The notes beneath the pieces are model-generated. The model did not search any database, was not told the origin of the DNA, and saw nothing but the letters and a program-made list of their open reading frames with translations. A DNA stretch of 64,000 nucleotides from Bacteroidaceae bacterium (GTDB taxonomy: Bacteria; Bacteroidota; Bacteroidia; Bacteroidales; Bacteroidaceae). Location of the stretch: positions 52,968 to 116,967 of the forward strand of contig JAFXVZ010000017.1 in NCBI GenBank assembly GCA_017534535.1, given 5' to 3'. The position numbers were made by a program, and so were the translations under genes. Below, in pieces: positions 1 to 64,000 of the stretch. The number at the start of each line of letters is the position of its first letter. The first letter of the stretch is position 1.

Positions 1-1
1 G

Positions 2-484
2 GGACAGGTAAAGGTGGATGCCCTGCGTGAACGATTGTTGCAAATCAACCCAGATGCAGATATCCAAGCCATTAGAATGGTGTATAATGAGGAGACGGCG
101 CACGAGATTGATCTCAACAACTTCGACTATGTAGTGGATGCCATCGACAGTCTGAAGGACAAGGCGTTGCTGATATTGAACGCCACCGCCTCGAAAGCCA
201 AGTTATTCGCTTCGATGGGAGCTGCTCTGAAGTTAGATCCTACGAAGATTGAGGTAGCTGAGTTCTGGAAGGTGAAGGGAGACCCATTGGCAAAAGCTTT
301 GCGCAATAGGTTTAAAAAGAGTGGCGAGTTTCCCAAACGGAAGTTCAAGTGTGTGTTCAGTGAGGAACGGTTGCCGTTCAAGACTGAAGGGAAAGGGTCG
401 CTCTCGCAAATCACGGCTATCTTCGGCTTTACCTTAGCAGGACTGGTAGTAAATGAAATAATGAAGAATGAAGATAATGAATAA
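2..484 (+). CDS. tcdA: tRNA threonylcarbamoyladenosine dehydratase (C-terminal part, 5' end outside the window)
   Basis: The reading frame is open from the first bases of the window, so the gene starts upstream; the GTG at 14 is only an internal Val codon. What remains is the C-terminal half of a ThiF/E1-like adenylating enzyme: the segment VVDAIDSLKDK followed by ASMGAALKLDPTKIEVAEFW and GDPLAKALRNRFKK matches the conserved DAID, MGA-x-DPT and DPLA-R blocks of the TcdA/CsdL family. Known family members use ATP to cyclise t6A at tRNA position 37 to ct6A. The frame ends in a hydrophobic tail (GFTLAGLVVNEI), also usual for the family. The next gene begins five bases downstream, so the two may be cotranscribed. 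Confidence 0.85.
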   Translation, partial: GQVKVDALRERLLQINPDADIQAIRMVYNEETAHEIDLNNFDYVVDAIDSLKDKALLILNATASKAKLFASMGAALKLDPTKIEVAEFWKVKGDPLAKALRNRFKKSGEFPKRKFKCVFSEERLPFKTEGKGSLSQITAIFGFTLAGLVVNEIMKNEDNE

Positions 485-488
485 TGAT

Positions 489-1490
489 ATGAAGAATGTA
501 TTATTTGGAGGCTTGTGCTTCATCTTAGCACTCGCTTCATGCAACGGAAAAGGAAAGACGAATGGTACAGGTTATCTGATTGACGGTGAGATATCCGACA
601 TCAAGAACGGCATGGTGTATCTGAAAGAGTATCAGGACAAGAACTTCACATTGGTGGACTCTGCTGAGGTAACCAATGGGAAATTTGAGTTCAGAGGCTT
701 TGCCTTACAGACACTGGCATACGGACTGACCACCGACAAAGAGAGCAACAATCCGCTGGTGTTCTTCCTCGGCAACGAACTGATGAACATTAAGATGAGT
801 GAGGAAAAGAAGACGCTTGACATTGAGGGCTCACCTATCAATACGCTCTATCAAGAGACCGTTGGCAAGGTAGGCAAGGAAGGGTTCGACATCAATGAGT
901 TCGCTACCGCCAACCCTGCATCAGCCCTTACACCTTATTATATTATGCGTAACCTGGCATGGGGACTCGATCTGGAGCAGTTGCAGGGCTTACGTGCCAA
1001 GCTCGACAAGTCGTTGGACGGCAATAAGTATGTGAAACAGATGGAAGACCTGATAGCCAGGAAAGAGGCGGTACAGGTGGGCAAGATAGCTCCCGACTTT
1101 ACACTACCCGACCCCGATGGTAAGCCTGTTAGCTTGAAGGATTTCAGAGGTAAGTATGTACTCGTGAGCTTCTGGGCAGGCTGGTGTCCCGATTGCCGTA
1201 GGGAGAATCCTTTCATCGTGGAAGCATATAACAAGTATAAGAACAAAAACTTCACGGTATTGGGGGTATCCATTGATCGCGACCGCGAGACTTGGCTCAA
1301 GACCATCGATCAGCAAGGCCTCACATGGACGCAAGTGTCTGACCTGAAGTATTGGCAAAGTCCGGTGTTAGAGTTGTATGCCATCCGCTGGGTACCAACA
1401 GGCATCCTGCTCGACCCCGAAGGCAAAATACTAAACATCAGCCTCAACGAGGACGAGTTGGTCAAGAATTTAGCCAGTGTATTCGGATAG
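489..1490 (+). CDS. TlpA-like thiol-disulfide lipoprotein with N-terminal DUF4369 domain
   Basis: A 333-residue envelope protein. The ATG at 489 is preferred over the one at 468 because it gives a compact lipoprotein signal (MKNVLFGGLCFILALASC) and does not overlap tcdA. The N-terminal half looks like the DUF4369 domain common in Bacteroidetes redox lipoproteins. The C-terminal half is an AhpC/TSA-thioredoxin fold beginning near APDFTLPDPDGKPVSL, with the redox motif WCPDC (Cys233 and Cys236) and the cis-Pro region WVPTG. Such proteins act in the periplasm as disulfide reductases or resistance proteins; the substrate is not deducible. It follows tcdA closely and is followed by 200 bp holding the hsp20 promoter. 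Confidence 0.85.
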   Translation: MKNVLFGGLCFILALASCNGKGKTNGTGYLIDGEISDIKNGMVYLKEYQDKNFTLVDSAEVTNGKFEFRGFALQTLAYGLTTDKESNNPLVFFLGNELMNIKMSEEKKTLDIEGSPINTLYQETVGKVGKEGFDINEFATANPASALTPYYIMRNLAWGLDLEQLQGLRAKLDKSLDGNKYVKQMEDLIARKEAVQVGKIAPDFTLPDPDGKPVSLKDFRGKYVLVSFWAGWCPDCRRENPFIVEAYNKYKNKNFTVLGVSIDRDRETWLKTIDQQGLTWTQVSDLKYWQSPVLELYAIRWVPTGILLDPEGKILNISLNEDELVKNLASVFG

Positions 1491-1505
1491 AATTTCAGAA
1501 ATTCA

Positions 1506-1571
1506 TTGACATTTTGTCTGCTACGATTGACAAAATTGCATAGTTTACCTCTATTCATTGACAAATTGTCA
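1506..1571 (+). repeat. Three TTGACA-type dyads upstream of the sigma-54 promoter
   Basis: Three related sites lie in 66 bp: TTGACATTTTGTC (1506-1518), TTGACAAAATTGCA (1527-1540) and the dyad TTGACAAATTGTCA (1558-1571). They fall about 45-100 bp upstream of the predicted start, a plausible place for an enhancer-binding protein. Their role is an inference from position and symmetry. Confidence 0.5.
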
Positions 1572-1583
1572 TTACATTGCTCA

Positions 1584-1599
1584 TGGCACGCAAGTTGCC
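1584..1599 (+). promoter_or_regulatory. Sigma-54 (-24/-12) promoter of hsp20
   Basis: TGGCACGCAAGTTGCC matches the RpoN consensus TGGCACG-N4-TTGCW at every position except the last. The invariant GG (1585-1586) and GC (1597-1598) are exactly 12 bp apart. The expected start is near 1610, leaving a leader of about 80 nt before the hsp20 ATG. No TAnnTTTG element is apparent in this gap. Confidence 0.8.
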
Positions 1600-1690
1600 A
1601 TTTATTAAGTGCAAGTCGTTAGCGAAAGCAGCGACGAACAACAATGTAAAACAATTTAAAAGAACTAAAATAAAAATGGAGGTATTAACT

Positions 1691-2113
1691 ATGTTACCAG
1701 CAATGTTTAGGAATACTTGGTTTCCAACCGTATTCGATGATTTTGATTTCACACCTCGTGCCAACACAACCGCACCGGCAGTAAACGTAATGGAAAATGA
1801 AACGGCATACACGATGGAAGTTGCCGCTCCTGGCATCAAGAAAGAGTTTTGCCGTGTTAACATCAATGAGGATGGCAACTTGAGCATCGCCATCGAGAAC
1901 AAGTGGGAGCATAAGGAAGAGGACAAGGAGAAGAAGCATCATTACCTGCGTCGTGAGTTCTCTTACTCAAACTACCAACAGAACTACACCCTGCCAGAGG
2001 ATGTTGATAAGGAACATATCTCTGCGAAGGTTGAGAACGGCATACTGACCGTGGTTCTGCCAAAGTTCAAGAAGGAAGAAATCAAGAATGCCCGCACCAT
2101 TGAGATTTCGTAA
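1691..2113 (+). CDS. Hsp20/alpha-crystallin small heat-shock protein
   Basis: A 140-residue ATP-independent holdase chaperone that binds unfolding proteins in the cytoplasm. The ATG at 1691 is chosen because the product then begins MLPAMFRNTWFPTVFDDF, the usual start of this family, and a GGAGG sits 8 bp upstream at 1678-1682; an in-frame ATG at 1676 is possible and the more upstream one at 1577 is not. The alpha-crystallin domain runs from about residue 30 to the end, with the AAPGIKKEF and VENGILTVVLPKF blocks. It is monocistronic, with its own terminator at 2151. The sigma-54 promoter upstream implies activator-dependent expression rather than housekeeping control. Confidence 0.93.
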   Translation: MLPAMFRNTWFPTVFDDFDFTPRANTTAPAVNVMENETAYTMEVAAPGIKKEFCRVNINEDGNLSIAIENKWEHKEEDKEKKHHYLRREFSYSNYQQNYTLPEDVDKEHISAKVENGILTVVLPKFKKEEIKNARTIEIS

Positions 2114-2150
2114 CCTATAAACTATTAATTTATAAGCGTTATTACAAAGA

Positions 2151-2190
2151 AAGGCTGTGCCTGGAAGGCACAGCCTTTTTATTTTTTTAT
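2151..2190 (+). terminator. Rho-independent terminator of hsp20
   Basis: Stem AAGGCTGTGCC (2151-2161) pairs with GGCACAGCCTT (2167-2177) across a five-base loop and is followed by a T-rich run up to 2190. Confidence 0.9.
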
Positions 2191-2236
2191 TATAACATTA
2201 CCCTTAAGAAGACCAAAAACATTTACACACAATCGC

Positions 2237-2256
2237 TTAACTGCCGGTTAACGGAA
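2237..2256 (+). repeat. Left inverted repeat of a putative invertible segment (IR-L)
   Basis: TTAACTGCCGGTTAACGGAA is the exact reverse complement of 3342-3361. The element is itself a dyad, TTAAC and GTTAA around the asymmetric spacer TGCCG, as expected for a tyrosine-recombinase core site with two recombinase-binding arms. Confidence 0.75.
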
Positions 2257-2317
2257 TAAATATTAGACAAAAGTAATAATAATTCTCCACATTACAAATT
2301 ATTATTAAGATTATTTA

Positions 2318-2325
2318 TACATTTG
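2318..2325 (+). promoter_or_regulatory. Probable -7 element of the recombinase gene
   Basis: TACATTTG fits the Bacteroidetes -7 consensus TAnnTTTG and lies 52 bp before the ATG. No clear TTTG is found at the -33 position. The element lies inside the inverted repeats, so it would flip together with the gene. Confidence 0.4.
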
Positions 2326-2377
2326 GGGTGACATTCCCTTAAAAAGACCTAAGTTTTAACTATTAACATATATAACG

Positions 2378-3316
2378 ATGATGAAAAAAGAGATTTCTCT
2401 ACAAGAAATGCTCGAGAGGTCTGTAAATGACCTTCAATGCATGAAGAAATGGGGTACTGCCAAAGTATATAAGGCGGTAGAGAACTCTGTTACCCGGTAC
2501 ATGAAAGGTAGAGCTATATTTTTACATGGGGTAACTCCCGAATGGTTATTGAATTATGAAGAGTATTTATGCCATCAACGAAAAAGTTGGAACACCATAT
2601 CTACTTATATGAAGATATGTCGTTCCGCTTACAATTCTGCCGTTGATTTGGGGTTAGTTAGTCCTATTCATCGGTTGTTTCACCATGTATTTACAGGCAT
2701 CATCTCTAAAAGAGCAAATGCGATGGATATTGGTATGTTACGCAAAATGATGGAACCGAATGATTATTTTCAAAAGCTATCTGTTTCTCAAATGCGTACG
2801 TTGAAGATATTCATGCTGCTGTTCTTACTTAGAGGGATGCCTTTTGTTGATTTTGCTTTTCTGAGAAAGAATGATATCCAGAACCATATCTTAACCTATC
2901 GTCGCAAAAAGACAGGTAGGGAAATACAAATCAAGCTAACGTCTGAAACCATAAATCTTATCCGGGATTTGTCAACTGACACTAAGAAGAGATCTCCGTA
3001 TGTCTTCAACATCCTGCACCACAATGAGTGGTCGTCTGAAGCATACTTAGAGTATACCTCTGCACTGAGAAAGTTTAACAAACAGTTGAAAGATATTAGC
3101 AAAATTATTGGTATAGACATCAGCCTTTCATCCTACAAAGCACGCCATAGTTGGGCTACTATGGCATACTACTCTGGTGTAAATCCAGGAGTCATCAGTC
3201 AGTCGTTAGGACATGCTTCATTATCGACTACTGAAATCTACATGAATCCTTTCCGTAACGAACAATTCGATAAAGCCAACGAGCAAGTACTTAATTATGT
3301 GAGGAAGGGCAAATAG
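2378..3316 (+). CDS. Tyrosine recombinase (DNA invertase-type site-specific integrase)
   Basis: A 312-residue phage-integrase-family recombinase. An N-terminal SAM-like core-binding domain (about 10-105) precedes the catalytic domain. Catalytic residues visible are Arg152 (RGMPFVDF), Lys177/178 (YRRKKTG), Arg256 in SSYKARHSWA (the usual box-II His is Tyr253), His279 (LGHA) and the nucleophile Tyr288 (TEIYMN). Its size and single-domain layout match the Bacteroides/Prevotella recombinases that flip short promoters or genes beside surface loci rather than large mobile-element integrases. Perfect 20-bp inverted repeats at 2237-2256 and 3342-3361 enclose the whole gene. No relaxase, excisionase or cargo gene is nearby. 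The fimbrial locus ends 470 bp downstream in convergent orientation. Confidence 0.9.
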   Translation: MMKKEISLQEMLERSVNDLQCMKKWGTAKVYKAVENSVTRYMKGRAIFLHGVTPEWLLNYEEYLCHQRKSWNTISTYMKICRSAYNSAVDLGLVSPIHRLFHHVFTGIISKRANAMDIGMLRKMMEPNDYFQKLSVSQMRTLKIFMLLFLLRGMPFVDFAFLRKNDIQNHILTYRRKKTGREIQIKLTSETINLIRDLSTDTKKRSPYVFNILHHNEWSSEAYLEYTSALRKFNKQLKDISKIIGIDISLSSYKARHSWATMAYYSGVNPGVISQSLGHASLSTTEIYMNPFRNEQFDKANEQVLNYVRKGK

Positions 3317-3330
3317 CATTCTGACTTTCA

Positions 3331-3378
3331 TTTATTCTTTGTTCCGTTAACCGGCAGTTAATCGGAACAAAGAATAAA
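3331..3378 (+). repeat. Right inverted repeat (IR-R) within a 48-nt near-perfect palindrome
   Basis: IR-R is 3342-3361, TTCCGTTAACCGGCAGTTAA. It is embedded in a longer dyad: TTTATTCTTTGTTCCG (3331-3346) is the exact reverse complement of 3363-3378, with TTAAC and GTTAA continuing inwards to the spacer CGGCA and one unpaired T at 3362. A stem of about 21 bp could form in DNA or RNA, so the site may also terminate recombinase transcription 15 bp after its stop codon. IR-L lacks the long outer arms. Confidence 0.8.
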
Positions 3379-3619
3379 TAGTCAGGTGTTATTGTTGCTT
3401 GACGCACATAGGGACTTTATGGGTCGTCTTCCCAAACCTACTAGGGAGGGCGATTAATAATAGTACTTATACGAGATATGGGATTTCAATTCCAATTATT
3501 ACATACGATAATAGTTCAATTATATAGAACTGAAGGCGTAGCCCTTTGTGAAAAGTGCGAAGCCGGATTGTTATTAATTCCGCTGTATTAATGAATATAC
3601 AGCTATATTTATTCTCGTA

Positions 3620-3657
3620 GTCACTGGTCTTTGTGAAAAAACCAGTGACTTTCTTTT
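3620..3657 (+). terminator. Plus-strand terminator without an obvious gene
   Basis: GTCACTGGT (3620-3628) pairs with ACCAGTGAC (3641-3649) and is followed by TTTCTTTT on the plus strand. Confidence 0.75.
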
Positions 3658-3700
3658 AATACCCTTCTCAACCTAACTCAAGAGCAAGTTGTATAAAGAA

Positions 3701-3724
3701 TAAACGCCCCAGCTGGGGCGTTTA
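3701..3724 (-). terminator. Terminator of the fimbrial operon
   Basis: A perfect 24-bp palindrome with the GC-rich core CGCCCCAGCTGGGGCG lies 64 bp after the last fimbrial stop codon. On the minus strand it is followed by TTCTTTATAC. Being symmetric, it can act in both directions. Confidence 0.75.
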
Positions 3725-3787
3725 AAAGGTCAAATGTATTATACTATAAAAATTCTAAATATTCAGCTTCATGACCATAGCCAATTA

Positions 3788-5677
3788 TTATGGTGTCACT
3801 GCCCTCAGTGAACCCAACGAATGATTAGTCGATTTCATCTCAACAAACAACCCAAGGCCAGAATTGGTAGTGCTAGGAGTAGGAGCAGTCTGATAGGTAC
3901 TTCTCACGTCCTTCAGGTTAACCACATACTCACCAGAGTTCCATGTATCCTTATACTCAATCGGGAATTCATACCAATAGTTCCAGCTTCTGGCTTGGTA
4001 ATTCCAGGCTGAATTAGTGGCACTCTGAGTAATGCCGTCTACGGCCGTGGTTTCTACTTTCACACGGGCAAACTTTGAAGGATCATAGTCGATGCTTATC
4101 GGCTCCAGCGTCTTGCTGACAATCCTCAGCGTCTGCGGGAAGAAAGCTTCAGGCGTATTTTCCGGAATCGACACTTTGAGCTGATAATTCGTTCCTGACT
4201 GATGGGTTAAAGTAGCGGTGAATGTATGTGCACACGAGTACACATCTATGTCACGATACAGACCAGAGTGCACACAGATGAATCGCAACTCGTTATGCTT
4301 CCAAATGTCTTCTTCCACAGAAGATCTTGTGAAGGTAATCGTACCAATACCCGTACTACTATTATACTGCACCTGAGGTCTGTCGGCAGGATCCTCGGAG
4401 TTGGCATTCTCAACCGCATCTGGCGTATTGTCTAATTCCTTTTCCAGCCACAAGGCATTGAAAACCGCCCCCGATACCCCATGTCCTTCTGAATCTACAT
4501 ATTCAAAAGGAACGGAGACCACTGCCGTATTGGCATCGGCAACGCCAAAGTACTTTATGCTACCTTCGGTAAGTGTCAGGTAACGCTCACCATTAGTCAC
4601 GGTAAATACATCTTTACCCACATGGGCAAAACGGTCGTTACTGTAAACGGTGGCATTCAGCGCCTCTTCCACTGTATCATAGCCCAGTTCCTTCGGCAGT
4701 TGTTCAATGTTAATCGTATATTCCTCATTTCGCTTCACCAGCACAGGTGTGTAGTCTGATTTCAGGAACTTTATGGCATGATATTTTACAACATTATCAG
4801 TATAGGTTACCCTTGCTACAACCTTAACAGGGTTTCGCACATTGCGGTTGGCGAAAAGATACTGTGCATCAGTCTCCGAGGTCCATCCGGCAGCCTGATA
4901 AGCTGCTGTACCCCAAGAAGTAGGTGCCGTTACTTGATATTTGAATACGTCATCATCTGTAAACTGGGTAGTTACCAGGTTTATTGTGTTAGTTGACGGA
5001 TTATAATAATCATTGGTATATGGGTTCGTGATGTTATCATTGGTCTCGCGCGGAGCAATCAAGCCTCTCATCAAGCCATCACTTATCGTCCAGATGATTG
5101 ACCTGATGTTAGTAGCACCATTGTGAGAAAGATACAGCTTTGCCCTGTCTCTCAGCAGCCATACCTTACTCGTATTATCTTCATTCTTGAGCCATGTTTC
5201 CATCGCACCGACACTCGATTCCTTATGGTAGCCCCAATAAGTCATGTTGTGCTGATAATCCACGGTCATAGACCTGTTGCGCATCAGGGTTGACTCACGC
5301 ATCACACTCACGTTGCTTGGCAGCACCATGTCGTCAAAATTAGCTACAAAGTGAATGCGGGCAGTGTTGTTTGGCACAGTAGCCGTGATAGTCTTGCTGG
5401 TCATATTAACAGTAGCATCCTTCACAGATACAAACAGACCATCAATGTCGAAACAAATCAGTTTCATGCTGGTGATATTAGGATTAGAAGTATCCTCACC
5501 CACTACAAAGCTACGGGTGTCGCCAGTTGCGCCCACCACACCAATACCAATGTTCACCTCCATCTCGCCAGAGGCCACTTGAGCTGCCTTTTGGACTTCC
5601 TGCACCAGTACGTCATCTGTGCAGGCGCAGAAGGTCACCAACAGCATTAAGGTCAATATATAGTTTATCTTTTTCAT
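3788..5677 (-). CDS. Large fimbrial accessory/tip lipoprotein (last gene of the fimbrial operon)
   Basis: A 629-residue lipoprotein with signal MKKINYILTLMLLVTFCAC and acylated Cys19. Thr-Arg follows at residues 54-55 (GDTR-SFV), the position where type V pilins are trimmed by an Arg-specific protease. The next ~270 residues resemble the N-terminal domain of fimbrillins, including an NTARIHFVANFDD strand that recalls Mfa/FimA-type subunits. The C-terminal half is a series of predicted beta strands with no domain I recognise. Size and end-of-operon position favour a tip or minor subunit over a shaft protein. It starts 5 bp after the upstream gene stops, indicating tight coupling. The exact family was not determined. 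Confidence 0.7.
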   Translation of the reverse strand: MKKINYILTLMLLVTFCACTDDVLVQEVQKAAQVASGEMEVNIGIGVVGATGDTRSFVVGEDTSNPNITSMKLICFDIDGLFVSVKDATVNMTSKTITATVPNNTARIHFVANFDDMVLPSNVSVMRESTLMRNRSMTVDYQHNMTYWGYHKESSVGAMETWLKNEDNTSKVWLLRDRAKLYLSHNGATNIRSIIWTISDGLMRGLIAPRETNDNITNPYTNDYYNPSTNTINLVTTQFTDDDVFKYQVTAPTSWGTAAYQAAGWTSETDAQYLFANRNVRNPVKVVARVTYTDNVVKYHAIKFLKSDYTPVLVKRNEEYTINIEQLPKELGYDTVEEALNATVYSNDRFAHVGKDVFTVTNGERYLTLTEGSIKYFGVADANTAVVSVPFEYVDSEGHGVSGAVFNALWLEKELDNTPDAVENANSEDPADRPQVQYNSSTGIGTITFTRSSVEEDIWKHNELRFICVHSGLYRDIDVYSCAHTFTATLTHQSGTNYQLKVSIPENTPEAFFPQTLRIVSKTLEPISIDYDPSKFARVKVETTAVDGITQSATNSAWNYQARSWNYWYEFPIEYKDTWNSGEYVVNLKDVRSTYQTAPTPSTTNSGLGLFVEMKSTNHSLGSLRAVTP

Positions 5678-5682
5678 ACTAA

Positions 5683-8154
5683 CTAATTATTTAAGTTATA
5701 TGCAGATTCCTCAGCACCATCCATTTCTCCGTTTATATAGCGAATATCATCAGGTGTCAAGTCACGGACACAACGGACATAAGTGACGCCATCTTCACCG
5801 TTAGGATTTGCTACTTGTGTACCTCCACTTAACGTATAATATAGTCTACCACCCAAAATTTCTACAATCACGTCTTGAGCATTATCATCATACTGATAGT
5901 TTGTTATGTAGGTAATCTCATCTGCGGTCGGGAGTCGCCAGCCTGTATATCTATGTCCATTTTCAGCTACTTCCATATATGTATGACAATGCGCTGCTGC
6001 ATCTCTGGCTGCATTATCGCCTGAGAAAGAGGAAACAGCACCCAATTGGGAAGCCATCATAAATGCCGGAGAAACCACATTATCCTGTGATTGATAATTA
6101 TTGTCTAATGTAGGTCTTCCTGTTACATGAGTAGTGCTTGCCGCACCTGTCTGAATGACATACATATGGTTATTTGTAAGTCCTCTCATCGACCTTGGCA
6201 CTTCTGTAGTCCTAGTCGCATTATACCTATTATTATTAACTCTATTATCATATATCGGATATATAAGTCCATCTGTACTATTATAGACTTTTGCCCTGAA
6301 ATGTTCATCTTGATATCCTCGTTGAGCATTATGATTAGCTTGATCATTGGCCCAATCAATCCATTTCATGCTATTATTTATAAGTGCATACACACGCCAA
6401 TAGTCATTGAGATAATAATAGCCGTATTGTCTGGAAACACTATAGCCTTCACTATTAAAAACATTATAATCTGCTTGAGTGATTTGAACTCTAACATTGG
6501 TATATCCGTACCCAGGTGATGTTTTGCTAACTTCCCACAATTCCGTATAGCTATTCCACCAATCATTTTCGTTACGGAAATCAGTATAAGCTGGTGCATT
6601 CTCTGATCTTGATGACCACGCTCCCGGAATATTCAAGACAAAATCTTCAGGGAAATGTCTTACTATAACTTCCTCTGTCATGCTACCCATCTTTACCGTA
6701 AACTTAATGTATTTCACAGTCTTATTGATAGGTATCATAGATCCGACCTTGATGGTATGATTATTCTTATCCAAAGTCACACTATAATGGGCATCTGTAC
6801 CATTGGGGTTCGGAGAATTCGTAATTGCACTCTTATTCGGGAAAGGAGTTTCCACATTCATGTTATTCCTATAATAAGAGCTTATATCCACAAGCTGAAC
6901 ATCGTCACTTGCAGAATAAGTGAGGGTAATATATTTCATAACACCCTCATCTCCCTCATAAATGGCTGGATTCTCGGGTGACACGGAAAGGAATGTAAGG
7001 TGAGTGGTAGAGATATTGGCAGATACTCCCGCATCAGTTTGTGAACTTGTATCCCAAGGAACAACCTCATATTTAATATTCACCTCTTCATTCTCGACCA
7101 CCTCCTCGGTGCTACCGTATGAGTTGATAATTACGTTTGCCTTATATAAATAATTACTCTCAATGCCTGTAGTGGCACTTGAAACTAGCGGAACCATGTA
7201 GTAGTGATAAGATCTGGGCCTATCAGTTTCAGGTATAGTGGTATCAGAGTCATCCCTGAACTCAAAGCTAAGTAACATTTTAGGAGTCTTTTCCACATAC
7301 TCAGCAGCTGTCCAGCTAAACCGATAGGAATAAGCTTCAATAAAATACTCAGGAGCATTAGCTGGATCCACAAAGGTCTCTGTCACACCTTGATTCAAAT
7401 CAGGAGAAACAACCAGTGGATTTGTAAAACCACTGATTAACAGATTTGGGTCATAATTGGTAATGCCATCCGCTGTCAGCGTGGTACGCATTGCCATACT
7501 GGAAGCCTTATACAAAGGTCGCATTAACACATAATTGTCAACATGCATCTTATTAATCAACCCATTACCAATTCCCACTTTCAGCTGCAGCTTAGCCAAA
7601 GAGCGCTTAATCACCACATTATCCAGCAGCTGGTCTGACTTATTTTGGGGTTTCCATGTAGTATAACCATCCATCAGGAAAGAGGAAGGATTGACAATGA
7701 AATCTCGGTTTTCCGTCACCAGGTATTGCTTCATCGCAGTTACATCAGCAAAATCCTGGCTGGCTAATGCCTCGGGACCATTGGCGAACACATATACCTC
7801 ATATTCGGTATTTAGTTCATAACCACTACGCGTCCAATATGGATCTACCACCGTCTTTGCTCCAGTTATGGTTGACCCAAGCTTATAGTGTTTCATCAAT
7901 GTGCCATCGCTCTTTTTGAACACATATATGTCCAGCTTATTGATAGCCCTCTCCCTGTCAGTAGCTGCTTCCTCTGTTCGAGTGAAGGCAGGTTCCTCAT
8001 CCGCTAAAGAGAGATTGATGCTTAAGGCGTTGTTGCCACCCTCCACAGCGAACTCTTCCTGTTCACATGCAGTAGGCAGGACCAGTGCCATCGTTATCGC
8101 AAGAGCGGAGGCAAAGGTATTACGAACGTATGTCAGTATCGTTTTCATGCTCAT
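5683..8154 (-). CDS. Very large fimbrial tip-type lipoprotein (candidate adhesin)
   Basis: An 823-residue lipoprotein; signal ending MALVLPTAC (Cys30), then Thr-Arg at 58-59 (PAFTR). Residues 45-330 look like a fimbrillin N-terminal domain (INKLDIYVFKKSDGTL, YEVYVFANG, KRSLAKLQLKV). A middle region of about 200 residues is followed by a C-terminal segment with WRLPTADEITYI and VTYVRCVRDL, which resembles the FISUMP/DUF1566-like module often found at the end of surface proteins. That module is a good candidate for the exposed binding domain, but its ligand is unknown. The second start codon (MKT) is possible two residues later. The coding region is richer in A+T than the neighbouring housekeeping genes, as is common in exposed variable proteins. 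Confidence 0.72.
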   Translation of the reverse strand: MSMKTILTYVRNTFASALAITMALVLPTACEQEEFAVEGGNNALSINLSLADEEPAFTRTEEAATDRERAINKLDIYVFKKSDGTLMKHYKLGSTITGAKTVVDPYWTRSGYELNTEYEVYVFANGPEALASQDFADVTAMKQYLVTENRDFIVNPSSFLMDGYTTWKPQNKSDQLLDNVVIKRSLAKLQLKVGIGNGLINKMHVDNYVLMRPLYKASSMAMRTTLTADGITNYDPNLLISGFTNPLVVSPDLNQGVTETFVDPANAPEYFIEAYSYRFSWTAAEYVEKTPKMLLSFEFRDDSDTTIPETDRPRSYHYYMVPLVSSATTGIESNYLYKANVIINSYGSTEEVVENEEVNIKYEVVPWDTSSQTDAGVSANISTTHLTFLSVSPENPAIYEGDEGVMKYITLTYSASDDVQLVDISSYYRNNMNVETPFPNKSAITNSPNPNGTDAHYSVTLDKNNHTIKVGSMIPINKTVKYIKFTVKMGSMTEEVIVRHFPEDFVLNIPGAWSSRSENAPAYTDFRNENDWWNSYTELWEVSKTSPGYGYTNVRVQITQADYNVFNSEGYSVSRQYGYYYLNDYWRVYALINNSMKWIDWANDQANHNAQRGYQDEHFRAKVYNSTDGLIYPIYDNRVNNNRYNATRTTEVPRSMRGLTNNHMYVIQTGAASTTHVTGRPTLDNNYQSQDNVVSPAFMMASQLGAVSSFSGDNAARDAAAHCHTYMEVAENGHRYTGWRLPTADEITYITNYQYDDNAQDVIVEILGGRLYYTLSGGTQVANPNGEDGVTYVRCVRDLTPDDIRYINGEMDGAEESAYNLNN

Positions 8155-8173
8155 TCCTTATCTTAATCCTAAA

Positions 8174-9814
8174 TTAGTTCTTGTTGATTATCGTTATGTT
8201 CGTCCCGCTATCCCATTCAGAAGGAGTCAACAGTTGGAATCCCATCTGAGTATGATCATCGTTATAAGGCAGGTTGTTATCAGCTATGAACGACAGCAGG
8301 TGGGGCGACGAGTTGGTACTATTACCCTCCTCCTCCAGCGTGAGGTAAGCCACCCTGCTATCAGACGGTCCAAAAGTCTCCGTGTCAGGCACCACGCTGA
8401 ATGTGGTAAGCACATTGTCACCTGCAGGTATAGTCAGTTCATCATATTTCGAGGCTTCCCAATGGCTGTTATCTGGATTAGTATCATCATGGAAGAACCT
8501 CAGCAATTTGGCATGCTCATTACTGATCTTCAGCTTGAGCGGTGCATCACTGGATGTCTGGAGATTGAATATCGCACTGCGAGCCGGGGCATGTGTGTTA
8601 ACCGTTATCTGGGTACCATGCTCATCAGTATAGGTAGTTATCACCTCTCCTGCCGCCACTGCCACGTGTCCCCAAATATCAGGTGTGGAATAGCGCGGAT
8701 ATGAAATCCATCCCAAAGAAATCTCGTCATTTGCTGTAAAAGCAAACTCTTCATCAGCAAGAGTCCAATCCAGACTGGTGCCTGCAAGGGTAATATACAG
8801 CGTTGGGAACTTAATGTTCACGGTGTAAGTATAAAGCTTGCCCATTTCCCAGGTCTGAGGATCCAAGTCACAAGATACGGTCTGTGTGCCTTCGATACCT
8901 TCTATATCCACCTCAATGGTTGCCTTTACCTTTGCACCTGAAGTAGCAGACGCTGCCACAATGTCTTGCGGAATTACGAAGAACGTATCCTCCTGACGGG
9001 TGATAATCGTTTCATCTCCCTGTGGCTTATTGTCTTTATCCCATTTAAAACCACCGGTACTATGAAACATACGGCTCAGATCTACTGTATAGGTCACATT
9101 GCCACTTGTTCCTGAGTTAGGTACCATCTGATGGTTAGCCAGATAGAATTGTGCAGACTGTTTCAAGTCAGTGGCTTCCAAAGAAATCTTCTTGATTGTG
9201 CAGTTAATATCCAGGTCATCAACCATCTTGAAACGGATAGCACTGAGCATGTGGTAGAACTTGAAATCCACTTCGGCTGTATAAGCAGAGTTGCTTTCGC
9301 TGATAGTTCGGTCAATATAATCAGCGATTAACACGTCATGCTGGTCGTTCACAATCGTAGGAACGGTATAAGAAAGCACCGGTAAACCTGCCGATTCACT
9401 GACACTCATCACGCTGCTGTTGTTCACATCAATAGCCGGCGCGTAAGCAAGGAAGCGCACATTATTCTTACCGTTTGTTTCCTCTGTTCTGGGCCAGCGA
9501 ACGATGGGAGCATAGTACCAGCGTTCGTCACCAGGCGTAGGCATTTCATTTCGCACAATCAAGTGATCCATCAGTCTGTTAGCCCCAGTTGCATCAAAGG
9601 TGCCACTGTACTGATAGGCATAGACCGCCATGGTGCGATGGAAATGTCGGGGGTTCTCCACCACATATCCACGGGTAAGGGCATTGTCTATGCCGGTAAC
9701 AGACTCCACGCCAAAGGCGATAGCTTCATTCTGTCCTGCCTCTGCTACAGGCTGGTTGTTATCGGAACAGCCAGCCAGCATCGCCAAGGAAAATATATAA
9801 AACAGTCTTTTCAT
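8174..9814 (-). CDS. Fimbrillin family lipoprotein (Mfa_like_1 type, with extended C terminus)
   Basis: A 546-residue lipoprotein: signal MKRLFYIFSLAMLAGC (Cys16), predicted Arg cleavage at Thr47-Arg48 (NALTR-GYV). The block ERWYYAPIVRWPR...VRFLAYAP is the fimbrillin signature also seen in the four genes at 11855-17619. VDFKFYHMLSAIRFKM corresponds to the KHALA-type strand of the N-terminal domain. After residue 350 the protein continues with about 190 residues absent from the shaft-like fimbrillins, so a minor or accessory pilin is more likely. It lies 19 bp upstream of the 823-residue gene, in the same operon. Confidence 0.82.
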   Translation of the reverse strand: MKRLFYIFSLAMLAGCSDNNQPVAEAGQNEAIAFGVESVTGIDNALTRGYVVENPRHFHRTMAVYAYQYSGTFDATGANRLMDHLIVRNEMPTPGDERWYYAPIVRWPRTEETNGKNNVRFLAYAPAIDVNNSSVMSVSESAGLPVLSYTVPTIVNDQHDVLIADYIDRTISESNSAYTAEVDFKFYHMLSAIRFKMVDDLDINCTIKKISLEATDLKQSAQFYLANHQMVPNSGTSGNVTYTVDLSRMFHSTGGFKWDKDNKPQGDETIITRQEDTFFVIPQDIVAASATSGAKVKATIEVDIEGIEGTQTVSCDLDPQTWEMGKLYTYTVNIKFPTLYITLAGTSLDWTLADEEFAFTANDEISLGWISYPRYSTPDIWGHVAVAAGEVITTYTDEHGTQITVNTHAPARSAIFNLQTSSDAPLKLKISNEHAKLLRFFHDDTNPDNSHWEASKYDELTIPAGDNVLTTFSVVPDTETFGPSDSRVAYLTLEEEGNSTNSSPHLLSFIADNNLPYNDDHTQMGFQLLTPSEWDSGTNITIINKN

Positions 9815-9853
9815 TTCAACAAAACTTATTTAACACTCAATATATGCATCATC

Positions 9854-11842
9854 TTATTGGAACCAAGGTGTACCATCAGGACGTGTTCCCGCAACCTGTC
9901 CATAAGCTCTAAAGTTATACGTTTTTTGGTTACCTTCTCTCCATTTCAAGGCAATGTATTTACCAGCACTACTAGTACGGTTCAATCCCGAAAACATATA
10001 GGCTCCACCACCATCAGCTATATTATCATAAGGGAAAGCTGTTGATGACCAGTAATTACACTCTGCTCCTACCATCTTTAACGTCCTTTGGCCTGAAAGT
10101 CCGGTACCCGATCCATTATACTGATAGTATCCCAAGAATGGCAGGAAGAAATAATCGTTTATTTTATCTGCAGGTGGAATTCCTTCACCATAGTAATCAG
10201 CTTGCCAATTTTTATTATCGGTTGGACTATAAGTTTCCTTACGTAAATCATACCTATCACCGACTTTATTGGGGGCAGACAGTTCTTTACTGAAAAGGTT
10301 ATCGACACCGCTGACATCCCGCATGATAGCAGCTTTCTTCTTCAGCCATATACCACCCCTGCAAAGATACGGGCCACGACCTCCTACATATATACCGTTA
10401 TTGCCATTGGAGTCATCCAGCCACCACAGTGTCTCATTGTCCAGATATGCTTCTCCATACATCACATAATAACTCATCTCATTGGCATTTGGAATAGTAC
10501 TGAAAGAGGCATTGACTGCATCGCGTTTACTATAATCTTTGTCAGTAGAACTAGCAATTTCAGCAACACTTACTGGACTTCTATAAAAGGTGGAATCAGA
10601 AAATTCAACATTTCGATGTTGTGCATTATTCTGTCTTAATGGTTGTGGCAAAGCTGACACGTAAGGTGATTTAGCATCCCACATATAATAAGTGTTCTGA
10701 TTAAATACCAAGCTGTTAGCAGCCTCTGCAGCAGTCAGGTCCAACTTATGCTGGATGGTGTAATAATAATTCTCTTTATATTGACGTGTATCTATCTCGA
10801 ACGACCTTGTTGTGATAATAGGTACAACACGGAATTTCATTTGATCATTTTCCCAATAATTTTCCTGTACCTTATTATATTCTATAGTGTATGTCACTTT
10901 CAGCTTATAAGTACCAGGTTTAATCACCATATTGGCTGCGTTGGCGGTGGAAGCAACCTCTCTGAGTCCAAAACGCGGTTGAATACCGTTATCTAATACA
11001 TCTGCAGCATCAAAATCGTAAACATATTCTCCAGAAACTTGTTTTACGGGTTTGCTCAGGTGAGTGGTACAATAAAGCTCAATGGAATTCCTTTGGTTAT
11101 AATCAGGAATCAAGGCGCCCAACCCAGTATCACTGAATTTGTATGTACCTGCAATTTCACCATTTCCACCAATCTCTTCGATCTTCACTTTCAGCAGATA
11201 GCAATCGTTAGTCTCAGGCTCATTCTTAGTATAAGGCTTGAAGATGAGGTATGAAGCCCTATGCGTCAGTTCACCGAAGTTATAGTCATAGCCTGCGGTA
11301 GGGTCAGTGACACGAGTGGCCGTAGCAGTGCCACAGTCACCGCTATAGGCAATGTGTGCCGCCTGGTTCGGCAGGAACTGCACCTGCACGGGAGTGATGG
11401 TCACCTGAGTAGCTGTTGTACCATTTTCATTTGGCAGAATACCTCGTCTGGTGAGATGACTTCCCGATTCAACATTTTTCAGTTCTCGTCCTGTGTAATA
11501 AATCGGATAAGAATCGTCGTGATAGTGACCAACGAAAAAGAAGTCTGCCTGACGCTGAACATCCATGATGTTAGAACGTTTGGACTGTACATAGGTACCA
11601 TCCCTTTTCTTCAGCCAGATGGCATCACCGTAAGTCCAGTAGAACTTATAGATGCCGTCAGCCGCATCTTTATCCAACAGGGTTCTTGTGGAAGGGTCCC
11701 AGGTGTTTGAGAAGTTGGTAAACTCCCCTTCCGTCACTACTACTTTCTGTTCAGCCACCTCATCCACAAGGAATTCTTCATTGCTGCAAGATGCCCAGAC
11801 AAGGGCAGTGAGCATCATACCTATATATCTCAATTGTCTCAT
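9854..11842 (-). CDS. Fimbrial tip-type lipoprotein with C-terminal lectin/FISUMP-like module
   Basis: A 662-residue lipoprotein (signal to Cys19, VWASC; Thr-Arg at 52-53, PSTR-TLL). The N-terminal third contains the sequence GIYKFYWTYGDAIWLKK, typical of fimbrial proteins that begin with a beta-sandwich after the processing site. The last ~200 residues contain ECNYWSSTAF and YNFRAYGQVAG, the pattern of FISUMP/FGE-like or C-type-lectin-like folds. With the 823-residue protein this gives two proteins in one operon ending in such a module, consistent with alternative or stacked tip proteins. No housekeeping function is suggested. The spacing to its neighbours is 12 and 39 bp. Confidence 0.72.
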   Translation of the reverse strand: MRQLRYIGMMLTALVWASCSNEEFLVDEVAEQKVVVTEGEFTNFSNTWDPSTRTLLDKDAADGIYKFYWTYGDAIWLKKRDGTYVQSKRSNIMDVQRQADFFFVGHYHDDSYPIYYTGRELKNVESGSHLTRRGILPNENGTTATQVTITPVQVQFLPNQAAHIAYSGDCGTATATRVTDPTAGYDYNFGELTHRASYLIFKPYTKNEPETNDCYLLKVKIEEIGGNGEIAGTYKFSDTGLGALIPDYNQRNSIELYCTTHLSKPVKQVSGEYVYDFDAADVLDNGIQPRFGLREVASTANAANMVIKPGTYKLKVTYTIEYNKVQENYWENDQMKFRVVPIITTRSFEIDTRQYKENYYYTIQHKLDLTAAEAANSLVFNQNTYYMWDAKSPYVSALPQPLRQNNAQHRNVEFSDSTFYRSPVSVAEIASSTDKDYSKRDAVNASFSTIPNANEMSYYVMYGEAYLDNETLWWLDDSNGNNGIYVGGRGPYLCRGGIWLKKKAAIMRDVSGVDNLFSKELSAPNKVGDRYDLRKETYSPTDNKNWQADYYGEGIPPADKINDYFFLPFLGYYQYNGSGTGLSGQRTLKMVGAECNYWSSTAFPYDNIADGGGAYMFSGLNRTSSAGKYIALKWREGNQKTYNFRAYGQVAGTRPDGTPWFQ

Positions 11843-11854
11843 AATCTATAAAGT

Positions 11855-13039
11855 TCAAGAGTTAGTTATCAATCCTCCATCTTCTGGGATACCTGCATTT
11901 CCGCGGAAGTCTGTAGTATCCTGAAGCTCATCTGTCTCGCTCACACGGAAATTATACTCATAATCTCGCCCGCTGAGCCATAAATCAGTCAGTGCAACGG
12001 GAAAAGTCTTGTAATTTTCATCGTTATCTTCAGTGCCTTGACCAACTTTATGCAGCTTAATAACAATCTTGTGTGTTTCCTGCTGGCAACGCTGAGGAAT
12101 CAGAAGCAGAGCTGTTTCCGGGCTTCCAACTAAATTTTGATTTGTTCCAGGCAGATTGTCAACGGTAACATCCCCTACCAATCGGATAGGATTATCATTT
12201 AATGGAATTTCCCATTTGGCGCGTTCTTCAATTTTTGAAGGGATAAACGTTGCTCTTTTATGAACACCAACCACCTTTACCTCCGTTATCTGGTCATAAA
12301 CACGAGGTTTGGTCACAACGGTAGCATTATTATCGCTATCAATAATTGTTTCCGTAGCAGGATCGATGTTGATATTAATCAAAATTCGTGACAGCTGGTG
12401 ATAGAAAGTTATTGGCACACGCTTGTCACCATCGAGATAGTCAGATCGTTTCTGGTCTTTGTCCAAGTCACTAATCATAAAGTCAATCTGCTCGCTGGCT
12501 TTGTCCTTGCAAGTGAACACAAACTCGCCCTGTCCCAGCAAAAACTTTTCCTTTGTCATCTCAAGTCCTAACGCCGTTGCAGCAGCAGCATCCTCCACAT
12601 ATGGATAGTAGGCATAGAATGACAGCATTTCTTCCTTCCCGTTTTCATTGCCGTTAGGCCAGAAACGCAACGGACTGTAGGTAAGATATGTGGTTTTTGT
12701 TTCATCTGACAAAGGTGCTTCCACCGTCATAGGCTCATTATAGAAGAAGTCTGCCTTCATAGGGCTGGTTTCCCACTCTTCATAACCTTGATAATATCCA
12801 AACACACCCACTTTACGTCCCGCCGGTATTACATTGTTATCGTGACCTTCCACATAGTAAGTCCCATCCGCACGGGTATTAGCCTGTTCAGACAAGCCGA
12901 ACTGTATGGGAATGTTTTTATTGGGAATCACCTGTATAGGTTCCTCTTCCACGATGCCCGGCATCACACTGTCTGCCTCTGAGCCACATGCCGTCAGTCC
13001 CAGCAGGGCGAAAGTCCATATATAATGTTTGCTCTTCAT
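11855..13039 (-). CDS. Fimbrillin family lipoprotein
   Basis: A 394-residue pilin-like lipoprotein: lipobox LLGLTAC (Cys18), processing motif at Thr55-Arg56 (QANTR-ADG). Fimbrillin signatures are present: FFYNEPM, YSPLRFWPNG and LSFYAYYPYV, then ITFYHQLSRILINI for the domain core. It lacks the C-terminal PVxxP strand found in the two likely shaft subunits and ends in GNAGIPEDGGLITNS. A minor or capping subunit is therefore more likely than the polymer-forming pilin. Only 12 bp separate its stop from the following gene. Confidence 0.85.
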   Translation of the reverse strand: MKSKHYIWTFALLGLTACGSEADSVMPGIVEEEPIQVIPNKNIPIQFGLSEQANTRADGTYYVEGHDNNVIPAGRKVGVFGYYQGYEEWETSPMKADFFYNEPMTVEAPLSDETKTTYLTYSPLRFWPNGNENGKEEMLSFYAYYPYVEDAAAATALGLEMTKEKFLLGQGEFVFTCKDKASEQIDFMISDLDKDQKRSDYLDGDKRVPITFYHQLSRILININIDPATETIIDSDNNATVVTKPRVYDQITEVKVVGVHKRATFIPSKIEERAKWEIPLNDNPIRLVGDVTVDNLPGTNQNLVGSPETALLLIPQRCQQETHKIVIKLHKVGQGTEDNDENYKTFPVALTDLWLSGRDYEYNFRVSETDELQDTTDFRGNAGIPEDGGLITNS

Positions 13040-13063
13040 GCCTTCTATATTATTATATCGTTA

Positions 13064-14461
13064 TCATTCAACTTCAAAATCCAAACTTCCACGATCCTCT
13101 GGACGCCAGGGATCTACATCAGGTGCGCCGAACACGATAGGTTCACTCCACTCATATACATTCACAATCTTGAGTCGCACGCCATTCAGACCTATGGCAC
13201 AGTTAATCACGTATATATTACCTGCCTCAATGCTGATGTTATCCAGCGTTTTGCTCACGGTCTGGGTAATGCGGTGGTATCCGCCTGTCAGTTCCAGGCG
13301 TGGGTTCACAGCAGTAACCGAATAAGTGAGTTTCACCTCGAGGTCGGTATCGTTCTGTGGTGGAATCACCATCAGCATGGTTTCTTCCGTACCGTCTTTC
13401 ATAAACAGGTTCTCTTCTCCTGTAGCGCCCAGCATGCGGTGTGTACCATTCAAATGCGCTTCAAAGGTTTCATCCAGACCTTCAGAAAAGTTGTCTTTAT
13501 TTTTCCAGATATTTTCAGGAGTCCTCAGATATTCTACAATGCTCTGATCATCGATAACGAAAGTACTTATCTTCTCAGTCTCGTCATCATACTTGGCACT
13601 ATTGGTATAGTCCCATGCGGGAACGTTAGCTGTATAATTGTTTAAGTTAAGCCTTGCAGCATTGGGGAATGAGCCTTTAATCTCCATCTTGTCAATACTG
13701 ATCAAGGTGCTATTTCTCAAATCGGTTTTATCACCGTCAGTCAGTTCATCCCAAAGGTCAGCATCCACTTTTACGGTTACCTTGAAACCAGCCAGCGCAT
13801 GCTTGAATCGCAATTCAACCTTTTCGTTTACTCCGGGCTTGCTCAAGTCAATATGTGGTTTACCGGTAGTGTTATCCACTGCCCACAGCAGGTCAACACT
13901 CTCTTTCGTGATTTGTGCCGGTTTATAATCCACCCACGGGTCTTCATCCGTGTGGTTGTCTGTCAAATTTACAATACCCCAATGTGTGGCACTTTTGTCC
14001 TCGGGGTTAATCTCATTGTTAGTTCCTGTACCTGCGGGATTGTCAATTCTGGGAGCATAAGCAAAGAAAGACAGATAGTCTGTTCCCTCGTTAGGCCAGT
14101 ACTTGATAGGTCTGTACTCCCATGCACCGCTTGTAGCATTCCATTCCACCTTCTGGTTATACATAAAGTTAGGACCAGAAGCATTGGCGGTATATGTGGT
14201 GTTGTCAGTGTAATGTCCGAACACGCTGAACCCCACAGCTTGAAGTTTTTCAAGAGAATTGATAGACCCCGCTGTGCCTTGCAATTCTTTGTCTGTTACT
14301 ACTGTAGAACGGGTATCGGCGTTCTGTGACACGTAAGTGCCGAACAAGACTGGAACAGGTTGGGATTCCAAGAGCTGCTTGACCTCCTCGGCCTCGTTCA
14401 TTTTGGAACAACCAGTGGCAAAAACGCCTAAAGTTAATATGTAGAAGATTTTTTTCAGCAT
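13064..14461 (-). CDS. Fimbrillin family lipoprotein
   Basis: A 465-residue lipoprotein: lipobox VFATGC (Cys18), Thr-Arg at 50-51 (NADTR-STV). It aligns by eye with the two upstream fimbrillins (PNFMYNQKV, WEYRPIKYWPNE, LSFFAYAPRI, VELRFKHALAGFKVTV). Its C terminus (WRPEDRGSLDFEVE) differs from the PVWLP/PVYVP ending of those two, so it may be an accessory subunit added to the shaft. It is the first gene downstream of the strong hairpin at 14491-14523 and would be expressed less if that hairpin terminates part of the transcription. Confidence 0.87.
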   Translation of the reverse strand: MLKKIFYILTLGVFATGCSKMNEAEEVKQLLESQPVPVLFGTYVSQNADTRSTVVTDKELQGTAGSINSLEKLQAVGFSVFGHYTDNTTYTANASGPNFMYNQKVEWNATSGAWEYRPIKYWPNEGTDYLSFFAYAPRIDNPAGTGTNNEINPEDKSATHWGIVNLTDNHTDEDPWVDYKPAQITKESVDLLWAVDNTTGKPHIDLSKPGVNEKVELRFKHALAGFKVTVKVDADLWDELTDGDKTDLRNSTLISIDKMEIKGSFPNAARLNLNNYTANVPAWDYTNSAKYDDETEKISTFVIDDQSIVEYLRTPENIWKNKDNFSEGLDETFEAHLNGTHRMLGATGEENLFMKDGTEETMLMVIPPQNDTDLEVKLTYSVTAVNPRLELTGGYHRITQTVSKTLDNISIEAGNIYVINCAIGLNGVRLKIVNVYEWSEPIVFGAPDVDPWRPEDRGSLDFEVE

Positions 14462-14490
14462 GTTCTTTTTATAGGTTTTTGAATAAAGAA

Positions 14491-14523
14491 GGGAGGGTGC
14501 TGCGGGTGCCGCAGCACCCTCCC
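14491..14523 (-). terminator. Strong intra-operon hairpin downstream of the 560-residue fimbrillin
   Basis: A perfect 15-bp stem (GGGAGGGTGCTGCGG with its complement) and a three-base loop lie 52 bp after the stop codon at 14576. On the minus strand TTCTTTATTC follows. It may cause partial termination or protect the 3' end of the pilin mRNA. Confidence 0.75.
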
Positions 14524-14575
14524 CTACTATTTAGTAGTGTAATAAATTGATGGTATTACCGATAATACCGTTCAA

Positions 14576-16258
14576 TTACGCACCAACAATGTTCACAGGA
14601 ACATAAACTGGATGATTCTCTTCGCTTGGAGTAGGAGTACCTGTGCCAGAGCCAGTACCTGAACCTGAGCCAGTACCTGAACCTGAGCCAGTACCCGAAC
14701 CTGAGCCAGTACCTGTCCAGTCTTCTACAGTAGCCTCGAACTTGATGCTGGTCAAGCCCAAATGGATAATGAGGTTGTACTGCTTATTCTGCTCAATAGC
14801 AGGCAACTCAATTTCCTTTGTGATAACCTGCTTAATAGTAGTACCCTTAGCAGCCAACTTTGGATCATCAGTGAGAACATAGTATTCAACTGTCACTGTA
14901 AGATGAGGAATGGTATTAGGGATGAATACCAGTGGCTTAGCAGCTGGAGTAGCAGCATACACGTTTTGTGGAGTTGTCAGCACGCCAATATTACTCTGGA
15001 ATGCAGCATCACCCACAGGCTTTGCCTTAGAATAGTCAATGTTAGCATGCAATACTGACTGATTAGCAGCAGGAGTAGTACCATCTGGAATAATTTCAAC
15101 ATCAATAGTATTAGCTGGAGTTTCAGGAGTAGGAGTAGCTCCAATGTTAACTTCATCATAACTTGTATCCCAAATGCCAGTAGCCAAATTCAGAGAACCA
15201 CCATTAGCAACCCAAATCTTAGAGGTTGTAGCAGTAGCAGGTGTTGCAGGAACAGGAGGAGTAGTAACTGTAGAAGGATCTGTTGCTGTGTAGCTATAAC
15301 CCTTAATCGAAATCTTATTCACAAACACACGGCTATTTTTATCAAACGCCTTAGAGCCTGCAGCAGGTGTTCCTGTTGTAGAAGTAGCAACTACTTCATC
15401 CACATCCAGCATAATCTGCAAACCACCCTTGCGGATATCTACAGTAGGATTAGTAGTATCATCTGTATTAGGATTAGGTGCAGTGCCATCTGTTACATTG
15501 CTATCACCACCACCTACATTTGACAAGGCGTGCTTAAAGCTGAAACCAACTTTACCCTCAGTCTTCTGTTTGGTAAGGTCAACATTCACCGCTGCCAAAC
15601 CGCCAGGAAGGGTCACACCAGCCTGAGCAGCGCCCAACACGGTTGCGCCTGTATTATAAGCAGTACCCCACAAAAGATCTACATTAGGATTACCATCGGT
15701 TGTCAGTTTATAAGAAACCATAGGGTCACCAGTCGCTGAATTTGAATTCAAACCTGTGATACCGGTAGTACCTAAAGAAACTGCATGATTCACATAAGGA
15801 GCGTATGCAAAGAAGCTCAGCTTATGTTCGTCACCAGCTGCAGCTGTTGCTCCCTTATCATCCACAACACCGGTTGTGAATGCGTTAGGCCAATACTTGA
15901 TAGGGCTGTAAGTCCATGCTTTGTTGGTGGCATCCCAAGTTACCTTCTCATTGTACATGAAGTTAGGTGTAGCATTTCGTAAACTAGTAGAAGCATCAAC
16001 GACATTTTGGTAAGTATCAGCACCAGTATCATAACCGAAAACGCCAAAGCCATAATCGGATTCCTTCAGCTTATCGGTAGTAATAGCGTCAGTACCACCA
16101 GCACGGGTCGTAGCATTCTTGCCCATGTAGGTGCCGAAAGTTACAGGTACGTTCTTCATCGCAACAGCCTCTTCTTGAGTGATGTTGAGCGCATCGTCAG
16201 TACAGCTTGCCAACGCTACAATAGCGGCAGCAGCACCAAATAAAATTCTCTTTCTCAT
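14576..16258 (-). CDS. Fimbrillin family lipoprotein with Gly-Ser/Thr repeat before the C-terminal strand (likely shaft pilin)
   Basis: A 560-residue lipoprotein: signal to Cys19 (VALASC), Thr-Arg at 51-52 (NATTR-AGG). Typical fimbrillin motifs are PNFMYNEKV, WTYSPIKYWPN, LSFFAYAPYV and VGFSFKHALSNVG. Near the C terminus the fold domain ends at FEATVEDWTGTG. About 24 residues of alternating Gly with Ser or Thr follow, and then the strand HPVYVPVNIVGA. In type V pili a terminal strand fills the groove of the adjoining subunit, and the similar PVWLPIN end of the neighbouring fimbrillin supports this role. The flexible repeat between domain and strand is unusual. Strong hairpins lie on both sides of the gene, as expected for an abundant subunit. 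Confidence 0.87.
   Translation of the reverse strand: MRKRILFGAAAAIVALASCTDDALNITQEEAVAMKNVPVTFGTYMGKNATTRAGGTDAITTDKLKESDYGFGVFGYDTGADTYQNVVDASTSLRNATPNFMYNEKVTWDATNKAWTYSPIKYWPNAFTTGVVDDKGATAAAGDEHKLSFFAYAPYVNHAVSLGTTGITGLNSNSATGDPMVSYKLTTDGNPNVDLLWGTAYNTGATVLGAAQAGVTLPGGLAAVNVDLTKQKTEGKVGFSFKHALSNVGGGDSNVTDGTAPNPNTDDTTNPTVDIRKGGLQIMLDVDEVVATSTTGTPAAGSKAFDKNSRVFVNKISIKGYSYTATDPSTVTTPPVPATPATATTSKIWVANGGSLNLATGIWDTSYDEVNIGATPTPETPANTIDVEIIPDGTTPAANQSVLHANIDYSKAKPVGDAAFQSNIGVLTTPQNVYAATPAAKPLVFIPNTIPHLTVTVEYYVLTDDPKLAAKGTTIKQVITKEIELPAIEQNKQYNLIIHLGLTSIKFEATVEDWTGTGSGSGTGSGSGTGSGSGTGSGTGTPTPSEENHPVYVPVNIVGA
14651..14704 (-). repeat. 18-bp tandem repeat in a fimbrillin gene
   Basis: Three consecutive 18-bp units (GCCAGTACCTGAACCTGA on the plus strand; the third has one change) plus a partial fourth encode a Gly-Ser/Thr six-residue repeat. 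Gain or loss of a unit keeps the frame and changes linker length. Confidence 0.85.
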
Positions 16259-16307
16259 AAAAAATTTACAGTTTTAAATAGTTATTTAAGTTTTCTCTTT
16301 CGGATAG

Positions 16308-16339
16308 CTCAGTTAGGGAATTATTGTTCCCTAACTGAG
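16308..16339 (-). terminator. Hairpin between the two likely shaft fimbrillin genes
   Basis: CTCAGTTAGGGAA (16308-16320) pairs perfectly with TTCCCTAACTGAG (16327-16339) over a six-base loop. It lies 23 bp after the stop codon of the upstream fimbrillin. No T-run follows on the minus strand, so an mRNA-stabilising or processing hairpin is as likely as a terminator. Confidence 0.6.
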
Positions 16340-16362
16340 AAGTAAGTTTATTATAACAAAAA

Positions 16363-17619
16363 TTACTTAGTGTTAATTGGGAGCCATACAGGACCAGCGT
16401 CAGTTGGAGTTGTTGGCCAAGCTGTAACATCAGCATCGAGTTTCACACTTACCATACCGATAGCGAGTTTCAACTTATATGCATTACCTGCAGCTGGAGT
16501 AAACTTAACAGTATTAACAATATTATTGGTAATTTCACTCTTACCGTTCTTCAAAGCAGTATCAGTAGTAGTAACGGTATAGTTAGCTGTTACGGTGAAA
16601 GTAGTTTCTCCATTAGGGATGAACATGAAATAATCATCATCACCCATTACAGAAGAATAAGTCTTAGGTACTATCTTATTACCAACTGTTCCACCAATAT
16701 TAATACTTGCATTTAACACATAGCCAGTACCAGCGTTAGAAACGCTTGACCATGCGCCTGTTCTCAGGTTCAGCATACCGTCTTTACCTAACTTATCACC
16801 AGTGATTGTAAGTGAATTCAGTGTGATAGTTGTCTCTGATGCCATGTCATTTGTACTGTTAGCATTAGTATTGTTATTGTCATCATTCTCATATCTGATG
16901 GCTAACTCCAAACGTGAGAGGGCATGGGCAAAGTTAAACTTAACCTTTGATTCAGTTGTTGGCTTGGTTAAATCTATCAACTTATCAGTAGCGGTCTCTT
17001 TAGCATACAGCAAATCAACACTGTTGGCTGGATTCTTGGCAGTCTGATACTTTACATAAACGTCACCTGCAACGGTATTATCCGTTTTAGACCAGTCAGA
17101 ATTACCAAATCCAAGGATACCAACTTCGCCAGCCTCTCCGGTTTTTGTTCCTGCATTCAGATGAGTGTTTGCGCCATCTGTCCCTTCCCAAGGAGCATAA
17201 GCCAAGAAAGACAGTTTATCAATATTGGTTGAATAGCCGTCACCAGAAGTCTGGAATTCATTTGGCCAGTACTTAATAGGAGAATAAGTCCACCCTTTAG
17301 AAGTGTCAAAGGTAACCTTCTCATTGTACATGAAATTAACCTCTGAAGTTGTACTGCTATATGATGAATTGTCATGATAATAAGCAAATACGCCAAAACC
17401 CTTTGCCGCAGTTTTTAAAGCAGCCAAATCAATAGAACCAGCATCTCCCGCACGGGTGTCAGCGGTATTACCTAAGAAAGAACTGAATTCTACAGGAATA
17501 TCCCTGTATTGCAATACTTCCTTCTCATAGGTTGTCTCCACATCACTTGAAGAACAACCTGCCAGCAGGGCTCCTGCAAAGCCAGCTACGAATAAATACT
17601 TCTTCATCTTCTTATTCAA
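16363..17619 (-). CDS. Fimbrillin family lipoprotein (likely major shaft pilin)
   Basis: A 418-residue lipoprotein: signal MNKKMKKYLFVAGFAGALLAGC (Cys22), processing motif Thr55-Arg56 (TADTR-AGD). Fimbrillin motifs are clear: VNFMYNEKVTF, WTYSPIKYWPNE, LSFLAYAPWE, VKFNFAHALSRLELAI. The C terminus GPVWLPINTK is a short hydrophobic strand suited to donor-strand polymerisation after Arg-specific cleavage. It is the first fimbrillin gene after the anchor-type genes, compact, and followed by a stable hairpin, so it is the best candidate for the major pilin; this is inferred from position and family knowledge. Start alternatives exist at residue 5 (MKKYLF). Confidence 0.88.
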   Translation of the reverse strand: MNKKMKKYLFVAGFAGALLAGCSSSDVETTYEKEVLQYRDIPVEFSSFLGNTADTRAGDAGSIDLAALKTAAKGFGVFAYYHDNSSYSSTTSEVNFMYNEKVTFDTSKGWTYSPIKYWPNEFQTSGDGYSTNIDKLSFLAYAPWEGTDGANTHLNAGTKTGEAGEVGILGFGNSDWSKTDNTVAGDVYVKYQTAKNPANSVDLLYAKETATDKLIDLTKPTTESKVKFNFAHALSRLELAIRYENDDNNNTNANSTNDMASETTITLNSLTITGDKLGKDGMLNLRTGAWSSVSNAGTGYVLNASINIGGTVGNKIVPKTYSSVMGDDDYFMFIPNGETTFTVTANYTVTTTDTALKNGKSEITNNIVNTVKFTPAAGNAYKLKLAIGMVSVKLDADVTAWPTTPTDAGPVWLPINTK

Positions 17620-17655
17620 TTTTAATTGTTAATATTATCTTTACTTATGTCAATT

Positions 17656-18963
17656 TTACAAGTCTATATTGAGGTCTCCACCATCTTCCCAGTCCTCAAC
17701 CACGGCATCGAAACCGCTACCAGTACTGTCAGGATCCACATCCGGCAACTCAGGCTCCGGGTCTGGTTTAACGGGAGCAGGTGGGTATGGGAAATCTGGT
17801 TTGTCCGGGTCATCTGGTTTGTCCGGGTTATCTGGATTGTCCGGATTGTCTGGATTATCCGGGAAATCCGGATTGTCCGGGTTATCCGGATTATCAGGTT
17901 TGTCTGGATCATATGGAATATCAGGATCTTCATCATCCCAGATGGTCAGCGCTAAGTTTCTGGTCACCTCATCGGTATATTCCCACTCTCCTTGCGCATT
18001 CTGTTTGATATAACGGATTTTCTTGCCCACATTATAAGTAAAATCTACCTCTGTCTTTCCGTCTCGCAGTAGGAAGTGTAGCTTCAGCTGGTGCAAATCG
18101 TCCGGACGGTTTGCTGCAAGCTCATTGCCAAACGGCTCACCCCACACAGGGATAGAGGTAACAATCCATCCGTTCTTTAAATCCGGGTCGAGACTGGCGC
18201 TCCAGCTGTCAAGCAGCTGCAAAGCTCCACCGGCAGCAGGATGGTCCTCTGTAATATGATAACCGTTAGCCATACCAGAGATGCTTCCCTCTACGGTTCG
18301 CATGTTCTTCATACCAGTGACATGTACACGTACATAAAGCATGGAGGTAATTGGCTTTACATCTACCTTAAGCACATAAGTGAGGTCATCCTCCTGATAG
18401 AAACGGGTAGATGCACGGAGCGCCTTGAGCCATTTATCGTAAGGATAGAAGTTAACCTGACTGAGCAGCATCTCCTCTGTCACCTCAAACTCCTCCAGCA
18501 CGGTACCGATCTTCTCAGGGTCGCGGTCGAAGACAGTGGTCTTGTTCCACTCAGTGGTCTGCATGGGCTGGAACTTAGAGGCAGTGATTGACATGTTCTC
18601 ATAAGTGTTCATGTTCTCAAACTTCATGGAACCGAACTCGCTCACACTGTTATTGAAGATAACCAGCTTGTAATGGTCGGGGTCCAAGTTAAGCTCCACC
18701 GAGGTAACATTGTTGGTAAGCTCCACGATAGGCGCACTCAGCTTGTCACCGAAGAGCATCACCGTCATACCCGACGGAATACTTCCGTAATACTGCATCC
18801 AATCCACATCGGCCCAGTCAACCACCAGGCGGAAACGGGCCTTCTGCGGTTCCATTACTTCCAGTTCGCGACGGTCGCATGACGTCATGGCTACCATCAA
18901 CAGCAACAGCATGGTAAATGCCTTGCTCAACGATTTTCCATATTTATATAATGTCTTTTCCAT
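17656..18963 (-). CDS. DUF5119 domain lipoprotein (probable fimbrial anchor or assembly protein)
   Basis: A 435-residue lipoprotein (AMTSC at about residue 29) with the pattern of DUF5119 proteins: RFRLVVDWADVDW early, an MLYVRVHVTGMKNMRTVEGSISGMANGY block in the middle. Unlike the eight subunit genes downstream it has no Thr-Arg processing motif near residue 55, which fits a protein that stays anchored. Residues ~345-395 form an Asp/Pro/Asn-rich tandem repeat (PDNPDNPDK type). The C terminus SGFDAVVEDWEDGGDLNIDL resembles the VEDW ending of fimbrillin domains. DUF5119 genes commonly lie beside OmpA/DUF3575 and fimbrillin genes in Bacteroidales; a precise function is not established. Confidence 0.8.
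   Translation of the reverse strand: MEKTLYKYGKSLSKAFTMLLLLMVAMTSCDRRELEVMEPQKARFRLVVDWADVDWMQYYGSIPSGMTVMLFGDKLSAPIVELTNNVTSVELNLDPDHYKLVIFNNSVSEFGSMKFENMNTYENMSITASKFQPMQTTEWNKTTVFDRDPEKIGTVLEEFEVTEEMLLSQVNFYPYDKWLKALRASTRFYQEDDLTYVLKVDVKPITSMLYVRVHVTGMKNMRTVEGSISGMANGYHITEDHPAAGGALQLLDSWSASLDPDLKNGWIVTSIPVWGEPFGNELAANRPDDLHQLKLHFLLRDGKTEVDFTYNVGKKIRYIKQNAQGEWEYTDEVTRNLALTIWDDEDPDIPYDPDKPDNPDNPDNPDFPDNPDNPDNPDNPDKPDDPDKPDFPYPPAPVKPDPEPELPDVDPDSTGSGFDAVVEDWEDGGDLNIDL
17791..17913 (-). repeat. 9-bp-based repeat encoding a Pro-Asp-Asn stalk
   Basis: A run of degenerate 9-bp units (plus strand TCCGGATTG and variants) encodes about 13 PDx triplets in the DUF5119 protein. The units differ mainly at third codon positions. 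Length changes of whole units would be neutral for the frame. Confidence 0.8.
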
Positions 18964-18992
18964 CCTATCTATAAATCTTCAGTAGTCAAACC

Positions 18993-19508
18993 TCATTTCT
19001 TATTTCCCAACAGCCATACCAGACTGATCTTCGCCTTGGTGATACCCCAGTACCTGAAGTTCTCTGTACGCTGCCAAATCAAGTGTGTATCCTTGAACAT
19101 ACCCTCGTATTCGCGATAAGGACCGCCAATATAACCACCGCTTACCGATAACTCCATGTTTAAGTGTTTGCTCAAACGGAAAGCATAGCCGTAAGTAAGG
19201 CCTAAGCTGGTAAACTCACCCTGGTTGCCTTCACTCTTCCACTCCAAGTCATATTTTCCGCCTGCCGCATACAGACCGACGAACTGGCCATGTAACGGAC
19301 GGAAGTTGCCATTGTGCGGGAAGAACCAGTAGCGCAGCTCGGCACCGATGGTCAGCACCTCATAAGAACGGCTGTTGTTATGGAAAACATACCATGGGAA
19401 CCACACTTCGGCCATCACACTCCAGTGGTTGTGCTTGCCGAACCAGCGCTCCACCTCAATATTAGGAGCAAGTGCCGCATCAAAGAGCAAGTTGGTCTTA
19501 ACGGCTAT
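18993..19508 (-). pseudogene. DUF3575 outer-membrane domain, cut off from its OmpA half by an in-frame TAG
   Basis: The frame directly continues that of the gene at 19509-20261 after a single TAG (19509-19511). It reads IAVKTNLLFDAALAPNIEVERWFG and then a beta-barrel of about 150 residues (SVMAEVWFPWY, LTIGAELRYWFFP, GLTYGYAFRLSKHLNMELSVSGG). KTNLLFDA is the usual junction of DUF3575 proteins, which in Bacteroidales are commonly fused to an N-terminal OmpA-like domain. No ATG or GTG lies near the start; only a TTG at 19488-19490 is available. I infer a nonsense mutation in a once-continuous gene (for example AAG or CAG to TAG), unless the amber codon is read through. Confidence 0.75.
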
Positions 19509-20261
19509 CTAAGGATTTATCTCATCATATACCTTCAGTGGTGCCACAACGGGTGCTGGCTCCTCTACGATAGGCTCCGGTTCCTGCACCACGGGTTCAG
19601 GTTCTGGCTCCTGTACCGGAATCTCTTCCACTACAGGTTCCGGCTGAGGCTCCACCTTATATATATATATATAGACAACGCTGGATGCTCGCAACTGAGG
19701 TAATATGTTCTTCTGCAGGTGTGCCAGTACACGTCCGCCACGTAAGCTAACAATCTTTTGCTGACGTACATCATCACTATCATTACTGTCGATGATGCGT
19801 AGCACCTCGTCACGTCCTTCAAAAGAGTCGGCTTCTACCAATTTACGGAAATAGGTCCAGTTAGCCTTGTCAACTTGCGTATTGAAGTTCTGCTTGCTCA
19901 GACCAGACTTGTCGGCAATGTAGTCACGCAGCACCTGCGCACGACGTTCTGCCAACGGATGGTTGATAGAGGATGCTCCCTCTATACTGGTCAAACCTTT
20001 AACATCTACCGAGATAGAGTCGATCTGGGAATCGTTCTGGAGTTTCAACAACGTGTTTACGATGTCTTCTAAAGCGCTGGCGTTTCCCTGGAAATGAGGA
20101 TCGATTTTGGCTTGTCCCACACGGAAGTATATATAACGCACGTCGGTGGAATCCACACGTGCATCCAATGACTGCGCAGAAACAGTTCCTGACAATCCGG
20201 CAGCCATCATCACCATAGCCATCAGGAGCGCTTTATGTAGCTTACTTCTCAACATACACAA
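19509..20261 (-). CDS. OmpA-type envelope protein, first gene of the fimbrial operon (C-terminal barrel lost by amber codon)
   Basis: A 250-residue exported protein; signal peptide MLRSKLHKALLMAMVMMAAG...VSAQ, best started at the third codon (MLRSK) or at 20261. Residues ~35-195 resemble the OmpA/DUF3868-like module of fimbrial loci: YIYFRVGQAKIDPHFQGN, SISVDVKGLTSIEGASSINHPLAERRAQVLRDYI, DDVRQQKIVSLRGGRVLAHLQKNILPQLR. A Pro/Glu/Val-rich linker (EPEPEPVVQEPEPI) follows, suited to crossing the periplasm, and then VYDEINP and the TAG. The product probably tethers the fimbrial base to peptidoglycan, but without the DUF3575 barrel it should lack its outer-membrane part. Confidence 0.8.
   Translation of the reverse strand: MCMLRSKLHKALLMAMVMMAAGLSGTVSAQSLDARVDSTDVRYIYFRVGQAKIDPHFQGNASALEDIVNTLLKLQNDSQIDSISVDVKGLTSIEGASSINHPLAERRAQVLRDYIADKSGLSKQNFNTQVDKANWTYFRKLVEADSFEGRDEVLRIIDSNDSDDVRQQKIVSLRGGRVLAHLQKNILPQLRASSVVYIYIYKVEPQPEPVVEEIPVQEPEPEPVVQEPEPIVEEPAPVVAPLKVYDEINP
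19658..19673 (-). repeat. (TA)8 dinucleotide tract inside the OmpA-type gene
   Basis: Sixteen bases of uninterrupted TA encode Tyr-Ile-Tyr-Ile-Tyr in the OmpA-type protein. Loss or gain of one repeat shifts the frame before the linker, so this is a possible slip-strand switch. Confidence 0.8.
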
Positions 20262-20536
20262 AAAAAATAGTCAAAAAACTGTGATAACACAATAATTTGC
20301 CTATAGACTACCCCTGATTCGGCTGGTTAATTATAAAAAAAGAGAAACGTAGGTGTCTGACTTCGCCTATCCCAAAAACAAATAAACCTGTGTATGCCTA
20401 AAAGCACAACAGTTACTCTTGAAGAATTGTTATTAATCAGATTATTTATTCTCGGTATAGGGATAAAACGACGCAACGCTCCTCTATAATATCTAAAAAC
20501 CCATCATAAAAATGTTCTGGGTACACTTTTGCAGTG

Positions 20537-20568
20537 CAAATATATTAAGTTTCCAGAAATCCTGCAAA
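20537..20568 (-). promoter_or_regulatory. Promoter of the fimbrial operon
   Basis: On the minus strand TTTG (20568-20565), a 20-bp spacer and TATATTTG (20544-20537) match the Bacteroidetes -33/-7 consensus exactly. The start would be near 20530, giving a leader of about 270 nt before the OmpA-type gene. Confidence 0.7.
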
Positions 20569-20981
20569 CAATACGCATAAAAAACGCATAAATTCTAGTG
20601 CGTACTGCACCTATTTAACACACATTAACATAATTCTCTCATTTCCTACACAATTATAGGGACTTTTCAACCACTAACTTGCCAATAATAACAGTAAAGA
20701 AACGATGAACCTCCTTCTACCACTAAGCCCTCATATTCAATTAATTGCAAAAGCAACATTTATGTGCGTTTCGAACTTAATAGGTGTTCTTTTTTTGACT
20801 TTAACACAAGCCACCCTACTGTTAAAATTCTTAACACAAGATATATCTTCATTTTCATGGGAAAACCCGCTTACAGATATCATTCTGCAGCCAATGTTTA
20901 AGTGTCAACAGCAGGGAAAAGTTTTACTTTTTTGCGGGTCAATACCTATATGATTGCCTGTTCAAAAATGCGTTTCAAATT

Positions 20982-21044
20982 GGGTATAGGGAAACAATCG
21001 TTTGCGTATAGGCACATGATCGTTTGCGTATAGGCAAACGATGG
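20982..21044. repeat. Three tandem 22-bp repeats with internal dyad
   Basis: Units begin at 20982, 21004 and 21026 and follow the pattern GYGTATAGG-(C/G)-N6-ATCGTTT; the third is partial. ATCGTTTGC (21019-21027) and GCAAACGAT (21034-21042) form a perfect 9-bp stem. The phased repetition suggests an operator array. Confidence 0.65.
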
Positions 21045-21126
21045 ACAGCTACGTGTTCTTTCCCTTTGCGGTTGTCAACTGATTCAGTAAAACGATTGTC
21101 AACCACATCAGGAAAAGACACAGAAT

Positions 21127-21278
21127 GGTTACGGGTTACAGCTGTAACCATGTAACCTTTTTGTTTCGACAGATTTCCCAATACAACACGTAAATATCGG
21201 TATATCTGCATATTACTACAGCAGTCTTTCAACATTTCCCTTTCCACGGGGATATGGTTACAGCTGTAACCCGTAACC
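21127..21278. repeat. 25-bp inverted repeats enclosing 102 bp, each containing a perfect palindrome
   Basis: The sequence 21127-21151 is the exact reverse complement of 21254-21278. Each arm contains the 16-bp palindrome GGTTACAGCTGTAACC (21134-21149 and 21256-21271) plus an extra GGTTAC or GTAACC half-site. The segment between them has no canonical promoter in either orientation. Confidence 0.8.
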
Positions 21279-21290
21279 GTTTAGGTATGA

Positions 21291-21348
21291 ATTACAGCAG
21301 AAAAACTAGCTGTAATCCACAAAAATTCATAAAAAAAGTGTACCTTTG
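21291..21348 (+). promoter_or_regulatory. Promoter and operator-like dyad of the SLC13 gene
   Basis: ATTACAGC (21291-21298) and GCTGTAAT (21309-21316) form a spaced dyad that repeats the TTACAGC half-site of the upstream palindromes. TACCTTTG (21341-21348) is a -7 element 30 bp before the start codon. Confidence 0.55.
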
Positions 21349-21377
21349 CAACCATAAAACATGAAACAGGGTTGAAT

Positions 21378-23186
21378 ATGTTTGAATCATTGTTACGAGA
21401 GATAGTGTTTGGCGTAAGCATCGGGGGATGGGTTACCATTTTCACGATGATTTGCATCTTTATAGTGATGGCCAAGTCACGCATCCCTGCCGAGGTGGCT
21501 TTCTTAGGAGCATTGACAATATTGCTGGTACTGGGCATTGTGGATGAAGAAGAGGGTATGGCTGGCTTCAGTAGCGAACCTGTGGTGGTAAATGCCGCCT
21601 TCTTTGTAATCATCGGCGGACTGATGCAGACGGGTGTTCTTTATTGGCTTACCAAAAATGTGTTAGGCGAGGCACGTAACTATACGGGAGCTATCATCAA
21701 GCTGATGATTCCCACCAGTATTCTTTCTGCTTTTCTCAGCTCGTCGAATGTGGTTTCATTGCTCATTGATGCTGTCAAGATATGGTCACGCAAACTGAAC
21801 CTTTCACCTTCTAAATTACTGATGCCTTTGAGCTATGCCGCCTCACTTGGCGGCATGTGTACACTGCTGGGCAACTCATCTAATCTGGTTGTAGCTGGCC
21901 TCTATACTGGCCAAACCGGTCAAACCATGAATATCTTTGCCCCTATGTTACCAGGCATTATACTCACCGTATTAGGCACACTTTTAGTGGTGATTTTGCA
22001 ACGCCTTATCCCAAACAGACAATCATCTGACTTATCATTCGAAACAACAAGTGACTATACCGTTGAGTTACTGGTGCCTACCGACAATCCCCACGTGATG
22101 GAAACGGTAGAGGAGGCTGGTCTTTATAGCCCCAAAGGTGGCTCACTGATTGAAATCATGCATTTCGACCGCGAGATTGTGATGCCTGTGCCCAAGGACG
22201 AGTATGTGATGGGAGGCGACCGCCTCATCTATGCCGGTCAAATAAACGACCTTCTGGAGTTGAAGCGCACACATGGTCTGGTGGCTGCTGACCACCATGT
22301 CTGGAGCATCGACGAGATAGACAAGAAACGACGCATGCGCACAGCATACGTCACTTTTGGTAGTTCGTTAATCGGCAAATCAATGGCACATAGCAGTTTC
22401 GAACGACGTAATAATGTGGTATTGGTGGCCGTAGCACGCCAAGGGCATCGTGTGGAAGGATTGCCACGTGAAATCACCCTCCAGGCAGGCGACACCCTGT
22501 TGTTAGAATGTCCGGCCAAGGGTGAAAGCCAGTTGGAACAAGCCAACAGCAAGTCACTCAAGTTCTTCGACAGTCATTTTGTCCCTCAGTTAGGACCCAA
22601 GACTGTCACCTCCGCAGTTGTCTTGACGCTGATGTTCCTCATCTCATCATTCAAGATACTGCCACTCATCACGGCTTCGATGTTAGCCGTTGGTGTGCTG
22701 ATGATGACAGGCTGTTGCCGCATCGGTGATGTCACGAAGTACATTGAATGGGACCTCCTGCTCATCTTGGGCTCTACCGTGGTATTCTCAGTGGCCATCA
22801 CCAAGACGGGTGTTGCCAGCTTTGTAGCTACCAATGTGCTCGATCTTTGCGGTTCCAATCCTTATTTGGTAATGGGAGTGATGTGCCTATTAGCGTCGGT
22901 AGTTAGCGAATTCATCAGCGACGTTGGTGCTGCTGCCGTGTTCTTCCCCATCATGCACCAGCAGTCATCGTTATTAGGCTGTGACCCTTTGCCATTTGTG
23001 ATGGCACTCATGCTTAGTGTGGCACTCAGTTTCGCATCTCCTATCGGTAGTAGTACCCATATGTTAGTCTATGGACCTGGTTCCTATCGTTTCACGGACT
23101 TTACCAAAATGGGTACCATCATGCACTTGGTGCTCCTACCCATCCTGATTATGATAATCTTCCTCTTATATCCCTTATATCCATGA
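21378..23186 (+). CDS. SLC13/DASS-family permease with two central TrkA-C domains
   Basis: A 602-residue inner-membrane transporter. The ATG at 21378 is used; the TTG two codons earlier is less likely. Four to five membrane segments (residues ~15-215) are followed by a cytoplasmic region of about 200 residues with two RCK_C/TrkA-C modules (VETVEEAGLYSPKGGSLIEI...GDRLIYAGQINDLLELK and GSSLIGKSMAHSSFERR...GDTLLLECP), and then the second membrane half. LGNSSNLVVAGL and SPIGSSTHMLV are the twin SNL/SST-like motifs of the divalent-anion:Na+ symporter superfamily. Related proteins carry sulfate or dicarboxylates; the substrate cannot be told here. TrkA-C domains imply ligand-gated activity. It is monocistronic. 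Confidence 0.88.
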   Translation: MFESLLREIVFGVSIGGWVTIFTMICIFIVMAKSRIPAEVAFLGALTILLVLGIVDEEEGMAGFSSEPVVVNAAFFVIIGGLMQTGVLYWLTKNVLGEARNYTGAIIKLMIPTSILSAFLSSSNVVSLLIDAVKIWSRKLNLSPSKLLMPLSYAASLGGMCTLLGNSSNLVVAGLYTGQTGQTMNIFAPMLPGIILTVLGTLLVVILQRLIPNRQSSDLSFETTSDYTVELLVPTDNPHVMETVEEAGLYSPKGGSLIEIMHFDREIVMPVPKDEYVMGGDRLIYAGQINDLLELKRTHGLVAADHHVWSIDEIDKKRRMRTAYVTFGSSLIGKSMAHSSFERRNNVVLVAVARQGHRVEGLPREITLQAGDTLLLECPAKGESQLEQANSKSLKFFDSHFVPQLGPKTVTSAVVLTLMFLISSFKILPLITASMLAVGVLMMTGCCRIGDVTKYIEWDLLLILGSTVVFSVAITKTGVASFVATNVLDLCGSNPYLVMGVMCLLASVVSEFISDVGAAAVFFPIMHQQSSLLGCDPLPFVMALMLSVALSFASPIGSSTHMLVYGPGSYRFTDFTKMGTIMHLVLLPILIMIIFLLYPLYP

Positions 23187-23223
23187 ACCTGCAATAATAA
23201 TGATATAGGTTCAGAGCAGAGGC

Positions 23224-24291
23224 TTACAGATGAGAGAATGGCAGATTGGAGGCGTTCTTTAGGATAAAATCGGCCTGGGTGGTATTTCCCTCCTGTTCAC
23301 CATATAAAATGTCAAAAATGGCCCTTATGCCTGATCGCCCACCACCATTTTTCAGGACATGCACGTAGCAAAGGTTTTGAATGCCCACAAATTCCGACAG
23401 GATGTCAAGGTCGGTCATTGCCAACCCAGCCAAAGCCAACTGATAGGCATCATCTTCATTCTCATGGATGAATGCGTCCACATCACCGAGGGTCTTTAGG
23501 CCGATACTCTCCAGAACTTCACAAAAAGGCAACAAAGAAGCAGGAAAAATCTCGGCTTGGTTTACAGCTGCAATGCGCTGGTTTAGGCGGTCAAATGGTT
23601 TCATCTTCAGATAGTCGCGAAAAGTATCACTGTTCAATGGGACCTCCTCCAGACGACCAGATTCCACCAAGTTCTGTATTTCACGTGAATACTTGCTCAT
23701 GGTTGTACGGATACGACTGAACTCATCGTCAGCAAGTTCCAACATGCCTGCCAATCGGCTGAACTGCCTCAGATACTCAGCAGGCAATTCCACCGAAGCC
23801 TTGTAGCCTATGTCATGCTCCATTGCCGACCAAGCATGCTGTAAGATAGTACGCATCTGCAACTCAAATGGGATGTCTTTCAAGTTCCCTTCCCTCAAGT
23901 AACAGATATAGTGTAGCGAGTTGTAGCCAAAGCTGGTGAGCGAATGCATCTTGCGCTTATCCTCTGAGTTCTTCCAGTCAACCCGGAAAATCTCCTTCAC
24001 AATGGCAGCCACCTTATCTACATCATCCGTAAAGAAGGTTACCACACGAATGCCAAATAGGTCGGTAATATCGCTGATATCCTTATATTTCTGGCCTTTA
24101 CGCTCCAGTTTCCCGATGAGGGATTGTTCTGTCTTGATGCGGTGTTCCAGGGTGTTCAATGCCACACCAGAGCGAAACAAGGTATCTTTCAGCATCTTTG
24201 ATACCGTTTTCTCCAGTTCTTTCAGACGAGGTAGCAGCTCGTGGAACTGCTCCAATAACATCTCACCATGTAAGTCCAACGTGCTTTCCAT
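23224..24291 (-). CDS. RelA/SpoT-domain (p)ppGpp synthetase-like protein
   Basis: A 355-residue cytoplasmic protein with a synthetase domain but no N-terminal HD hydrolase and no TGS/ACT region, so a small-alarmone-synthetase-type enzyme. Motifs seen are RIKTEQSLIGKLERKG, DITDLFGIRVVTFF, SLTSFGYNSLHYI (the GYxSxH-type loop) and FELQMRTILQHAWSAMEHDIGYK. The expected reaction is pyrophosphate transfer from ATP to GDP or GTP. The C-terminal ~140 residues have no recognised domain. It converges on the SLC13 gene and is divergent from pepD, with overlapping -7 elements between them. Confidence 0.88.
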   Translation of the reverse strand: MESTLDLHGEMLLEQFHELLPRLKELEKTVSKMLKDTLFRSGVALNTLEHRIKTEQSLIGKLERKGQKYKDISDITDLFGIRVVTFFTDDVDKVAAIVKEIFRVDWKNSEDKRKMHSLTSFGYNSLHYICYLREGNLKDIPFELQMRTILQHAWSAMEHDIGYKASVELPAEYLRQFSRLAGMLELADDEFSRIRTTMSKYSREIQNLVESGRLEEVPLNSDTFRDYLKMKPFDRLNQRIAAVNQAEIFPASLLPFCEVLESIGLKTLGDVDAFIHENEDDAYQLALAGLAMTDLDILSEFVGIQNLCYVHVLKNGGGRSGIRAIFDILYGEQEGNTTQADFILKNASNLPFSHL

Positions 24292-24325
24292 AACAGTTTT
24301 TTCAGTGAACAGAACAAGTATGTCG

Positions 24326-24353
24326 CAAAGATACGAAACTTTTGTTATCTTTG
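24326..24353. promoter_or_regulatory. Divergent -7 elements of the RelA-like gene and pepD
   Basis: CAAAGATA (24326-24333) is the minus-strand TATCTTTG of the RelA-like gene; TATCTTTG at 24346-24353 serves pepD. The two elements are only 12 bp apart, so polymerases would compete for the site. Confidence 0.6.
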
Positions 24354-24381
24354 CACATTATTATTAACAAAAATAGAAGCT

Positions 24382-25809
24382 ATGAATCCTACTACAGACC
24401 GCGTTTTCCAGATTTTCAAGGAACTGAACCAGATTCCTCGTCCGTCGCACCATGAAGAGCTTGTGGCAGATTATCTTTGTGAGTTCGCAAAACGGCTGCA
24501 TTTGCCGTATAAGCGCGATGCAGAGAACTGCGTGGTTATCAGCAAGCCAGCGACTCCTGGACAAGAGGGGGCTGAACCCATTGTGCTGCTGAACCACATG
24601 GATATGGTGTGTGTGGGCATGAGTGACCCACTGCATACACCTATTGAAACTTATGTGGAGAACGGATGGATGAAAGCCCGTGGCACATCATTGGGTGCTG
24701 ACAACGGCATTGGCCTCTCAATGGCATTGGCGGTATTGGAGAGCCAGGATATCGTGCACGGACCTTTGGAGGTAATGACCACGACCAACGAGGAGGATGG
24801 TATGTCAGGAGCCTCGGCGTTGAGCCAGGATTTCCTGAAAGGACGTAAGGTTATCAATCTGGATTCAGAAGATTATGACACCATCACCACAGGTGCTGCC
24901 GGTGCCTGCCTGCAGTTCCATCGCATTCCCGTGAAACGTGAATCTGCCCCTGCCTGTAACTGGTACCGCATCGGCTTTGAAGGTGGATTAGGCGGTCACT
25001 CTGGAGTTGACATCAATAAGAACCGTTGCAGTGCTGCAGTGGCAGCAATTACTTTTTTGGAAGTTCTTCGCACACAATGCAGATTACGCATTTCTTCTAT
25101 CAACATTGGTGAGGCTAACGCCTCTATCGCTTCTACAGGTGAAATCATATTGTGCATTACCTCAGGTGAGGGAACTGCATTCGTGAAGCAACAGGAAAGG
25201 ATTATGAACGACTGGCTGCAAGATAATTATGCGAGCAGCGACCCGAATATGCGATGTACCATCAGTGCATGTGATGCCCAAGAGACGGTCATAAATAACG
25301 AAGCTTTCGATGCTTTGATGTGTTGTTTGAAACAGATTCCACAGGGCACGGTGAAGATGAGTGACACTATGAAGGATACGGTTGAAACCTCAAACAATAT
25401 CGGACGCATCGTTTTGGAGGATGATTGTATCTTCGTATCTACCCATACCCGCAGCTTCATTGACAAAGACATGGTGGCCCTGAGCCAACAGATTGCCAGT
25501 GTGTTTGCTGCCTGCGGCAGTAAGAGTGAGACAATTATGTCGGCTCCAGCTTGGCAAGAAGACCAGCACTCTGCTTTCCTGCAACTGACCTCCGACACCT
25601 TCCAAGATGTGTTGGGTTGGCGTCCACGCATGGTGGCGATGCACTTTGTGCTGGAGGCAGGTTTTTTTGTGGAGCACTATCCAGGCATACAGATTGCAAG
25701 TATCGGTCCTCGCATTGTAGAGCCCCACTCTACCAGTGAGCGAGTGGAGTTATCCACCATCGAGGATATCTGGTGCGTACTCATTGAATTGTTAAAAAGG
25801 CTTGCATGA
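24382..25809 (+). CDS. pepD: Aminoacyl-histidine dipeptidase (cytosolic non-specific dipeptidase), M20 family
   Basis: A 475-residue zinc metallopeptidase that cleaves Xaa-His and other dipeptides in the cytoplasm. The dinuclear metal site is visible: His72 and Asp74 in LNHMDMV, Asp107 in GADNGIG, and the catalytic Glu137-Glu138 pair in TTTNEEDGMSGA. The C-terminal ligand region is GPRIVEPHSTSERVEL. Length and N terminus (RVFQIFKELNQIPRPSHHEE) are normal for PepD. It has its own -7 element and is followed by a duplicated promoter repeat rather than a terminator. Confidence 0.95.
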   Translation: MNPTTDRVFQIFKELNQIPRPSHHEELVADYLCEFAKRLHLPYKRDAENCVVISKPATPGQEGAEPIVLLNHMDMVCVGMSDPLHTPIETYVENGWMKARGTSLGADNGIGLSMALAVLESQDIVHGPLEVMTTTNEEDGMSGASALSQDFLKGRKVINLDSEDYDTITTGAAGACLQFHRIPVKRESAPACNWYRIGFEGGLGGHSGVDINKNRCSAAVAAITFLEVLRTQCRLRISSINIGEANASIASTGEIILCITSGEGTAFVKQQERIMNDWLQDNYASSDPNMRCTISACDAQETVINNEAFDALMCCLKQIPQGTVKMSDTMKDTVETSNNIGRIVLEDDCIFVSTHTRSFIDKDMVALSQQIASVFAACGSKSETIMSAPAWQEDQHSAFLQLTSDTFQDVLGWRPRMVAMHFVLEAGFFVEHYPGIQIASIGPRIVEPHSTSERVELSTIEDIWCVLIELLKRLA

Positions 25810-25818
25810 ATAGCATCC

Positions 25819-25968
25819 TTTAGATAAGATAGGCGGCGTCTCGGATATAAAAATGAATAAATTCATTTTGTATTTCTCTCGACTTGCACTATCTTTAGAT
25901 AAAATAGGCTGCGTCTCGGATATAAAAATGAATAAATTCATTTTGTATTTCTCTCGACTTGCACTATC
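25819..25968 (+). repeat. 75-bp tandem duplication carrying a promoter
   Basis: Two adjacent 75-bp units (25819-25893 and 25894-25968) differ at two bases. Each contains the dyad AATGAATAAATTCATT and ends in TTGCACTATC, which becomes a -7 element when joined to the following TTTG. Confidence 0.92.
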
Positions 25969-25972
25969 TTTG
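25942..25972 (+). promoter_or_regulatory. Promoter of the kinase-gmd-fcl operon
   Basis: TTTG (25942-25945), a 19-bp spacer and TATCTTTG (25965-25972) fit the consensus. It is formed by the second repeat unit; the equivalent position in the first unit reads TATCTTTA and should be weaker. Confidence 0.75.
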
Positions 25973-26003
25973 TACTCAATATGTAATAGCAAATAAAAGT
26001 ATT

Positions 26004-26639
26004 ATGAACAAGAATGAGCAATTCGTCATCACGATTAATCGTGAATTAGGCAGCGGTGGTCGTACCGTCGGTAGGATATTAGCTGAGAAATTAGGTGTTC
26101 CATACTATGACAAGGCTGTTATCACAGCTTTGGAGGAAAAGTTCAACCTGAGCGTTGAGGAAATTGAAAAAGTAAAAGGTCTTAGTCATACTTGGTGGGC
26201 AGACTTTAAACGTTTTTGGATAGGTACTGACTATTCAAACTTATATGTTGCAGGAAAGATTGCTGAGATTTCAAGGAAACCCGATTCTTATAGCATGTTC
26301 AAGGCCGAAGAGCAAATATTGAGTGGCATAGCCGAGACTGAATCGTGTGTGGTGGCTGGCCGCAGTAGCTTCTATGCTTTCCGTAACCACCCCAACCATT
26401 TGAATATCTTTATCCAGGCATCGATGGACTTCCGCGTAGAACGTGTATCAAGGAAGCAAAACATGACACCAGAGGAAGCTCTCAAGACTATCGAGAAGAT
26501 CGACATGATGCGTGAGAACTATGTAAAAGAATACACGGGCAGTTCACGTTATGACACAAGGAATTATCAGTTGGTAATCTCTGCCGATGGCAAAACTGAA
26601 GACGAGATCGTAGAGCAGATCTTGTACTATATCGGATAA
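26004..26639 (+). CDS. Cytidylate-kinase-like family protein
   Basis: A 211-residue P-loop kinase-like protein. The ATG at 26004 is preferred to one 45 bp upstream, which would overlap the promoter. The phosphate-binding loop is INRELGSGGRTVGRILAEKLG, typical of the cytidylate-kinase-like (AAA_26) family rather than of true Cmk; later blocks are GRSSFYAFRNHPNHLNIFI and VERVSRKQNMTPEEALKTI. Such genes are frequent in Bacteroides and gut Firmicutes, and the substrate is not known. It lies 4 bp upstream of gmd, so it is cotranscribed with the GDP-fucose genes; any link to that pathway is inference. Confidence 0.85.
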   Translation: MNKNEQFVITINRELGSGGRTVGRILAEKLGVPYYDKAVITALEEKFNLSVEEIEKVKGLSHTWWADFKRFWIGTDYSNLYVAGKIAEISRKPDSYSMFKAEEQILSGIAETESCVVAGRSSFYAFRNHPNHLNIFIQASMDFRVERVSRKQNMTPEEALKTIEKIDMMRENYVKEYTGSSRYDTRNYQLVISADGKTEDEIVEQILYYIG

Positions 26640-26643
26640 ATAA

Positions 26644-27732
26644 ATGAAAAAAGCTATCATTACTGGCATTACAGGACAGGATGGATCATACTTGGCTGAG
26701 TTTCTGTTAAGTAAAGGATATGATGTGCACGGAACGATTCGCCGCTCATCAGTGGATTTCCGAGAACGAATCGCCCACTTAGAGGGTAAGCCCCATTTTC
26801 ACCTGCATTATGTGGATATGACTGACTCCATGAGTGTGTTGGGTGTAATCAGGAATGTACGACCTGACGAGATCTATAATCTGGCAGCACAGAGCCATGT
26901 GCAGGTGAGCTTTGATTCGCCTGAATATACGGTGAATGTGGATGCAGTGGGTGTGTTGCGTATCCTGGAAGCAGTGAGACAATTAGGATTTACGGATAGG
27001 TGTCGTATCTACCAGGCATCCACCTCTGAGTTATATGGGAAGGTGGAACAGGTGCCTCAGAATGAGGATACGCCTTTTCATCCTTATAGTCCGTATGCGG
27101 TGGCGAAGTTGTATGGTTATTGGATTGTAAAAGAGTATCGCGAAGCATATAATATGTATTGCTGCTCAGGAATCTTGTTCAACCACGAGAGTGAACGCCG
27201 TGGAGAAACATTTGTTACCCGTAAGATTTCATTGGCTGCTGCCCGTATCAAGCAAGGAAAGCAGGAGAAGTTGTACTTGGGTAACCTGAGCTCGTTGCGT
27301 GACTGGGGGTACGCCAAGGATTATGTGGAGTGTATGTGGATGATTCTGCAACAGGAGAAACCCGAGGATTTTGTGATTGCTACGGGTGTGCAACACTCTG
27401 TGCGTGAATTCTGTTACCATGCTTTCAAACGTGCTGGCATTGAGTTGGAGTTCGTGGGTGTAGGGGCTGACGAGAAGGGTATCGACAAGGCTACTGGCCG
27501 TGTACTGGTGGAGGTTTCTCCTGATTTCTATCGCCCTACGGATGTGGTAAATTTGCTGGGGGATCCTTCAAAGGCAAAGGCAAAACTGGGCTGGGACCCC
27601 AATAAGACTACTTTCGAGGAGTTGGTGAATCTGATGGTGGACAGTGACATGGCGAAAGTGGCATCGGAAGGAGCAGCAGAGAAAGTCAGGATGAATTTAG
27701 CGGAGTATCTGGAAAAAGGAATCGTAAAATGA
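26644..27732 (+). CDS. gmd: GDP-mannose 4,6-dehydratase
   Basis: A 362-residue short-chain dehydrogenase/reductase that converts GDP-mannose to GDP-4-keto-6-deoxymannose using bound NADP. Visible are the Rossmann loop [12 protein letters not shown], the arginines of [14 protein letters not shown] that bind the NADP phosphate, [12 protein letters not shown], the catalytic [13 protein letters not shown] (YxxxK) and the signature [17 protein letters not shown]. Length is normal. Its stop codon overlaps the next start as ATGA (27729-27732), which couples it to fcl. The pathway product, GDP-L-fucose, is used for surface glycans and protein O-glycosylation in Bacteroidales. Confidence 0.97.
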
Positions 27733-28895
27733 TGTTGGATAAGGGTGCTAAGATATATGTAGCTGGCCATAAGGGGCTGGTGGGTTCTGCTATCTGGAAT
27801 AACCTGCTGAAGCGGGGTTATACGAATCTGGTGGGACGGAGTCATAGCGAACTTGACCTGACAGACCAACTGGCGGTGAGGAAATTCTTTGACGAGGAAC
27901 GTCCTGATGCAGTGGTACTGGCAGCTGCCTTCGTAGGTGGCATTATGGCAAACTCGCTCTATCGTGCCGACTTTATCATGAAGAACATGCAGATCCAATG
28001 CAACGTGATTAGCGAAGCTTACGCTCATGGTGTCAAGAAGTTGCTGTTCTTAGGCTCCACTTGCATCTATCCTAAGAATGCCCCTCAACCCATGCAGGAG
28101 GACTGCCTGTTGACTTCACCTTTGGAGTATACCAACGAAGAGTATGCCATCGCCAAGATTGCAGGCCTGAAGATGTGCGAAAGTTATAACCTGCAATATG
28201 GTACCGACTATATTGCCGTGATGCCAACAAATCTATATGGTCCCAATGATAATTTCCACCTGGAGAATAGTCATGTGATGCCTGCAATGATGCGAAAAAT
28301 ATTCTTGGCAAAGCTGATTCACGAGGGCGATTGGAATCAGATTGCTGCTGATTTGGATAAAAGGCCAGTGGAGGGAGTGACAGGCTCTTCATCACAGGAT
28401 GACATCTTGGCTGTACTTGCTAAATATGGAATACAGAACAACAAGGTCGATTTATGGGGCACGGGTACTCCTTTGCGTGAGTTCCTATGGTCTGAAGATA
28501 TGGCAGATGCCTCTGTGCATATCCTGTTGAATGTGAGTTTCAGCGACATCATCGGTATTGAGAAATATTCATCGGTGCATTTCGGAGCAAAGACGGATGG
28601 TGCCGTTGACCGCAATCATAGTATAGGCAGAGGTGGAGCCATACCCAGTTTAGGGGAAATTCGCAATTGCCATATCAATATAGGTACAGGCAAGGAACTG
28701 ACTATCCGTGAGTTGTCTGAGTTAGTGGCAAAGGCTGTAGGCTTTGAAGGAAGGATTGAGTTTGATGCCTCAAAGCCTGATGGAACGCCACGCAAACTGA
28801 TTGACGTTTCCAAGCTTCATTCGTTGGGGTGGAAGCACAAGGTGGAAATTGAAGACGGCGTGAAAAAGCTATTCGAGTGGTACAAGCAATCTTAA
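27729..28895 (+). CDS. fcl: GDP-L-fucose synthase (GDP-4-keto-6-deoxymannose epimerase/reductase)
   Basis: A 388-residue SDR-type enzyme performing 3,5-epimerisation and NADPH-dependent reduction to GDP-L-fucose. Motifs: [11 protein letters not shown] at the N terminus, [30 protein letters not shown] with the catalytic Yxxx[13 protein letters not shown] and [16 protein letters not shown]. It is about 65 residues longer than the E. coli enzyme because of insertions around residues 200-230 and 270-310, which is usual for the Bacteroidales version. It overlaps gmd by four bases and converges on the uup-like gene with a four-base overlap of the ends. Confidence 0.96.
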
Positions 28896-30697
28896 CCTTC
28901 GATTTCAGAGAGTTCAAGCCAGCGGAATGATTTCTCATCTAACTCCGCCTCCAACAGAGGAAGGCGTTTGGATTTCTCTGTGAGCGCTTCTACGGATAAA
29001 GTACCGCTACAAAGGTCGGCTTCCAACTGTTTCTTCTCAGCCTCCAATGCTTCTATCTCTTTCTCAAGTTGCTCAAACTCACGCTTTTCTTTGAACGACA
29101 TACGTCGCTTTTCGTTCTGGCGTTGACGCTCCTGCTTCGGAGCATCAGGTTGTTTAGCCTTCACCAACTCGCGATCGTGTCGTTCCTTTTCCTCTTTCCA
29201 AGCACGATATTGGGTATAATTACCCGGGAAATCACGGATATCACCCTGACCGTTGAACACCAAGATATGATCCACCACCTTATCCATGAAATAACGATCG
29301 TGGCTCACCACAATCACACAGCCTCCGAAGCCTTGAAGATATTCCTCCAACACTTGTAGAGTCATGATATCGAGGTCGTTGGTGGGCTCGTCCAGTATCA
29401 GGAAATTGGGGTTACGCATCAGTACGGTACAGAGGTAAAGCCTGCGACGTTCTCCGCCACTGAGCTTGTAGATGTAATTGTATTGCGTTTCGGGAGAGAA
29501 CAAAAAGTATTGCAGGAACTGAGATACCCCCAGCCGCTTCCCATTGCCCAAATCCACTACCTCAGCAATGTCGCGCACGGCATCAATTACTTTCATCTGC
29601 TCGTCAAACTGCATACCCTCTTGCGAGTAATAGCCAAAACGTACCGTAGAACCAATCTCTAATGTACCACTATCCAAATGGAGTTGGCCCAAGAGAATCT
29701 TCAGGAAAGATGACTTGCCCGTACCATTGTTGCCGACAATGCCCATCTTCTCATAACGAGAAAAAATATAGGAGAAATCATCGAGAATCTTCACATTGCC
29801 AAACGACTTACATAGATGGTTGGCTTCGAAAATCTTATTGCCTATATATGCGGACTTTACATTGAGTTGCACCTTATTGTCATAGATGCGTTGCTTCGCC
29901 ACCTTCTCCAATTCATAAAAGGCTTCCTCACGATAGCGAGCCTTGTGCCCACGAGCCTGTGGCATCCGTCTCATCCAGTCTAACTCCGTACGATAGAGGT
30001 TGTTGGCTCGTTCAATCTCCACCGCTTTGGCATCCAGACGTTCCTGTCGCTTCTCCAAATAGTAGGCATAGTTGCCATCATATTGATAAAGCGACTCAGC
30101 ATCCAACTCCATAATCTGATTGCAGACACGGTCGAGGAAATAGCGGTCATGTGTCACCATCAGCAACGTCATCGTACTGCGTCGCAAATAGTCTTCCAAC
30201 CACTCCACCATATCCAAGTCGAGGTGGTTGGTAGGCTCATCCAAGATCAACAACTCGGGGTCGTTTATCAAAGCATTCACTAAGGCAACTCGTTTGATTT
30301 GTCCACCGGAGAGTTCTGATACAGACTGTTGCAAGTCAGTTATCTTTAATTTAGTAAGCAACTGCTTCGCTGCCAATTCATAATCTTTATGGGGATCAAT
30401 CTTGCAACTGCCATGTTGCAGGCAAGCCTCCAATACGGTAAGATGTGCAGAATAATGTGGTGTCTGAGGCAGATAACCCACACGTAGGTCACGACGAAAG
30501 GTAATCTTGCCGTCATCGTAAGGCTCCTCACCTGCCAATATACTTAATAAGGTGGATTTACCTGTGCCGTTCTTAGCAATGAGCCCTACATGTTGTCCCT
30601 CCGACAAGCCAAAGCTGATTTCGTGGAACAACACCAACACGCCAAACGACTTGGTGAGTTTCTCTACCTGCAATACGGGATTCTGTGTAATTGCCAT
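28892..30697 (-). CDS. ABC-F ATPase, Uup type
   Basis: A 601-residue soluble protein with two nucleotide-binding domains and no membrane part. Walker A motifs are GKNGTGKS and GNNGTGKS; signatures LSGGQ and LSGGE; Walker B LLILDEPTNHLD and FLILDEPTNDLD. The linker between the domains carries the basic RTELDWMRRMPQARGHKARY. A charged C-terminal coiled coil (EFEQLEKEIEALEAEKKQLE) of about 75 residues is the mark of Uup, which acts on ribosomes or branched DNA. Its start overlaps the stop of the DUF3805 gene by one base, so the genes 31864-28892 form a unit. Confidence 0.88.
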   Translation of the reverse strand: MAITQNPVLQVEKLTKSFGVLVLFHEISFGLSEGQHVGLIAKNGTGKSTLLSILAGEEPYDDGKITFRRDLRVGYLPQTPHYSAHLTVLEACLQHGSCKIDPHKDYELAAKQLLTKLKITDLQQSVSELSGGQIKRVALVNALINDPELLILDEPTNHLDLDMVEWLEDYLRRSTMTLLMVTHDRYFLDRVCNQIMELDAESLYQYDGNYAYYLEKRQERLDAKAVEIERANNLYRTELDWMRRMPQARGHKARYREEAFYELEKVAKQRIYDNKVQLNVKSAYIGNKIFEANHLCKSFGNVKILDDFSYIFSRYEKMGIVGNNGTGKSSFLKILLGQLHLDSGTLEIGSTVRFGYYSQEGMQFDEQMKVIDAVRDIAEVVDLGNGKRLGVSQFLQYFLFSPETQYNYIYKLSGGERRRLYLCTVLMRNPNFLILDEPTNDLDIMTLQVLEEYLQGFGGCVIVVSHDRYFMDKVVDHILVFNGQGDIRDFPGNYTQYRAWKEEKERHDRELVKAKQPDAPKQERQRQNEKRRMSFKEKREFEQLEKEIEALEAEKKQLEADLCSGTLSVEALTEKSKRLPLLEAELDEKSFRWLELSEIEG

Positions 30698-31506
30698 CAG
30701 ATGATATGTTCGTAGGTTTCAGTCAAATTCACGGATTCACCATTCTTGACCTTGCTCCACACCAGTTTCATTGGGTCAATGATCTTCTCGTTAGCCAAGT
30801 TCATCAGAACAGGCACTTCACGACTTCCATCTATCAAGGTTCGCCATTCTACCCCATCCACCTCATTGGTGAGAATCACGCAAAGAGTGATGCCCAAAGC
30901 AATCCAAGCATCTCGCTTGCGAGGGTTGAGCGAACCATTATCGATAATCTGCTGCATATTACGGATATCACTCTCTTCGCCTCGGAAGTCTTTCTTGAGC
31001 TGTTTCTTAATCTCCGATTGCACCCAATCATAAGCCTCATCTATTTGGTAGATTTCCATGAGACGTACGGGGATGGTTTCTGGATGGTATTTCACTCCAG
31101 GGTAACGCAATTGGATAGAAGCAATAACCTCTTGCGCTTTGCGGATAGACGCACCTTGGGAAGTAGCAAATGATGCCTCGAAAGCCACATCACCGATGCC
31201 GGTCACCCACTGATGATTCTCATATGTCTCACCTTCTTCGGTAAAAATCTCACAGCTATAGGCACAAGGAAAATCGCCCACCATCACTGCTTGTGCCCGG
31301 CGACTTTTCTTCAGTTCTTCACGAACGGTTGCCTGACCATAATCGGCTTGTTCGCCACGAAAAGCGGAGATACGGAAGTTTCCGTCCCAATCATCAGCAT
31401 TATAGAAGAGGAAAGAATCCTCCCCACCCTCAAACTCATTCCAGTCAGCTGGATAAGTCATAGAGAACCAAGCTCCCGGTGCTATAAATTTCTTGCCTTT
31501 ATTCAT
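30697..31506 (-). CDS. DUF3805/DUF3806 domain protein
   Basis: A 269-residue cytoplasmic protein of unknown function with no signal peptide. The first half (FIAPGAWFSMTYPADWNEFEGGEDSFLFYN) matches the DUF3805 pattern and the second half (RNMQQIIDNGSLNPRKRDAWIALGITLCVILTNEVDGVEWRTLID) the DUF3806 pattern. These two domains are usually found together in Bacteroidetes. It overlaps the end of the PqqD-like gene by eight bases and the start of the ABC-F gene by one, indicating one transcript. No function should be inferred beyond that. Confidence 0.8.
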   Translation of the reverse strand: MNKGKKFIAPGAWFSMTYPADWNEFEGGEDSFLFYNADDWDGNFRISAFRGEQADYGQATVREELKKSRRAQAVMVGDFPCAYSCEIFTEEGETYENHQWVTGIGDVAFEASFATSQGASIRKAQEVIASIQLRYPGVKYHPETIPVRLMEIYQIDEAYDWVQSEIKKQLKKDFRGEESDIRNMQQIIDNGSLNPRKRDAWIALGITLCVILTNEVDGVEWRTLIDGSREVPVLMNLANEKIIDPMKLVWSKVKNGESVNLTETYEHII

Positions 31507-31837
31507 AATTGATAAATCTTATAAATCCATCTTGGTGCAACTTAGAGAGGTAGAGGGCAATACGCTGAGGGAAGTTTTCTTCCTCTGGGTGCAGCATAGC
31601 CACCTCACGTATTACCTCCTCTGCAGTTCTTTTGCCATCAATCGTGCTCCATACCTCACTGCCAAAATGCTCCAATGGCACATGTATCTGTGGGGAGTAC
31701 CACCTGCTCAACCATTTCCTAAGCCATGCTTTGGGAAAACGGTGATAGACCAAGGTTAAACATCCGTTTTCTCCTGGCTCAGTCCATACTTTTGAGGCAT
31801 GAACGGGAATTACATCCAACAAACTTACTTTTTCCAT
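31499..31837 (-). CDS. PqqD-family protein (peptide chaperone-like)
   Basis: A 112-residue protein with the winged-helix PqqD fold: VWTEPGENGCLTLVYHRF, HVPLEHFGSEVWSTIDGKRTAEEVIREV and the closing SKLHQDGFIRFINYE. Known PqqD proteins bind precursor peptides for radical-SAM enzymes. Here neither a radical-SAM maturase nor a precursor gene is adjacent. The ATG at 31837 is chosen because the in-frame ATG at 31864 would translate a heptad repeat. It overlaps the DUF3805 gene by eight bases. The basic FPKAWLRKWLSRWYS insert is unusual. Confidence 0.75.
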   Translation of the reverse strand: MEKVSLLDVIPVHASKVWTEPGENGCLTLVYHRFPKAWLRKWLSRWYSPQIHVPLEHFGSEVWSTIDGKRTAEEVIREVAMLHPEEENFPQRIALYLSKLHQDGFIRFINYE

Positions 31838-31869
31838 TGACAATTGACAATTGACGATTGACAATTAAC
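31836..31869. repeat. Heptad repeat ATTGACA x4-5
   Basis: Units ATTGACA, ATTGACA, ATTGACG, ATTGACA and a degenerate ATTAAC run from 31836 to 31869 and abut the PqqD start codon. The same repeat occurs inside the MFS gene at 32574-32600. Confidence 0.9.
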
Positions 31870-31905
31870 CATTTTATTATTAAGCGACTAGCAGCGGAAA
31901 TCTAT

Positions 31906-31927
31906 CATCCGCATGGTATTATTCATT
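31906..31927. repeat. Dispersed repeat, copy A (3' end of the first MFS gene)
   Basis: CATCCGCATGGTATT followed by ATTCATT. The second copy, at 33359-33380, differs at one base (GTTCATT). Both lie directly at the 3' end of an MFS gene and are followed by ATTATTC-type runs. Confidence 0.85.
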
Positions 31928-33299
31928 CTTCATTATTCTTTATATTCGGCTTCTCCAATCCATACCCCATCTTCTTATCCAGATATAGCATGGCGATGGC
32001 AACCAAGACTGCAGCTAAGCCGGTGCCAGCAAAGATCAACATGCCAGAAGTATAGGTAGGATCCGTTTCATTTGCCTTTCCCACAAACATCGGGATGATG
32101 GCACGTCCGAAATTCTGGATGAAGAATATCAGCGAGTATGCTGTACCTAAACACTTCATCGGCATAATCTTTGGCACAATGGGCCACAGGGCTGCTGGTG
32201 TCAACGAGAAACCAATGCTCAGCAACACCATCAAAAGAATAGCAAACGCACTGGCATGTATCGGCAACGAGAAGCCGAAATGTACCAATGTTAACATACT
32301 GGTACCAATGATAATCAAGGTAACGCCACGCCCGTATTTGTCATAGACTGAGCCAAATAACGGAGTCATCAGGATGGTGCCAAAAGGCACGATAGAAGTA
32401 AAGAAGCCTGCAATGTCGGGAGCTACAGCAAATTTCTCTATCATTAATCGGGTAGCAAACTTCAAGAATGGACTAACGGCGGAGTAGAACAGCACCACAA
32501 ACAGGGTGATGAGCCAGAAGCCAGGACTCTTCAAAATTAAACCAATGTCACGGAGGTGGAATTGCTCATCTTGATTGACAATTGACGATTGACAATTGAC
32601 ATTTTTTTCATCCTTATCAAGGCGGATATCCAATACGCAGAAGACAAGGAAAGACACAAGACCTATCAATAAACAAATCAAGCCTAAGAGCAAAGGAGCG
32701 GACAGCGAGAAGTGTCGAGCAATAGGAGCACTAACACTCAGGGCAGCAGCGGTACCCAAACGAGCCATCGACAACTGGATACCCATAGCCAAAGCCAGTT
32801 CATGGCCAGTGAACCAACGAACCATCGCCTTGCTTACCGTGATGCCACACATCTCATAGCCCACGCCAAAGATGGCAAAACCCAAACTGGCAATAGCGGC
32901 CGACATAGGTAGGTGAACATCCCACCACAAAACGTTGAAGTTAAAGGTTTCTCCTGCCAAAGGAGCCGTTACGGCATAGTATTTAAGGCCTACACCTATT
33001 AACATTAAAGAACAGGCGAGCACTCCCGTGAAGCGCACGCCCATCTTATCCAAAATGAGTCCGCTGAAGAAGAGCATCAGCAGGAACACATTAATCAATC
33101 CGCTGGAACCTGAGAAGAAGCCATAGTCAGTGCTGGTCCAACCTAAGCCTCCTTCCTCGACAGGCATCTCCAACAGGGTCTCCAAGGGAGACATGATGTC
33201 ATTGAGGAAGTAACCCATCATCATAGCTGTTGCCACGATGACCAAGACAACCCATCGCACTACCGCCGAGTCATTGATTTTCTTCCTCAGTTCCGTCAT
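31923..33299 (-). CDS. MFS transporter, paralogue 1
   Basis: A 458-residue inner-membrane protein with 12 predicted membrane segments. Family marks are ILDKMGVRFTGV after segment 2 and GSVYDKYGRGVTL after segment 8, both variants of the GxxxDRxGRR loop. The ~20-residue cytoplasmic loop between segments 6 and 7 includes VNCQSSIVNQ, the translation of an ATTGACA heptad repeat. The last residues NIKNNEE are encoded by the repeat found downstream, whereas its paralogue stops at NIK. Substrate unknown; this pair resembles oxalate/formate-type or sugar-phosphate-like MFS proteins only at low confidence. Confidence 0.85.
   Translation of the reverse strand: MTELRKKINDSAVVRWVVLVIVATAMMMGYFLNDIMSPLETLLEMPVEEGGLGWTSTDYGFFSGSSGLINVFLLMLFFSGLILDKMGVRFTGVLACSLMLIGVGLKYYAVTAPLAGETFNFNVLWWDVHLPMSAAIASLGFAIFGVGYEMCGITVSKAMVRWFTGHELALAMGIQLSMARLGTAAALSVSAPIARHFSLSAPLLLGLICLLIGLVSFLVFCVLDIRLDKDEKNVNCQSSIVNQDEQFHLRDIGLILKSPGFWLITLFVVLFYSAVSPFLKFATRLMIEKFAVAPDIAGFFTSIVPFGTILMTPLFGSVYDKYGRGVTLIIIGTSMLTLVHFGFSLPIHASAFAILLMVLLSIGFSLTPAALWPIVPKIMPMKCLGTAYSLIFFIQNFGRAIIPMFVGKANETDPTYTSGMLIFAGTGLAAVLVAIAMLYLDKKMGYGLEKPNIKNNEE
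32574..32600. repeat. Heptad repeat ATTGACA inside a coding region
   Basis: Four consecutive units (ATTGACA, ATTGACG, ATTGACA, ATTGAC) lie in frame within MFS paralogue 1 and encode part of its central cytoplasmic loop. Confidence 0.9.
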
Positions 33300-33317
33300 A
33301 CTTCGTTAATGAAGGAT

Positions 33318-33402
33318 GAACAATGAACAATGAATAATGAATAACGAATAATAAAAACCATCCGCATGGTATTGTTCATTGTCCATTATTCATTATTCAA
33401 TA
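33318..33402. repeat. Imperfect inverted repeat with dispersed repeat, copy B
   Basis: Runs of AACAATGAATAATGAATA (left) and TTGTTCATTGTCCATTATTC (right) flank the hairpin ACCAT-CCGC-ATGGT. CATCCGCATGGTATT at 33359-33373 is shared with copy A. This fills the gap between the two MFS genes; no other signal is seen. Confidence 0.8.
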
Positions 33403-35028
33403 TTATTTAATGTTCGGCTCTTCCAAGCCCAGACCTTTCTTCTTATCTACAGCCTTCAGCACCAGACCCAAAACCAGGGCAGCTACACCCAAGCCAGCCA
33501 GCATCACCAGCGGCCAAGTATAATCGAACTGCGTTGGGTCAGTCACACCAGGATTGGTGTTGTCGAGCACCTTGCCAATCAGCAAAGGGAACAGCCACAA
33601 ACCTATATTCTGAATCCAGAAGATCAGTGCGTAAGCGGAACCGATAATCTTTGCATCTACCAACTTAGGTACACTTGGCCAAAGAGAAGCAGGTACCAAT
33701 GAGAAGGAAGCACCTAGTACCAAGATAGTCAGGTAAGCCACGATGATACCACCCACCATATTGCCCTTGAATCCTGGCAGGATGAAAGCAAATGTCAAGT
33801 GACAAGCAATCAGCAGCAATGAACCCAGTACCAACATGGAAGCTGCCTTGCCCTTGTGGTCCACATAGCTACCCAAAATAGGTGTGATACCCATAGCCAA
33901 CAATGGGAATACTGCAAAGACTGACTCTGCGCTCTGACGCATGTAACCCATATAGCAGTAAACTACTAACGCTACAATTGCCAATGCCAGCAGGCTATAT
34001 TTCTTAACCTTATCCTTCATGAAGTTGCTGGAGAACGATGCGATAGCCACCACCAGCATAATCACATACTGAACGATGGTTACAGAGTTCTTTGCCCAGA
34101 ACGAATTAGGATCCACCTCAGTGAAATCCAGATTGCACTGCAACATATTCACCGCATACTTCTGGAATGGGAAGATAGCACTATAGTACAAAACACAGAG
34201 CAGAGATACCAACCAGAAACCAGTACTGGTGAGAATCTGCCCCAGGTCACTAATCTTGAATGGATCGTCTTTCTCCTCAGCCTCACCTGTCTGTGCATCC
34301 AACTTCTTATCCATGAAGAAATAAACAATGAACATGATTAAACCAATGGCCAGCAGTACCACACCGAAAGCCACTGAACGGCTCACACTGATGCTATCAC
34401 CTAACTTAGCGAAGAACGGAGAGAAAATCATGCAAGTAGCCACACCTAAGCGAGCCAAAGCCATCTCACTACCCATCGCCAAAGCCATCTCACGTCCCTT
34501 GAACCACTTCACGATACCACGACTTACCGTGATACCTGCCATTTCGCAACCGCAACCAAAGATCATAAAGCCACAAGCTGCGAATTTAGCAGAAGCTGGC
34601 ATACCCTCATAGAAAGGAGATACGCCTAATTCATCGAAGATAGGGATGTAATTCAGGTTGTTGGTAAACCATGTTTCCAAGCCACTGCCCATGAAAGATT
34701 CAGTGACAGCATACCACTTGATAATCGCACCAATCAACATCACAGCACCAGAAAGCACCGCTGTAAAGCGGACACCCATCTTGTCGAGGATGATACCTGC
34801 GAAAATCAGGAAGAACACAAACACATTGAGGAACACCTCACTGCCCTGCATGGTACCAAACGCAGTTGAGTCCCAACCACGTGTCTCCTGCATTAAGTCC
34901 TTGATAGGAGACAGGATATCCATGAAGATATAGGCAAAGAACATGCCTAAAGCCAGCAGCAGCAAGGCTGTCCAGCGCATTCCTGCGGAATCACGCAATG
35001 TCTGGTGAATCTTGTCTGTAGTTGTCAT
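33403..35028 (-). CDS. MFS transporter, paralogue 2
   Basis: A 541-residue inner-membrane protein clearly related to the next gene: ILDKMGVRFTAV, CEMAGITVSRGIVKWFKGREMALAMG against CGITVSKAMVRWFTGHELALAMG, SLVPASLWPSVPKLV against SLTPAALWPIVPKIM, and the same C-terminal GLGLEEPNIK. It is about 80 residues longer, through a larger periplasmic insert after segment 3 (LETWFTNNLNYIPIFDELG) and a loop near residue 330 (NFTEVDPNSFWAKN region). The tandem arrangement and shared downstream repeat point to gene duplication. Substrate unknown. It lies 25 bp downstream of secG. Confidence 0.87.
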   Translation of the reverse strand: MTTTDKIHQTLRDSAGMRWTALLLLALGMFFAYIFMDILSPIKDLMQETRGWDSTAFGTMQGSEVFLNVFVFFLIFAGIILDKMGVRFTAVLSGAVMLIGAIIKWYAVTESFMGSGLETWFTNNLNYIPIFDELGVSPFYEGMPASAKFAACGFMIFGCGCEMAGITVSRGIVKWFKGREMALAMGSEMALARLGVATCMIFSPFFAKLGDSISVSRSVAFGVVLLAIGLIMFIVYFFMDKKLDAQTGEAEEKDDPFKISDLGQILTSTGFWLVSLLCVLYYSAIFPFQKYAVNMLQCNLDFTEVDPNSFWAKNSVTIVQYVIMLVVAIASFSSNFMKDKVKKYSLLALAIVALVVYCYMGYMRQSAESVFAVFPLLAMGITPILGSYVDHKGKAASMLVLGSLLLIACHLTFAFILPGFKGNMVGGIIVAYLTILVLGASFSLVPASLWPSVPKLVDAKIIGSAYALIFWIQNIGLWLFPLLIGKVLDNTNPGVTDPTQFDYTWPLVMLAGLGVAALVLGLVLKAVDKKKGLGLEEPNIK

Positions 35029-35053
35029 GACAAAAATTCCGTTTCAATACACA

Positions 35054-35416
35054 TTAATTGCCAGAATTATCTGCAGGAGTGTTAGTAGGAGTCTCGGTTG
35101 CAGGAGCTGTGTTGCCAACAGGCATGTTGTAAGGATTGGTGTTAGCATTCTTCTGAGCCTGCTCCATAATAGCGTCCTGGCTGCTAGCATTAGCAGAAGG
35201 CAGAGTATAAGCTGAAGCAACACTGCAAATCACCATCACTGCTGCCAGAGTCCAAGTAGCCTTCTCCAGGAAGTCTGTGGTCTTGCGAACGCCCATGATA
35301 GCGTTAGAAGATGAAAAACCAGAGGCTAAACCGCCACCTTTTGAATTTTGAATCAACACGATGCCGCACATCAGAATAGATGCGACCAACATCAAAATAA
35401 TAATCAGTAAATACAT
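35054..35416 (-). CDS. secG: Preprotein translocase subunit SecG
   Basis: A 120-residue inner-membrane protein of the Sec channel. Two membrane segments (residues 3-22 and about 57-77) flank the conserved cytoplasmic loop IQNSKGGGLASGFSSSNAIMGVRKTTDFLEK, where GGGLAS-F and the TDFLEK block identify SecG. The C-terminal tail of about 45 residues is rich in Asn, Thr, Ala and Pro, as usual in Bacteroidales. It is the last gene of the pdxA-like/sigma-54 regulator/lptE/TPR operon, starting 7 bp after the TPR gene. Confidence 0.95.
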   Translation of the reverse strand: MYLLIIILMLVASILMCGIVLIQNSKGGGLASGFSSSNAIMGVRKTTDFLEKATWTLAAVMVICSVASAYTLPSANASSQDAIMEQAQKNANTNPYNMPVGNTAPATETPTNTPADNSGN

Positions 35417-35423
35417 CTTTTAA

Positions 35424-36059
35424 TTATGATTTTGTTTTCTCATTAATAACTATTTTCTCCAAAAATCGGATTTGGTCTGCAAAGTAAATATTTTTTTTTG
35501 GATATTTCAAATATAACTTTCTAATTATTTCCAAAGCCTTGTCATATCTATGCTGTTTGAGGTAAATTTTGGCCAAAGTCTCGGTAAAATAGCCATCATC
35601 AAAGTCTTCTGCCTCTTTTTCCTCCTGACCGCCATCACTTATATTATCTTCAGTAAGTACATATCCTGAAGTATCAGGAGCCAATGCCGGTTCGTCACCA
35701 AAAGATTGCTCATCAGGCCTCTCCATCAAGAAGGAATTGATAAGTGACAAAGTACGATCCACCGTAGGTTCTTCTTTCTCCTGAGTCACCACAGGTTTCA
35801 CCTCCTTAAGTGGTTTCATTGCTGAAAGCTCACCCTCTATGAAATAGAACAGCGCCCTGCGGTCTGCCACATAAAGCACAGATTTCCTCAACTCGTTCCC
35901 AAAAGTCTCGTCATGCAACAGATACAAGTTCTTCAGAAACAAAAGACGGAGGGACTGGAAAGCAGGATAGCGAGCTACCATCGTACGAAGTTCGTACAAG
36001 GTGGCCGTATTCAACAACTCTGGATGCTGGATCCACTGTATGATATCATTGCTTGTCAT
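35424..36059 (-). CDS. Tetratricopeptide-type protein of the lptE-secG operon
   Basis: A 211-residue cytoplasmic protein without signal peptide or membrane segments. The N-terminal helical domain (IIQWIQHPELLNTATLYELRTMVARYPAFQSLRLLFLKNLYLL) and a C-terminal TPR-like pair (YFTETLAKIYLKQHRYDKALEIIRKLYLKYPKKNIYFADQIRFLEK) are joined by an acidic disordered stretch of about 90 residues. The same gene regularly lies between lptE and secG in Bacteroidales, so a role in envelope biogenesis is likely but unproven. It begins one base after the lptE stop codon. Confidence 0.75.
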   Translation of the reverse strand: MTSNDIIQWIQHPELLNTATLYELRTMVARYPAFQSLRLLFLKNLYLLHDETFGNELRKSVLYVADRRALFYFIEGELSAMKPLKEVKPVVTQEKEEPTVDRTLSLINSFLMERPDEQSFGDEPALAPDTSGYVLTEDNISDGGQEEKEAEDFDDGYFTETLAKIYLKQHRYDKALEIIRKLYLKYPKKNIYFADQIRFLEKIVINEKTKS

Positions 36060-36060
36060 C

Positions 36061-36588
36061 TTACCAATTTGCTACTGTTGAGTTAAATATCTGTTCTGAA
36101 ATATCTTTCACCATCACCGCAATCAACTGATCCTGCACAGCCGTCAACAACTGAGTGGCATCGTAGGTTTGGAACGCAGTGAACGTGCGGTCTTCAAAGT
36201 CCTCCTCATGGTTGGTGTTATTGGTATATGACACCTTCACCGTCAAAGTCAGACGCACTTTTGAAGAATATCCGCTGGCATCAATCGCCTCATTAAACTG
36301 ATTATAGCCTGTGATCTCACCCTCTATGACGATGTCGCCTCCATTATTTACTAAAGACAGGCGGGTCTGACGCATGAACAAGTCCTTCATCTGGTCATTC
36401 AAGGTAGTTGCCAACGGACCATACACATAGTCAGCATGATTCTGGAAATCAACAATCTGCATTGTGTGCACCTTGTCATAGTCGATGGATGAAATAGGCG
36501 CCAAGCCTAACGAGACCTTGCAAGCCATCACCACCATAGCCAGCGCCATGAGCCAGGCACCATGTACCAACTTCTTATTCCAAGCCAT
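36061..36588 (-). CDS. lptE: LptE-family LPS-assembly lipoprotein
   Basis: A 175-residue outer-membrane lipoprotein; signal MAWNKKLVHGAWLMALAMVVMAC (Cys23). The mature part has the LptE look: APISSIDYDKVHTMQIVDFQNHADYVYGPLATTLNDQMKDLFMRQTRLSLVN, then VIEGEITGYN and the strand RLTLTVKVSYTN. LptE plugs LptD in the outer membrane during LPS insertion. The start overlaps the 3' end of the sigma-54 regulator gene by 14 bases, and the TPR gene follows after one base. Confidence in the family is good because of both sequence and the conserved gene order. Confidence 0.85.
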   Translation of the reverse strand: MAWNKKLVHGAWLMALAMVVMACKVSLGLAPISSIDYDKVHTMQIVDFQNHADYVYGPLATTLNDQMKDLFMRQTRLSLVNNGGDIVIEGEITGYNQFNEAIDASGYSSKVRLTLTVKVSYTNNTNHEEDFEDRTFTAFQTYDATQLLTAVQDQLIAVMVKDISEQIFNSTVANW

Positions 36589-37834
36589 ACACCTTTATCT
36601 TTCTATATAACGTACGCTCAGAGATGTTCAGTTCCTTAGCTGCAGCTCTGCGTCTGCCTCTGTTCTTCTCCAGCGCTTTCTTAATCATTTCCTTCTCCAC
36701 TTCATCCAAAGTCATCGTCTCAGCCTCTTCCACGGCCTCTGCTTCCTGAATATTGTCATCATTCTGCAAAGATGCAGAAGGACGGACATTATTCACTCCC
36801 GTATGGTGGATGATAGGAATAGTTGAGTCTGTAGGCGTTGCTGCAGGAGTAATGTAAGATGTTGGTGTTGCGTCAGTTGAAACAGTTACCTGTTCACCAG
36901 CCATCAACTTCTTGACCACTTGCTTAAGCTCCGTCACCTCGCTGTTCAAGTTATATAGCATTTTATACAGAAACTCCCGTTCACCCTCGAATCCCTGACC
37001 GAAATCCTTCGCTCCAAACAAGGCAGGCAGACGTTGCCCCTGTTCCTGCTGAGGCAAATAACGCCTCAACATCTCAGCCGTTACCTCACGATCTGTCTCA
37101 ATAACAGATATCTGCTCTGTAACATTCTTCAGTTGGCGCACATTCCCCGGCCAACGATAATTCACCAACATACGCTTAGCCTCATCCGTCAACTGGATAG
37201 ATGGCATACGGTATTTCTCAGCAAAATCGCTGGCGAACTTACGGAACAACAAAGCCGCATCATCGCCACGTTCACGCAAAGGGGGTACCTTGATAGGCAC
37301 AGTACTTAGACGATAGAACAAATCCTCGCGAAAGCGTCCATCAGCTATCGCCCTGTCTAAGTTCACATTAGTTGCTGCTACGATACGCACATTGGTCTTC
37401 TCCACCTTAGATGAGCCCACACGGATATACTCTCCGTTTTCAAGTACTCGCAACAACCTGGCCTGTGTGGCAAGTGGCAACTCACCAACCTCATCAAGGA
37501 AGATAGTCCCCCCATCTGCCTCGCTGAAGTAACCCTTGCGGTCACCGATGGCACCAGTAAAAGCACCCTTCTCGTGACCAAAGAGCTCTGAGTCAATGGT
37601 TCCTTCTGGAATAGCGCCACAGTTCACAGCAATGTACTTCCCGTGTTTCCTGCGACTGAACTGATGAATAATCTGAGGGAAGCTCTCCTTACCCACGCCA
37701 CTCTCGCCTGTGATGAGCACAGATACATCGGTCGGTGCCACTTGCATAGCGACATCAATAGCATGTAATAGGTTTTCATCGTTGCCGATGATGCCAAACC
37801 TCACCTTCACTTGTTGTATCTCAGCTCTTGTCAT
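36575..37834 (-). CDS. Sigma-54-dependent transcriptional activator without receiver domain
   Basis: A 419-residue bacterial enhancer-binding protein. The AAA+ domain starts almost at the N terminus (~residue 15-250): Walker A GESGVGKE, the sigma-54 contact loop GAFTGA in HEKGAFTGAIGD, Walker B GGTIFLDEVGEL, arginine fingers in FREDLFYRLSTVPI. A Fis-type helix-turn-helix closes the protein (GRRRAAAKELNISERTLYRKIKVYG). The usual Walker A position GKE-L has ESF. There is no receiver, GAF or PAS domain, so control must come from the ~100-residue Thr/Pro/Glu-rich linker, from a partner, or from expression level. It overlaps the pdxA-like gene by four bases and lptE by 14. Confidence 0.92.
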   Translation of the reverse strand: MTRAEIQQVKVRFGIIGNDENLLHAIDVAMQVAPTDVSVLITGESGVGKESFPQIIHQFSRRKHGKYIAVNCGAIPEGTIDSELFGHEKGAFTGAIGDRKGYFSEADGGTIFLDEVGELPLATQARLLRVLENGEYIRVGSSKVEKTNVRIVAATNVNLDRAIADGRFREDLFYRLSTVPIKVPPLRERGDDAALLFRKFASDFAEKYRMPSIQLTDEAKRMLVNYRWPGNVRQLKNVTEQISVIETDREVTAEMLRRYLPQQEQGQRLPALFGAKDFGQGFEGEREFLYKMLYNLNSEVTELKQVVKKLMAGEQVTVSTDATPTSYITPAATPTDSTIPIIHHTGVNNVRPSASLQNDDNIQEAEAVEEAETMTLDEVEKEMIKKALEKNRGRRRAAAKELNISERTLYRKIKVYGLE

Positions 37835-38934
37835 AAGGTTTCTTCCTCAGGTTCTGCCATTTGTTTCAATTTATCACTATCGTCACGCTTGTCGTAATAC
37901 TGCTTACGCAATGGGTTCACCAATGCCTCTTCCTCACGGCTGCGGTTGCGCAACACATCGATGCCCAGATAGATGGCATTTCTCATAGACGACTCATCTG
38001 CCAAGCCCTTGCCAGCCAACTCATACTCAACTCCATGCACAGGGGTAGCGCAGATGGCTGAGAGGCCTGTAATGAATCTCACACCCTCATTCATGCTCAA
38101 CGCCTTGAATAAACCCATACCCTGATCATAATACATCGCAAAGATACCGTCAAAATGAGCGAAGTTGTTGGTTTCCAACAAAGAATCTACTGAATAAGGG
38201 CCATAGCAAATCACCTTTTGTGACGCCAACTCTTCCAAAGCAGGCTTAATAATCTCCTGCTCCTCCTGCCCCATTGCATCATTCAAGCCCGATGTTGGGT
38301 TGAAAGAAAGCACGGCAATTCGTGGTGCATCGATGCTGAAATCCACTTTCAGCGACTGGTTGAAGATGGCAATCTTCTGTTTCAGCAATTCTGGCGTCAG
38401 CAGGGAAGCCACCTCTTTCATAGGCACATTCTCTGTCGCCAATGCCACACGCAGGTCGTCCTTTACCAATACCGACAAAGCCACTTCATCTGGCTCACCC
38501 AGCTCTTGCTGAATGAGATTAGCCAACCCTGGATATTCGATACCAGCTTGTTTTAAAGCCAGTTCGTTCACAGGTGCCATTACAAGTACATCCGTCAGGC
38601 CATCACGATATTCATCGAAAGCAAACTTCATGGCATTCCAAGCTGCCTTGCCTGCCTCCGCATCGGTCTTGGCAAACTCCACCTTCGCCTCATCATCACT
38701 GCAATTCACAATACTAATCACCCCATCTTCAGCGTCATTGGCTGAATTGATAATAGAGAAAGGCGTTTGGAGCTCCATCGTCTTGCGATGGAAGGTAGCA
38801 ACCTTTGGTGAACCATATATGATAGGAGTACAAAACTCCAACATTGTAGGATCTTGGAATGACTTTAGTGCCACCTCCCATCCTACACCGTTGATGTCTC
38901 CTTGCGTAATGCCGATTCTAATGATATTTTCCAT
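37831..38934 (-). CDS. pdxA: PdxA-like protein with a degenerate active site
   Basis: A 367-residue homologue of 4-hydroxythreonine-4-phosphate dehydrogenase (PLP synthesis). Overall similarity is clear (RIGITQGDINGVGWEV, CTPIIYGSPKVA, DLRVALATENVPMKEVA, NPLRKQYYDKRDDSDKLK). However, the three metal-binding His of E. coli PdxA (166, 211, 266) are replaced: ATTHLP by ATENVP (Asn169), NPHAGEGG by NPTSGLND (Thr214), YHDQG by YYDQG (Tyr269). The substrate-binding GHTE is GLAN (137-138 Leu-Ala). The protein length and reading frame are intact, so it is maintained but probably not a dehydrogenase. The operon position upstream of the sigma-54 regulator and lptE is the usual one for pdxA in Bacteroidales. 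Confidence 0.85.
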   Translation of the reverse strand: MENIIRIGITQGDINGVGWEVALKSFQDPTMLEFCTPIIYGSPKVATFHRKTMELQTPFSIINSANDAEDGVISIVNCSDDEAKVEFAKTDAEAGKAAWNAMKFAFDEYRDGLTDVLVMAPVNELALKQAGIEYPGLANLIQQELGEPDEVALSVLVKDDLRVALATENVPMKEVASLLTPELLKQKIAIFNQSLKVDFSIDAPRIAVLSFNPTSGLNDAMGQEEQEIIKPALEELASQKVICYGPYSVDSLLETNNFAHFDGIFAMYYDQGMGLFKALSMNEGVRFITGLSAICATPVHGVEYELAGKGLADESSMRNAIYLGIDVLRNRSREEEALVNPLRKQYYDKRDDSDKLKQMAEPEEETL

Positions 38935-38969
38935 TCAATCTTATCTTTATGCTAAATCTAATTCAACAA

Positions 38970-40016
38970 TCATTCATCTTGAAGAGGTATCTGTGTATCT
39001 TCCACCTGCTTGCCAGGCAATTTTATGGTATAGAGAGCTGCTTCCATACCACGCACCAAGTTACGTTTCAGTTTCTCGGGCGCATATATGAATATTTCCT
39101 CTGTAATCACTCGCTGGTTGATGGTATCCACACGACTTTGTGACACAAACGGGCCACCCATCATGTCACCTTTCACCTTCCACAGACCACGAGCCTCGAA
39201 GATGTATTCGCCTCTGAGTTTGAAAGCACGAGTAGTTACGAAACGGGCATCCGTTGTCATATAAGTACCCTCAGCTGCTCCGGGGATGTTGATTTTCATC
39301 ACCGAGTCACGCTTCTGGATGAAGAAATCCTGGGTAAACGTGCGGCGATCCTTATAGGGATAGGAATAAATTACATAATTCTGATCGCCCGAAGCCGCAT
39401 TGGCACCAGCCCAGAAGAAATCCTCGCCACGCTTGGATGACTTCAACTCGCCAGATACCCACACATCACAATCAAACATCTCCTTCACATTCTTAGAGAT
39501 CATATCGCTATGCTGATATTCCAATACCTGAATCTGTCGGTTCATTTCAGCACGGGTAAAGAAGTCGACGATAGCCTGTCCGTTCTTGGTAATATACTCG
39601 GCAACCGATTCTGCATCAGGGCCCTGAATAGTCAAAATGGCTTGCGGATTAGAATACACATTCATCTCAGAGCGGAACTTAGGTTGGGTATAAATGCTGG
39701 GGTCAATATCCATTTTAATGATATTGCGAAGCATCTTCAAAGTAGCATTGTAACCATATGGTGTGGTGTTCATAATGCGGAAAGAACGCTCTGGTTGTGG
39801 CAAACCCGGCACATCAGTATCAAGCACATCATACAGAGCACGACCAGCCACACCTTCCCAATTGGCATCGTCGCACACCACCAGCAGCTCGTAAGCCCTG
39901 CCACTGGACGTAGGGGTAAAGATATTCAGTGAAGAGCGTTTCTTACCTCCACCATTACAAGCCGCCATCATCAAAGCAGCCATTACGATTGACATCAAAT
40001 AAAATGTTCTTCTCAT
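38970..40016 (-). CDS. DUF4837 family lipoprotein
   Basis: A 348-residue lipoprotein. The ATG at 40016 is chosen over 40079 because it is preceded by GAAAGGAAAA and yields the signal MRRTFYLMSIVMAALMMAAC (Cys20). The mature protein matches the DUF4837 pattern: SSGRAYELLVVCDDANWEGVAGRALYDVL, MLRNIIKMDIDPSIYTQPKFRSE, GLWKVKGDMMGGPFVSQSRVD and EGALYTIKLP-like end (MEAALYTIKLPGK). The family is confined to Bacteroidetes and its function is unknown. It lies 35 bp upstream of the pdxA-like gene. Confidence 0.85.
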   Translation of the reverse strand: MRRTFYLMSIVMAALMMAACNGGGKKRSSLNIFTPTSSGRAYELLVVCDDANWEGVAGRALYDVLDTDVPGLPQPERSFRIMNTTPYGYNATLKMLRNIIKMDIDPSIYTQPKFRSEMNVYSNPQAILTIQGPDAESVAEYITKNGQAIVDFFTRAEMNRQIQVLEYQHSDMISKNVKEMFDCDVWVSGELKSSKRGEDFFWAGANAASGDQNYVIYSYPYKDRRTFTQDFFIQKRDSVMKINIPGAAEGTYMTTDARFVTTRAFKLRGEYIFEARGLWKVKGDMMGGPFVSQSRVDTINQRVITEEIFIYAPEKLKRNLVRGMEAALYTIKLPGKQVEDTQIPLQDE

Positions 40017-40097
40017 AACTTTTCCTTTCTGTTGTTTTGTCACCACAAAGCTACTAATAAGTGAGGACAGATAGTGCATCTTTCCTAATAATTTATA

Positions 40098-41162
40098 TTA
40101 ATTCTTGTTAATCCCCTCTTGTTTGGCCGTTGAGAGCATGCCACAAGCTGCAAAAATGTCCTCTCCCCTAGAGGCACGAATAGTGGTAAACAATCCATGC
40201 TGGGTGAGGTAATCACGTAGCTCCGTCATCTTCTGCATATCTACGCCTTCCAGATCCACATTTGGGATGGCATGGAAACGAATTAGGTTCACTCGGCAAT
40301 CCAAACCTCGCAACAGTTTCAGTAACTCTTTAGCATACACCACACTATCGTTCACTCCTTTAAACACGATATATTCAAAAGAGAGGCGACGTTGGTGACT
40401 GAAATCATAGTTGTGAAGCAGATTCACCACTTCTGTAATGGAAAAAGCCTTCTCAGCAGGCATCAGCTCGCGACGCAATGCTGGCACAGGGGCATGCAAA
40501 CTTATAGCCAAATGACACTCACTTTCTTCCAGGAAGCGTTGCAGGCCTTTCTTCAAGCCTACGGTAGATAAGGTGATTCGCTTGGGACTCCAAGCATACC
40601 CCCAAGGAGCCGTCATAATCTCCAACGCCTTCATTACCTCGTCAAGGTTGTCGAGTGGCTCGCCCATACCCATCATCACCACATTGGTCAATTGTTCAAA
40701 TTCTGGTAACGACTGAATCTGGTTGATAATTTGGTTAGCTGTAAGGTTACCATTGAAGCCTTGTTTGCCCGTCATACAGAACTTGCAGTTCATCTTGCAT
40801 CCCACTTGGGAAGACACACATACCGTACCCCGCTCTTCGTCAGGGATATAGACCGTTTCCACATAATGATTATTAGGTGTATGGTAAAGGTATTTCACAG
40901 TTCCATCAGCAGATCGCATTTCATTCACAGGCTGAACAGCTCCTACTTCGTAACTCTCTGACAACAAGGCACGATACTTCAAGGAGAGGTTGGTCATCTC
41001 GCCGATGCTACCTACCCTCTTCACATAGAGCCATCCAGCTATCTGCTTAGCGGCAAAGCCTGGCATTCCCAAGCCCCTTGTCACCTCCTGCAGTTCGCTG
41101 AGTGTCATTCCCAAAAGCGGTTGTCTTTCCATTAATCCGTAATTTTGCAAAATCGGGTGCAA
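40098..41162 (-). CDS. rlmN: 23S rRNA (adenine-2503-C2)-methyltransferase, dual-specificity RlmN
   Basis: A 354-residue radical-SAM enzyme that methylates A2503 of 23S rRNA and A37 of some tRNAs. The cluster motif is CKMNCKFC (CxxxCxxC) in SQVGCKMNCKFCMTGKQGF. GMGEPLDNLDEV, SLHAPVPALRRELMP and the second catalytic cysteine in FAACGMLS are all present. Length is normal. It is followed by the DUF4837 gene after about 80 bp and preceded by a short A+T-rich gap with the small dyad CCAAATTTATTTGG near 41190. Confidence 0.96.
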   Translation of the reverse strand: MHPILQNYGLMERQPLLGMTLSELQEVTRGLGMPGFAAKQIAGWLYVKRVGSIGEMTNLSLKYRALLSESYEVGAVQPVNEMRSADGTVKYLYHTPNNHYVETVYIPDEERGTVCVSSQVGCKMNCKFCMTGKQGFNGNLTANQIINQIQSLPEFEQLTNVVMMGMGEPLDNLDEVMKALEIMTAPWGYAWSPKRITLSTVGLKKGLQRFLEESECHLAISLHAPVPALRRELMPAEKAFSITEVVNLLHNYDFSHQRRLSFEYIVFKGVNDSVVYAKELLKLLRGLDCRVNLIRFHAIPNVDLEGVDMQKMTELRDYLTQHGLFTTIRASRGEDIFAACGMLSTAKQEGINKN

Positions 41163-41214
41163 AATTACAAATAATCAAGCTAAAAGCCAAATTTATTTGG
41201 GACTAACTTATTAA

Positions 41215-41706
41215 CTATGATTGTCTCTTCAATTTTAAATACAATTGAGGATGAGGATAGGCACTACTCAACATACTATACATTCCATCTTCCAGGACAA
41301 CCTCCATGTTGTTTCCTGTGTATGTCTTTACAACAAGAAGGGCATTAGTTATTTCGGAGTAGTCTGGATTGAAACAAATAATCTTCCCTTCAGAATTAAG
41401 TTTATAACGGGAAAACACATACGGGAACTTAGGCAGCATTGATTCAGCCAAATCCATAGAAGAACCTTCGTAATAAGTATCACAAGTCAGATCACTATTA
41501 AACTTAATATAGATTTTGCCATAGTAATCCTGCCAATGATCCCATGGTTTGGGATCTGCCTCATATACATTACTGATATCTGTCACTTCCCAAGTGCCGA
41601 CCAACCCTGAAACATCAACTGGTTCAATAATCAATTCTGGCTCATTATCATCCAAAGAGCAAGCTACCAACAAAGGTAAAGCCAATAAAAACAAGTAGTT
41701 TTTCAT
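41215..41706 (-). CDS. Lipocalin-like lipoprotein
   Basis: A 163-residue lipoprotein: signal MKNYLFLLALPLLVAC (Cys16). The mature part starts with a lipocalin-like pattern, VSGLVGTWEVTDIS, and ends with strands YLKLKRQS; overall a small beta-barrel is expected. The signal is nearly identical to that of the upstream gene (MKSYLLLLALPLLVAC), suggesting duplication of the leader. It is the last gene of the ECF sigma/anti-sigma operon and may report or respond to envelope conditions; no specific function is known. Confidence 0.75.
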   Translation of the reverse strand: MKNYLFLLALPLLVACSLDDNEPELIIEPVDVSGLVGTWEVTDISNVYEADPKPWDHWQDYYGKIYIKFNSDLTCDTYYEGSSMDLAESMLPKFPYVFSRYKLNSEGKIICFNPDYSEITNALLVVKTYTGNNMEVVLEDGMYSMLSSAYPHPQLYLKLKRQS

Positions 41707-41726
41707 ATTGTTTGCATTTTAACGTG

Positions 41727-42968
41727 TTATTCCACTTTCTCCAGTATGAACCAATTACCACCCCAACTACTCAGCACCCATGTAGTCCATGCATAGCAAA
41801 GCATCCTTTTATCGGTGAGTTCTATCACTTTCATCCGATAGTCAATCGCCATTCCGCCCTCATCTTTCCTACCAGTCTCAAGTTTGATGACATTGCCCTC
41901 GATGGAATAGGATCCTGGATTGACTATCAGCCAATTGCCACTTATGATGCCATCAGCTCTGAATGTTATGGCCTCGTCTTTCTCATAATCACGCCAGAAC
42001 TCTCCATAACCATAAGACTTCACTTTCCAAGTACCCATCAGCAGATTTATATTGGCTTTCACATCCAATATTTCATAAGCCTTCATGTCACTGCCAGTCA
42101 ACAGAGGTATAGCATGCAACACTTCTGCTTCAGAGGTAGTAAAAGGATCCCAATTCTTGACATACTTCTCCAAGAACTCCTTAACGGAAGCATCAGTGAT
42201 ATTCCCAATCTTCAGCAAGGTCTTCGCCAAAGGCAAAAGGGTCAGCCCTATATCGTAAGCAGTGAGACCGAAGATGAGCGGGTAATGCTGTTCCTTGGTA
42301 AAATATTTGAACATTGATGCCTTATATAGCTCCACCAGCTGCCCATTCGTCAATTGGTTAAAGAACTTGTCATTCTCTATCATCAATTCCAGGAAGCCCC
42401 AAATGACATAAACGTTTTTATTTGATTCTTCAACAAGCCCACTCAATGGATAGTTCAGGCTATTATAGGCGATTGCCAGTTCCCAACCAGCATCTGGACG
42501 TTTGACGAGTTCCTTGAAAGCGTTGTTTTGAGCAATCAGGCGTTCGATGAAATGCCTGTGATAATCCTCTCCATGCATATAATAAAGTGCCATAGGATGC
42601 TCAATGCAAGTCTCCACCAAAGCCCGGGTAGTCATCTTCTTCACCAAATCCTGAGGTACTTGTGTCTTGGCAAGGTTCTCTTCCTCTGGAGCCAAAGCGT
42701 TCCATCCTGAGCCATAGCCAGGCTTGTTGGGATATTTATATACCTCATCCACCTCATATTGTCCACTTGTGTCAATAGCATCCACACTCGCATCAAAAGG
42801 AACGGAAGTTGTGGTAAGTCCGGCAGCCCCATTTATGTTCAGCAAATCATTCAAAGACACATCTTCTCTTGGAGACTCAACCGGGCAAATTGCCAAATAC
42901 GGCTCATCATTTTCTTCATGACAAGCGACCAACAAAGGCAAAGCCAAAAGTAATAAGTAGCTCTTCAT
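41727..42968 (-). CDS. Lipoprotein with C-terminal lipocalin-like domain (ECF operon)
   Basis: A 413-residue lipoprotein (Cys16). Residues 100-300 form a helical domain without a recognised family (ALVETCIEHPMALYYMHGEDYHRHFIERLIAQNNAF). The last ~110 residues (INLLMGTWKVKSYGYGEFWRDY...SIEGNVIKL...LSSWGGNWFILEKVE) are a lipocalin-like barrel similar to the small neighbour downstream. DEVYKYPNKPGYGSGWNAL near residue 77 is distinctive and may help to find relatives. Three lipoproteins in a row after an anti-sigma factor suggest they are the regulon output. Confidence 0.72.
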   Translation of the reverse strand: MKSYLLLLALPLLVACHEENDEPYLAICPVESPREDVSLNDLLNINGAAGLTTTSVPFDASVDAIDTSGQYEVDEVYKYPNKPGYGSGWNALAPEEENLAKTQVPQDLVKKMTTRALVETCIEHPMALYYMHGEDYHRHFIERLIAQNNAFKELVKRPDAGWELAIAYNSLNYPLSGLVEESNKNVYVIWGFLELMIENDKFFNQLTNGQLVELYKASMFKYFTKEQHYPLIFGLTAYDIGLTLLPLAKTLLKIGNITDASVKEFLEKYVKNWDPFTTSEAEVLHAIPLLTGSDMKAYEILDVKANINLLMGTWKVKSYGYGEFWRDYEKDEAITFRADGIISGNWLIVNPGSYSIEGNVIKLETGRKDEGGMAIDYRMKVIELTDKRMLCYAWTTWVLSSWGGNWFILEKVE

Positions 42969-42981
42969 ACGTGTATCATTT

Positions 42982-43497
42982 TTATTGTATTTTCTGCATC
43001 CAAAGTTTCAACGTTTCTTCTTCCTCTAACGGCCCTCCTCTGTATATCAGCTCCATCGTGTAGAGCTTCAGGTCCAAAACAGTGATAATGGCATATATAA
43101 TCATACTTCCGTTGGCAAACATGATGACATCATTGTTGATGTAATAAAAGGAATCATGAGGAAAATAGGTGCCATCTCCATCCATCGTACCATCCTCCTT
43201 GAAGACTGCCCAAGGAGCCTTGCCCTGGTTCTCTTCGTCCCAAGCTTTCGTTTCATCGCCTTGACCGATAACCACCCAGGCACCTAAAAATTGGGTAGCA
43301 CCTGTAGTTAAGGCACCACTGGCAGCATCATCTAAATCTACTGTGCCTGCTAAGTTTGCTTGAGCACCTTGATTAGCCTTGCCATTCAATTCGTTGGCTT
43401 TAGTATTTCTGATAGCCTCCACAGAGCCCCACTCGTCCTCATGCTCACAAGCGGTCAGCAGAAATATAGATATTAGTAAACCAATTACTTTTTTCAT
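42982..43497 (-). CDS. Small lipoprotein of the ECF operon
   Basis: A 171-residue lipoprotein: MKKVIGLLISIFLLTAC (Cys17). The mature protein has a flexible Ala/Gly/Asn-rich start (NELNGKANQGAQANLAGTV), then ATQFLGAWVVIGQG, a TWxV-like opening strand of a lipocalin-type barrel, and FKEDGTMDGDGTYFPHDSFYYI. It shares this general design with the two genes downstream. Function unknown. It starts 14 bp after the anti-sigma-type gene. Confidence 0.7.
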   Translation of the reverse strand: MKKVIGLLISIFLLTACEHEDEWGSVEAIRNTKANELNGKANQGAQANLAGTVDLDDAASGALTTGATQFLGAWVVIGQGDETKAWDEENQGKAPWAVFKEDGTMDGDGTYFPHDSFYYINNDVIMFANGSMIIYAIITVLDLKLYTMELIYRGGPLEEEETLKLWMQKIQ

Positions 43498-43511
43498 ATT
43501 GCTTTCTTATA

Positions 43512-44957
43512 TTATTCATTAATATTGAAACGGATACCCATATTCAGGTTGAAGTTGACAGGCTTCTCCTGATAAATGACTGGTAAGCTACTCCTGTTAT
43601 CGAAATAATAGCCTATACCTGGCTCAGCATAGATGCTCAGGAGGTGGTTAACATTAAACTGTACACCTCCGCTCCCAACGAAAGAGAACTGCCAAGGTTT
43701 CTCTTTCACATTCACTCGTTCAATCTTATCTGTGAAGTTGGAAGTCTGGCTCTTCGTTGTCTGGGTACCCTTGACAAGCTTCTCCACCTCACCTCCTGCA
43801 GTTAGATAGAAGTTGAACTTTCCAGGACTCCACAAAGAATATGACAATGCCACAGGAACACCCACGAAGTGCAACTTCTGCCCTCCCTGTATCTGGCTGT
43901 CTTCGATCTGCTTGATAACATCAGAGGAATGATAGCTGTAGTCAATGCCCGTCTGGATGCTCCACCGGTTGTTGAGGTGATAACGAACAGACAAGCCTAC
44001 CTTGACTGGCTGTCGATGATGGGCATCGACATACATACTACGCAATTCTTTGTTGACAAACACAATACTATTGTTCTGCGAACGGGTTGTAGCTATATTT
44101 GAGTTGTTGTAGTTAATTGAAATGCCTTTTTGAGGCATTGCCTCAACGGTACTTTCACCAACATCCGCATTGCTCGTTCCCACATGATCTTCAAAATAAG
44201 CCTGATCTGCATTTGTCAAAGCGTTGGCATAAGCAAGGAACTTATAGGTTGGTGAACTTAGGCTTTGCATGCCTGCGATGTTGGCACCTATTTCCCACCT
44301 CTTTCCCTTACTCTCGGATCTGCGCCCATAATTAGGATAAGAAGGGTTCAGACTCTTTTGCCTATTGCCTTGTTCCGTCGTTTTTCTTTGGGTTAACGAT
44401 GGTTCTTGGCCATTTGAAGAAGAGCTAATTTCAGGCTGAGTCTGAGCAAGCTCATCTGCTGGTAAAGTATTATCTTCAGATGAGTCTTGCTCCTCAGTCA
44501 TAACATTTTCAATTTGCTCATCATGCATAGTCTGTCCATAATCATCATCACGCTTTATTCCTGCAAGCAACTGTGCTACATGATTTTTCATATTTGCAAC
44601 AGTCTCAACAGGAGCTATAGAATCAGATACGACTTCCTTTTCCTCATATATATAATTAGATGTTTGTATTGTTCCCGCTACCTTTCCCATTTCATCGAAC
44701 CCATCAGCACCGTTCTGTCCTTCGTCCTGATTCGTCAACAACAAAGCTCCAACTCCCAACGTAACTGCCACCGATGCAGCAACAGCAGCGCCTTTTACCC
44801 ACATCGGAATAAGGTTTCCTTTCTTAGTTGGTTCCTCCACAGGAACCAAGCCCCGACGTTGCATCTCTCGTTGCACGTCAGCCAACAGACCTTCTGGCAC
44901 CGGCTTCTCAAAGTCGGCAAATCTGTCTTGCATATCTTTCATCCAACGTTCGTTCAT
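43512..44957 (-). CDS. Dual-membrane-spanning anti-sigma factor-like protein (Dma-like)
   Basis: A 481-residue protein with an unusual layout. Residues 1-52 are cytoplasmic and helical (RFADFEKPVPEGLLADVQREMQRRG), as in anti-sigma domains. One inner-membrane helix follows (about 53-74, VKGAAVAASVAVTLGVGALLL), then ~140 residues of acidic, Ser/Asn/Gln-rich periplasmic linker. From about residue 215 to the end comes an outer-membrane beta-barrel (WEIGANIAGMQSL, VKVGLSVRYHLNNRWSIQTGIDYSYHS, LLSIYAEPGIGYYF, NLNMGIRFNIN). This architecture matches the dual-membrane-spanning anti-sigma factors described in Bacteroides thetaiotaomicron. Its start overlaps the stop of the ECF sigma gene as ATGA, which supports partnership. 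Confidence 0.82.
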   Translation of the reverse strand: MNERWMKDMQDRFADFEKPVPEGLLADVQREMQRRGLVPVEEPTKKGNLIPMWVKGAAVAASVAVTLGVGALLLTNQDEGQNGADGFDEMGKVAGTIQTSNYIYEEKEVVSDSIAPVETVANMKNHVAQLLAGIKRDDDYGQTMHDEQIENVMTEEQDSSEDNTLPADELAQTQPEISSSSNGQEPSLTQRKTTEQGNRQKSLNPSYPNYGRRSESKGKRWEIGANIAGMQSLSSPTYKFLAYANALTNADQAYFEDHVGTSNADVGESTVEAMPQKGISINYNNSNIATTRSQNNSIVFVNKELRSMYVDAHHRQPVKVGLSVRYHLNNRWSIQTGIDYSYHSSDVIKQIEDSQIQGGQKLHFVGVPVALSYSLWSPGKFNFYLTAGGEVEKLVKGTQTTKSQTSNFTDKIERVNVKEKPWQFSFVGSGGVQFNVNHLLSIYAEPGIGYYFDNRSSLPVIYQEKPVNFNLNMGIRFNINE

Positions 44958-45547
44958 CTTGGTTCCTGTTTTAAAATTCTATACTCATTAATTTGTTTTG
45001 CCAACAGCCTCTTGGCTCTTAATAGTTGCGAGGCTGAGGTCTGTTCCTGTATGCCTAACAGATTAGCAATCTCCTTGTGTCGCTTCCCTTCTATGACATA
45101 CAGGTTGAAAACCGCTCGATAGCCTGGTGGTAATTCCCTGATCATCTGCCAGAGCACATCGGTAGGTATTCCTCCTATATCAGTTTCTTCTGGTGGATCA
45201 TCCTCCTTGTCTTCCACCCTTTCTCCATCGAAAACAATCATCCCGTGACGTTTCTGGTTTCTCAAATGGAGTAGCGATTCATTCACCACCACCTGAGTTA
45301 TCCAAGCTTTCAAAGAGCCTTCGCCTTGAAAAGTGAAAGAGGAAATCTTGGTGAAAATCTTAATGAAGCTTTCCTGCAATACATCTCTCACATCTTCATC
45401 CTCGGCGATGTAACGTGAGCAGACACCTGTCAGGTAATTAGCGTAGCGTGTATATATCTCACCCATAGCCGAGGCATCGCCTCGGCGTAACGATTCTGCC
45501 AACTCATACTCGCTTTTTATCTGCTTCTTATTCATCAAAATGGCCAT
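44954..45547 (-). CDS. ECF-type RNA polymerase sigma factor
   Basis: A 197-residue sigma-70-family factor with regions 2 and 4 only. Region 2: AMGEIYTRYANYLTGVCSRYIAEDEDVRDVLQESFIKIFTKISSF, with W in KAWITQVVVNESL. Region 4: LPPGYRAVFNLYVIEGKRHKEIANLLGIQEQTSASQLLRAKRLL. The start may be the Met at 45535 (MNKKQIK). The four-base overlap with the following Dma-like gene indicates translational coupling and makes that protein its probable anti-sigma factor. Upstream, CAAATGTG (minus strand CACATTTG) near 45572 could be a -7 element. The regulon is unknown; the three lipoprotein genes downstream are obvious candidates. Confidence 0.92.
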   Translation of the reverse strand: MAILMNKKQIKSEYELAESLRRGDASAMGEIYTRYANYLTGVCSRYIAEDEDVRDVLQESFIKIFTKISSFTFQGEGSLKAWITQVVVNESLLHLRNQKRHGMIVFDGERVEDKEDDPPEETDIGGIPTDVLWQMIRELPPGYRAVFNLYVIEGKRHKEIANLLGIQEQTSASQLLRAKRLLAKQINEYRILKQEPR

Positions 45548-45626
45548 CTTTCATCCAATAAATGCCAAATGTGCGAAACATTGCACGAGGAAACGAACTT
45601 TTTATGCTAAAAAAAGTTAATAAACA

Positions 45627-45654
45627 GGGAGGCAGCCTTTTAAAGCTGCCTCCC
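45627..45654 (-). terminator. Terminator of the Oar-like receptor gene
   Basis: GGGAGGCAGC (45627-45636) pairs with GCTGCCTCCC (45645-45654) over an eight-base loop, 26 bp after the receptor stop codon. On the minus strand a T-rich stretch follows (TTATTAACTTTTTTT). It separates the receptor from the ECF operon. Confidence 0.85.
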
Positions 45655-45680
45655 TTCTCTATTATATAGACGATATCAGA

Positions 45681-48600
45681 TTAGTTGAAGTAATACTTCA
45701 CACCAAACTGGATTCTCCAAGCCTGTGACCAAGCACGATTATACTCCCAAGTCTTTGTAGGTGCATTGCCATTAGCGTCACGATAGAGTGAGAAGGTAGG
45801 CTGGTTAGCTTCGTTCTTACCTTCGTACTTCAGAATAGCACCACTGTTAGCTGGGCTCATGTTCTTAGCAACACCCCAAGAAGAGTGGAACAAGTTACCA
45901 ATGTTCTCAACATCAGCTGAGAGCTGTAACAGATGCTTGGTATTGCCCACGTTCAGGGTAAAGTCGTGTGCCCAACGGAAGTCGAACTGGTGAACCCAAG
46001 GAGAACGTGCGCTGTAAGCCTCAGCATACTGGCCCTTATGGTCATTCAGGTAAGAATCCTGTGCCACGAACTTCCAGAAGTCAGCACGGTCCTGCTGAGC
46101 AGAAGTAGTCATGTTGCCATCCTTGTCGAACTTGTCAACAAATACGATTTCGCTATCGTTCTTAGGGATGTACATCAAGTCACCATTGACACCATCGTTA
46201 TTGATATCACCATTGTAGTAATAGCTATAACCTGAAGGAGAGTAGCCTGTGTAGAACAAGCTGAAGTGATCCTTGTGGTAAGTATAGCTAACAGAAGCGA
46301 TAACACGATCAGGAATTACGTACTGAGAATTCTGAACCGTTGCGCGGTTAGGACCATCGATAGTATAAAGACCAGACCATGCAGAAGAAGCGTTAGAACC
46401 TGGCATACCAGATACTTCCTTCATCACGGTGTGGGTATAAGATGCCATGACGTTCAGGTTCTCGATAGGCTGAGCGTTTACGGTGAAGTTAGCAGTCCAA
46501 CCATAACCCTTATGAGTATTGGTCAGTACGTAAGCAGGAGACTTCTGGTAAGTATAGCTTGCAGGGTAGATCAGGCGGTTGTCTGCACCTGAGAAGCGTT
46601 CCCAACCTGAGGTATTCTCCATGATGTTCCAATCAACCAGTCGAACAGCATTGATGTTTTTGGTATAGTTGAACTCACCAGTTACGGTCAATGGGAATGA
46701 TACTGGCAACTGATAGTCAACAGCGATGGAAGTCTTCCATACCTGAGGCATCTTGAAGTTACGGTCCACACCATTCACAGCACTTGGCACAGCACCGTCA
46801 GCTGGACTGATGGTGGTAGGAGTGCCCAAGCGGTTGATGAACTCCTGGCGATCGGTAACCATCTGACCAGCGAACTTAGCCAGACGAGGATCAACAGCGG
46901 TTACAACACCGTTGGTGTATTTGGTGTTAGCAGTAGCCTGGTACTGAACCATACCAGAGTTGGTAGGCATGTTGGTGAAGAATACCAAAGGCAGACGACC
47001 TGCAAACAGACCCGTACCACCACGAACCTTCAGTGACTTGTCGCCCAATACGTCCCAAGTGAAACCGAAACGTGGAGAAATTTGAATATTATTCTTTGGC
47101 CACTCACCGGTATCGATACGCTTGCCACCGTAATCCAATTCATAGATAGCGTTGTTACGCATGATATCATCCTTATCGAAGTGGATGTTATCGAAGCGGA
47201 TACCACCTGTCAACTTCAGGTTATCCAACACATTCCACTCATCCTGCAAATACACGCCAATCTGGTTGAAAGTAACCTGTGCTGTAGGATTAGCTTCGCC
47301 ACCATAGCCATAAGTCAAAGCAACAGCCTCTGGAGCACGCTCATTCAGGAAGTCATCCAATGAACGATAGCGGTAATAACCTGTACCATTACGCATGTAA
47401 GCATTGTTAGCCAACTGATGCTCAAAGTTGAAACCTGCGGTGAGCTTGTGAGCACCCAAGTAAGCGGTGAAGTTATCAGTAATGGTAGTCACCTTGTTCT
47501 GAACCTTGTTGTTCCATGTGAACAGCTCATAACCGAATGACATGTAAGGCTCCAGTGTCTGCTGGATGTTGTAACCTCCAAAGTCATAGGCAATATTGTT
47601 GCCATCCTTATCGAGCACTTCGAACTGACCCTCATTGTAACCATACATGATATCTACGAATGGGAACTCAGAAGAGCTGGTACCACGTACATCCTGAATG
47701 TCAGAGTAAGTGAACAGCAACTGGTTAGACAGGTTGCTACCGAAGTGGCTATTTAAGTCCACAGAAATGGTGTTAACCTTGTTATCCATTGAATACATCG
47801 CATTAGCGAATGCCATAGAATAACGAGAGAAGCGATCCATATTTCTCAGACGGAAGCCTGTATCTGATGAGTTACCATTGGTTGGATTCCAAGCTGAGTT
47901 TTTTGTATAGTTGTAACGAACAGCCAAGTGATGATCTTTGGTGATGTTCCAGTCGATACGACCCAACAGTTTGATGTTGCTCTCATCAGCAGGGAAGCTG
48001 GTGTATGAGCCCGTGTCATAGCCATATCTTGACTTCAGGTGATCGCTTACCTTCTTCATGTCTGACAGGGTAGTACGAGAGATGTACTGGTCAGGCTTAG
48101 CTACTCCGTCAGAAGAAGCACGCCAGCGATTCACCTCTGTAGGAACCTTAGAATACTCGATGTTGGCAAAGAAGAACAACTTGTTCTTAATGATAGGACC
48201 ACCCAAGGTAGCACCGTAGGTATATTTACGCTCCTTGGTACGGGCAATATCTACACCACCGATACGGGTACCATGCAGGTTCTCATTTGTATAATAGGTA
48301 TAAGCTGTACCCTTGAAGGTATTGGTACCACTCTTGGTTACGGCATTGATACCACCACCAATGAAGTTGCTCTGACGTACATCAAACGGAGCTACAACTA
48401 CCTGCATTTCCTCAATGGCATCGACTGAGATAGGAGAACCACCACCAGGCAGAGCTGAACTCAGACCAAAGTTGTTGTTAAAGTTAGCGCCATCTACGGT
48501 GAAGTTGGTTGAACGGCCGTCACCACCTGCGAAACCCATACCGTTAGCGTATGGAGAGAGGCGAGCAATATCCGTAATGCTACGGCTCACGGTTGGCAAC

Positions 48601-49040
48601 TCACGGATGGTTGCGTTGTTAATGTTGGTAGTAGCACCGGTCTTTTCCTGTGCGAACTTAGATGCGGTACCTGTGACAACCACCTCGCCCAGCATCTCAG
48701 CTGACTCAGAAATCTCAACGTTCAGGTTAAAGATTTCACCCAGTTGCAGCGTGATGTCCTTATAAGTCCTGGTAGAGTAACCGATGTAAGAGATAGTCAC
48801 CGTGTAAGGACCACCGGTACGCATACCTTGGATGGCATAACGACCGTCAACGTTAGTAATCGCGCCGTAAAGCGTACCAGAAGGCTCATGAACGGCCTGT
48901 ACGGTAGCACCAATGACAGGTTCGTTGGCATCATCGACCACCTTACCGCCCATAGATGAGGTAGTGATCTGTGCCTGAGCGCCTACAGCCACCAAGATAG
49001 TGGCGAACGTAAGCAGCATGAATCTTACTTTTCTTAACAT
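45681..49040 (-). CDS. TonB-dependent receptor, Oar-like, with carboxypeptidase-regulatory-like domain
   Basis: A 1119-residue outer-membrane protein. The ATG at 49040 is used since it follows AAAAAAGGTGTT and gives a clean signal peptide (MLRKVRFMLLTFATILVAVGAQAQ). Residues ~25-110 are the CarboxypepD_reg-like domain (GGKVVDDANEPVIGATVQAV...YTVTISYIGYSTRT). The plug follows (LGEVVVTGTASKFAQEKTGATTNINNATIRELPTVSRSI...FTVDGANFNNNFG) and then a large barrel with the terminal strand WRIQFGVKYYFN. VVVAPFDVRQSNFIGGGINAVTKSGTN is typical of the OmpA-related/Oar group. No SusD partner is present, so it is not a glycan PUL transporter. A -7 element TATCTTTG (minus strand, 49089-49082) lies upstream. 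Confidence 0.92.
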   Translation of the reverse strand: MLRKVRFMLLTFATILVAVGAQAQITTSSMGGKVVDDANEPVIGATVQAVHEPSGTLYGAITNVDGRYAIQGMRTGGPYTVTISYIGYSTRTYKDITLQLGEIFNLNVEISESAEMLGEVVVTGTASKFAQEKTGATTNINNATIRELPTVSRSITDIARLSPYANGMGFAGGDGRSTNFTVDGANFNNNFGLSSALPGGGSPISVDAIEEMQVVVAPFDVRQSNFIGGGINAVTKSGTNTFKGTAYTYYTNENLHGTRIGGVDIARTKERKYTYGATLGGPIIKNKLFFFANIEYSKVPTEVNRWRASSDGVAKPDQYISRTTLSDMKKVSDHLKSRYGYDTGSYTSFPADESNIKLLGRIDWNITKDHHLAVRYNYTKNSAWNPTNGNSSDTGFRLRNMDRFSRYSMAFANAMYSMDNKVNTISVDLNSHFGSNLSNQLLFTYSDIQDVRGTSSSEFPFVDIMYGYNEGQFEVLDKDGNNIAYDFGGYNIQQTLEPYMSFGYELFTWNNKVQNKVTTITDNFTAYLGAHKLTAGFNFEHQLANNAYMRNGTGYYRYRSLDDFLNERAPEAVALTYGYGGEANPTAQVTFNQIGVYLQDEWNVLDNLKLTGGIRFDNIHFDKDDIMRNNAIYELDYGGKRIDTGEWPKNNIQISPRFGFTWDVLGDKSLKVRGGTGLFAGRLPLVFFTNMPTNSGMVQYQATANTKYTNGVVTAVDPRLAKFAGQMVTDRQEFINRLGTPTTISPADGAVPSAVNGVDRNFKMPQVWKTSIAVDYQLPVSFPLTVTGEFNYTKNINAVRLVDWNIMENTSGWERFSGADNRLIYPASYTYQKSPAYVLTNTHKGYGWTANFTVNAQPIENLNVMASYTHTVMKEVSGMPGSNASSAWSGLYTIDGPNRATVQNSQYVIPDRVIASVSYTYHKDHFSLFYTGYSPSGYSYYYNGDINNDGVNGDLMYIPKNDSEIVFVDKFDKDGNMTTSAQQDRADFWKFVAQDSYLNDHKGQYAEAYSARSPWVHQFDFRWAHDFTLNVGNTKHLLQLSADVENIGNLFHSSWGVAKNMSPANSGAILKYEGKNEANQPTFSLYRDANGNAPTKTWEYNRAWSQAWRIQFGVKYYFN

Positions 49041-49144
49041 AACACCTTTTTTATTTAGATAATATTGCATTAATTGCGGTGCAAAGATAGCTAATATCTC
49101 AATACGAAAATGAAAAATGCTTAAAAAAAGTTTTCAACATTTTT

Positions 49145-50842
49145 TCAGTCGTTGGTTAATTTCCTATATCTCACCCTTGTAGGCTCAGTCTTACCCAATC
49201 GTTTAAGTTTGTTCTCCTCATAGTCGGAATAAGACCCCTCGAAGAAGAACACATTGGAATCGCCTTCAAATGCCAAGATGTGTGTACAAATGCGGTCAAG
49301 GAACCAGCGGTCGTGACTGATGATGACGGCACAACCCGCAAAATTCTCCAAACCTTCCTCTATGGCACGCAAGGTGTTCACATCGATGTCGTTGGTAGGC
49401 TCATCCAACAATAGCACATTACCCTCCTCTTTCAGTGCCAACGCCAACTGCAATCGGTTTCTTTCACCACCTGAGAGTACGCCACAAAGTTTCTCCTGAT
49501 CGGCACCAGAGAAATTGAAACGAGAAAGGTAAGCACGGGCATTCACATCACGGTTGCCAATACGCATCAAATCCATACCCCCACTCACCACCTGGAACAC
49601 GGTCTTCTCTGGGTCGATGGTGGTGTGCTGCTGATCCACATACGCCAGCTTCACCGTTTCACCCACCTCAAACGTACCGCTATCTGGCTTCTCCAAACCC
49701 ATAATCAAACGGAACAAAGTGGTCTTGCCGGCACCATTCGGACCTATTACACCCACAATGCCATTAGGAGGCAAAGTAAAGTTCAGGTCGTCATACAGCA
49801 GCTTATCGCCAAATGCCTTTGCCACATGGTGTGCCTCAATGACCTTGTTACCCAAACGCGGACCATTCGGAATGTAGATTTCCAGTTTCTCTTCCTTCTC
49901 CTTCACATCGGCATTAAGCAACTGTTCGTAAGAGTTCAGACGTGCCTTACCCTTTGCCTGACGAGCCTTTGGTGCCATGCGAATCCACTCCAGCTCACGC
50001 TGCAAAGTCTTTTTGCGCTTGCTCTCGGTCTTCTCCTCCTGTGCCATCCGTTGGGTCTTCTGCTCCAGCCAACTGCTGTAGTTGCCCTTCCAAGGAATAC
50101 CCTCGCCACGATCCAGCTCCAGAATCCAACCTGCTACATGGTCAAGGAAATATCTATCGTGTGTCACCGCAATCACCGTACCCTCATACTGCTGCAAGTG
50201 TTGCTCCAACCAGTCGATGGACTCGGCATCCAGGTGATTGGTAGGCTCATCCAGCAGCAACACATCGGGTTTCTGCAAGAGCAATCGACACAAAGCCACA
50301 CGACGGCGCTCACCACCACTCAGGTGGTCACACAACTGCTCACTGGGAGGACAGCGCAGAGCATCCATTGCAATCTCCAATTTTGAGTCCAAGTTCCACG
50401 CATCAGTAGCGTCGATGATATCCTGCAACTCAGCCTGGCGAGCCATCAGCTTGTCCATCTTGTCTGGGTCCTCATAATATTCGGGCTCCCCAAACTTCAA
50501 ATTAATTTCCTCGTACTCTTTCAAGGCGTTCACTGCATCTGCAGCGCCCTCTTGCACTATCTCTTTCACCGTCTTCTTTGGGTCTAGGTAAGGGTCTTGT
50601 GGGAGATAACCCACCGTATAACCCGGAGAGAACACCACCTGTCCCTGGTACTGATTATCCAGTCCGGCGATGATTTTCATTAACGTAGATTTACCTGAGC
50701 CATTCAAGCCAATGATACCGATCTTGGCGCCATAAAAGAATGACAGGTATATGTTTTTCAAAACTTGTTTGTTGGTTTGCCTGATGGTCTTGCTCAAGCC
50801 TACCATTGAAAAGATAATCTTCTTGTCGTCAACTGTTGCCAT
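49145..50842 (-). CDS. ettA: Energy-dependent translational throttle protein EttA (ABC-F)
   Basis: A 565-residue ribosome-associated ABC-F ATPase that gates the first elongation steps according to the ATP/ADP ratio. Start set at the MATVDD methionine (50842), the usual N terminus; the in-frame ATG at 50866 adds eight residues across the promoter region. Walker A motifs GLNGSGKS and GPNGAGKT; signatures LSGGERRR and LSGGERNR; Walker B LLLDEPTNHLD and LLLDEPTNDID. The P-site tRNA interaction motif is ELEWIRMAPKARQAKGKARL. No Uup-type C-terminal extension is present, which separates it from the ABC-F gene at 28892. Confidence 0.95.
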   Translation of the reverse strand: MATVDDKKIIFSMVGLSKTIRQTNKQVLKNIYLSFFYGAKIGIIGLNGSGKSTLMKIIAGLDNQYQGQVVFSPGYTVGYLPQDPYLDPKKTVKEIVQEGAADAVNALKEYEEINLKFGEPEYYEDPDKMDKLMARQAELQDIIDATDAWNLDSKLEIAMDALRCPPSEQLCDHLSGGERRRVALCRLLLQKPDVLLLDEPTNHLDAESIDWLEQHLQQYEGTVIAVTHDRYFLDHVAGWILELDRGEGIPWKGNYSSWLEQKTQRMAQEEKTESKRKKTLQRELEWIRMAPKARQAKGKARLNSYEQLLNADVKEKEEKLEIYIPNGPRLGNKVIEAHHVAKAFGDKLLYDDLNFTLPPNGIVGVIGPNGAGKTTLFRLIMGLEKPDSGTFEVGETVKLAYVDQQHTTIDPEKTVFQVVSGGMDLMRIGNRDVNARAYLSRFNFSGADQEKLCGVLSGGERNRLQLALALKEEGNVLLLDEPTNDIDVNTLRAIEEGLENFAGCAVIISHDRWFLDRICTHILAFEGDSNVFFFEGSYSDYEENKLKRLGKTEPTRVRYRKLTND

Positions 50843-50863
50843 ATTTATAATTTTTATTTTGCG

Positions 50864-50902
50864 CAAAGATACGATATAAATCTGAATTTTCCACTATCTT
50901 TG
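50864..50902. promoter_or_regulatory. Divergent -7 elements of ettA and the sodium:solute symporter gene
   Basis: CAAAGATA at 50864-50871 is the minus-strand TATCTTTG of ettA. TATCTTTG at 50895-50902 faces the symporter gene, 22 bp before its ATG. Confidence 0.65.
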
Positions 50903-50923
50903 CAGCTGTTTTATGCATGAGAT

Positions 50924-52351
50924 ATGATTATTGTTGGTACCATATTGGTGTATTTTGCCGTGCTGTGGATGGTGAGCCGACTTACCACTCGCCAGAGCAA
51001 TAACGAGGCATTTTTCCGTGCCGAAAGGAAGTCGCCCTGGTATATGGTGGCTTTCGGCATGATAGGAGCTTCCATCTCAGGCGTCAGTTTCGTTTCGGTG
51101 CCTGGTATGCCCATACACATCAATATGTACTATCTGCAGATGTGCCTAGGCTTCATCTTAGGCTACTTCGCCATCGCCTTCATCCTTTTACCCATTTACT
51201 ATAAGCTGAACCTCACCACCATCTATACTTATCTCAGAAAAAGACTGGGCATCAGGGCATATAAGACCGGTGCCTCGTTCTTTCTACTGAGCAAGATAAC
51301 CCGTGCCTCTATCAGCTTCTATGTGGTGTGCATGCTCCTGCAACAATTTGTGTTCCAGTCCTTAGGCATACCATTTTTCTTCACCGTAGTAGGCATGGTG
51401 ACGCTCATTTGGCTTTACACTCATCGAGGTGGGGTGAAAACATTAGTATGGACAGACACCTTCCAGACGCTATGCCTTTTTGGGGCATTGACATTGATTA
51501 TTATGAATGTAGCGGATGCTTTGGGCATGACGTTGGGAGAAGCAGCTAAAGCCATAAGTGAGAGCACTTACAGCCAGGTATTTCTTTTCGATGACTGGTT
51601 CTCGAAGCAAAACTTCTGGAAGCAGTTTTTGAGTGGCATATTTGTGGTCATCGTAATGACGGGACTTGACCAGGACATGATGCAGAAGAACCTTACTTGT
51701 AAAACGTTGCGTGAAGCACAGAAAGACATGTGCACCTATGGCTTCTTCTTCGTGCCTGCCAATTTGCTGTTTCTTAGTTTGGGAGTGTTGCTCATCATGC
51801 TCACACAGCAATCCGAGTTACAACTGCCTGTAAATACCGACGATCTATTGCCAATGTTCGCCGCTACTGGTAAACTGGGTACCACTGTCACCATTTTGTT
51901 TACCATCGGTATTGTTGCAGCATGTTTCAGCAGTGCCGACTCAGCCCTCACTGCTCTCACCACCTCCTTCTGCGTTGATATCCAAGAGCGTCCGCACGAT
52001 GAGAAGCTCAGACGCAGGGCACATATCGGCATCTGTAGCATTTTTGCTGCCTTTATTTTGCTTTTCCATTCCCTGAACAGCACCAACATCATCGATGCCA
52101 TCTATACCCTTTGCTCTTACACCTATGGTCCGTTGCTGGGCTTGTTTGCCTTTGGGCTGCTAACAAAGCGTGTACCTAAAGACCAACTGGTGCCTTACAT
52201 CGCCATTGCCTCGCCTGTGGCATGCTACCTCATCAATAGCCTCACCACCCACTTCACTGGCTACATCTTCGGTTACGAGTTGCTGATGCTCAATGGCTTA
52301 CTGACTTTTATAGGGTTGTGGATGGTGACAAGTACAATGAGATTAGAATAG
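50924..52351 (+). CDS. Sodium:solute symporter (SSS family)
   Basis: A 475-residue inner-membrane protein with about 13 membrane segments. SSS features are SNNEAFFRAERKSPWYMVAFGMIGASISGVSFVSVPG at the start (the segment-1 unwound region), LVWTDTFQTLCLF, VVIVMTGLDQDMMQKNLTCKT and AACFSSADSALTALTTSFCVDI, where SSADS contributes the Na2 site. The co-transported solute cannot be told. The gene is divergent from ettA and is followed by a short lysine-rich gene 95 bp further on. Confidence 0.9.
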   Translation: MIIVGTILVYFAVLWMVSRLTTRQSNNEAFFRAERKSPWYMVAFGMIGASISGVSFVSVPGMPIHINMYYLQMCLGFILGYFAIAFILLPIYYKLNLTTIYTYLRKRLGIRAYKTGASFFLLSKITRASISFYVVCMLLQQFVFQSLGIPFFFTVVGMVTLIWLYTHRGGVKTLVWTDTFQTLCLFGALTLIIMNVADALGMTLGEAAKAISESTYSQVFLFDDWFSKQNFWKQFLSGIFVVIVMTGLDQDMMQKNLTCKTLREAQKDMCTYGFFFVPANLLFLSLGVLLIMLTQQSELQLPVNTDDLLPMFAATGKLGTTVTILFTIGIVAACFSSADSALTALTTSFCVDIQERPHDEKLRRRAHIGICSIFAAFILLFHSLNSTNIIDAIYTLCSYTYGPLLGLFAFGLLTKRVPKDQLVPYIAIASPVACYLINSLTTHFTGYIFGYELLMLNGLLTFIGLWMVTSTMRLE

Positions 52352-52446
52352 TACCAATCACAGTTTATGAATGAAATAACATTTTTTATTTTGCCATCTC
52401 AATTATTCTTGTTACCTTTACCACCAATAATAAATTAAAATAGACT

Positions 52447-52800
52447 ATGGCAACGACCAAGACAACAACAAAAAAGAATACTACTACGAAGAAGTCTTCC
52501 AACACCACTACAAAAAAGAAGAAAAAGACATCGGGCACACAAATCATCCCTGGAGTGAATATCACCATATCCTGGAAGAGATTGTTGGGAATCACCAAAC
52601 TTAAACGCTGGTTTACCAACAAGACGGGCATCCCTACAACGGAGGCAGGTCTGCAACGTAAGATTGGTCGATGGATCATCAACCTCTTCACCGGCAAGGG
52701 TAAGAAACAGGAGGACAAGCAAAAGAACTTGACAGGCATGCCCGAAACAAAGCCTGTAAAGGGTGCTTTTTCTTCCCCAAAAGGAGAAAACGCACAATAA
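52447..52800 (+). CDS. Lysine/threonine-rich small protein of unknown function
   Basis: A 117-residue highly basic protein. Residues 1-29 are an almost pure Lys/Thr/Ser tail (KKSSNTTTKKKKKTSG). A compact segment follows, ITISWKRLLGITKLKRWFTNKTGIPTTEAGLQRKIGRWIINLF, with two amphipathic or hydrophobic stretches, and then another Lys-rich tail. No signal peptide is present. The composition resembles nucleic-acid-binding tails, but no histone or ribosomal family is recognised. A real gene is supported by the ATG, the full-length frame on this strand and the well-placed gap between its neighbours; the function is unknown. Confidence 0.6.
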   Translation: MATTKTTTKKNTTTKKSSNTTTKKKKKTSGTQIIPGVNITISWKRLLGITKLKRWFTNKTGIPTTEAGLQRKIGRWIINLFTGKGKKQEDKQKNLTGMPETKPVKGAFSSPKGENAQ

Positions 52801-52906
52801 TTTCTTAATATTATTAAAAAAAAGGATACAAAATAGTGAGTTTTTGTGAAAAAATTACTACCTTTGACCCGATTATGAATTTTTTATCATTTTTATTAAC
52901 AATATC

Positions 52907-54394
52907 ATGAAAGAAAAGAACGGAATTTCAAGAAGAGATTTTCTGAGCTATTCAGCTCTGGGTCTTGCCAGCTTGACCATCTTACCAAGCTGGGCTAATT
53001 CTAATGGCGTAAAGGTTGCTCCTAGTGACCGCGTTGTTTTAGGTTTTATCGGTCTGGGTCAGCAGGCACTGAATGACTTCGGTGGTTTCGCAGGTTGCGA
53101 CGGTGTTCAGGTAGCAGCTTGCTGCGACGTTGACACCATGAAGACTGAGCGTTTCCGCAGAAGAGTTGCTGCTTGGCAGAAGAGCAAGGGCATGAACGAG
53201 CGTTGCGACAAGTACGAAAACTACGAGGACTTGCTGGAGCGTAAGGACATCGATGCTATTGAGGTGGCTTCTCCTGACCACTGGCATGCACTGCAGTCAA
53301 TTCACTCAATGCAGGCTGGCAAGGATGTATATTGCCAGAAGCCTTTAACTTACACCATCACTGAGGCTTATGCTGTTGAGGCTGCTGTACGTCGTAACAA
53401 GAAAGTATTCCAGGTAGGTAGTCAGCAGCGTTCAAGCGGCGAGTTCCAGAAAGCTATCGAACTGATTCAGGCAGGTAAGATTGGTCACGTAGAGAAGATC
53501 TACTCTAAGGTAGGTGATCCTGCTCGTCCAATCGAGAAGATGTATGAGGAGTTTGGTGGCGTTCAGCCTATCCCTGCAAATCTGAACTTCAACTTGTGGT
53601 TAGGCCCGTTGAACGATCCTAAGATCGAGTACAACGACCAGCTCTGCCCTCCTATCAGCTTAGATCCTGAGAAGCGTGAGGCATTCTGGGGCGCATGGCG
53701 TTGGTATCGTGAGACCGGTAACGGTTACACCGCTGACTGGGGTGCTCACATGCACGACATCGCTAATGCAGCTATGGGCTTCGATGGTTTGCAGCCAGTT
53801 GAGTACTTCCCACGTGGTGCTCAGGGTGAGGGTGAAGCTTACTCAGCTCGCTACCCGAACGGCACCATCCTGATGGAGCATCCATATCTGACTAAGGAAA
53901 TGGACGGTGAGGACAATCCTAACGCACAGGGTCTGAAGTTCATCGGTACGAAGGGTTGGATCAATGTAGCTCGTGGTTATCTGGAGTGCTCAGACAATTC
54001 ACTGGTTCCTGAAAATCTGCGTGGTAACAAGCCTCGTATGATGACTGCTGAGGAGCGTGCTAAGATGTTCGAAGAGTATCGCAAGCGTGCTGCTGCTGCT
54101 GAGCGCGGTGGTCAGCGTCAGGCTGCTCAGAACTTCGAGACCAGCTCACCTCACATGCAGAACTTCATCGACTGCGTTCGCAGCCGTCAGAACCCAATTG
54201 CTCCTGTTGAGGCTGGTACAAGCTCTGCAGTATTCTGCTGCCTGTGCAACATCGCATACGAGCTGAATCGTCCTGTTAAGTGGAATCCTGCTACTCGTAC
54301 ATTCGTTAATGACAAGGAAGCTGCTGCTCACCGTCTGTACTACTACGACTATCGTCGTCCTTACGAGTTGCCTTATCTTGATAAGCGCTGCTAA
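52907..54394 (+). CDS. Secreted Gfo/Idh/MocA-family oxidoreductase
   Basis: A 495-residue NAD(P)-dependent sugar or inositol dehydrogenase-like protein. It begins with a twin-arginine-type signal (ISRRDFLSYSALGLASLTILPSWA), so it acts in the periplasm or at the envelope. The Rossmann part has VLGFIGLGQQALNDF and AACCDVD, then SPDHWHALQSIHSMQAGKDVYCQKPLTYT; QKP replaces the usual EKP, as often in Bacteroidetes members. GSQQRSSGEFQKAIELIQAGKIGHV and WRWYRETGNGYTADWGAHMHDI carry the substrate-site His. Codon choice is strongly biased, as in well-expressed genes. A -7 element TACCTTTG lies at 52859-52866 and a terminator at 54423. Some relatives act on glycans such as alpha-N-acetylgalactosamine; the substrate here is unknown. 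Confidence 0.9.
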   Translation: MKEKNGISRRDFLSYSALGLASLTILPSWANSNGVKVAPSDRVVLGFIGLGQQALNDFGGFAGCDGVQVAACCDVDTMKTERFRRRVAAWQKSKGMNERCDKYENYEDLLERKDIDAIEVASPDHWHALQSIHSMQAGKDVYCQKPLTYTITEAYAVEAAVRRNKKVFQVGSQQRSSGEFQKAIELIQAGKIGHVEKIYSKVGDPARPIEKMYEEFGGVQPIPANLNFNLWLGPLNDPKIEYNDQLCPPISLDPEKREAFWGAWRWYRETGNGYTADWGAHMHDIANAAMGFDGLQPVEYFPRGAQGEGEAYSARYPNGTILMEHPYLTKEMDGEDNPNAQGLKFIGTKGWINVARGYLECSDNSLVPENLRGNKPRMMTAEERAKMFEEYRKRAAAAERGGQRQAAQNFETSSPHMQNFIDCVRSRQNPIAPVEAGTSSAVFCCLCNIAYELNRPVKWNPATRTFVNDKEAAAHRLYYYDYRRPYELPYLDKRC

Positions 54395-54422
54395 TTCCCT
54401 GTTAACAGGTTATAGAAATGAG

Positions 54423-54456
54423 AATCCCCGAGGCGAAAGCCTTGGGGATTTTTTTT
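54423..54456 (+). terminator. Terminator of the Gfo/Idh gene
   Basis: AATCCCCGAGGC (54423-54434), loop GAAA, GCCTTGGGGATT (54439-54450) and T6. One G-T wobble pair. The T-run merges with a downstream FNR-like box (54455-54468). Confidence 0.92.
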
Positions 54457-54606
54457 GACGTATACCAATTAGAACGGCAGTAATACTTAGTATTTTTACA
54501 GAAAGTAAATTGTGTGACTATGGCAAAGACTCTGATAAAGACATCTAAAAGCTATTTCAATCAAAAATTTCATAAAAAAGCTACATAGTTACACTTTTGG
54601 CATTAG
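54455..54606 (+). pseudogene. Decayed duplicate of the Crp-gene promoter and first codons
   Basis: The stretch parallels 55136-55225: an FNR-like box TTGACGTATACCAA (54455-54468), a -7 element TATTTTTA (54491-54498) and GTGTGACTATGGCAAAGACT against GTGTGACTATGGCAACGACT. After about eight codons (MAKTLIKTSK against MATTQSKTPL) similarity is lost and the frame stops after 22 codons. It is either a remnant of a gene duplication or a short leader peptide unit. Confidence 0.65.
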
Positions 54607-54935
54607 TACATTGTCTATTAGTGAATTATGTTAGTGTACCTTTTTAAAAAAGTTACACTTTTAAGGCGAAAATGGCATCTTCAGAAGGAAAACTTACGCA
54701 AGTGGCAGGGTTCAGATTATGATTCCCTCATCAAAAAGAAGTAATGTACAACCACCAAAACAAGTTGTTTTGGTGTCGTTATATTGCTTTCTGCAAGGTG
54801 TTAGATAGTATTCTCTCGTACCAAAACAAGTTGTTTTGCTACCAGTGTAAATTAGTGTAACTTCAGAGAGAAAGTACACTAACTTAAAAGCAATAAGTAT
54901 CAATCGATTAACAAGTATAGTGTAACTATCTAACT
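54607..54935. repeat. Repeat-rich intergenic stretch: TTAGTGTAACTT motifs and AAAACAAGTTGTTTT palindromes
   Basis: No gene is seen. AGTGTAAC or its complement occurs at about 54650, 54852 and 54918, with variants AGTGTACC (54633) and GTACACTA (54874), plus another copy just before the stretch at 54587. The palindrome CCAAAACAAGTTGTTTTG occurs at 54755-54772 and 54821-54838. The first copy has 10-bp arms (54753-54775). They may be operator or hairpin elements. Confidence 0.6.
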
Positions 54936-55140
54936 AAAGCAGAGGGATTCCAGTATGCCGAAGACTTCATCGCTGCTATGAAAAGAGCTTATCGGGAACT
55001 GAAAGGTGAAGAGAATCTGGAGGCTGCGGCAGCAAAACTTAATTCAGATAGAGAAGGAGTGAACAGGTTTATTCTACCAGCAGCACACCCCCCTCTCGGT
55101 TTCATCGTACTCTTCAGCCTTTATTTAATCTTTTTTTGAT
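54936..55140 (+). pseudogene. Possible gene remnant of unknown origin
   Basis: An open frame without a suitable start reads AEGFQYAEDFIAAMKRAYRE then LKGEENLEAAAAKLNSDREG before ending in a low-complexity hydrophobic tail. The helical, charge-balanced composition looks protein-coding. An internal ATG at 54979 would give about 50 residues. I do not recognise the family. Confidence 0.35.
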
Positions 55141-55179
55141 ATATATCAATTGGAACGCCAGTAAAACTTAGTATCTTTG
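55136..55179 (+). promoter_or_regulatory. FNR-type box and -7 element of the Crp-family gene
   Basis: TTGATATATATCAA (55136-55149) is a perfect TTGAT-N4-ATCAA box. TATCTTTG (55172-55179) is the -7 element. The box centre lies 36.5 bp from the last base of the -7, close to the -41.5 position used by class II activators. It precedes the regulator gene itself and suggests autoregulation. Confidence 0.8.
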
Positions 55180-55200
55180 TAGAAAGAAAATTGTGTGACT

Positions 55201-55794
55201 ATGGCAACGACTCAATCAAAGACACCCTTGGAGATAGCACGTGAGATGACGGAACGCTTCACGCATCTGGATGATGCTGACTTACAGTTATTGGCCAGCA
55301 TACTGGTACGCAAAGAAATGAAACGCGGAGAAATCATCATACCAGAGGGAGTGATAAGCCGTGACCATGTTTATATAGAGAAAGGATTGGTACGCCAGTA
55401 TTACTATAAGAACGGGCATGATGTGACTGAACATTTCTCTATCGAAGGAGATACGGTAATGAGCATCGAGAGCCTCTATTCCGGCGTCACCAACCATCTA
55501 TTGGCAGAGACACTGGAGCCCTGCATCTTATGGTATCACAACTACAAGAAGTTTATTGAACTAACGGAACGCTCTTTCGGCATTGCACGCTACTACCGCA
55601 TTTTCCAGGAAGACGACCTCATCATCACGCAGCACAAGGCAGACGCTTTCCGCTTTGAAAGTTCACGTGAACGCTATGAACGCTTCGTAAAGGAATATCC
55701 CGAAGTCGCCAAGCGTGCCCCTCTGCAGCACATCGCCTCTTACCTGCTGATGACTCCCGAAACTCTGAGCCGCATCAGGGCAGGGGTTAAATAA
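55201..55794 (+). CDS. Crp/Fnr-family transcriptional regulator with FNR-type recognition helix
   Basis: A 197-residue regulator. The ATG at 55201 is preferred to 55195. Residues ~15-130 form the cNMP-binding beta-roll (EMKRGEIIIPEGVISRDHVYIEKGLVRQYYYKNGHDVTEHF), the long dimerisation helix follows, and a short winged-helix part ends the protein. The recognition helix TPETLSRIR has Glu187, Ser190 and Arg191, the E--SR pattern that reads TTGAT in FNR. Only one cysteine is present, so there is no FNR-type iron-sulfur cluster; the ligand is unknown. Boxes of the matching sequence lie in its own promoter and in the promoters at 57354-57521. It converges on the VOC gene. Confidence 0.9.
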   Translation: MATTQSKTPLEIAREMTERFTHLDDADLQLLASILVRKEMKRGEIIIPEGVISRDHVYIEKGLVRQYYYKNGHDVTEHFSIEGDTVMSIESLYSGVTNHLLAETLEPCILWYHNYKKFIELTERSFGIARYYRIFQEDDLIITQHKADAFRFESSRERYERFVKEYPEVAKRAPLQHIASYLLMTPETLSRIRAGVK

Positions 55795-55808
55795 AAGTAT
55801 AATAATCC

Positions 55809-56198
55809 CTATTCCGTTATCTCTATTAGAATACCCTCAGGCCCCACAATGCAGCTCTCATAATAGCCATCTCCCGTAGTTCGTGGTCCGCTGAGCAGTT
55901 GATATCTTGCTTTCACCAACAGGGCAGTAAGGTTATCTACACGTTCTTTGCTGCCCACCGACATTGAAACATGGATATAACCCAGATGCAGAGACTCATC
56001 AACCCTACCCTCCTGCACATCAGGGCGATTCATCATTTCCAGTCGGGTTTCACCATCTGGAAATGAGAGGATATAAGTCCTCAGCCCCGTCCTAGGATTG
56101 TGATATAAGTCGTTAGATTGGGCAGCAAAGAAGTGCATGAAGAAACTCCTCATGCCCTCCAAGTCTTTGCAATACAATGCTATGTGGTCTATCTTCAT
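55809..56198 (-). CDS. VOC-family (glyoxalase/bleomycin-resistance-like) protein
   Basis: A 129-residue small metalloenzyme-like protein with the two beta-alpha-beta-beta-beta modules of the vicinal-oxygen-chelate fold: MKIDHIALYCKDLEGMRSFFMHFF with the first metal His, GLRTYILSFPDGETRLEMM, LGYIHVSMSVGSKERVDNL and the closing CIVGPEGILIEITE with the last Glu ligand. The reaction is not predictable. It lies six bases downstream of the nitroreductase gene and is probably cotranscribed with it. Confidence 0.88.
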   Translation of the reverse strand: MKIDHIALYCKDLEGMRSFFMHFFAAQSNDLYHNPRTGLRTYILSFPDGETRLEMMNRPDVQEGRVDESLHLGYIHVSMSVGSKERVDNLTALLVKARYQLLSGPRTTGDGYYESCIVGPEGILIEITE

Positions 56199-56204
56199 TC
56201 TCTA

Positions 56205-56741
56205 TTAATAGAATTTCGCCACTTCCTCTACCGCTTTGCGTTTAGGTCTCACCCCATCCTTACTTCTATGGCCTACCATAATGATAGACACAATAATCTC
56301 ATCTTCAGGAATCTCTAGCAAAGCCCTCACTTTATCGGCATCACGAAGCCCCGTCACAATGGTATCAAGTCCCATCTCAGTAGCCTTCAGCAGGAAATAT
56401 GCCCCCTGGAGTCCCAGGTCATAGCTGCCCCAAACATCGCCCAGGTCGTTTACAGGCTCACCCTTTTTAAAGCCAGAGCGACCCTTTACAAAGGTCGTGA
56501 CCACCATCGCACCTGCCCCTTTCGATACCATTGCGTTTTGAGGAGCCACACACTCCCTCAGTTTGGTTTTCATCTCTTCAGACATCACCACATGATAACG
56601 GCTTGTCTGGGCATTATCCCAAGAGGGAGCTTCCAAAGCTGTAGCGATAACAGACTCAAGTTCTTCTTTCAAAAGAGGTTTTGTCTCATCATAAGAACGA
56701 ATGCTCCTACGTCTTGCAACAATCTCATCAAATGTATTCAT
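56205..56741 (-). CDS. Nitroreductase-family flavoprotein
   Basis: A 178-residue FMN-dependent oxidoreductase: FDEIVARRRSIRSYDETKPL at the N terminus (the RRSxRxF motif binding FMN phosphate), ALEAPSWDNAQTSRYHVV, then LGLQGAYFLLKATEMGLDTIVTGLRDADKVRALLEIPEDEIIVSIIMVGH. The family reduces nitroaromatics, quinones or flavins with NAD(P)H. A possible -7 element TACATTTG on the minus strand (56776-56769) lies upstream. The next gene upstream is another flavoprotein, so the group may deal with nitro compounds or redox stress; this is inference. Confidence 0.9.
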   Translation of the reverse strand: MNTFDEIVARRRSIRSYDETKPLLKEELESVIATALEAPSWDNAQTSRYHVVMSEEMKTKLRECVAPQNAMVSKGAGAMVVTTFVKGRSGFKKGEPVNDLGDVWGSYDLGLQGAYFLLKATEMGLDTIVTGLRDADKVRALLEIPEDEIIVSIIMVGHRSKDGVRPKRKAVEEVAKFY

Positions 56742-56847
56742 AATCTAAACTGGTTTTTATTGTTACGCAAATGTAATAAATACTACGATAAAAAGCAAAG
56801 AAAGTAACATTATTTCACATTTGTATGATAACCTAACTACATACTTT

Positions 56848-57330
56848 TTATATCACCTTACACTTTCCACTGAACTCAGACAGTACAATCTTGATAACCT
56901 CTACTCGCTGCAAAGCATTACTGATGTATTTCAGCCCATTGCTCATGTTTTCTGGAGCCAGCTTCTCTAACAAAAGCTTCAATGCCTTGCGTTTCTCCTC
57001 ATCATTCATGCCAATGGAAGCAATTCCTTTCAGCACTACGCTCTCCCTTTCCGAAGAGAACTGTTGGGGGAGCAGATGAACCTTACCCACCACACAAAAC
57101 GACACGCAGGGATTCATTTGGATAGCACGAATCTTCCTGCCCTCATGGGCACAATGTATATAGAGGCTATCCTGTCCATCCCATACGTAATTAATGGGAA
57201 TGCCGTATGGTTCACCATTATCTGCAATCATAGAAAGGTAGCCATATTCACAAGTGGCAAGTATCTCCCTTGCCCTCGCCTCGTCCATCACGCGGTCTTG
57301 CCTGCGTATATCTGCCGTAACATATTTCAT
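56848..57330 (-). CDS. Pyridoxamine-5'-phosphate-oxidase-like flavoprotein (NimA-like)
   Basis: A 160-residue split-barrel flavin-binding protein. CEYGYLSMIADNGEPYGIPINYVWDGQDSLYIHCAHEGRKIRAIQMNPCVSFCVVGK is the pattern of the NimA-like branch of the PNPOx superfamily, some of whose members reduce 5-nitroimidazoles. Whether this one does so cannot be told from sequence. The gene is divergent from the outer-membrane receptor at 57543, and the shared intergenic region carries two FNR-type boxes, one at the expected place for each gene. Confidence 0.87.
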   Translation of the reverse strand: MKYVTADIRRQDRVMDEARAREILATCEYGYLSMIADNGEPYGIPINYVWDGQDSLYIHCAHEGRKIRAIQMNPCVSFCVVGKVHLLPQQFSSERESVVLKGIASIGMNDEEKRKALKLLLEKLAPENMSNGLKYISNALQRVEVIKIVLSEFSGKCKVI

Positions 57331-57353
57331 ACTGTTTCAAATTAAATCCCATA

Positions 57354-57397
57354 CAAAGGAAATGTTTTTCACTGGTCACACAATTGACGTATGTCAA
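57354..57397 (-). promoter_or_regulatory. FNR-type box and -7 element of the PNPOx-like gene
   Basis: The symmetric box TTGACGTATGTCAA lies at 57384-57397. On the minus strand TTCCTTTG (57361-57354) is a -7-like element with one mismatch. The spacing from box centre to the last -7 base is 36.5 bp, the same as at the Crp-family gene. Confidence 0.7.
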
Positions 57398-57477
57398 GAA
57401 ATGCCTCTATTATCTGGAGCAATATGGCGATTATGGCAATCAGTCAGTTCAGGGTTTCGCACTGAACTATACTTTTT

Positions 57478-57521
57478 TTGACTTATATCAATTGATGCGA
57501 CAAGAAAATAATATATCTTTG
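57478..57521 (+). promoter_or_regulatory. FNR-type box and -7 element of the outer-membrane receptor gene
   Basis: TTGACTTATATCAA (57478-57491) and TATCTTTG (57514-57521), again with 36.5 bp between box centre and the last -7 base. The flanks TTTTTT before, CAATTG overlapping the box end and GTAGAAAG after the -7 are shared with the Crp-gene promoter. Confidence 0.8.
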
Positions 57522-57542
57522 TAGAAAGTAAAACAAATTGAT

Positions 57543-59786
57543 ATGAAAACCAGACTGATCCTATCTTGCCTGATGGTTTGCAGCCTCTCACTAGGTGCAA
57601 TGGCTCAGGAGACCGCCGTGAAGGATTCCGTGCCCCAGACAAAGGAAGAGCGTAACCGCAACGTGATGCTGAACGCATCGAGTGACAACCAGCCCCGACA
57701 AATCTCTATTGGGCTTCCTGATGGTGAGGCAGTGGATATCTTTGAGGATGGCACCCCCGTGAGCTATCTCTTTTGGCCCGACTACCCTTATTATTCATGG
57801 CGAGGAGGCGCGAGCACGGCTTCGCAGAGCCTTATGTCACTTAGTGAAAGTGCGCTGCAATATGGCAAGTGTAGCTATGTGCTCAACTCTTCAACAGTGA
57901 AAGCTGGCGATCAGTTTCAAGGTTTGGTGAACTACACTACTAACATTTTCCGCAAACAAGTGGCTGACATCAATGTATCAGGTCCTATTGCCAAAGGATG
58001 GGGCTACATGGCTGGTGCTTACATCGGTTTCGACCCAGGCAGTAACCGCTTAGATGCCTTGGACCCCCAAGACCAGATGCAGATATATAAAATAGGTATA
58101 AACAATCGGTTTGCAAACGGCAAAGGCGAGATGAGCCTGCAATACAAATACGCCAACTATGTGTCAATGCCTGACAACTATGGTCTGTTCTACTATAATG
58201 GCAAGGATGGCAGCGTGGATGAATTGGAGGATTTCAACTTAGGCAGAGACCAACTGCTGGCCAACTACCAATATATCAACTACATTGATGTAAGAGACGG
58301 GCAACGTGTACGCCGTACCATGAGGCGTGCCAATACAGTCGAGAATCATCAGATTACCTTCACCTTGGGCTACAATATAAATGACAACATGAAGCTTGAC
58401 ATCAGCAGCAAGTTGAAGTTCGCTGACATGAATAAGGTGATGATGAAGTTGGGTGGTATTTTCACGGCTCAAGCTGATGATGGTTATACTTATACTACTG
58501 GCAGCCCCTATACCGGTACTATCCAAAACCGCTACATGCTCTACTTCGAGGGGTTCGAGAAGAGTTGGATGACTACGGCACAACTTACTGGCAAGACTGA
58601 CAACCATAGTTGGCGATTGGCTCTTAACGAGTGGTACAACCGTGCTGGCATCTATACCGCTACAGGACTTTATGCCCATGAAGCAAAGGCATCACCTTCT
58701 CGCTTACTGAAAGATGGCGAAGAAGGCTCGTCATACAATGATGGTAGTGAGTACTACAATGGCCATGAAAACCGCCTGGCTCTGATTGCTTCTGACGACT
58801 GGACTATCAACAAGAACCTATGGGTATCGGCAGGTGTACGTCTGGAATGGATGACACAAGGTGGCAGGGCTGCTTTAGCATTTACAGACGATGGTCAGGT
58901 AATAGAGCCCAAGAACGACCGCACCTATATGTATAACCTGAAAGATGGTGTGAAGAACCGCTTTGGAGAATATAGCTGGTTCAACCCGTCGGCTACCTTC
59001 AACTTCCGCTATACTATTGCCAACGGCTTCGGATTGGTAGGCGAATATGTGTATGTGAAGCAACGTCCTAACCTGCAAGACTATGCCGGGCCATATATGC
59101 CGTTGATGGATCCCATCAACGTACACATGGCAAAGGGAGGTATCTACTGGAACAATGCCTGGATGCAGCTAACCTCACAAATCAGCTACATCAACCAGAC
59201 CAACTATAAGTTCCGAGAGCAGTTTACCAACCCTAACGACCAGAGCGAGACGGTGGTACTGCCTATCGTGAACGATGTGGCAACACTCGGATGGACCACC
59301 GATGCTGTGTTTACTCCTTTCAAGGGTTTCACCTTCCACGGTTTGCTGACCCTGCAGAACCCAAAGTACAAGAACTTCACTTTCCAGCCTGTGTTCAGTG
59401 ATGGTCCAGGACAGCTCTATAACTTCAATGATAAGAACGTGATTGCGATGTCTAAGCTCATCATGGAGCTGGATCCTTCCTACCAATGGGACAAGTGGCG
59501 CGTGTGGCTGAGCTTCCGCTACCAGAGCAAGCAATATATCAACCGCACGAACACGCTCTATTTCAAGGGTCGTTGGGAGACTTTCGGTGGCATCGACTAT
59601 GAGGTGAACAAACGCCTGTCACTCTCACTGAATGTCATCAACATCCTGAACCAGAAGGGTGCCAGTGGTAATATCCCTGCTGCCGATCTGGCCACAGACG
59701 TGAGTGCCTACCAGCAGCATTACCTGATGTCGGGTACCTACATCCGCCCGTTCACCATGGAAATGACAGCTTCGCTAAAGTTCTAA
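57543..59786 (+). CDS. TonB-dependent-receptor-type outer-membrane protein
   Basis: A 747-residue protein with signal peptide MKTRLILSCLMVCSLSLGAMAQ. It lacks the carboxypeptidase-like domain. Residues ~40-150 look like a plug (RQISIGLPDGEAVDIFEDGTPVSYLFWPDYPYYSWRGGASTASQSLMSLSE), and the rest is a barrel (LSLQYKYANY-like strands, FNFRYTIANGFGLVGEYVYVKQRP, closing strand RPFTMEMTASLKF). The substrate is unknown; no SusD, siderophore or B12 gene is adjacent. It is under a FNR-type box and divergent from the NimA-like gene, and it ends one base before the convergent permease gene ends. Confidence 0.85.
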   Translation: MKTRLILSCLMVCSLSLGAMAQETAVKDSVPQTKEERNRNVMLNASSDNQPRQISIGLPDGEAVDIFEDGTPVSYLFWPDYPYYSWRGGASTASQSLMSLSESALQYGKCSYVLNSSTVKAGDQFQGLVNYTTNIFRKQVADINVSGPIAKGWGYMAGAYIGFDPGSNRLDALDPQDQMQIYKIGINNRFANGKGEMSLQYKYANYVSMPDNYGLFYYNGKDGSVDELEDFNLGRDQLLANYQYINYIDVRDGQRVRRTMRRANTVENHQITFTLGYNINDNMKLDISSKLKFADMNKVMMKLGGIFTAQADDGYTYTTGSPYTGTIQNRYMLYFEGFEKSWMTTAQLTGKTDNHSWRLALNEWYNRAGIYTATGLYAHEAKASPSRLLKDGEEGSSYNDGSEYYNGHENRLALIASDDWTINKNLWVSAGVRLEWMTQGGRAALAFTDDGQVIEPKNDRTYMYNLKDGVKNRFGEYSWFNPSATFNFRYTIANGFGLVGEYVYVKQRPNLQDYAGPYMPLMDPINVHMAKGGIYWNNAWMQLTSQISYINQTNYKFREQFTNPNDQSETVVLPIVNDVATLGWTTDAVFTPFKGFTFHGLLTLQNPKYKNFTFQPVFSDGPGQLYNFNDKNVIAMSKLIMELDPSYQWDKWRVWLSFRYQSKQYINRTNTLYFKGRWETFGGIDYEVNKRLSLSLNVINILNQKGASGNIPAADLATDVSAYQQHYLMSGTYIRPFTMEMTASLKF

Positions 59787-59787
59787 G

Positions 59788-61032
59788 TTATTCGTAGCGC
59801 ATCGAATTGGCTGGATGGATGCGGGCCACGATATAGGAAGGTCCTACCAGCATCAAGACTGAGATAAGCAGGGTGCCAATGTTTAAGAGCAACCATACAG
59901 GAATGCTTAGCGATACTGGCACCTTATCCATATAATAGGTAGCAGGATCAAGCGTAAAGACGCCTGTATGTTTCTGAAAAAAATAAAAAGCCAAGCCAAT
60001 GATGTTGCCCCACAGCATGCCCCTGCCAATGATGAACACAGATAGCCAGAGGAAGAGATGTCGCACAATGGTGTTATTAGCGCCTAACGACTTCAACACC
60101 CCAATCATTTGTGTGCGTTCTATCATGATAATCAGCAATCCGGATATCATAGTGAAGCCTGCAATGCCAATCATCAGCGCCAGAATTACCCAGATGTTCA
60201 CATCCAACACATCCAGCCAGGAGAACACCGCAGGATTCATTTGCTCCACATTCACTACACAATAATGAGTGCCCCGTCTATCAGAGAAATCATTAAGTAA
60301 AGCACCTACCTCATAGGTGGTTTCCTCCAATGTATCATCATCTTGGATAGTCACCTCAATGCCTGTGGCCTCATCCTCCACCCAACGATTCAAGCGATTC
60401 AGCATGTAGATGTCGGTAAACACATACAGGTCATCATAGGCTGAGAGATTCGTTTCATAGATGCCTGCCACAGAAAGCTTACGTGCCCGTACGTTATCAT
60501 CCATAAAATAGGTGTCAATCTTGTCACCCACCTTCAACGCCAGCTTGTTGGCCATGTTTTGGGAAATCACCACACAGTTAGACGATACGGTGTCGCTAAA
60601 CTGAGGGAACTCTCCAGCCTTGAGTTGTTGTTCAAAGAAGTCGATTTGGTATTCTGGACCAATGCCTTTCAACACCACACCCAAGAAAGAATCGGCCGTC
60701 TTCATCATCCCTGCCTTTTGCGAGTAACGTTGAATGTGAGTCACTTGCGAATGCTGTCGCAACAAAACTTGCAAGTTTTCATCCCACACCACAGGGTTAG
60801 TTTCGTGACTTATTAATGCCTGTGCATCCGTTACCAGCAAATGGGAGGCAAAGCCCGTCATCTTATTCCTTAACTCACGCTTGAAACCCGTTACCACCGC
60901 TACAGAGATAATCATTACCGCTAAACCGATGGCGATGCCAATCATAGAAATGATGACAGCAGGACGAGAGACCTGCTTGGACATCGCAGGTCCCTCGTAT
61001 ATGCGTTTAGCCAAAAAGACGGGAAGGTTCAT
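59788..61032 (-). CDS. FtsX-like ABC transporter permease (LolC/E-related)
   Basis: A 414-residue inner-membrane protein: one N-terminal membrane segment (VIISMIGIAIGLAVMIISVAVVTGF), a large periplasmic MacB-type domain (~50-270) and three C-terminal segments, the FtsX/LolCE topology. KRELRNKMTGFASHLLVTD is typical of the LolC/E group, whose members release lipoproteins from the inner membrane. No ATPase gene is next to it. Its start codon overlaps the stop of the aminotransferase gene as TGATG, showing translational coupling. Confidence 0.87.
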   Translation of the reverse strand: MNLPVFLAKRIYEGPAMSKQVSRPAVIISMIGIAIGLAVMIISVAVVTGFKRELRNKMTGFASHLLVTDAQALISHETNPVVWDENLQVLLRQHSQVTHIQRYSQKAGMMKTADSFLGVVLKGIGPEYQIDFFEQQLKAGEFPQFSDTVSSNCVVISQNMANKLALKVGDKIDTYFMDDNVRARKLSVAGIYETNLSAYDDLYVFTDIYMLNRLNRWVEDEATGIEVTIQDDDTLEETTYEVGALLNDFSDRRGTHYCVVNVEQMNPAVFSWLDVLDVNIWVILALMIGIAGFTMISGLLIIMIERTQMIGVLKSLGANNTIVRHLFLWLSVFIIGRGMLWGNIIGLAFYFFQKHTGVFTLDPATYYMDKVPVSLSIPVWLLLNIGTLLISVLMLVGPSYIVARIHPANSMRYE

Positions 61033-62231
61033 CAGATAGTCCTTCCTGGATAAGCCTCGAGTGCCTTTTGCAGGACGAATAAAGCCCTGATCAGATCATC
61101 CTTCTTCAGCACATAGGCGATGCGTACCTCATTAACACCCACACCTGGCGTGGTATAGAAGCCTGATGCCGGCGCCATCATCACAGTTTCTCCCTCATAA
61201 TTGAAATCGTTCAGACACCACATGCAGAATTTCTCGGCATCATCTACTGGCAACTTAGCCACCGTGTAGAAGGCACCCATTGGTATTGGAGAATACACGC
61301 CAGGGATGCGGTTCAATCCGTCAATTAAGCACTTACGGCGTTCCACGTATTCATCATAGGTTTCCCGCAGGTATTCCTCGGGCACATCCAGAGAAGCCTC
61401 AGCGGCTATCTGACCAATCAAAGGAGGGCTCAATCTGGCCTGACAGAATTTCATTACAGCGGCCCGAATCTCTGGGTTCTTTGTAATCAAGGCTCCAATA
61501 CGGATACCGCACTCTGAATAGCGCTTGGATACAGAGTCAATCAGTACTACATTCTGCTCGATACCTTCCAGATGACAAGCTGAGATATAAGGCGAACCCG
61601 TATAGATGAACTCACGATACACCTCATCAGAGAACAGAAAGAGGTCATATTTCTTTACCAGGTCACGAATCTGGTTCATCTCCCGACGTGTATAAAGATA
61701 ACCTGTAGGGTTATTTGGATTGCAAATCAAAATAGCACGTGTACGCTCATTAATCAGTTCTTCGAATTTCTCCACCTTAGGCAAAGAGAAACCTTCCTCA
61801 ATGGTGGTGGTCACTGTGCGTATCTTTGCCCCTGCAGAAATAGCAAATGCCATATAGTTGGCGTAAGCTGGCTCAGGGACAATGATTTCATCGCCGGGGT
61901 TCAGGCAAGACAGGAAGGCAAAGAGCACTGCCTCCGAGCCACCAGAAGTGACGATGATGTCATCTGCCGTCAGGATGATGTTATACTTGGCATAATAGCC
62001 AGTGAGTTTCTGCCTCAAGCTCTGGTAACCCTGACTGGGACTGTACTCCAAAATCTTGCGGTCGATGTTCTTGATGGCATCGATGGCACACTGAGGCGTG
62101 GGCAAATCTGGCTGTCCAATGTTCAAATGATATACTTTGACTCCCCTGCTCTTAGCAGCATATGCTAAAGGAGCCAGTTTCCTGATTGGCGATGCGGGCA
62201 TCTCAGTGCCTCGTATGGAAATTTTAGGCAT
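61032..62231 (-). CDS. Class I/II aminotransferase (aspartate aminotransferase-like)
   Basis: A 399-residue PLP-dependent enzyme. Marks are NIGQPDLPTPQ, YSPSQGYQSLRQKL, VTSGGSEAVLFAFLSCLNPGDEI, ICNPNNPTGYLY, the PLP-binding DSVSKRYSECGIRIGAL with the Schiff-base Lys, and MAPASGFYTTPGVGVNEVRIAYVL with the substrate Arg. It belongs to the broad aspartate/aromatic aminotransferase group; the preferred amino acid cannot be set. A complete -33/-7 promoter lies at 62260-62291. Confidence 0.93.
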   Translation of the reverse strand: MPKISIRGTEMPASPIRKLAPLAYAAKSRGVKVYHLNIGQPDLPTPQCAIDAIKNIDRKILEYSPSQGYQSLRQKLTGYYAKYNIILTADDIIVTSGGSEAVLFAFLSCLNPGDEIIVPEPAYANYMAFAISAGAKIRTVTTTIEEGFSLPKVEKFEELINERTRAILICNPNNPTGYLYTRREMNQIRDLVKKYDLFLFSDEVYREFIYTGSPYISACHLEGIEQNVVLIDSVSKRYSECGIRIGALITKNPEIRAAVMKFCQARLSPPLIGQIAAEASLDVPEEYLRETYDEYVERRKCLIDGLNRIPGVYSPIPMGAFYTVAKLPVDDAEKFCMWCLNDFNYEGETVMMAPASGFYTTPGVGVNEVRIAYVLKKDDLIRALFVLQKALEAYPGRTI

Positions 62232-62259
62232 ATTTTTATTGCGTAAATTAAATTAGCTG

Positions 62260-62291
62260 CAAAGATAATGCAAATTGTAAGCAAAACCAAA
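62260..62291 (-). promoter_or_regulatory. Promoter of the aminotransferase-permease pair
   Basis: On the minus strand TTTG (62291-62288), a 20-bp spacer and TATCTTTG (62267-62260) match the Bacteroidetes consensus fully. It lies 29 bp before the start codon and partly within the gap after the glucosaminidase gene. Confidence 0.8.
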
Positions 62292-62303
62292 CTTTTTGTG
62301 TCA

Positions 62304-63230
62304 TTATTTTAACCACACCCGCTCTCCTATCTCTGGGATATGGTCTTCAGCCATCTTGTTCAACTTGTAAAGGGTCTTCAGACGCACACCATACATCTGA
62401 GAGATAGTATGCATTGAGTCTCCCTCACGCACTTCGTGGTAAATTACATCGGCTACCGTCTTCTTATTCTTCTCCTTCAAGTAGATGATGTCACCCTCCT
62501 CAAGGGTATAGTCACGCTGAAGGTCATTGAATTTCGCCAACTTTTTCCAACTGATTTCAAACTCACCACCCAACAGTTGGAAGGTGTCCCCGTCACGAGC
62601 CACCACATATGCTATACCATTGGCTATCAACACCTCATGTGGATTAGCCAACCAAGGTTTCTTCTTCAACAATTTCTGCCACTTGCGAGCCTCGCGCTTG
62701 CTCATACCCTCGTTGTCGTATTTATAGAGATCATAGGTTTCAATAATGGTAATCAACTTGTTCGCATACGATGGGTCAGTGGCATAGCCAGCCTTCTTCA
62801 AGCCCTTGGCCCAGCCTTTATAATCTGTTTTCTTCAGCTGGAACAATGAGGAATAACGTTGATTGCCAACCAGGAAAAGTGAGTGGTCTTCATAAGAATC
62901 CTCTACCCTACGATAAGCCCTGAAGCACTCATTGGGCGCATCATCGTTGGCACGGACACTTTTGCCACGCCAACCTCTACCACACTTGATACCAAAGTGG
63001 TTGTTGCTCTCGCGAGACAACGTACTCTTTCCTGCACCACTTTCCAACAAGCCCTGTGCCAACGTAATACTGGCAGGCACATTGTGTTTCTTCATCTGCT
63101 CTACAGCCAGGGGTGCATATTGCTTAATATAATTGTTGTAACTGGTTTGTCTGCGTTGGGCAAAAGCCACATTGGCCACCCAAAAGCAGCAAAGCATCAC
63201 GATATATAGTTTGAGAAATCTCACTTTCAC
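62304..63230 (-). CDS. Glucosaminidase (GH73) with two C-terminal LysM domains
   Basis: A 308-residue exported peptidoglycan hydrolase. Signal peptide LKLYIVMLCCFWVANVAFAQ; GH73 domain at about 35-175 with NVPASITLAQGLLESGAGKSTLSRESNNHFGIKC (catalytic Glu in LLESGAG) and EDHSLFLVGNQRYSSLFQL. Two LysM modules follow (IAYVVARDGDTFQLLGGEFEISWKKLAKFN and YHEVREGDSMHTISQMYGVRLKTLYKLN), which bind the glycan strands. Expected role: cleavage of GlcNAc-MurNAc bonds during wall remodelling. It is divergent from the cytidine deaminase gene. Confidence 0.94.
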   Translation of the reverse strand: MKVRFLKLYIVMLCCFWVANVAFAQRRQTSYNNYIKQYAPLAVEQMKKHNVPASITLAQGLLESGAGKSTLSRESNNHFGIKCGRGWRGKSVRANDDAPNECFRAYRRVEDSYEDHSLFLVGNQRYSSLFQLKKTDYKGWAKGLKKAGYATDPSYANKLITIIETYDLYKYDNEGMSKREARKWQKLLKKKPWLANPHEVLIANGIAYVVARDGDTFQLLGGEFEISWKKLAKFNDLQRDYTLEEGDIIYLKEKNKKTVADVIYHEVREGDSMHTISQMYGVRLKTLYKLNKMAEDHIPEIGERVWLK

Positions 63231-63270
63231 GGGTTCTTTTCAATTTCAGCGAACAAAATTGAGCAAAATT

Positions 63271-63301
63271 ATTGAAATATGCAATCACTTTTATATATTT
63301 G
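63271..63301 (+). promoter_or_regulatory. Promoter of the cytidine deaminase gene
   Basis: ATTG (63271-63274, one mismatch to TTTG), a 19-bp spacer and TATATTTG (63294-63301), 23 bp before the start codon. Confidence 0.6.
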
Positions 63302-63324
63302 TAACATAAAAACTGCAAGGAACC

Positions 63325-63810
63325 ATGAAAGAACACAAGATTGAGATACCTATAAAGGTATATACATACGAAGAATTGAGTCTGGCAGACCGCACTTTGG
63401 TGGATAAGGCAAAGGAGATGACTTACCAAAGTTATGCTCCTTACTCGCACTTCTCTGTAGGTGCTGCTGCTTTATTGGACTCAGGTATTATTGTTACGGG
63501 CAGTAACCAAGAGAATGCCGCCTATCCTTCTGGACTCTGTGCTGAACGCACAACCCTCTTCTATGCCCATGCCCAATATCCCAATGCCGCCATTTTGGCT
63601 TTAGCCATTGCTGCACGAAATGAGGCAGGTGAGTTTGTAAAATCACCTTGTGCCCCTTGTGGAGCCTGTCGTCAAGTGATGTTGGAAAGTCAGAGCCGTG
63701 GTGGTATCCCCATGCGAATATTACTTTATGGAACGGATTGCATTTATGAACTGGCTTGTGTGGAAGATCTCCTGCCACTCTGCTTTACTGCGTCTGATAT
63801 GGGAGTGTGA
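63325..63810 (+). CDS. cdd: Cytidine deaminase
   Basis: A 161-residue zinc enzyme that converts cytidine or deoxycytidine to the uridine form in pyrimidine salvage. The zinc-site motifs are complete: NAAYPSGLCAERTTLFYA (CAE, typical of the tetrameric class) and SPCAPCGACRQVMLE (PCxxC). SYAPYSHFSVGAAALLDSG is the usual N-terminal block. Length is somewhat above the 130-150 usual, from an N-terminal extension of about 25 residues. It stands alone, with tRNA-Ser downstream. Confidence 0.95.
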   Translation: MKEHKIEIPIKVYTYEELSLADRTLVDKAKEMTYQSYAPYSHFSVGAAALLDSGIIVTGSNQENAAYPSGLCAERTTLFYAHAQYPNAAILALAIAARNEAGEFVKSPCAPCGACRQVMLESQSRGGIPMRILLYGTDCIYELACVEDLLPLCFTASDMGV

Positions 63811-63852
63811 TGTATCAAGCTAAAAGTTGAATAGAAAAAAAATCCTCAAAAA

Positions 63853-63884
63853 TTTGCGTATCCCAAAACTTTGCCTTACCTTTG
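63853..63884 (+). promoter_or_regulatory. Promoter of tRNA-Ser
   Basis: TTTG (63853-63856), a 20-bp spacer and TACCTTTG (63877-63884) match the consensus; the tRNA begins 28 bp downstream of the -7. Confidence 0.8.
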
Positions 63885-63911
63885 CCCCGCATTTCAGCTA
63901 TGATGCGGACT

Positions 63912-63998
63912 GGAAGTTTGGGTGAGTGGCTGAAACCAGCAGTTTGCTAAACTGCCGTACGGGTAACCGTACCGGGGGTTCGAATCCCCCAGCTTCCG
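63912..63998 (+). tRNA. tRNA-Ser (anticodon GCU)
   Basis: Acceptor stem GGAAGTT pairs with AGCTTCC (63991-63997; one G-U pair), discriminator G at 63998. The D arm begins GGGTGAGTGGCTGAAACC, the anticodon loop TTGCTAA carries GCT, and the long variable arm CGTACGGGTAACCGTAC marks a class II tRNA. The T arm is GGGGGTTCGAATCCCCC. Only CA follows before the window ends. Confidence 0.96.
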
Positions 63999-64000
63999 CA

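Follow-up and report, generated by a model that had tools for sequence, protein, structure and literature searches.

Escherichia coli FNR activates transcription in the class II manner. Among the Bacteroidota, HcpR and HcpR2 of Bacteroides and Porphyromonas, as far as the accessible parts of the sources describe them, also belong to the Crp/Fnr family, have no FNR cysteine motif and act on few local targets (PMC1274295, PMC13370916, PMC12750200), with hcp as a target of HcpR2 and GTAACnnnnGTTAC as its motif (PMC1274295). BT4338, the Crp-like global sugar regulator of Bacteroides thetaiotaomicron, is likewise of the Crp family and predicted to be autoregulated but, in the accessible part of its description, has the motif wwwTATGTTnTAnAACATAwww and up to 30 carbohydrate genes (PMC3878776). 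Porphyromonas gingivalis has the Crp/Fnr regulators PgRsp, which is autoregulated and binds heme, and CrpPg, described as DNA-binding without a ligand; the accessible portions of the two papers describe a box position for neither (PMC6955866, PMC12040651). The Bacteroidota housekeeping promoter is unusual, and a literature search with few subscription papers in its scope returned no paper on where Crp/Fnr sites lie with respect to it.

Here we analyzed a stretch of 64,000 nucleotides from a Bacteroidaceae bacterium (the window), in which TTGAY-N4-RTCAA boxes are found upstream of a Crp-family gene, a Nim-like gene and an outer-membrane receptor gene. This locus most probably forms a local regulon under a Crp/Fnr-family activator of the non-cluster kind, which uses class II boxes. 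Unlike E. coli FNR, its regulator has no cluster cysteines, is local rather than global and is predicted to act on sigma-ABfr promoters, and its boxes differ from the HcpR2 motif.

The regulator and its neighbours

The regulator gene (crp; 55201-55794, plus strand) codes for 197 aa from the ATG at 55201, although a GTG two codons upstream is a possible start. The protein matches the Pfam cNMP-binding domain below the Pfam cutoff, and its closest sequence relative of solved structure is 3dn7, a Crp-like protein of Cytophaga hutchinsonii (E 1.7e-15). Its structure model (pLDDT 94) has the Crp/Fnr fold, with the beta-roll domain, dimerisation helix and C-terminal winged helix-turn-helix that make up the layout of the superfamily. 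As originally predicted, the recognition helix, TPETLSR, has a Glu-xx-Ser-Arg pattern (Glu187, Ser190 and Arg191 are invariant in 39 sequences), of which Glu and Arg are the putative half-site contacts. The cluster cysteines are absent, also as predicted: FNR has four for its [4Fe-4S] cluster, and the single cysteine found here (C108) means that there is no FNR cluster. A Pro precedes the recognition Glu in 80/80 sequences of a named set of 80 regulator loci, from which a length filter dropped L174 in the sequence comparison, cysteine count included. The classical phosphate-binding cassette of cAMP-type CRP is Arg-Ser/Thr-Ala; the equivalent region reads EPTxLMxEALE in the consensus of the 39 sequences, with no R-S/T-A. 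Nitrosative or redox stress had been suggested as the signal, an idea that we abandoned: a scan of six ORFs around the boxes found no hcp gene, and no other support for it was found. Identity with HcpR/HcpR2 was rejected on the same scan and on the boxes themselves, which are TTGAY-N4-RTCAA and not the GTAAC-N4-GTTAC motif of Bacteroides.

The receptor gene (57543-59786, plus strand), a putative target, codes for a TonB-dependent-receptor-like outer-membrane protein of 747 aa, which matches PF00593 (E 2.9e-5) just under the cutoff; a relative in L067 scores above it. On the minus strand lie the genes for a Nim-like PPOX flavoprotein (56848-57330), a nitroreductase-family protein (56205-56741, PF00881), with 106 nt between the two, and a VOC/glyoxalase-fold protein (55809-56198, PF00903), 6 nt from the nitroreductase gene. 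Judging from strand and gaps, the three probably form one operon, with the VOC gene at its end. The Nim-like protein falls below the NimABCDEF profile cutoff (82.6 bits against an NCBIfam equivalog cutoff of 260) and was rejected as a NimA-J nitroimidazole resistance protein; we treat it as a PPOX relative only. Two remnants of one secreted-protein gene, full length in the related genomes G006 and G028, were also recovered on the plus strand, namely its C terminus (aa 205-232) at 54957-55040 (tblastn E 6e-8) and its middle (aa 160-191) at 57375-57470 (tblastn E 5e-10), the first part of which is poorly aligned and overlaps with the Nim box. Pfam has no family for the secreted protein or for the PHP-like protein of the relatives, and NCBIfam gave weak sub-cutoff matches only.

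Boxes and promoters at the locus

The combination of boxes and -7 elements was confirmed as a real observation. The putative FNR-type box of the regulator gene (55136-55149, plus strand, TTGATATATATCAA) is followed by a -7 element at 55172-55179 (TATCTTTG, plus strand), and that of the receptor gene (57478-57491, plus strand, TTGACTTATATCAA) by the same -7 sequence at 57514-57521 (plus strand). The box of the Nim-like gene (57384-57397, minus strand, TTGACATACGTCAA) is paired with a -7-like element at 57354-57361 (minus strand, TTCCTTTG), one base off TAnnTTTG. A decayed copy of the box (54455-54468, plus strand, TTGACGTATACCAA) stands before another -7-like element (54491-54498, plus strand, TATTTTTA), with two departures from the consensus, one in each element. 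In all four cases the box ends 30 nt from the last -7 base, its centre being 36.5 bp away. The claim of four boxes at identical spacing therefore holds for the spacing, but three boxes at most can be counted: the decayed one is not independent evidence, as it lies inside a 94-nt duplication (54450-54543 and 55131-55224, 84% alike) that spans the crp promoter and gene start. Furthermore, the crp promoter resembles that of the receptor (77% over 61 nt), and the two share ancestry, which accounts for part of their equal spacing in the window.

We searched the genome bin (2.7 Mb, 89% complete) for the box at the exact spacing, and the locus stood out: the three best matches, two perfect (crp and receptor) and one with a single mismatch (Nim), all fall within one 2.4-kb part of the window. 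With two mismatches there were 10 matches in the bin, one of them the decayed copy, and with up to three mismatches 155, which are mostly background given the 83 of a reversed control. A second Crp paralogue of the genome, on contig C5, lies beside a TTGAC-N4-GTCAA box at 31 nt, which precedes an alkaline-phosphatase gene (PF00245).

The same arrangement was found in relatives. In G006, the crp, PHP-like, secreted-protein and receptor promoters carry the box at the same spacing, and so do the last three in G028, with one mismatch in the -7 element of the PHP-like and secreted-protein promoters of both genomes. The spacers of G006 and G028 are mostly unrelated to one another. The receptor box is kept at 30 nt in both. 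The flavoprotein fared less well: its box in the window, with one -7 mismatch, occupies the site of the PHP-gene box of G006 and G028, which points away from the gene of the secreted protein or what is left of it. This target is not common to relatives; at the same spacing, the Nim homologue of G006 lacks such a box, and Nim was rejected as a conserved target. Self-activation, also predicted, is probable in this lineage, with the regulator's own box at the same position in the window and G006, but does not extend far. The G028 regulator promoter has no box, and across the 80 named loci the own promoter has the box at 30 nt in only one, at a repressor-like position in 22 (16-19 nt away from the end of the -7 element, which puts the centre at about -27 to -31) and not in its strict form in 57. 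Autoregulation as a conserved trait was thus discarded. Receptor, VOC and PHP-like genes recur in relatives as box-bearing putative targets, in a tally where some loci count twice (genome and named record) and 16 sites have no assigned ORF.

Box distance and linkage to Crp-family genes

The exact pattern gave 57 matches, spread over 34 of the 60 genus genomes searched, versus none for the reversed control, and the distance spectrum 162 versus 16. The distances of 150 listed sites peak at 30 nt (52 sites); 13 sites are at 31 nt, 32 form another cluster at 16-18 nt, seven are at 13 nt and every other distance has 0-5. The 30-nt peak recurs in other genera of the class. In contrast, the CRP-type box GTGAY-N4-RTCAC showed no such peak in 158 genomes (2/46 sites at 30 nt and 3/46 at 31 nt); five of its 7/46 sites at 26 nt look like one conserved promoter.

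For most exact sites (34/57) a Crp-family gene is no more than about 3 kb away; for one more it is at 4.5 kb, and for 22/57 no Crp gene was found nearby. None of 37 off-peak control regions had such a gene. Off-peak refers to listed distances other than 16-19, 30 and 31 nt; 38 of these 51 sites were fetched, some in regions shortened by contig ends, and 13 were left out, among them 10 that are a further reading of a box next to a Crp-family gene and two that share their box with a 31-nt site. When those 10 are included as Crp-adjacent, the comparison becomes 34/57 versus 10/48 (p 5e-5, a value that is too small because related genomes were treated as independent). Two of the control regions, L256 and L258, contain a site at 31 nt as well, with no Crp gene; among sites at this distance, those of G000, G038 and G057 do adjoin one. 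Around the 80 named regulators, 26 sites at 30 or 31 nt fall within 3 kb (490 kb of sequence) and one beyond (881 kb). The exact site was present in 34/53 genomes with a regulator homologue and 0/7 without, five of the latter being <90% complete, and none of 11 OMP and PHP paralogue pairs lacking a Crp gene had the box. The expected co-occurrence of regulator and box is supported by genome counts and clustering, but has a clear exception: G026 keeps the receptor box, at 31 nt, with the regulator gone from beside it. The receptor gene of G057 is accompanied by neither box nor regulator.

The computation shows, besides the box, its spacing and its genomic link to regulators, a joint change of helix and box in one locus. 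The G123 regulator has a CRP-like helix, TRESLSR, with Arg before the Glu, and the orthologous receptor promoter carries a GTGA-type box (GTGACATATATCAC) at 30 nt. G143 (helix SRRQLHR, with the other 30-nt CRP-type site) is a second case, found post hoc. As the CRP-type spectrum has no 30-nt peak, the co-change rests on G123.

Probable mechanism and alternative readings

In start-site data of Flavobacterium psychrophilum, going by the accessible part of the paper, the -7 element occupies -12 to -5 (PMC9723704). Added to 36.5 bp, this predicts a box centre at about -41.5, the class II position, to which the window promoters would conform; the class II geometry of the original prediction agrees with this and with the distance peak in the genus and beyond. 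The active regulator dimer would bind TTGAY-N4-RTCAA there, overlapping the -33 region to judge by position, and, by class II activation, switch on sigma-ABfr promoters, whose -7 element is TAnnTTTG, with the Pro-Glu-Thr-Leu-Ser-Arg helix presumably reading the TTGA half-sites. Its targets would be the receptor gene and the Nim-nitroreductase-VOC operon, to which the present lineage would add the regulator itself, by positive feedback. The effector probably binds in the beta-roll pocket and, with one cysteine and no classical cassette, should be neither an iron-sulfur cluster nor, on sequence, cAMP.

The boxes could instead be real class II sites that serve different or several Crp/Fnr paralogues, the local regulator being one user among them. 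The C5 paralogue, with its similar box, means that another regulator could use the window boxes; diverse regulators with an ETLSR helix adjoin the same box type, and the G026 box survives with no local regulator. However, the sequence after the box continues as CAATT in 11/11 promoters of the window, G006 and G028 but as CAATG in C5 and CAAGT in G026, and the G123 co-change links the local regulator with its own receptor promoter; we consider shared use unlikely. Somewhat less likely still is a repressor or dual regulator whose boxes block transcription. A dimer bound at the own-promoter boxes of the 22 named loci would indeed block RNA polymerase, but every window box is at the -41.5 position, the main genus peak is at 30 nt and no strict box occurs 16-19 nt from a TAnnTTTG anywhere in the genome bin.

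That the equal spacing has no function and merely dates from a recent duplication of promoters appears very improbable. The likeness of the decayed, crp and receptor promoters and the remnants of one secreted-protein gene on both sides would fit such an origin, but the spacers outside the decayed, crp and receptor group of the window and G006 share only 4-12 of 22 bases with the spacing unchanged, and the genus and class spectra peak at the same distance.

Beyond the local class II regulon, we lean slightly towards a positional code across the Bacteroidia. Under it, sites at -41.5/-42.5 would activate sigma-ABfr promoters and those at about -27 to -31 would be repressing, often acting on the gene of the regulator itself; whether the half-sites are TTGA or GTGA would depend on which residue, Pro or Arg, precedes the recognition Glu. 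The sharp peak at -41.5 in 60 genomes of the genus, and again in other genera, suggests that class II activation works on Bacteroidota promoters, and the distance rule may help to predict which genes are controlled by many as yet unstudied regulators of gut and rumen bacteria. If the positional code is true, box type and distance alone would give the targets and the sign of regulation for many uncharacterised regulators.

Four boxes and the probable shared ancestry of three

The original prediction placed four TTGAY-N4-RTCAA boxes at one distance from a TAnnTTTG (-7) element, and all four were found where it put them, the centre lying 36.5 bp from the last -7 base in 4/4, i.e., 30 nt from the box end. 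The gene order is a GFO/IDH/MocA oxidoreductase, the decayed box (54455..54468), the Crp-family regulator (crp, 55201..55794, + strand), VOC, nitroreductase and Nim-like PPOX flavoprotein genes (- strand, the last at 56848..57330) and a TonB-dependent-receptor-like gene (57543..59786, + strand; receptor from here on). The Nim-like protein scored 82.6 bits, far under the Nim equivalog cutoff of 260. Among named genomes, the regulator locus has its nearest relatives in Bacteroidaceae bins from goat reticulum (L100) and roe deer rumen (L101). Of the boxes, those of crp and receptor match perfectly (TTGAY-N4-RTCAA-N22-TANNTTTG), the Nim-like gene's copy has one mismatch (TTCCTTTG) and the decayed copy two. 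At exact spacing, the window's genome bin (2.7 Mb, 89% complete) contained two perfect matches and one with a single mismatch, and these three are the crp, receptor and Nim-like boxes; at two mismatches there were 10 matches, the decayed copy among them. Runs of a TTGACAATTGACAATTG-type repeat are dispersed in this bin (contigs C19, C20, C24 and others) and give rise to chance half-sites.

The equal spacing does not amount to four separate cases, however. The decayed copy belongs to a stretch of 94 nt duplicated from the crp promoter and gene start (84% alike), and across 61 nt the promoters of crp and receptor are 77% alike; since these three promoters resemble each other, the window holds two independent cases, crp/receptor and Nim. 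The window's own decayed copy aside, the spacer nearest to that of crp is the receptor spacer of the close relative G006 (16/22 bases), while the G006 crp spacer shares only 8/22. A secreted-protein gene, full length in G006 and in a second close relative, G028, is represented in the window by two remnants, aa 205-232 at 54957-55040 and aa 160-191 at 57375-57470, their order being swapped. Promoters bearing boxes have probably undergone tandem duplication or unequal exchange. Outside the decayed/crp/receptor group of the window and G006, spacers have 4-12 of 22 bases in common, and a CAATT continuation follows the box in 11/11 cases from the window, G006 and G028.

Bacteroides promoters are cited as having a -7 TAnnTTTG and a -33 TTTG (PMC7366714, partial text). 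Because the former element spans -12 to -5 in Flavobacterium psychrophilum (PMC9723704, partial text), the box centre would fall at -41.5 in the promoter frame of that species. No paper placing Crp/Fnr sites relative to TAnnTTTG was found in a literature search in which the papers named here were read in part. We take -41.5 to be the class II position of Escherichia coli FNR.

Spacing and regulator genes across genomes

Site, spacing and genomic association can be read directly from the genomes. The exact pattern (box, 22-nt spacer, -7 element) occurred 57 times among 60 genus genomes, in 34 of them, versus 0 for the reversed pattern. With a variable gap, the same genomes gave 162 matches versus 16 reversed; among the 150 listed of these 162, 52 were at 30 nt, 13 at 31 nt and 7 at 13 nt, while a second group of 32 clustered at 16-18 nt and any other distance had 0-5. 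In 148 phylum-wide genomes, among the matches listed outside the window's genome, 30 nt was found in 21/80 same-class and 9/67 other-class sites; the p-values for these counts take no account of relatedness. No conserved spacer sequence appeared among 48 non-redundant 30-nt sites. A GTGAT-N4-GTCAC box lies 26 nt from the -7 end in five genomes (G062:C7:309732, G066:C1:4828052, G067:C27:44875, G012:C23:805604 and G157:C1:1490332), seemingly one conserved promoter.

In 80 named regulator loci, 54 box/-7 pairs were located within 3 kb of the regulator (490 kb), versus one further out (881 kb); 24 were at 30 nt, 2 at 31, 22 at 16-19 and 6 at 26-28. Known regulator loci hold 14 of the 57 exact genus sites, 13 within 3 kb and one, at the G006 receptor, 4.5 kb away; for 21 of the remaining 43, a Crp-family ORF lies no more than about 3 kb off. 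Such an ORF was found within the same distance in 0/37 off-peak control regions, 13/51 control sites being left out, 10 of which re-read boxes adjoining Crp genes; if these 10 are counted against the claim, the figures are 34/57 versus 10/48. By genome, an exact site is present in 34/53 genomes with a regulator homologue and 0/7 without a detected one, but 5/7 are under 90% complete. Exceptions to the link are the 22/57 exact genus sites for which no nearby Crp gene was found, and genomes G026 and G057. In G026, the receptor is 96% identical, with a box at 31 nt, and the regulator is not beside it. Between oxidoreductase and receptor (L272, 9439-10000), the regulator module of G026 is gone and short reading frames remain; the receptor box is retained, its spacer one base longer. 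Genome G057 has the receptor (about 75% identity) with neither box nor regulator.

Recognition helix and box

In one locus, helix and box have changed together. Genome G123 carries a receptor orthologue (about 75% identity) and an adjoining regulator, 50% identical, whose best match among 399 sampled family genomes is the window's regulator. At exactly 30 nt, the receptor promoter of G123 carries GTGACATATATCAC; the recognition helix of its regulator reads TRESLSR, with Arg in place of the window's Pro. Pro occupies this position in 80/80 sequences of the named set (79 loci plus the window) and in 30/31 regulators of a second set (window's included; the sets may overlap). According to Rodionov and others (PMC1274295, partial text), R180 correlates with G3 in the site and a Ser or Pro at the same residue with the TTGAC form; because of this correlation, G123 counts as a new instance of a known helix/site code, at an orthologous promoter. 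The remaining regulator of the second set (genome G143, helix SRRQLHR) adjoins a GTGA-type 30-nt site, the one other such site among 158 genomes; this case is post hoc, and the GTGA-type spectrum of these genomes has no peak at 30 nt. The motifs of BT4338 Crp (PMC3878776) and HcpR2 (PMC1274295), as they appear in the portions of these papers available, differ from the window's box. Related papers are PMC13370916, on HcpR and RNA, PMC12040651, PMC6955866 and PMC12750200.

Targets and probable mode of action

In G006, boxes at 30 nt precede crp and the receptor; the secreted-protein gene and an internally deleted PHP-like gene also have them, there with a single mismatch in the -7. In G028, the receptor has such a box, as do the secreted-protein gene and the PHP-like gene, both with a single -7 mismatch, and the PHP-like gene overlaps a VOC gene; the G028 crp promoter has no box at 30 nt. 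Elsewhere, 30-/31-nt sites stand before genes for a MATE pump (23 entries), a YiiX-like protein (9), an SDR enzyme (8) and VOC (2), and in Alistipes bins before PHP-like genes (2), some loci being included twice in these counts. One member per target group was compared with Pfam: MatE, short-chain dehydrogenase and glyoxalase were above cutoffs, the YiiX-like protein was just under (25.7 vs 27), and the PHP-like protein had no match. The PHP label comes from weak NCBIfam hits and a DLHVH motif, which we take as a PHP mark. In eleven paralogous loci (receptor at 55-60% identity plus PHP-like neighbour), the stretch retrieved contained no Crp gene, nor any box within one mismatch at 30 or 31 nt. 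Receptors of this identity and PHP-like genes recur as opposite-strand neighbours without a Crp gene (G000:C32, in the window's own bin, G006:C77, G092:C4, G101:C12 and others), and because of this recurrence the two proteins may act together.

The most likely mechanism is that the regulator, as a ligand- or state-dependent activator, would bind at -41.5 and contact RNA polymerase; regulator binding, the sign of regulation and the operon are what we infer. In the window and G006, the regulator's own box is in the activating position. It is at about -27 to -31 in 22/80 wider kin, which suggests autorepression there. A widespread homologue (about 50% identity; L071, L072 and L073, in genus genomes) adjoins a MATE pump gene whose box is at 30 nt, its own box lying at 16-19 nt, so that activation and autorepression geometry stand side by side. 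The architecture is repeated at a second Crp-family gene of the window's genome (G000:C5:14385-14927, L068), with a downstream TTGACATAGGTCAA box 31 nt from a -7 and then an alkaline-phosphatase gene (PF00245). Since the targets comprise an outer-membrane importer, PHP-like and VOC proteins and, in the window, nitroreductase and Nim-like flavoproteins, our guess is that the regulon may serve the import and conversion of a small molecule.
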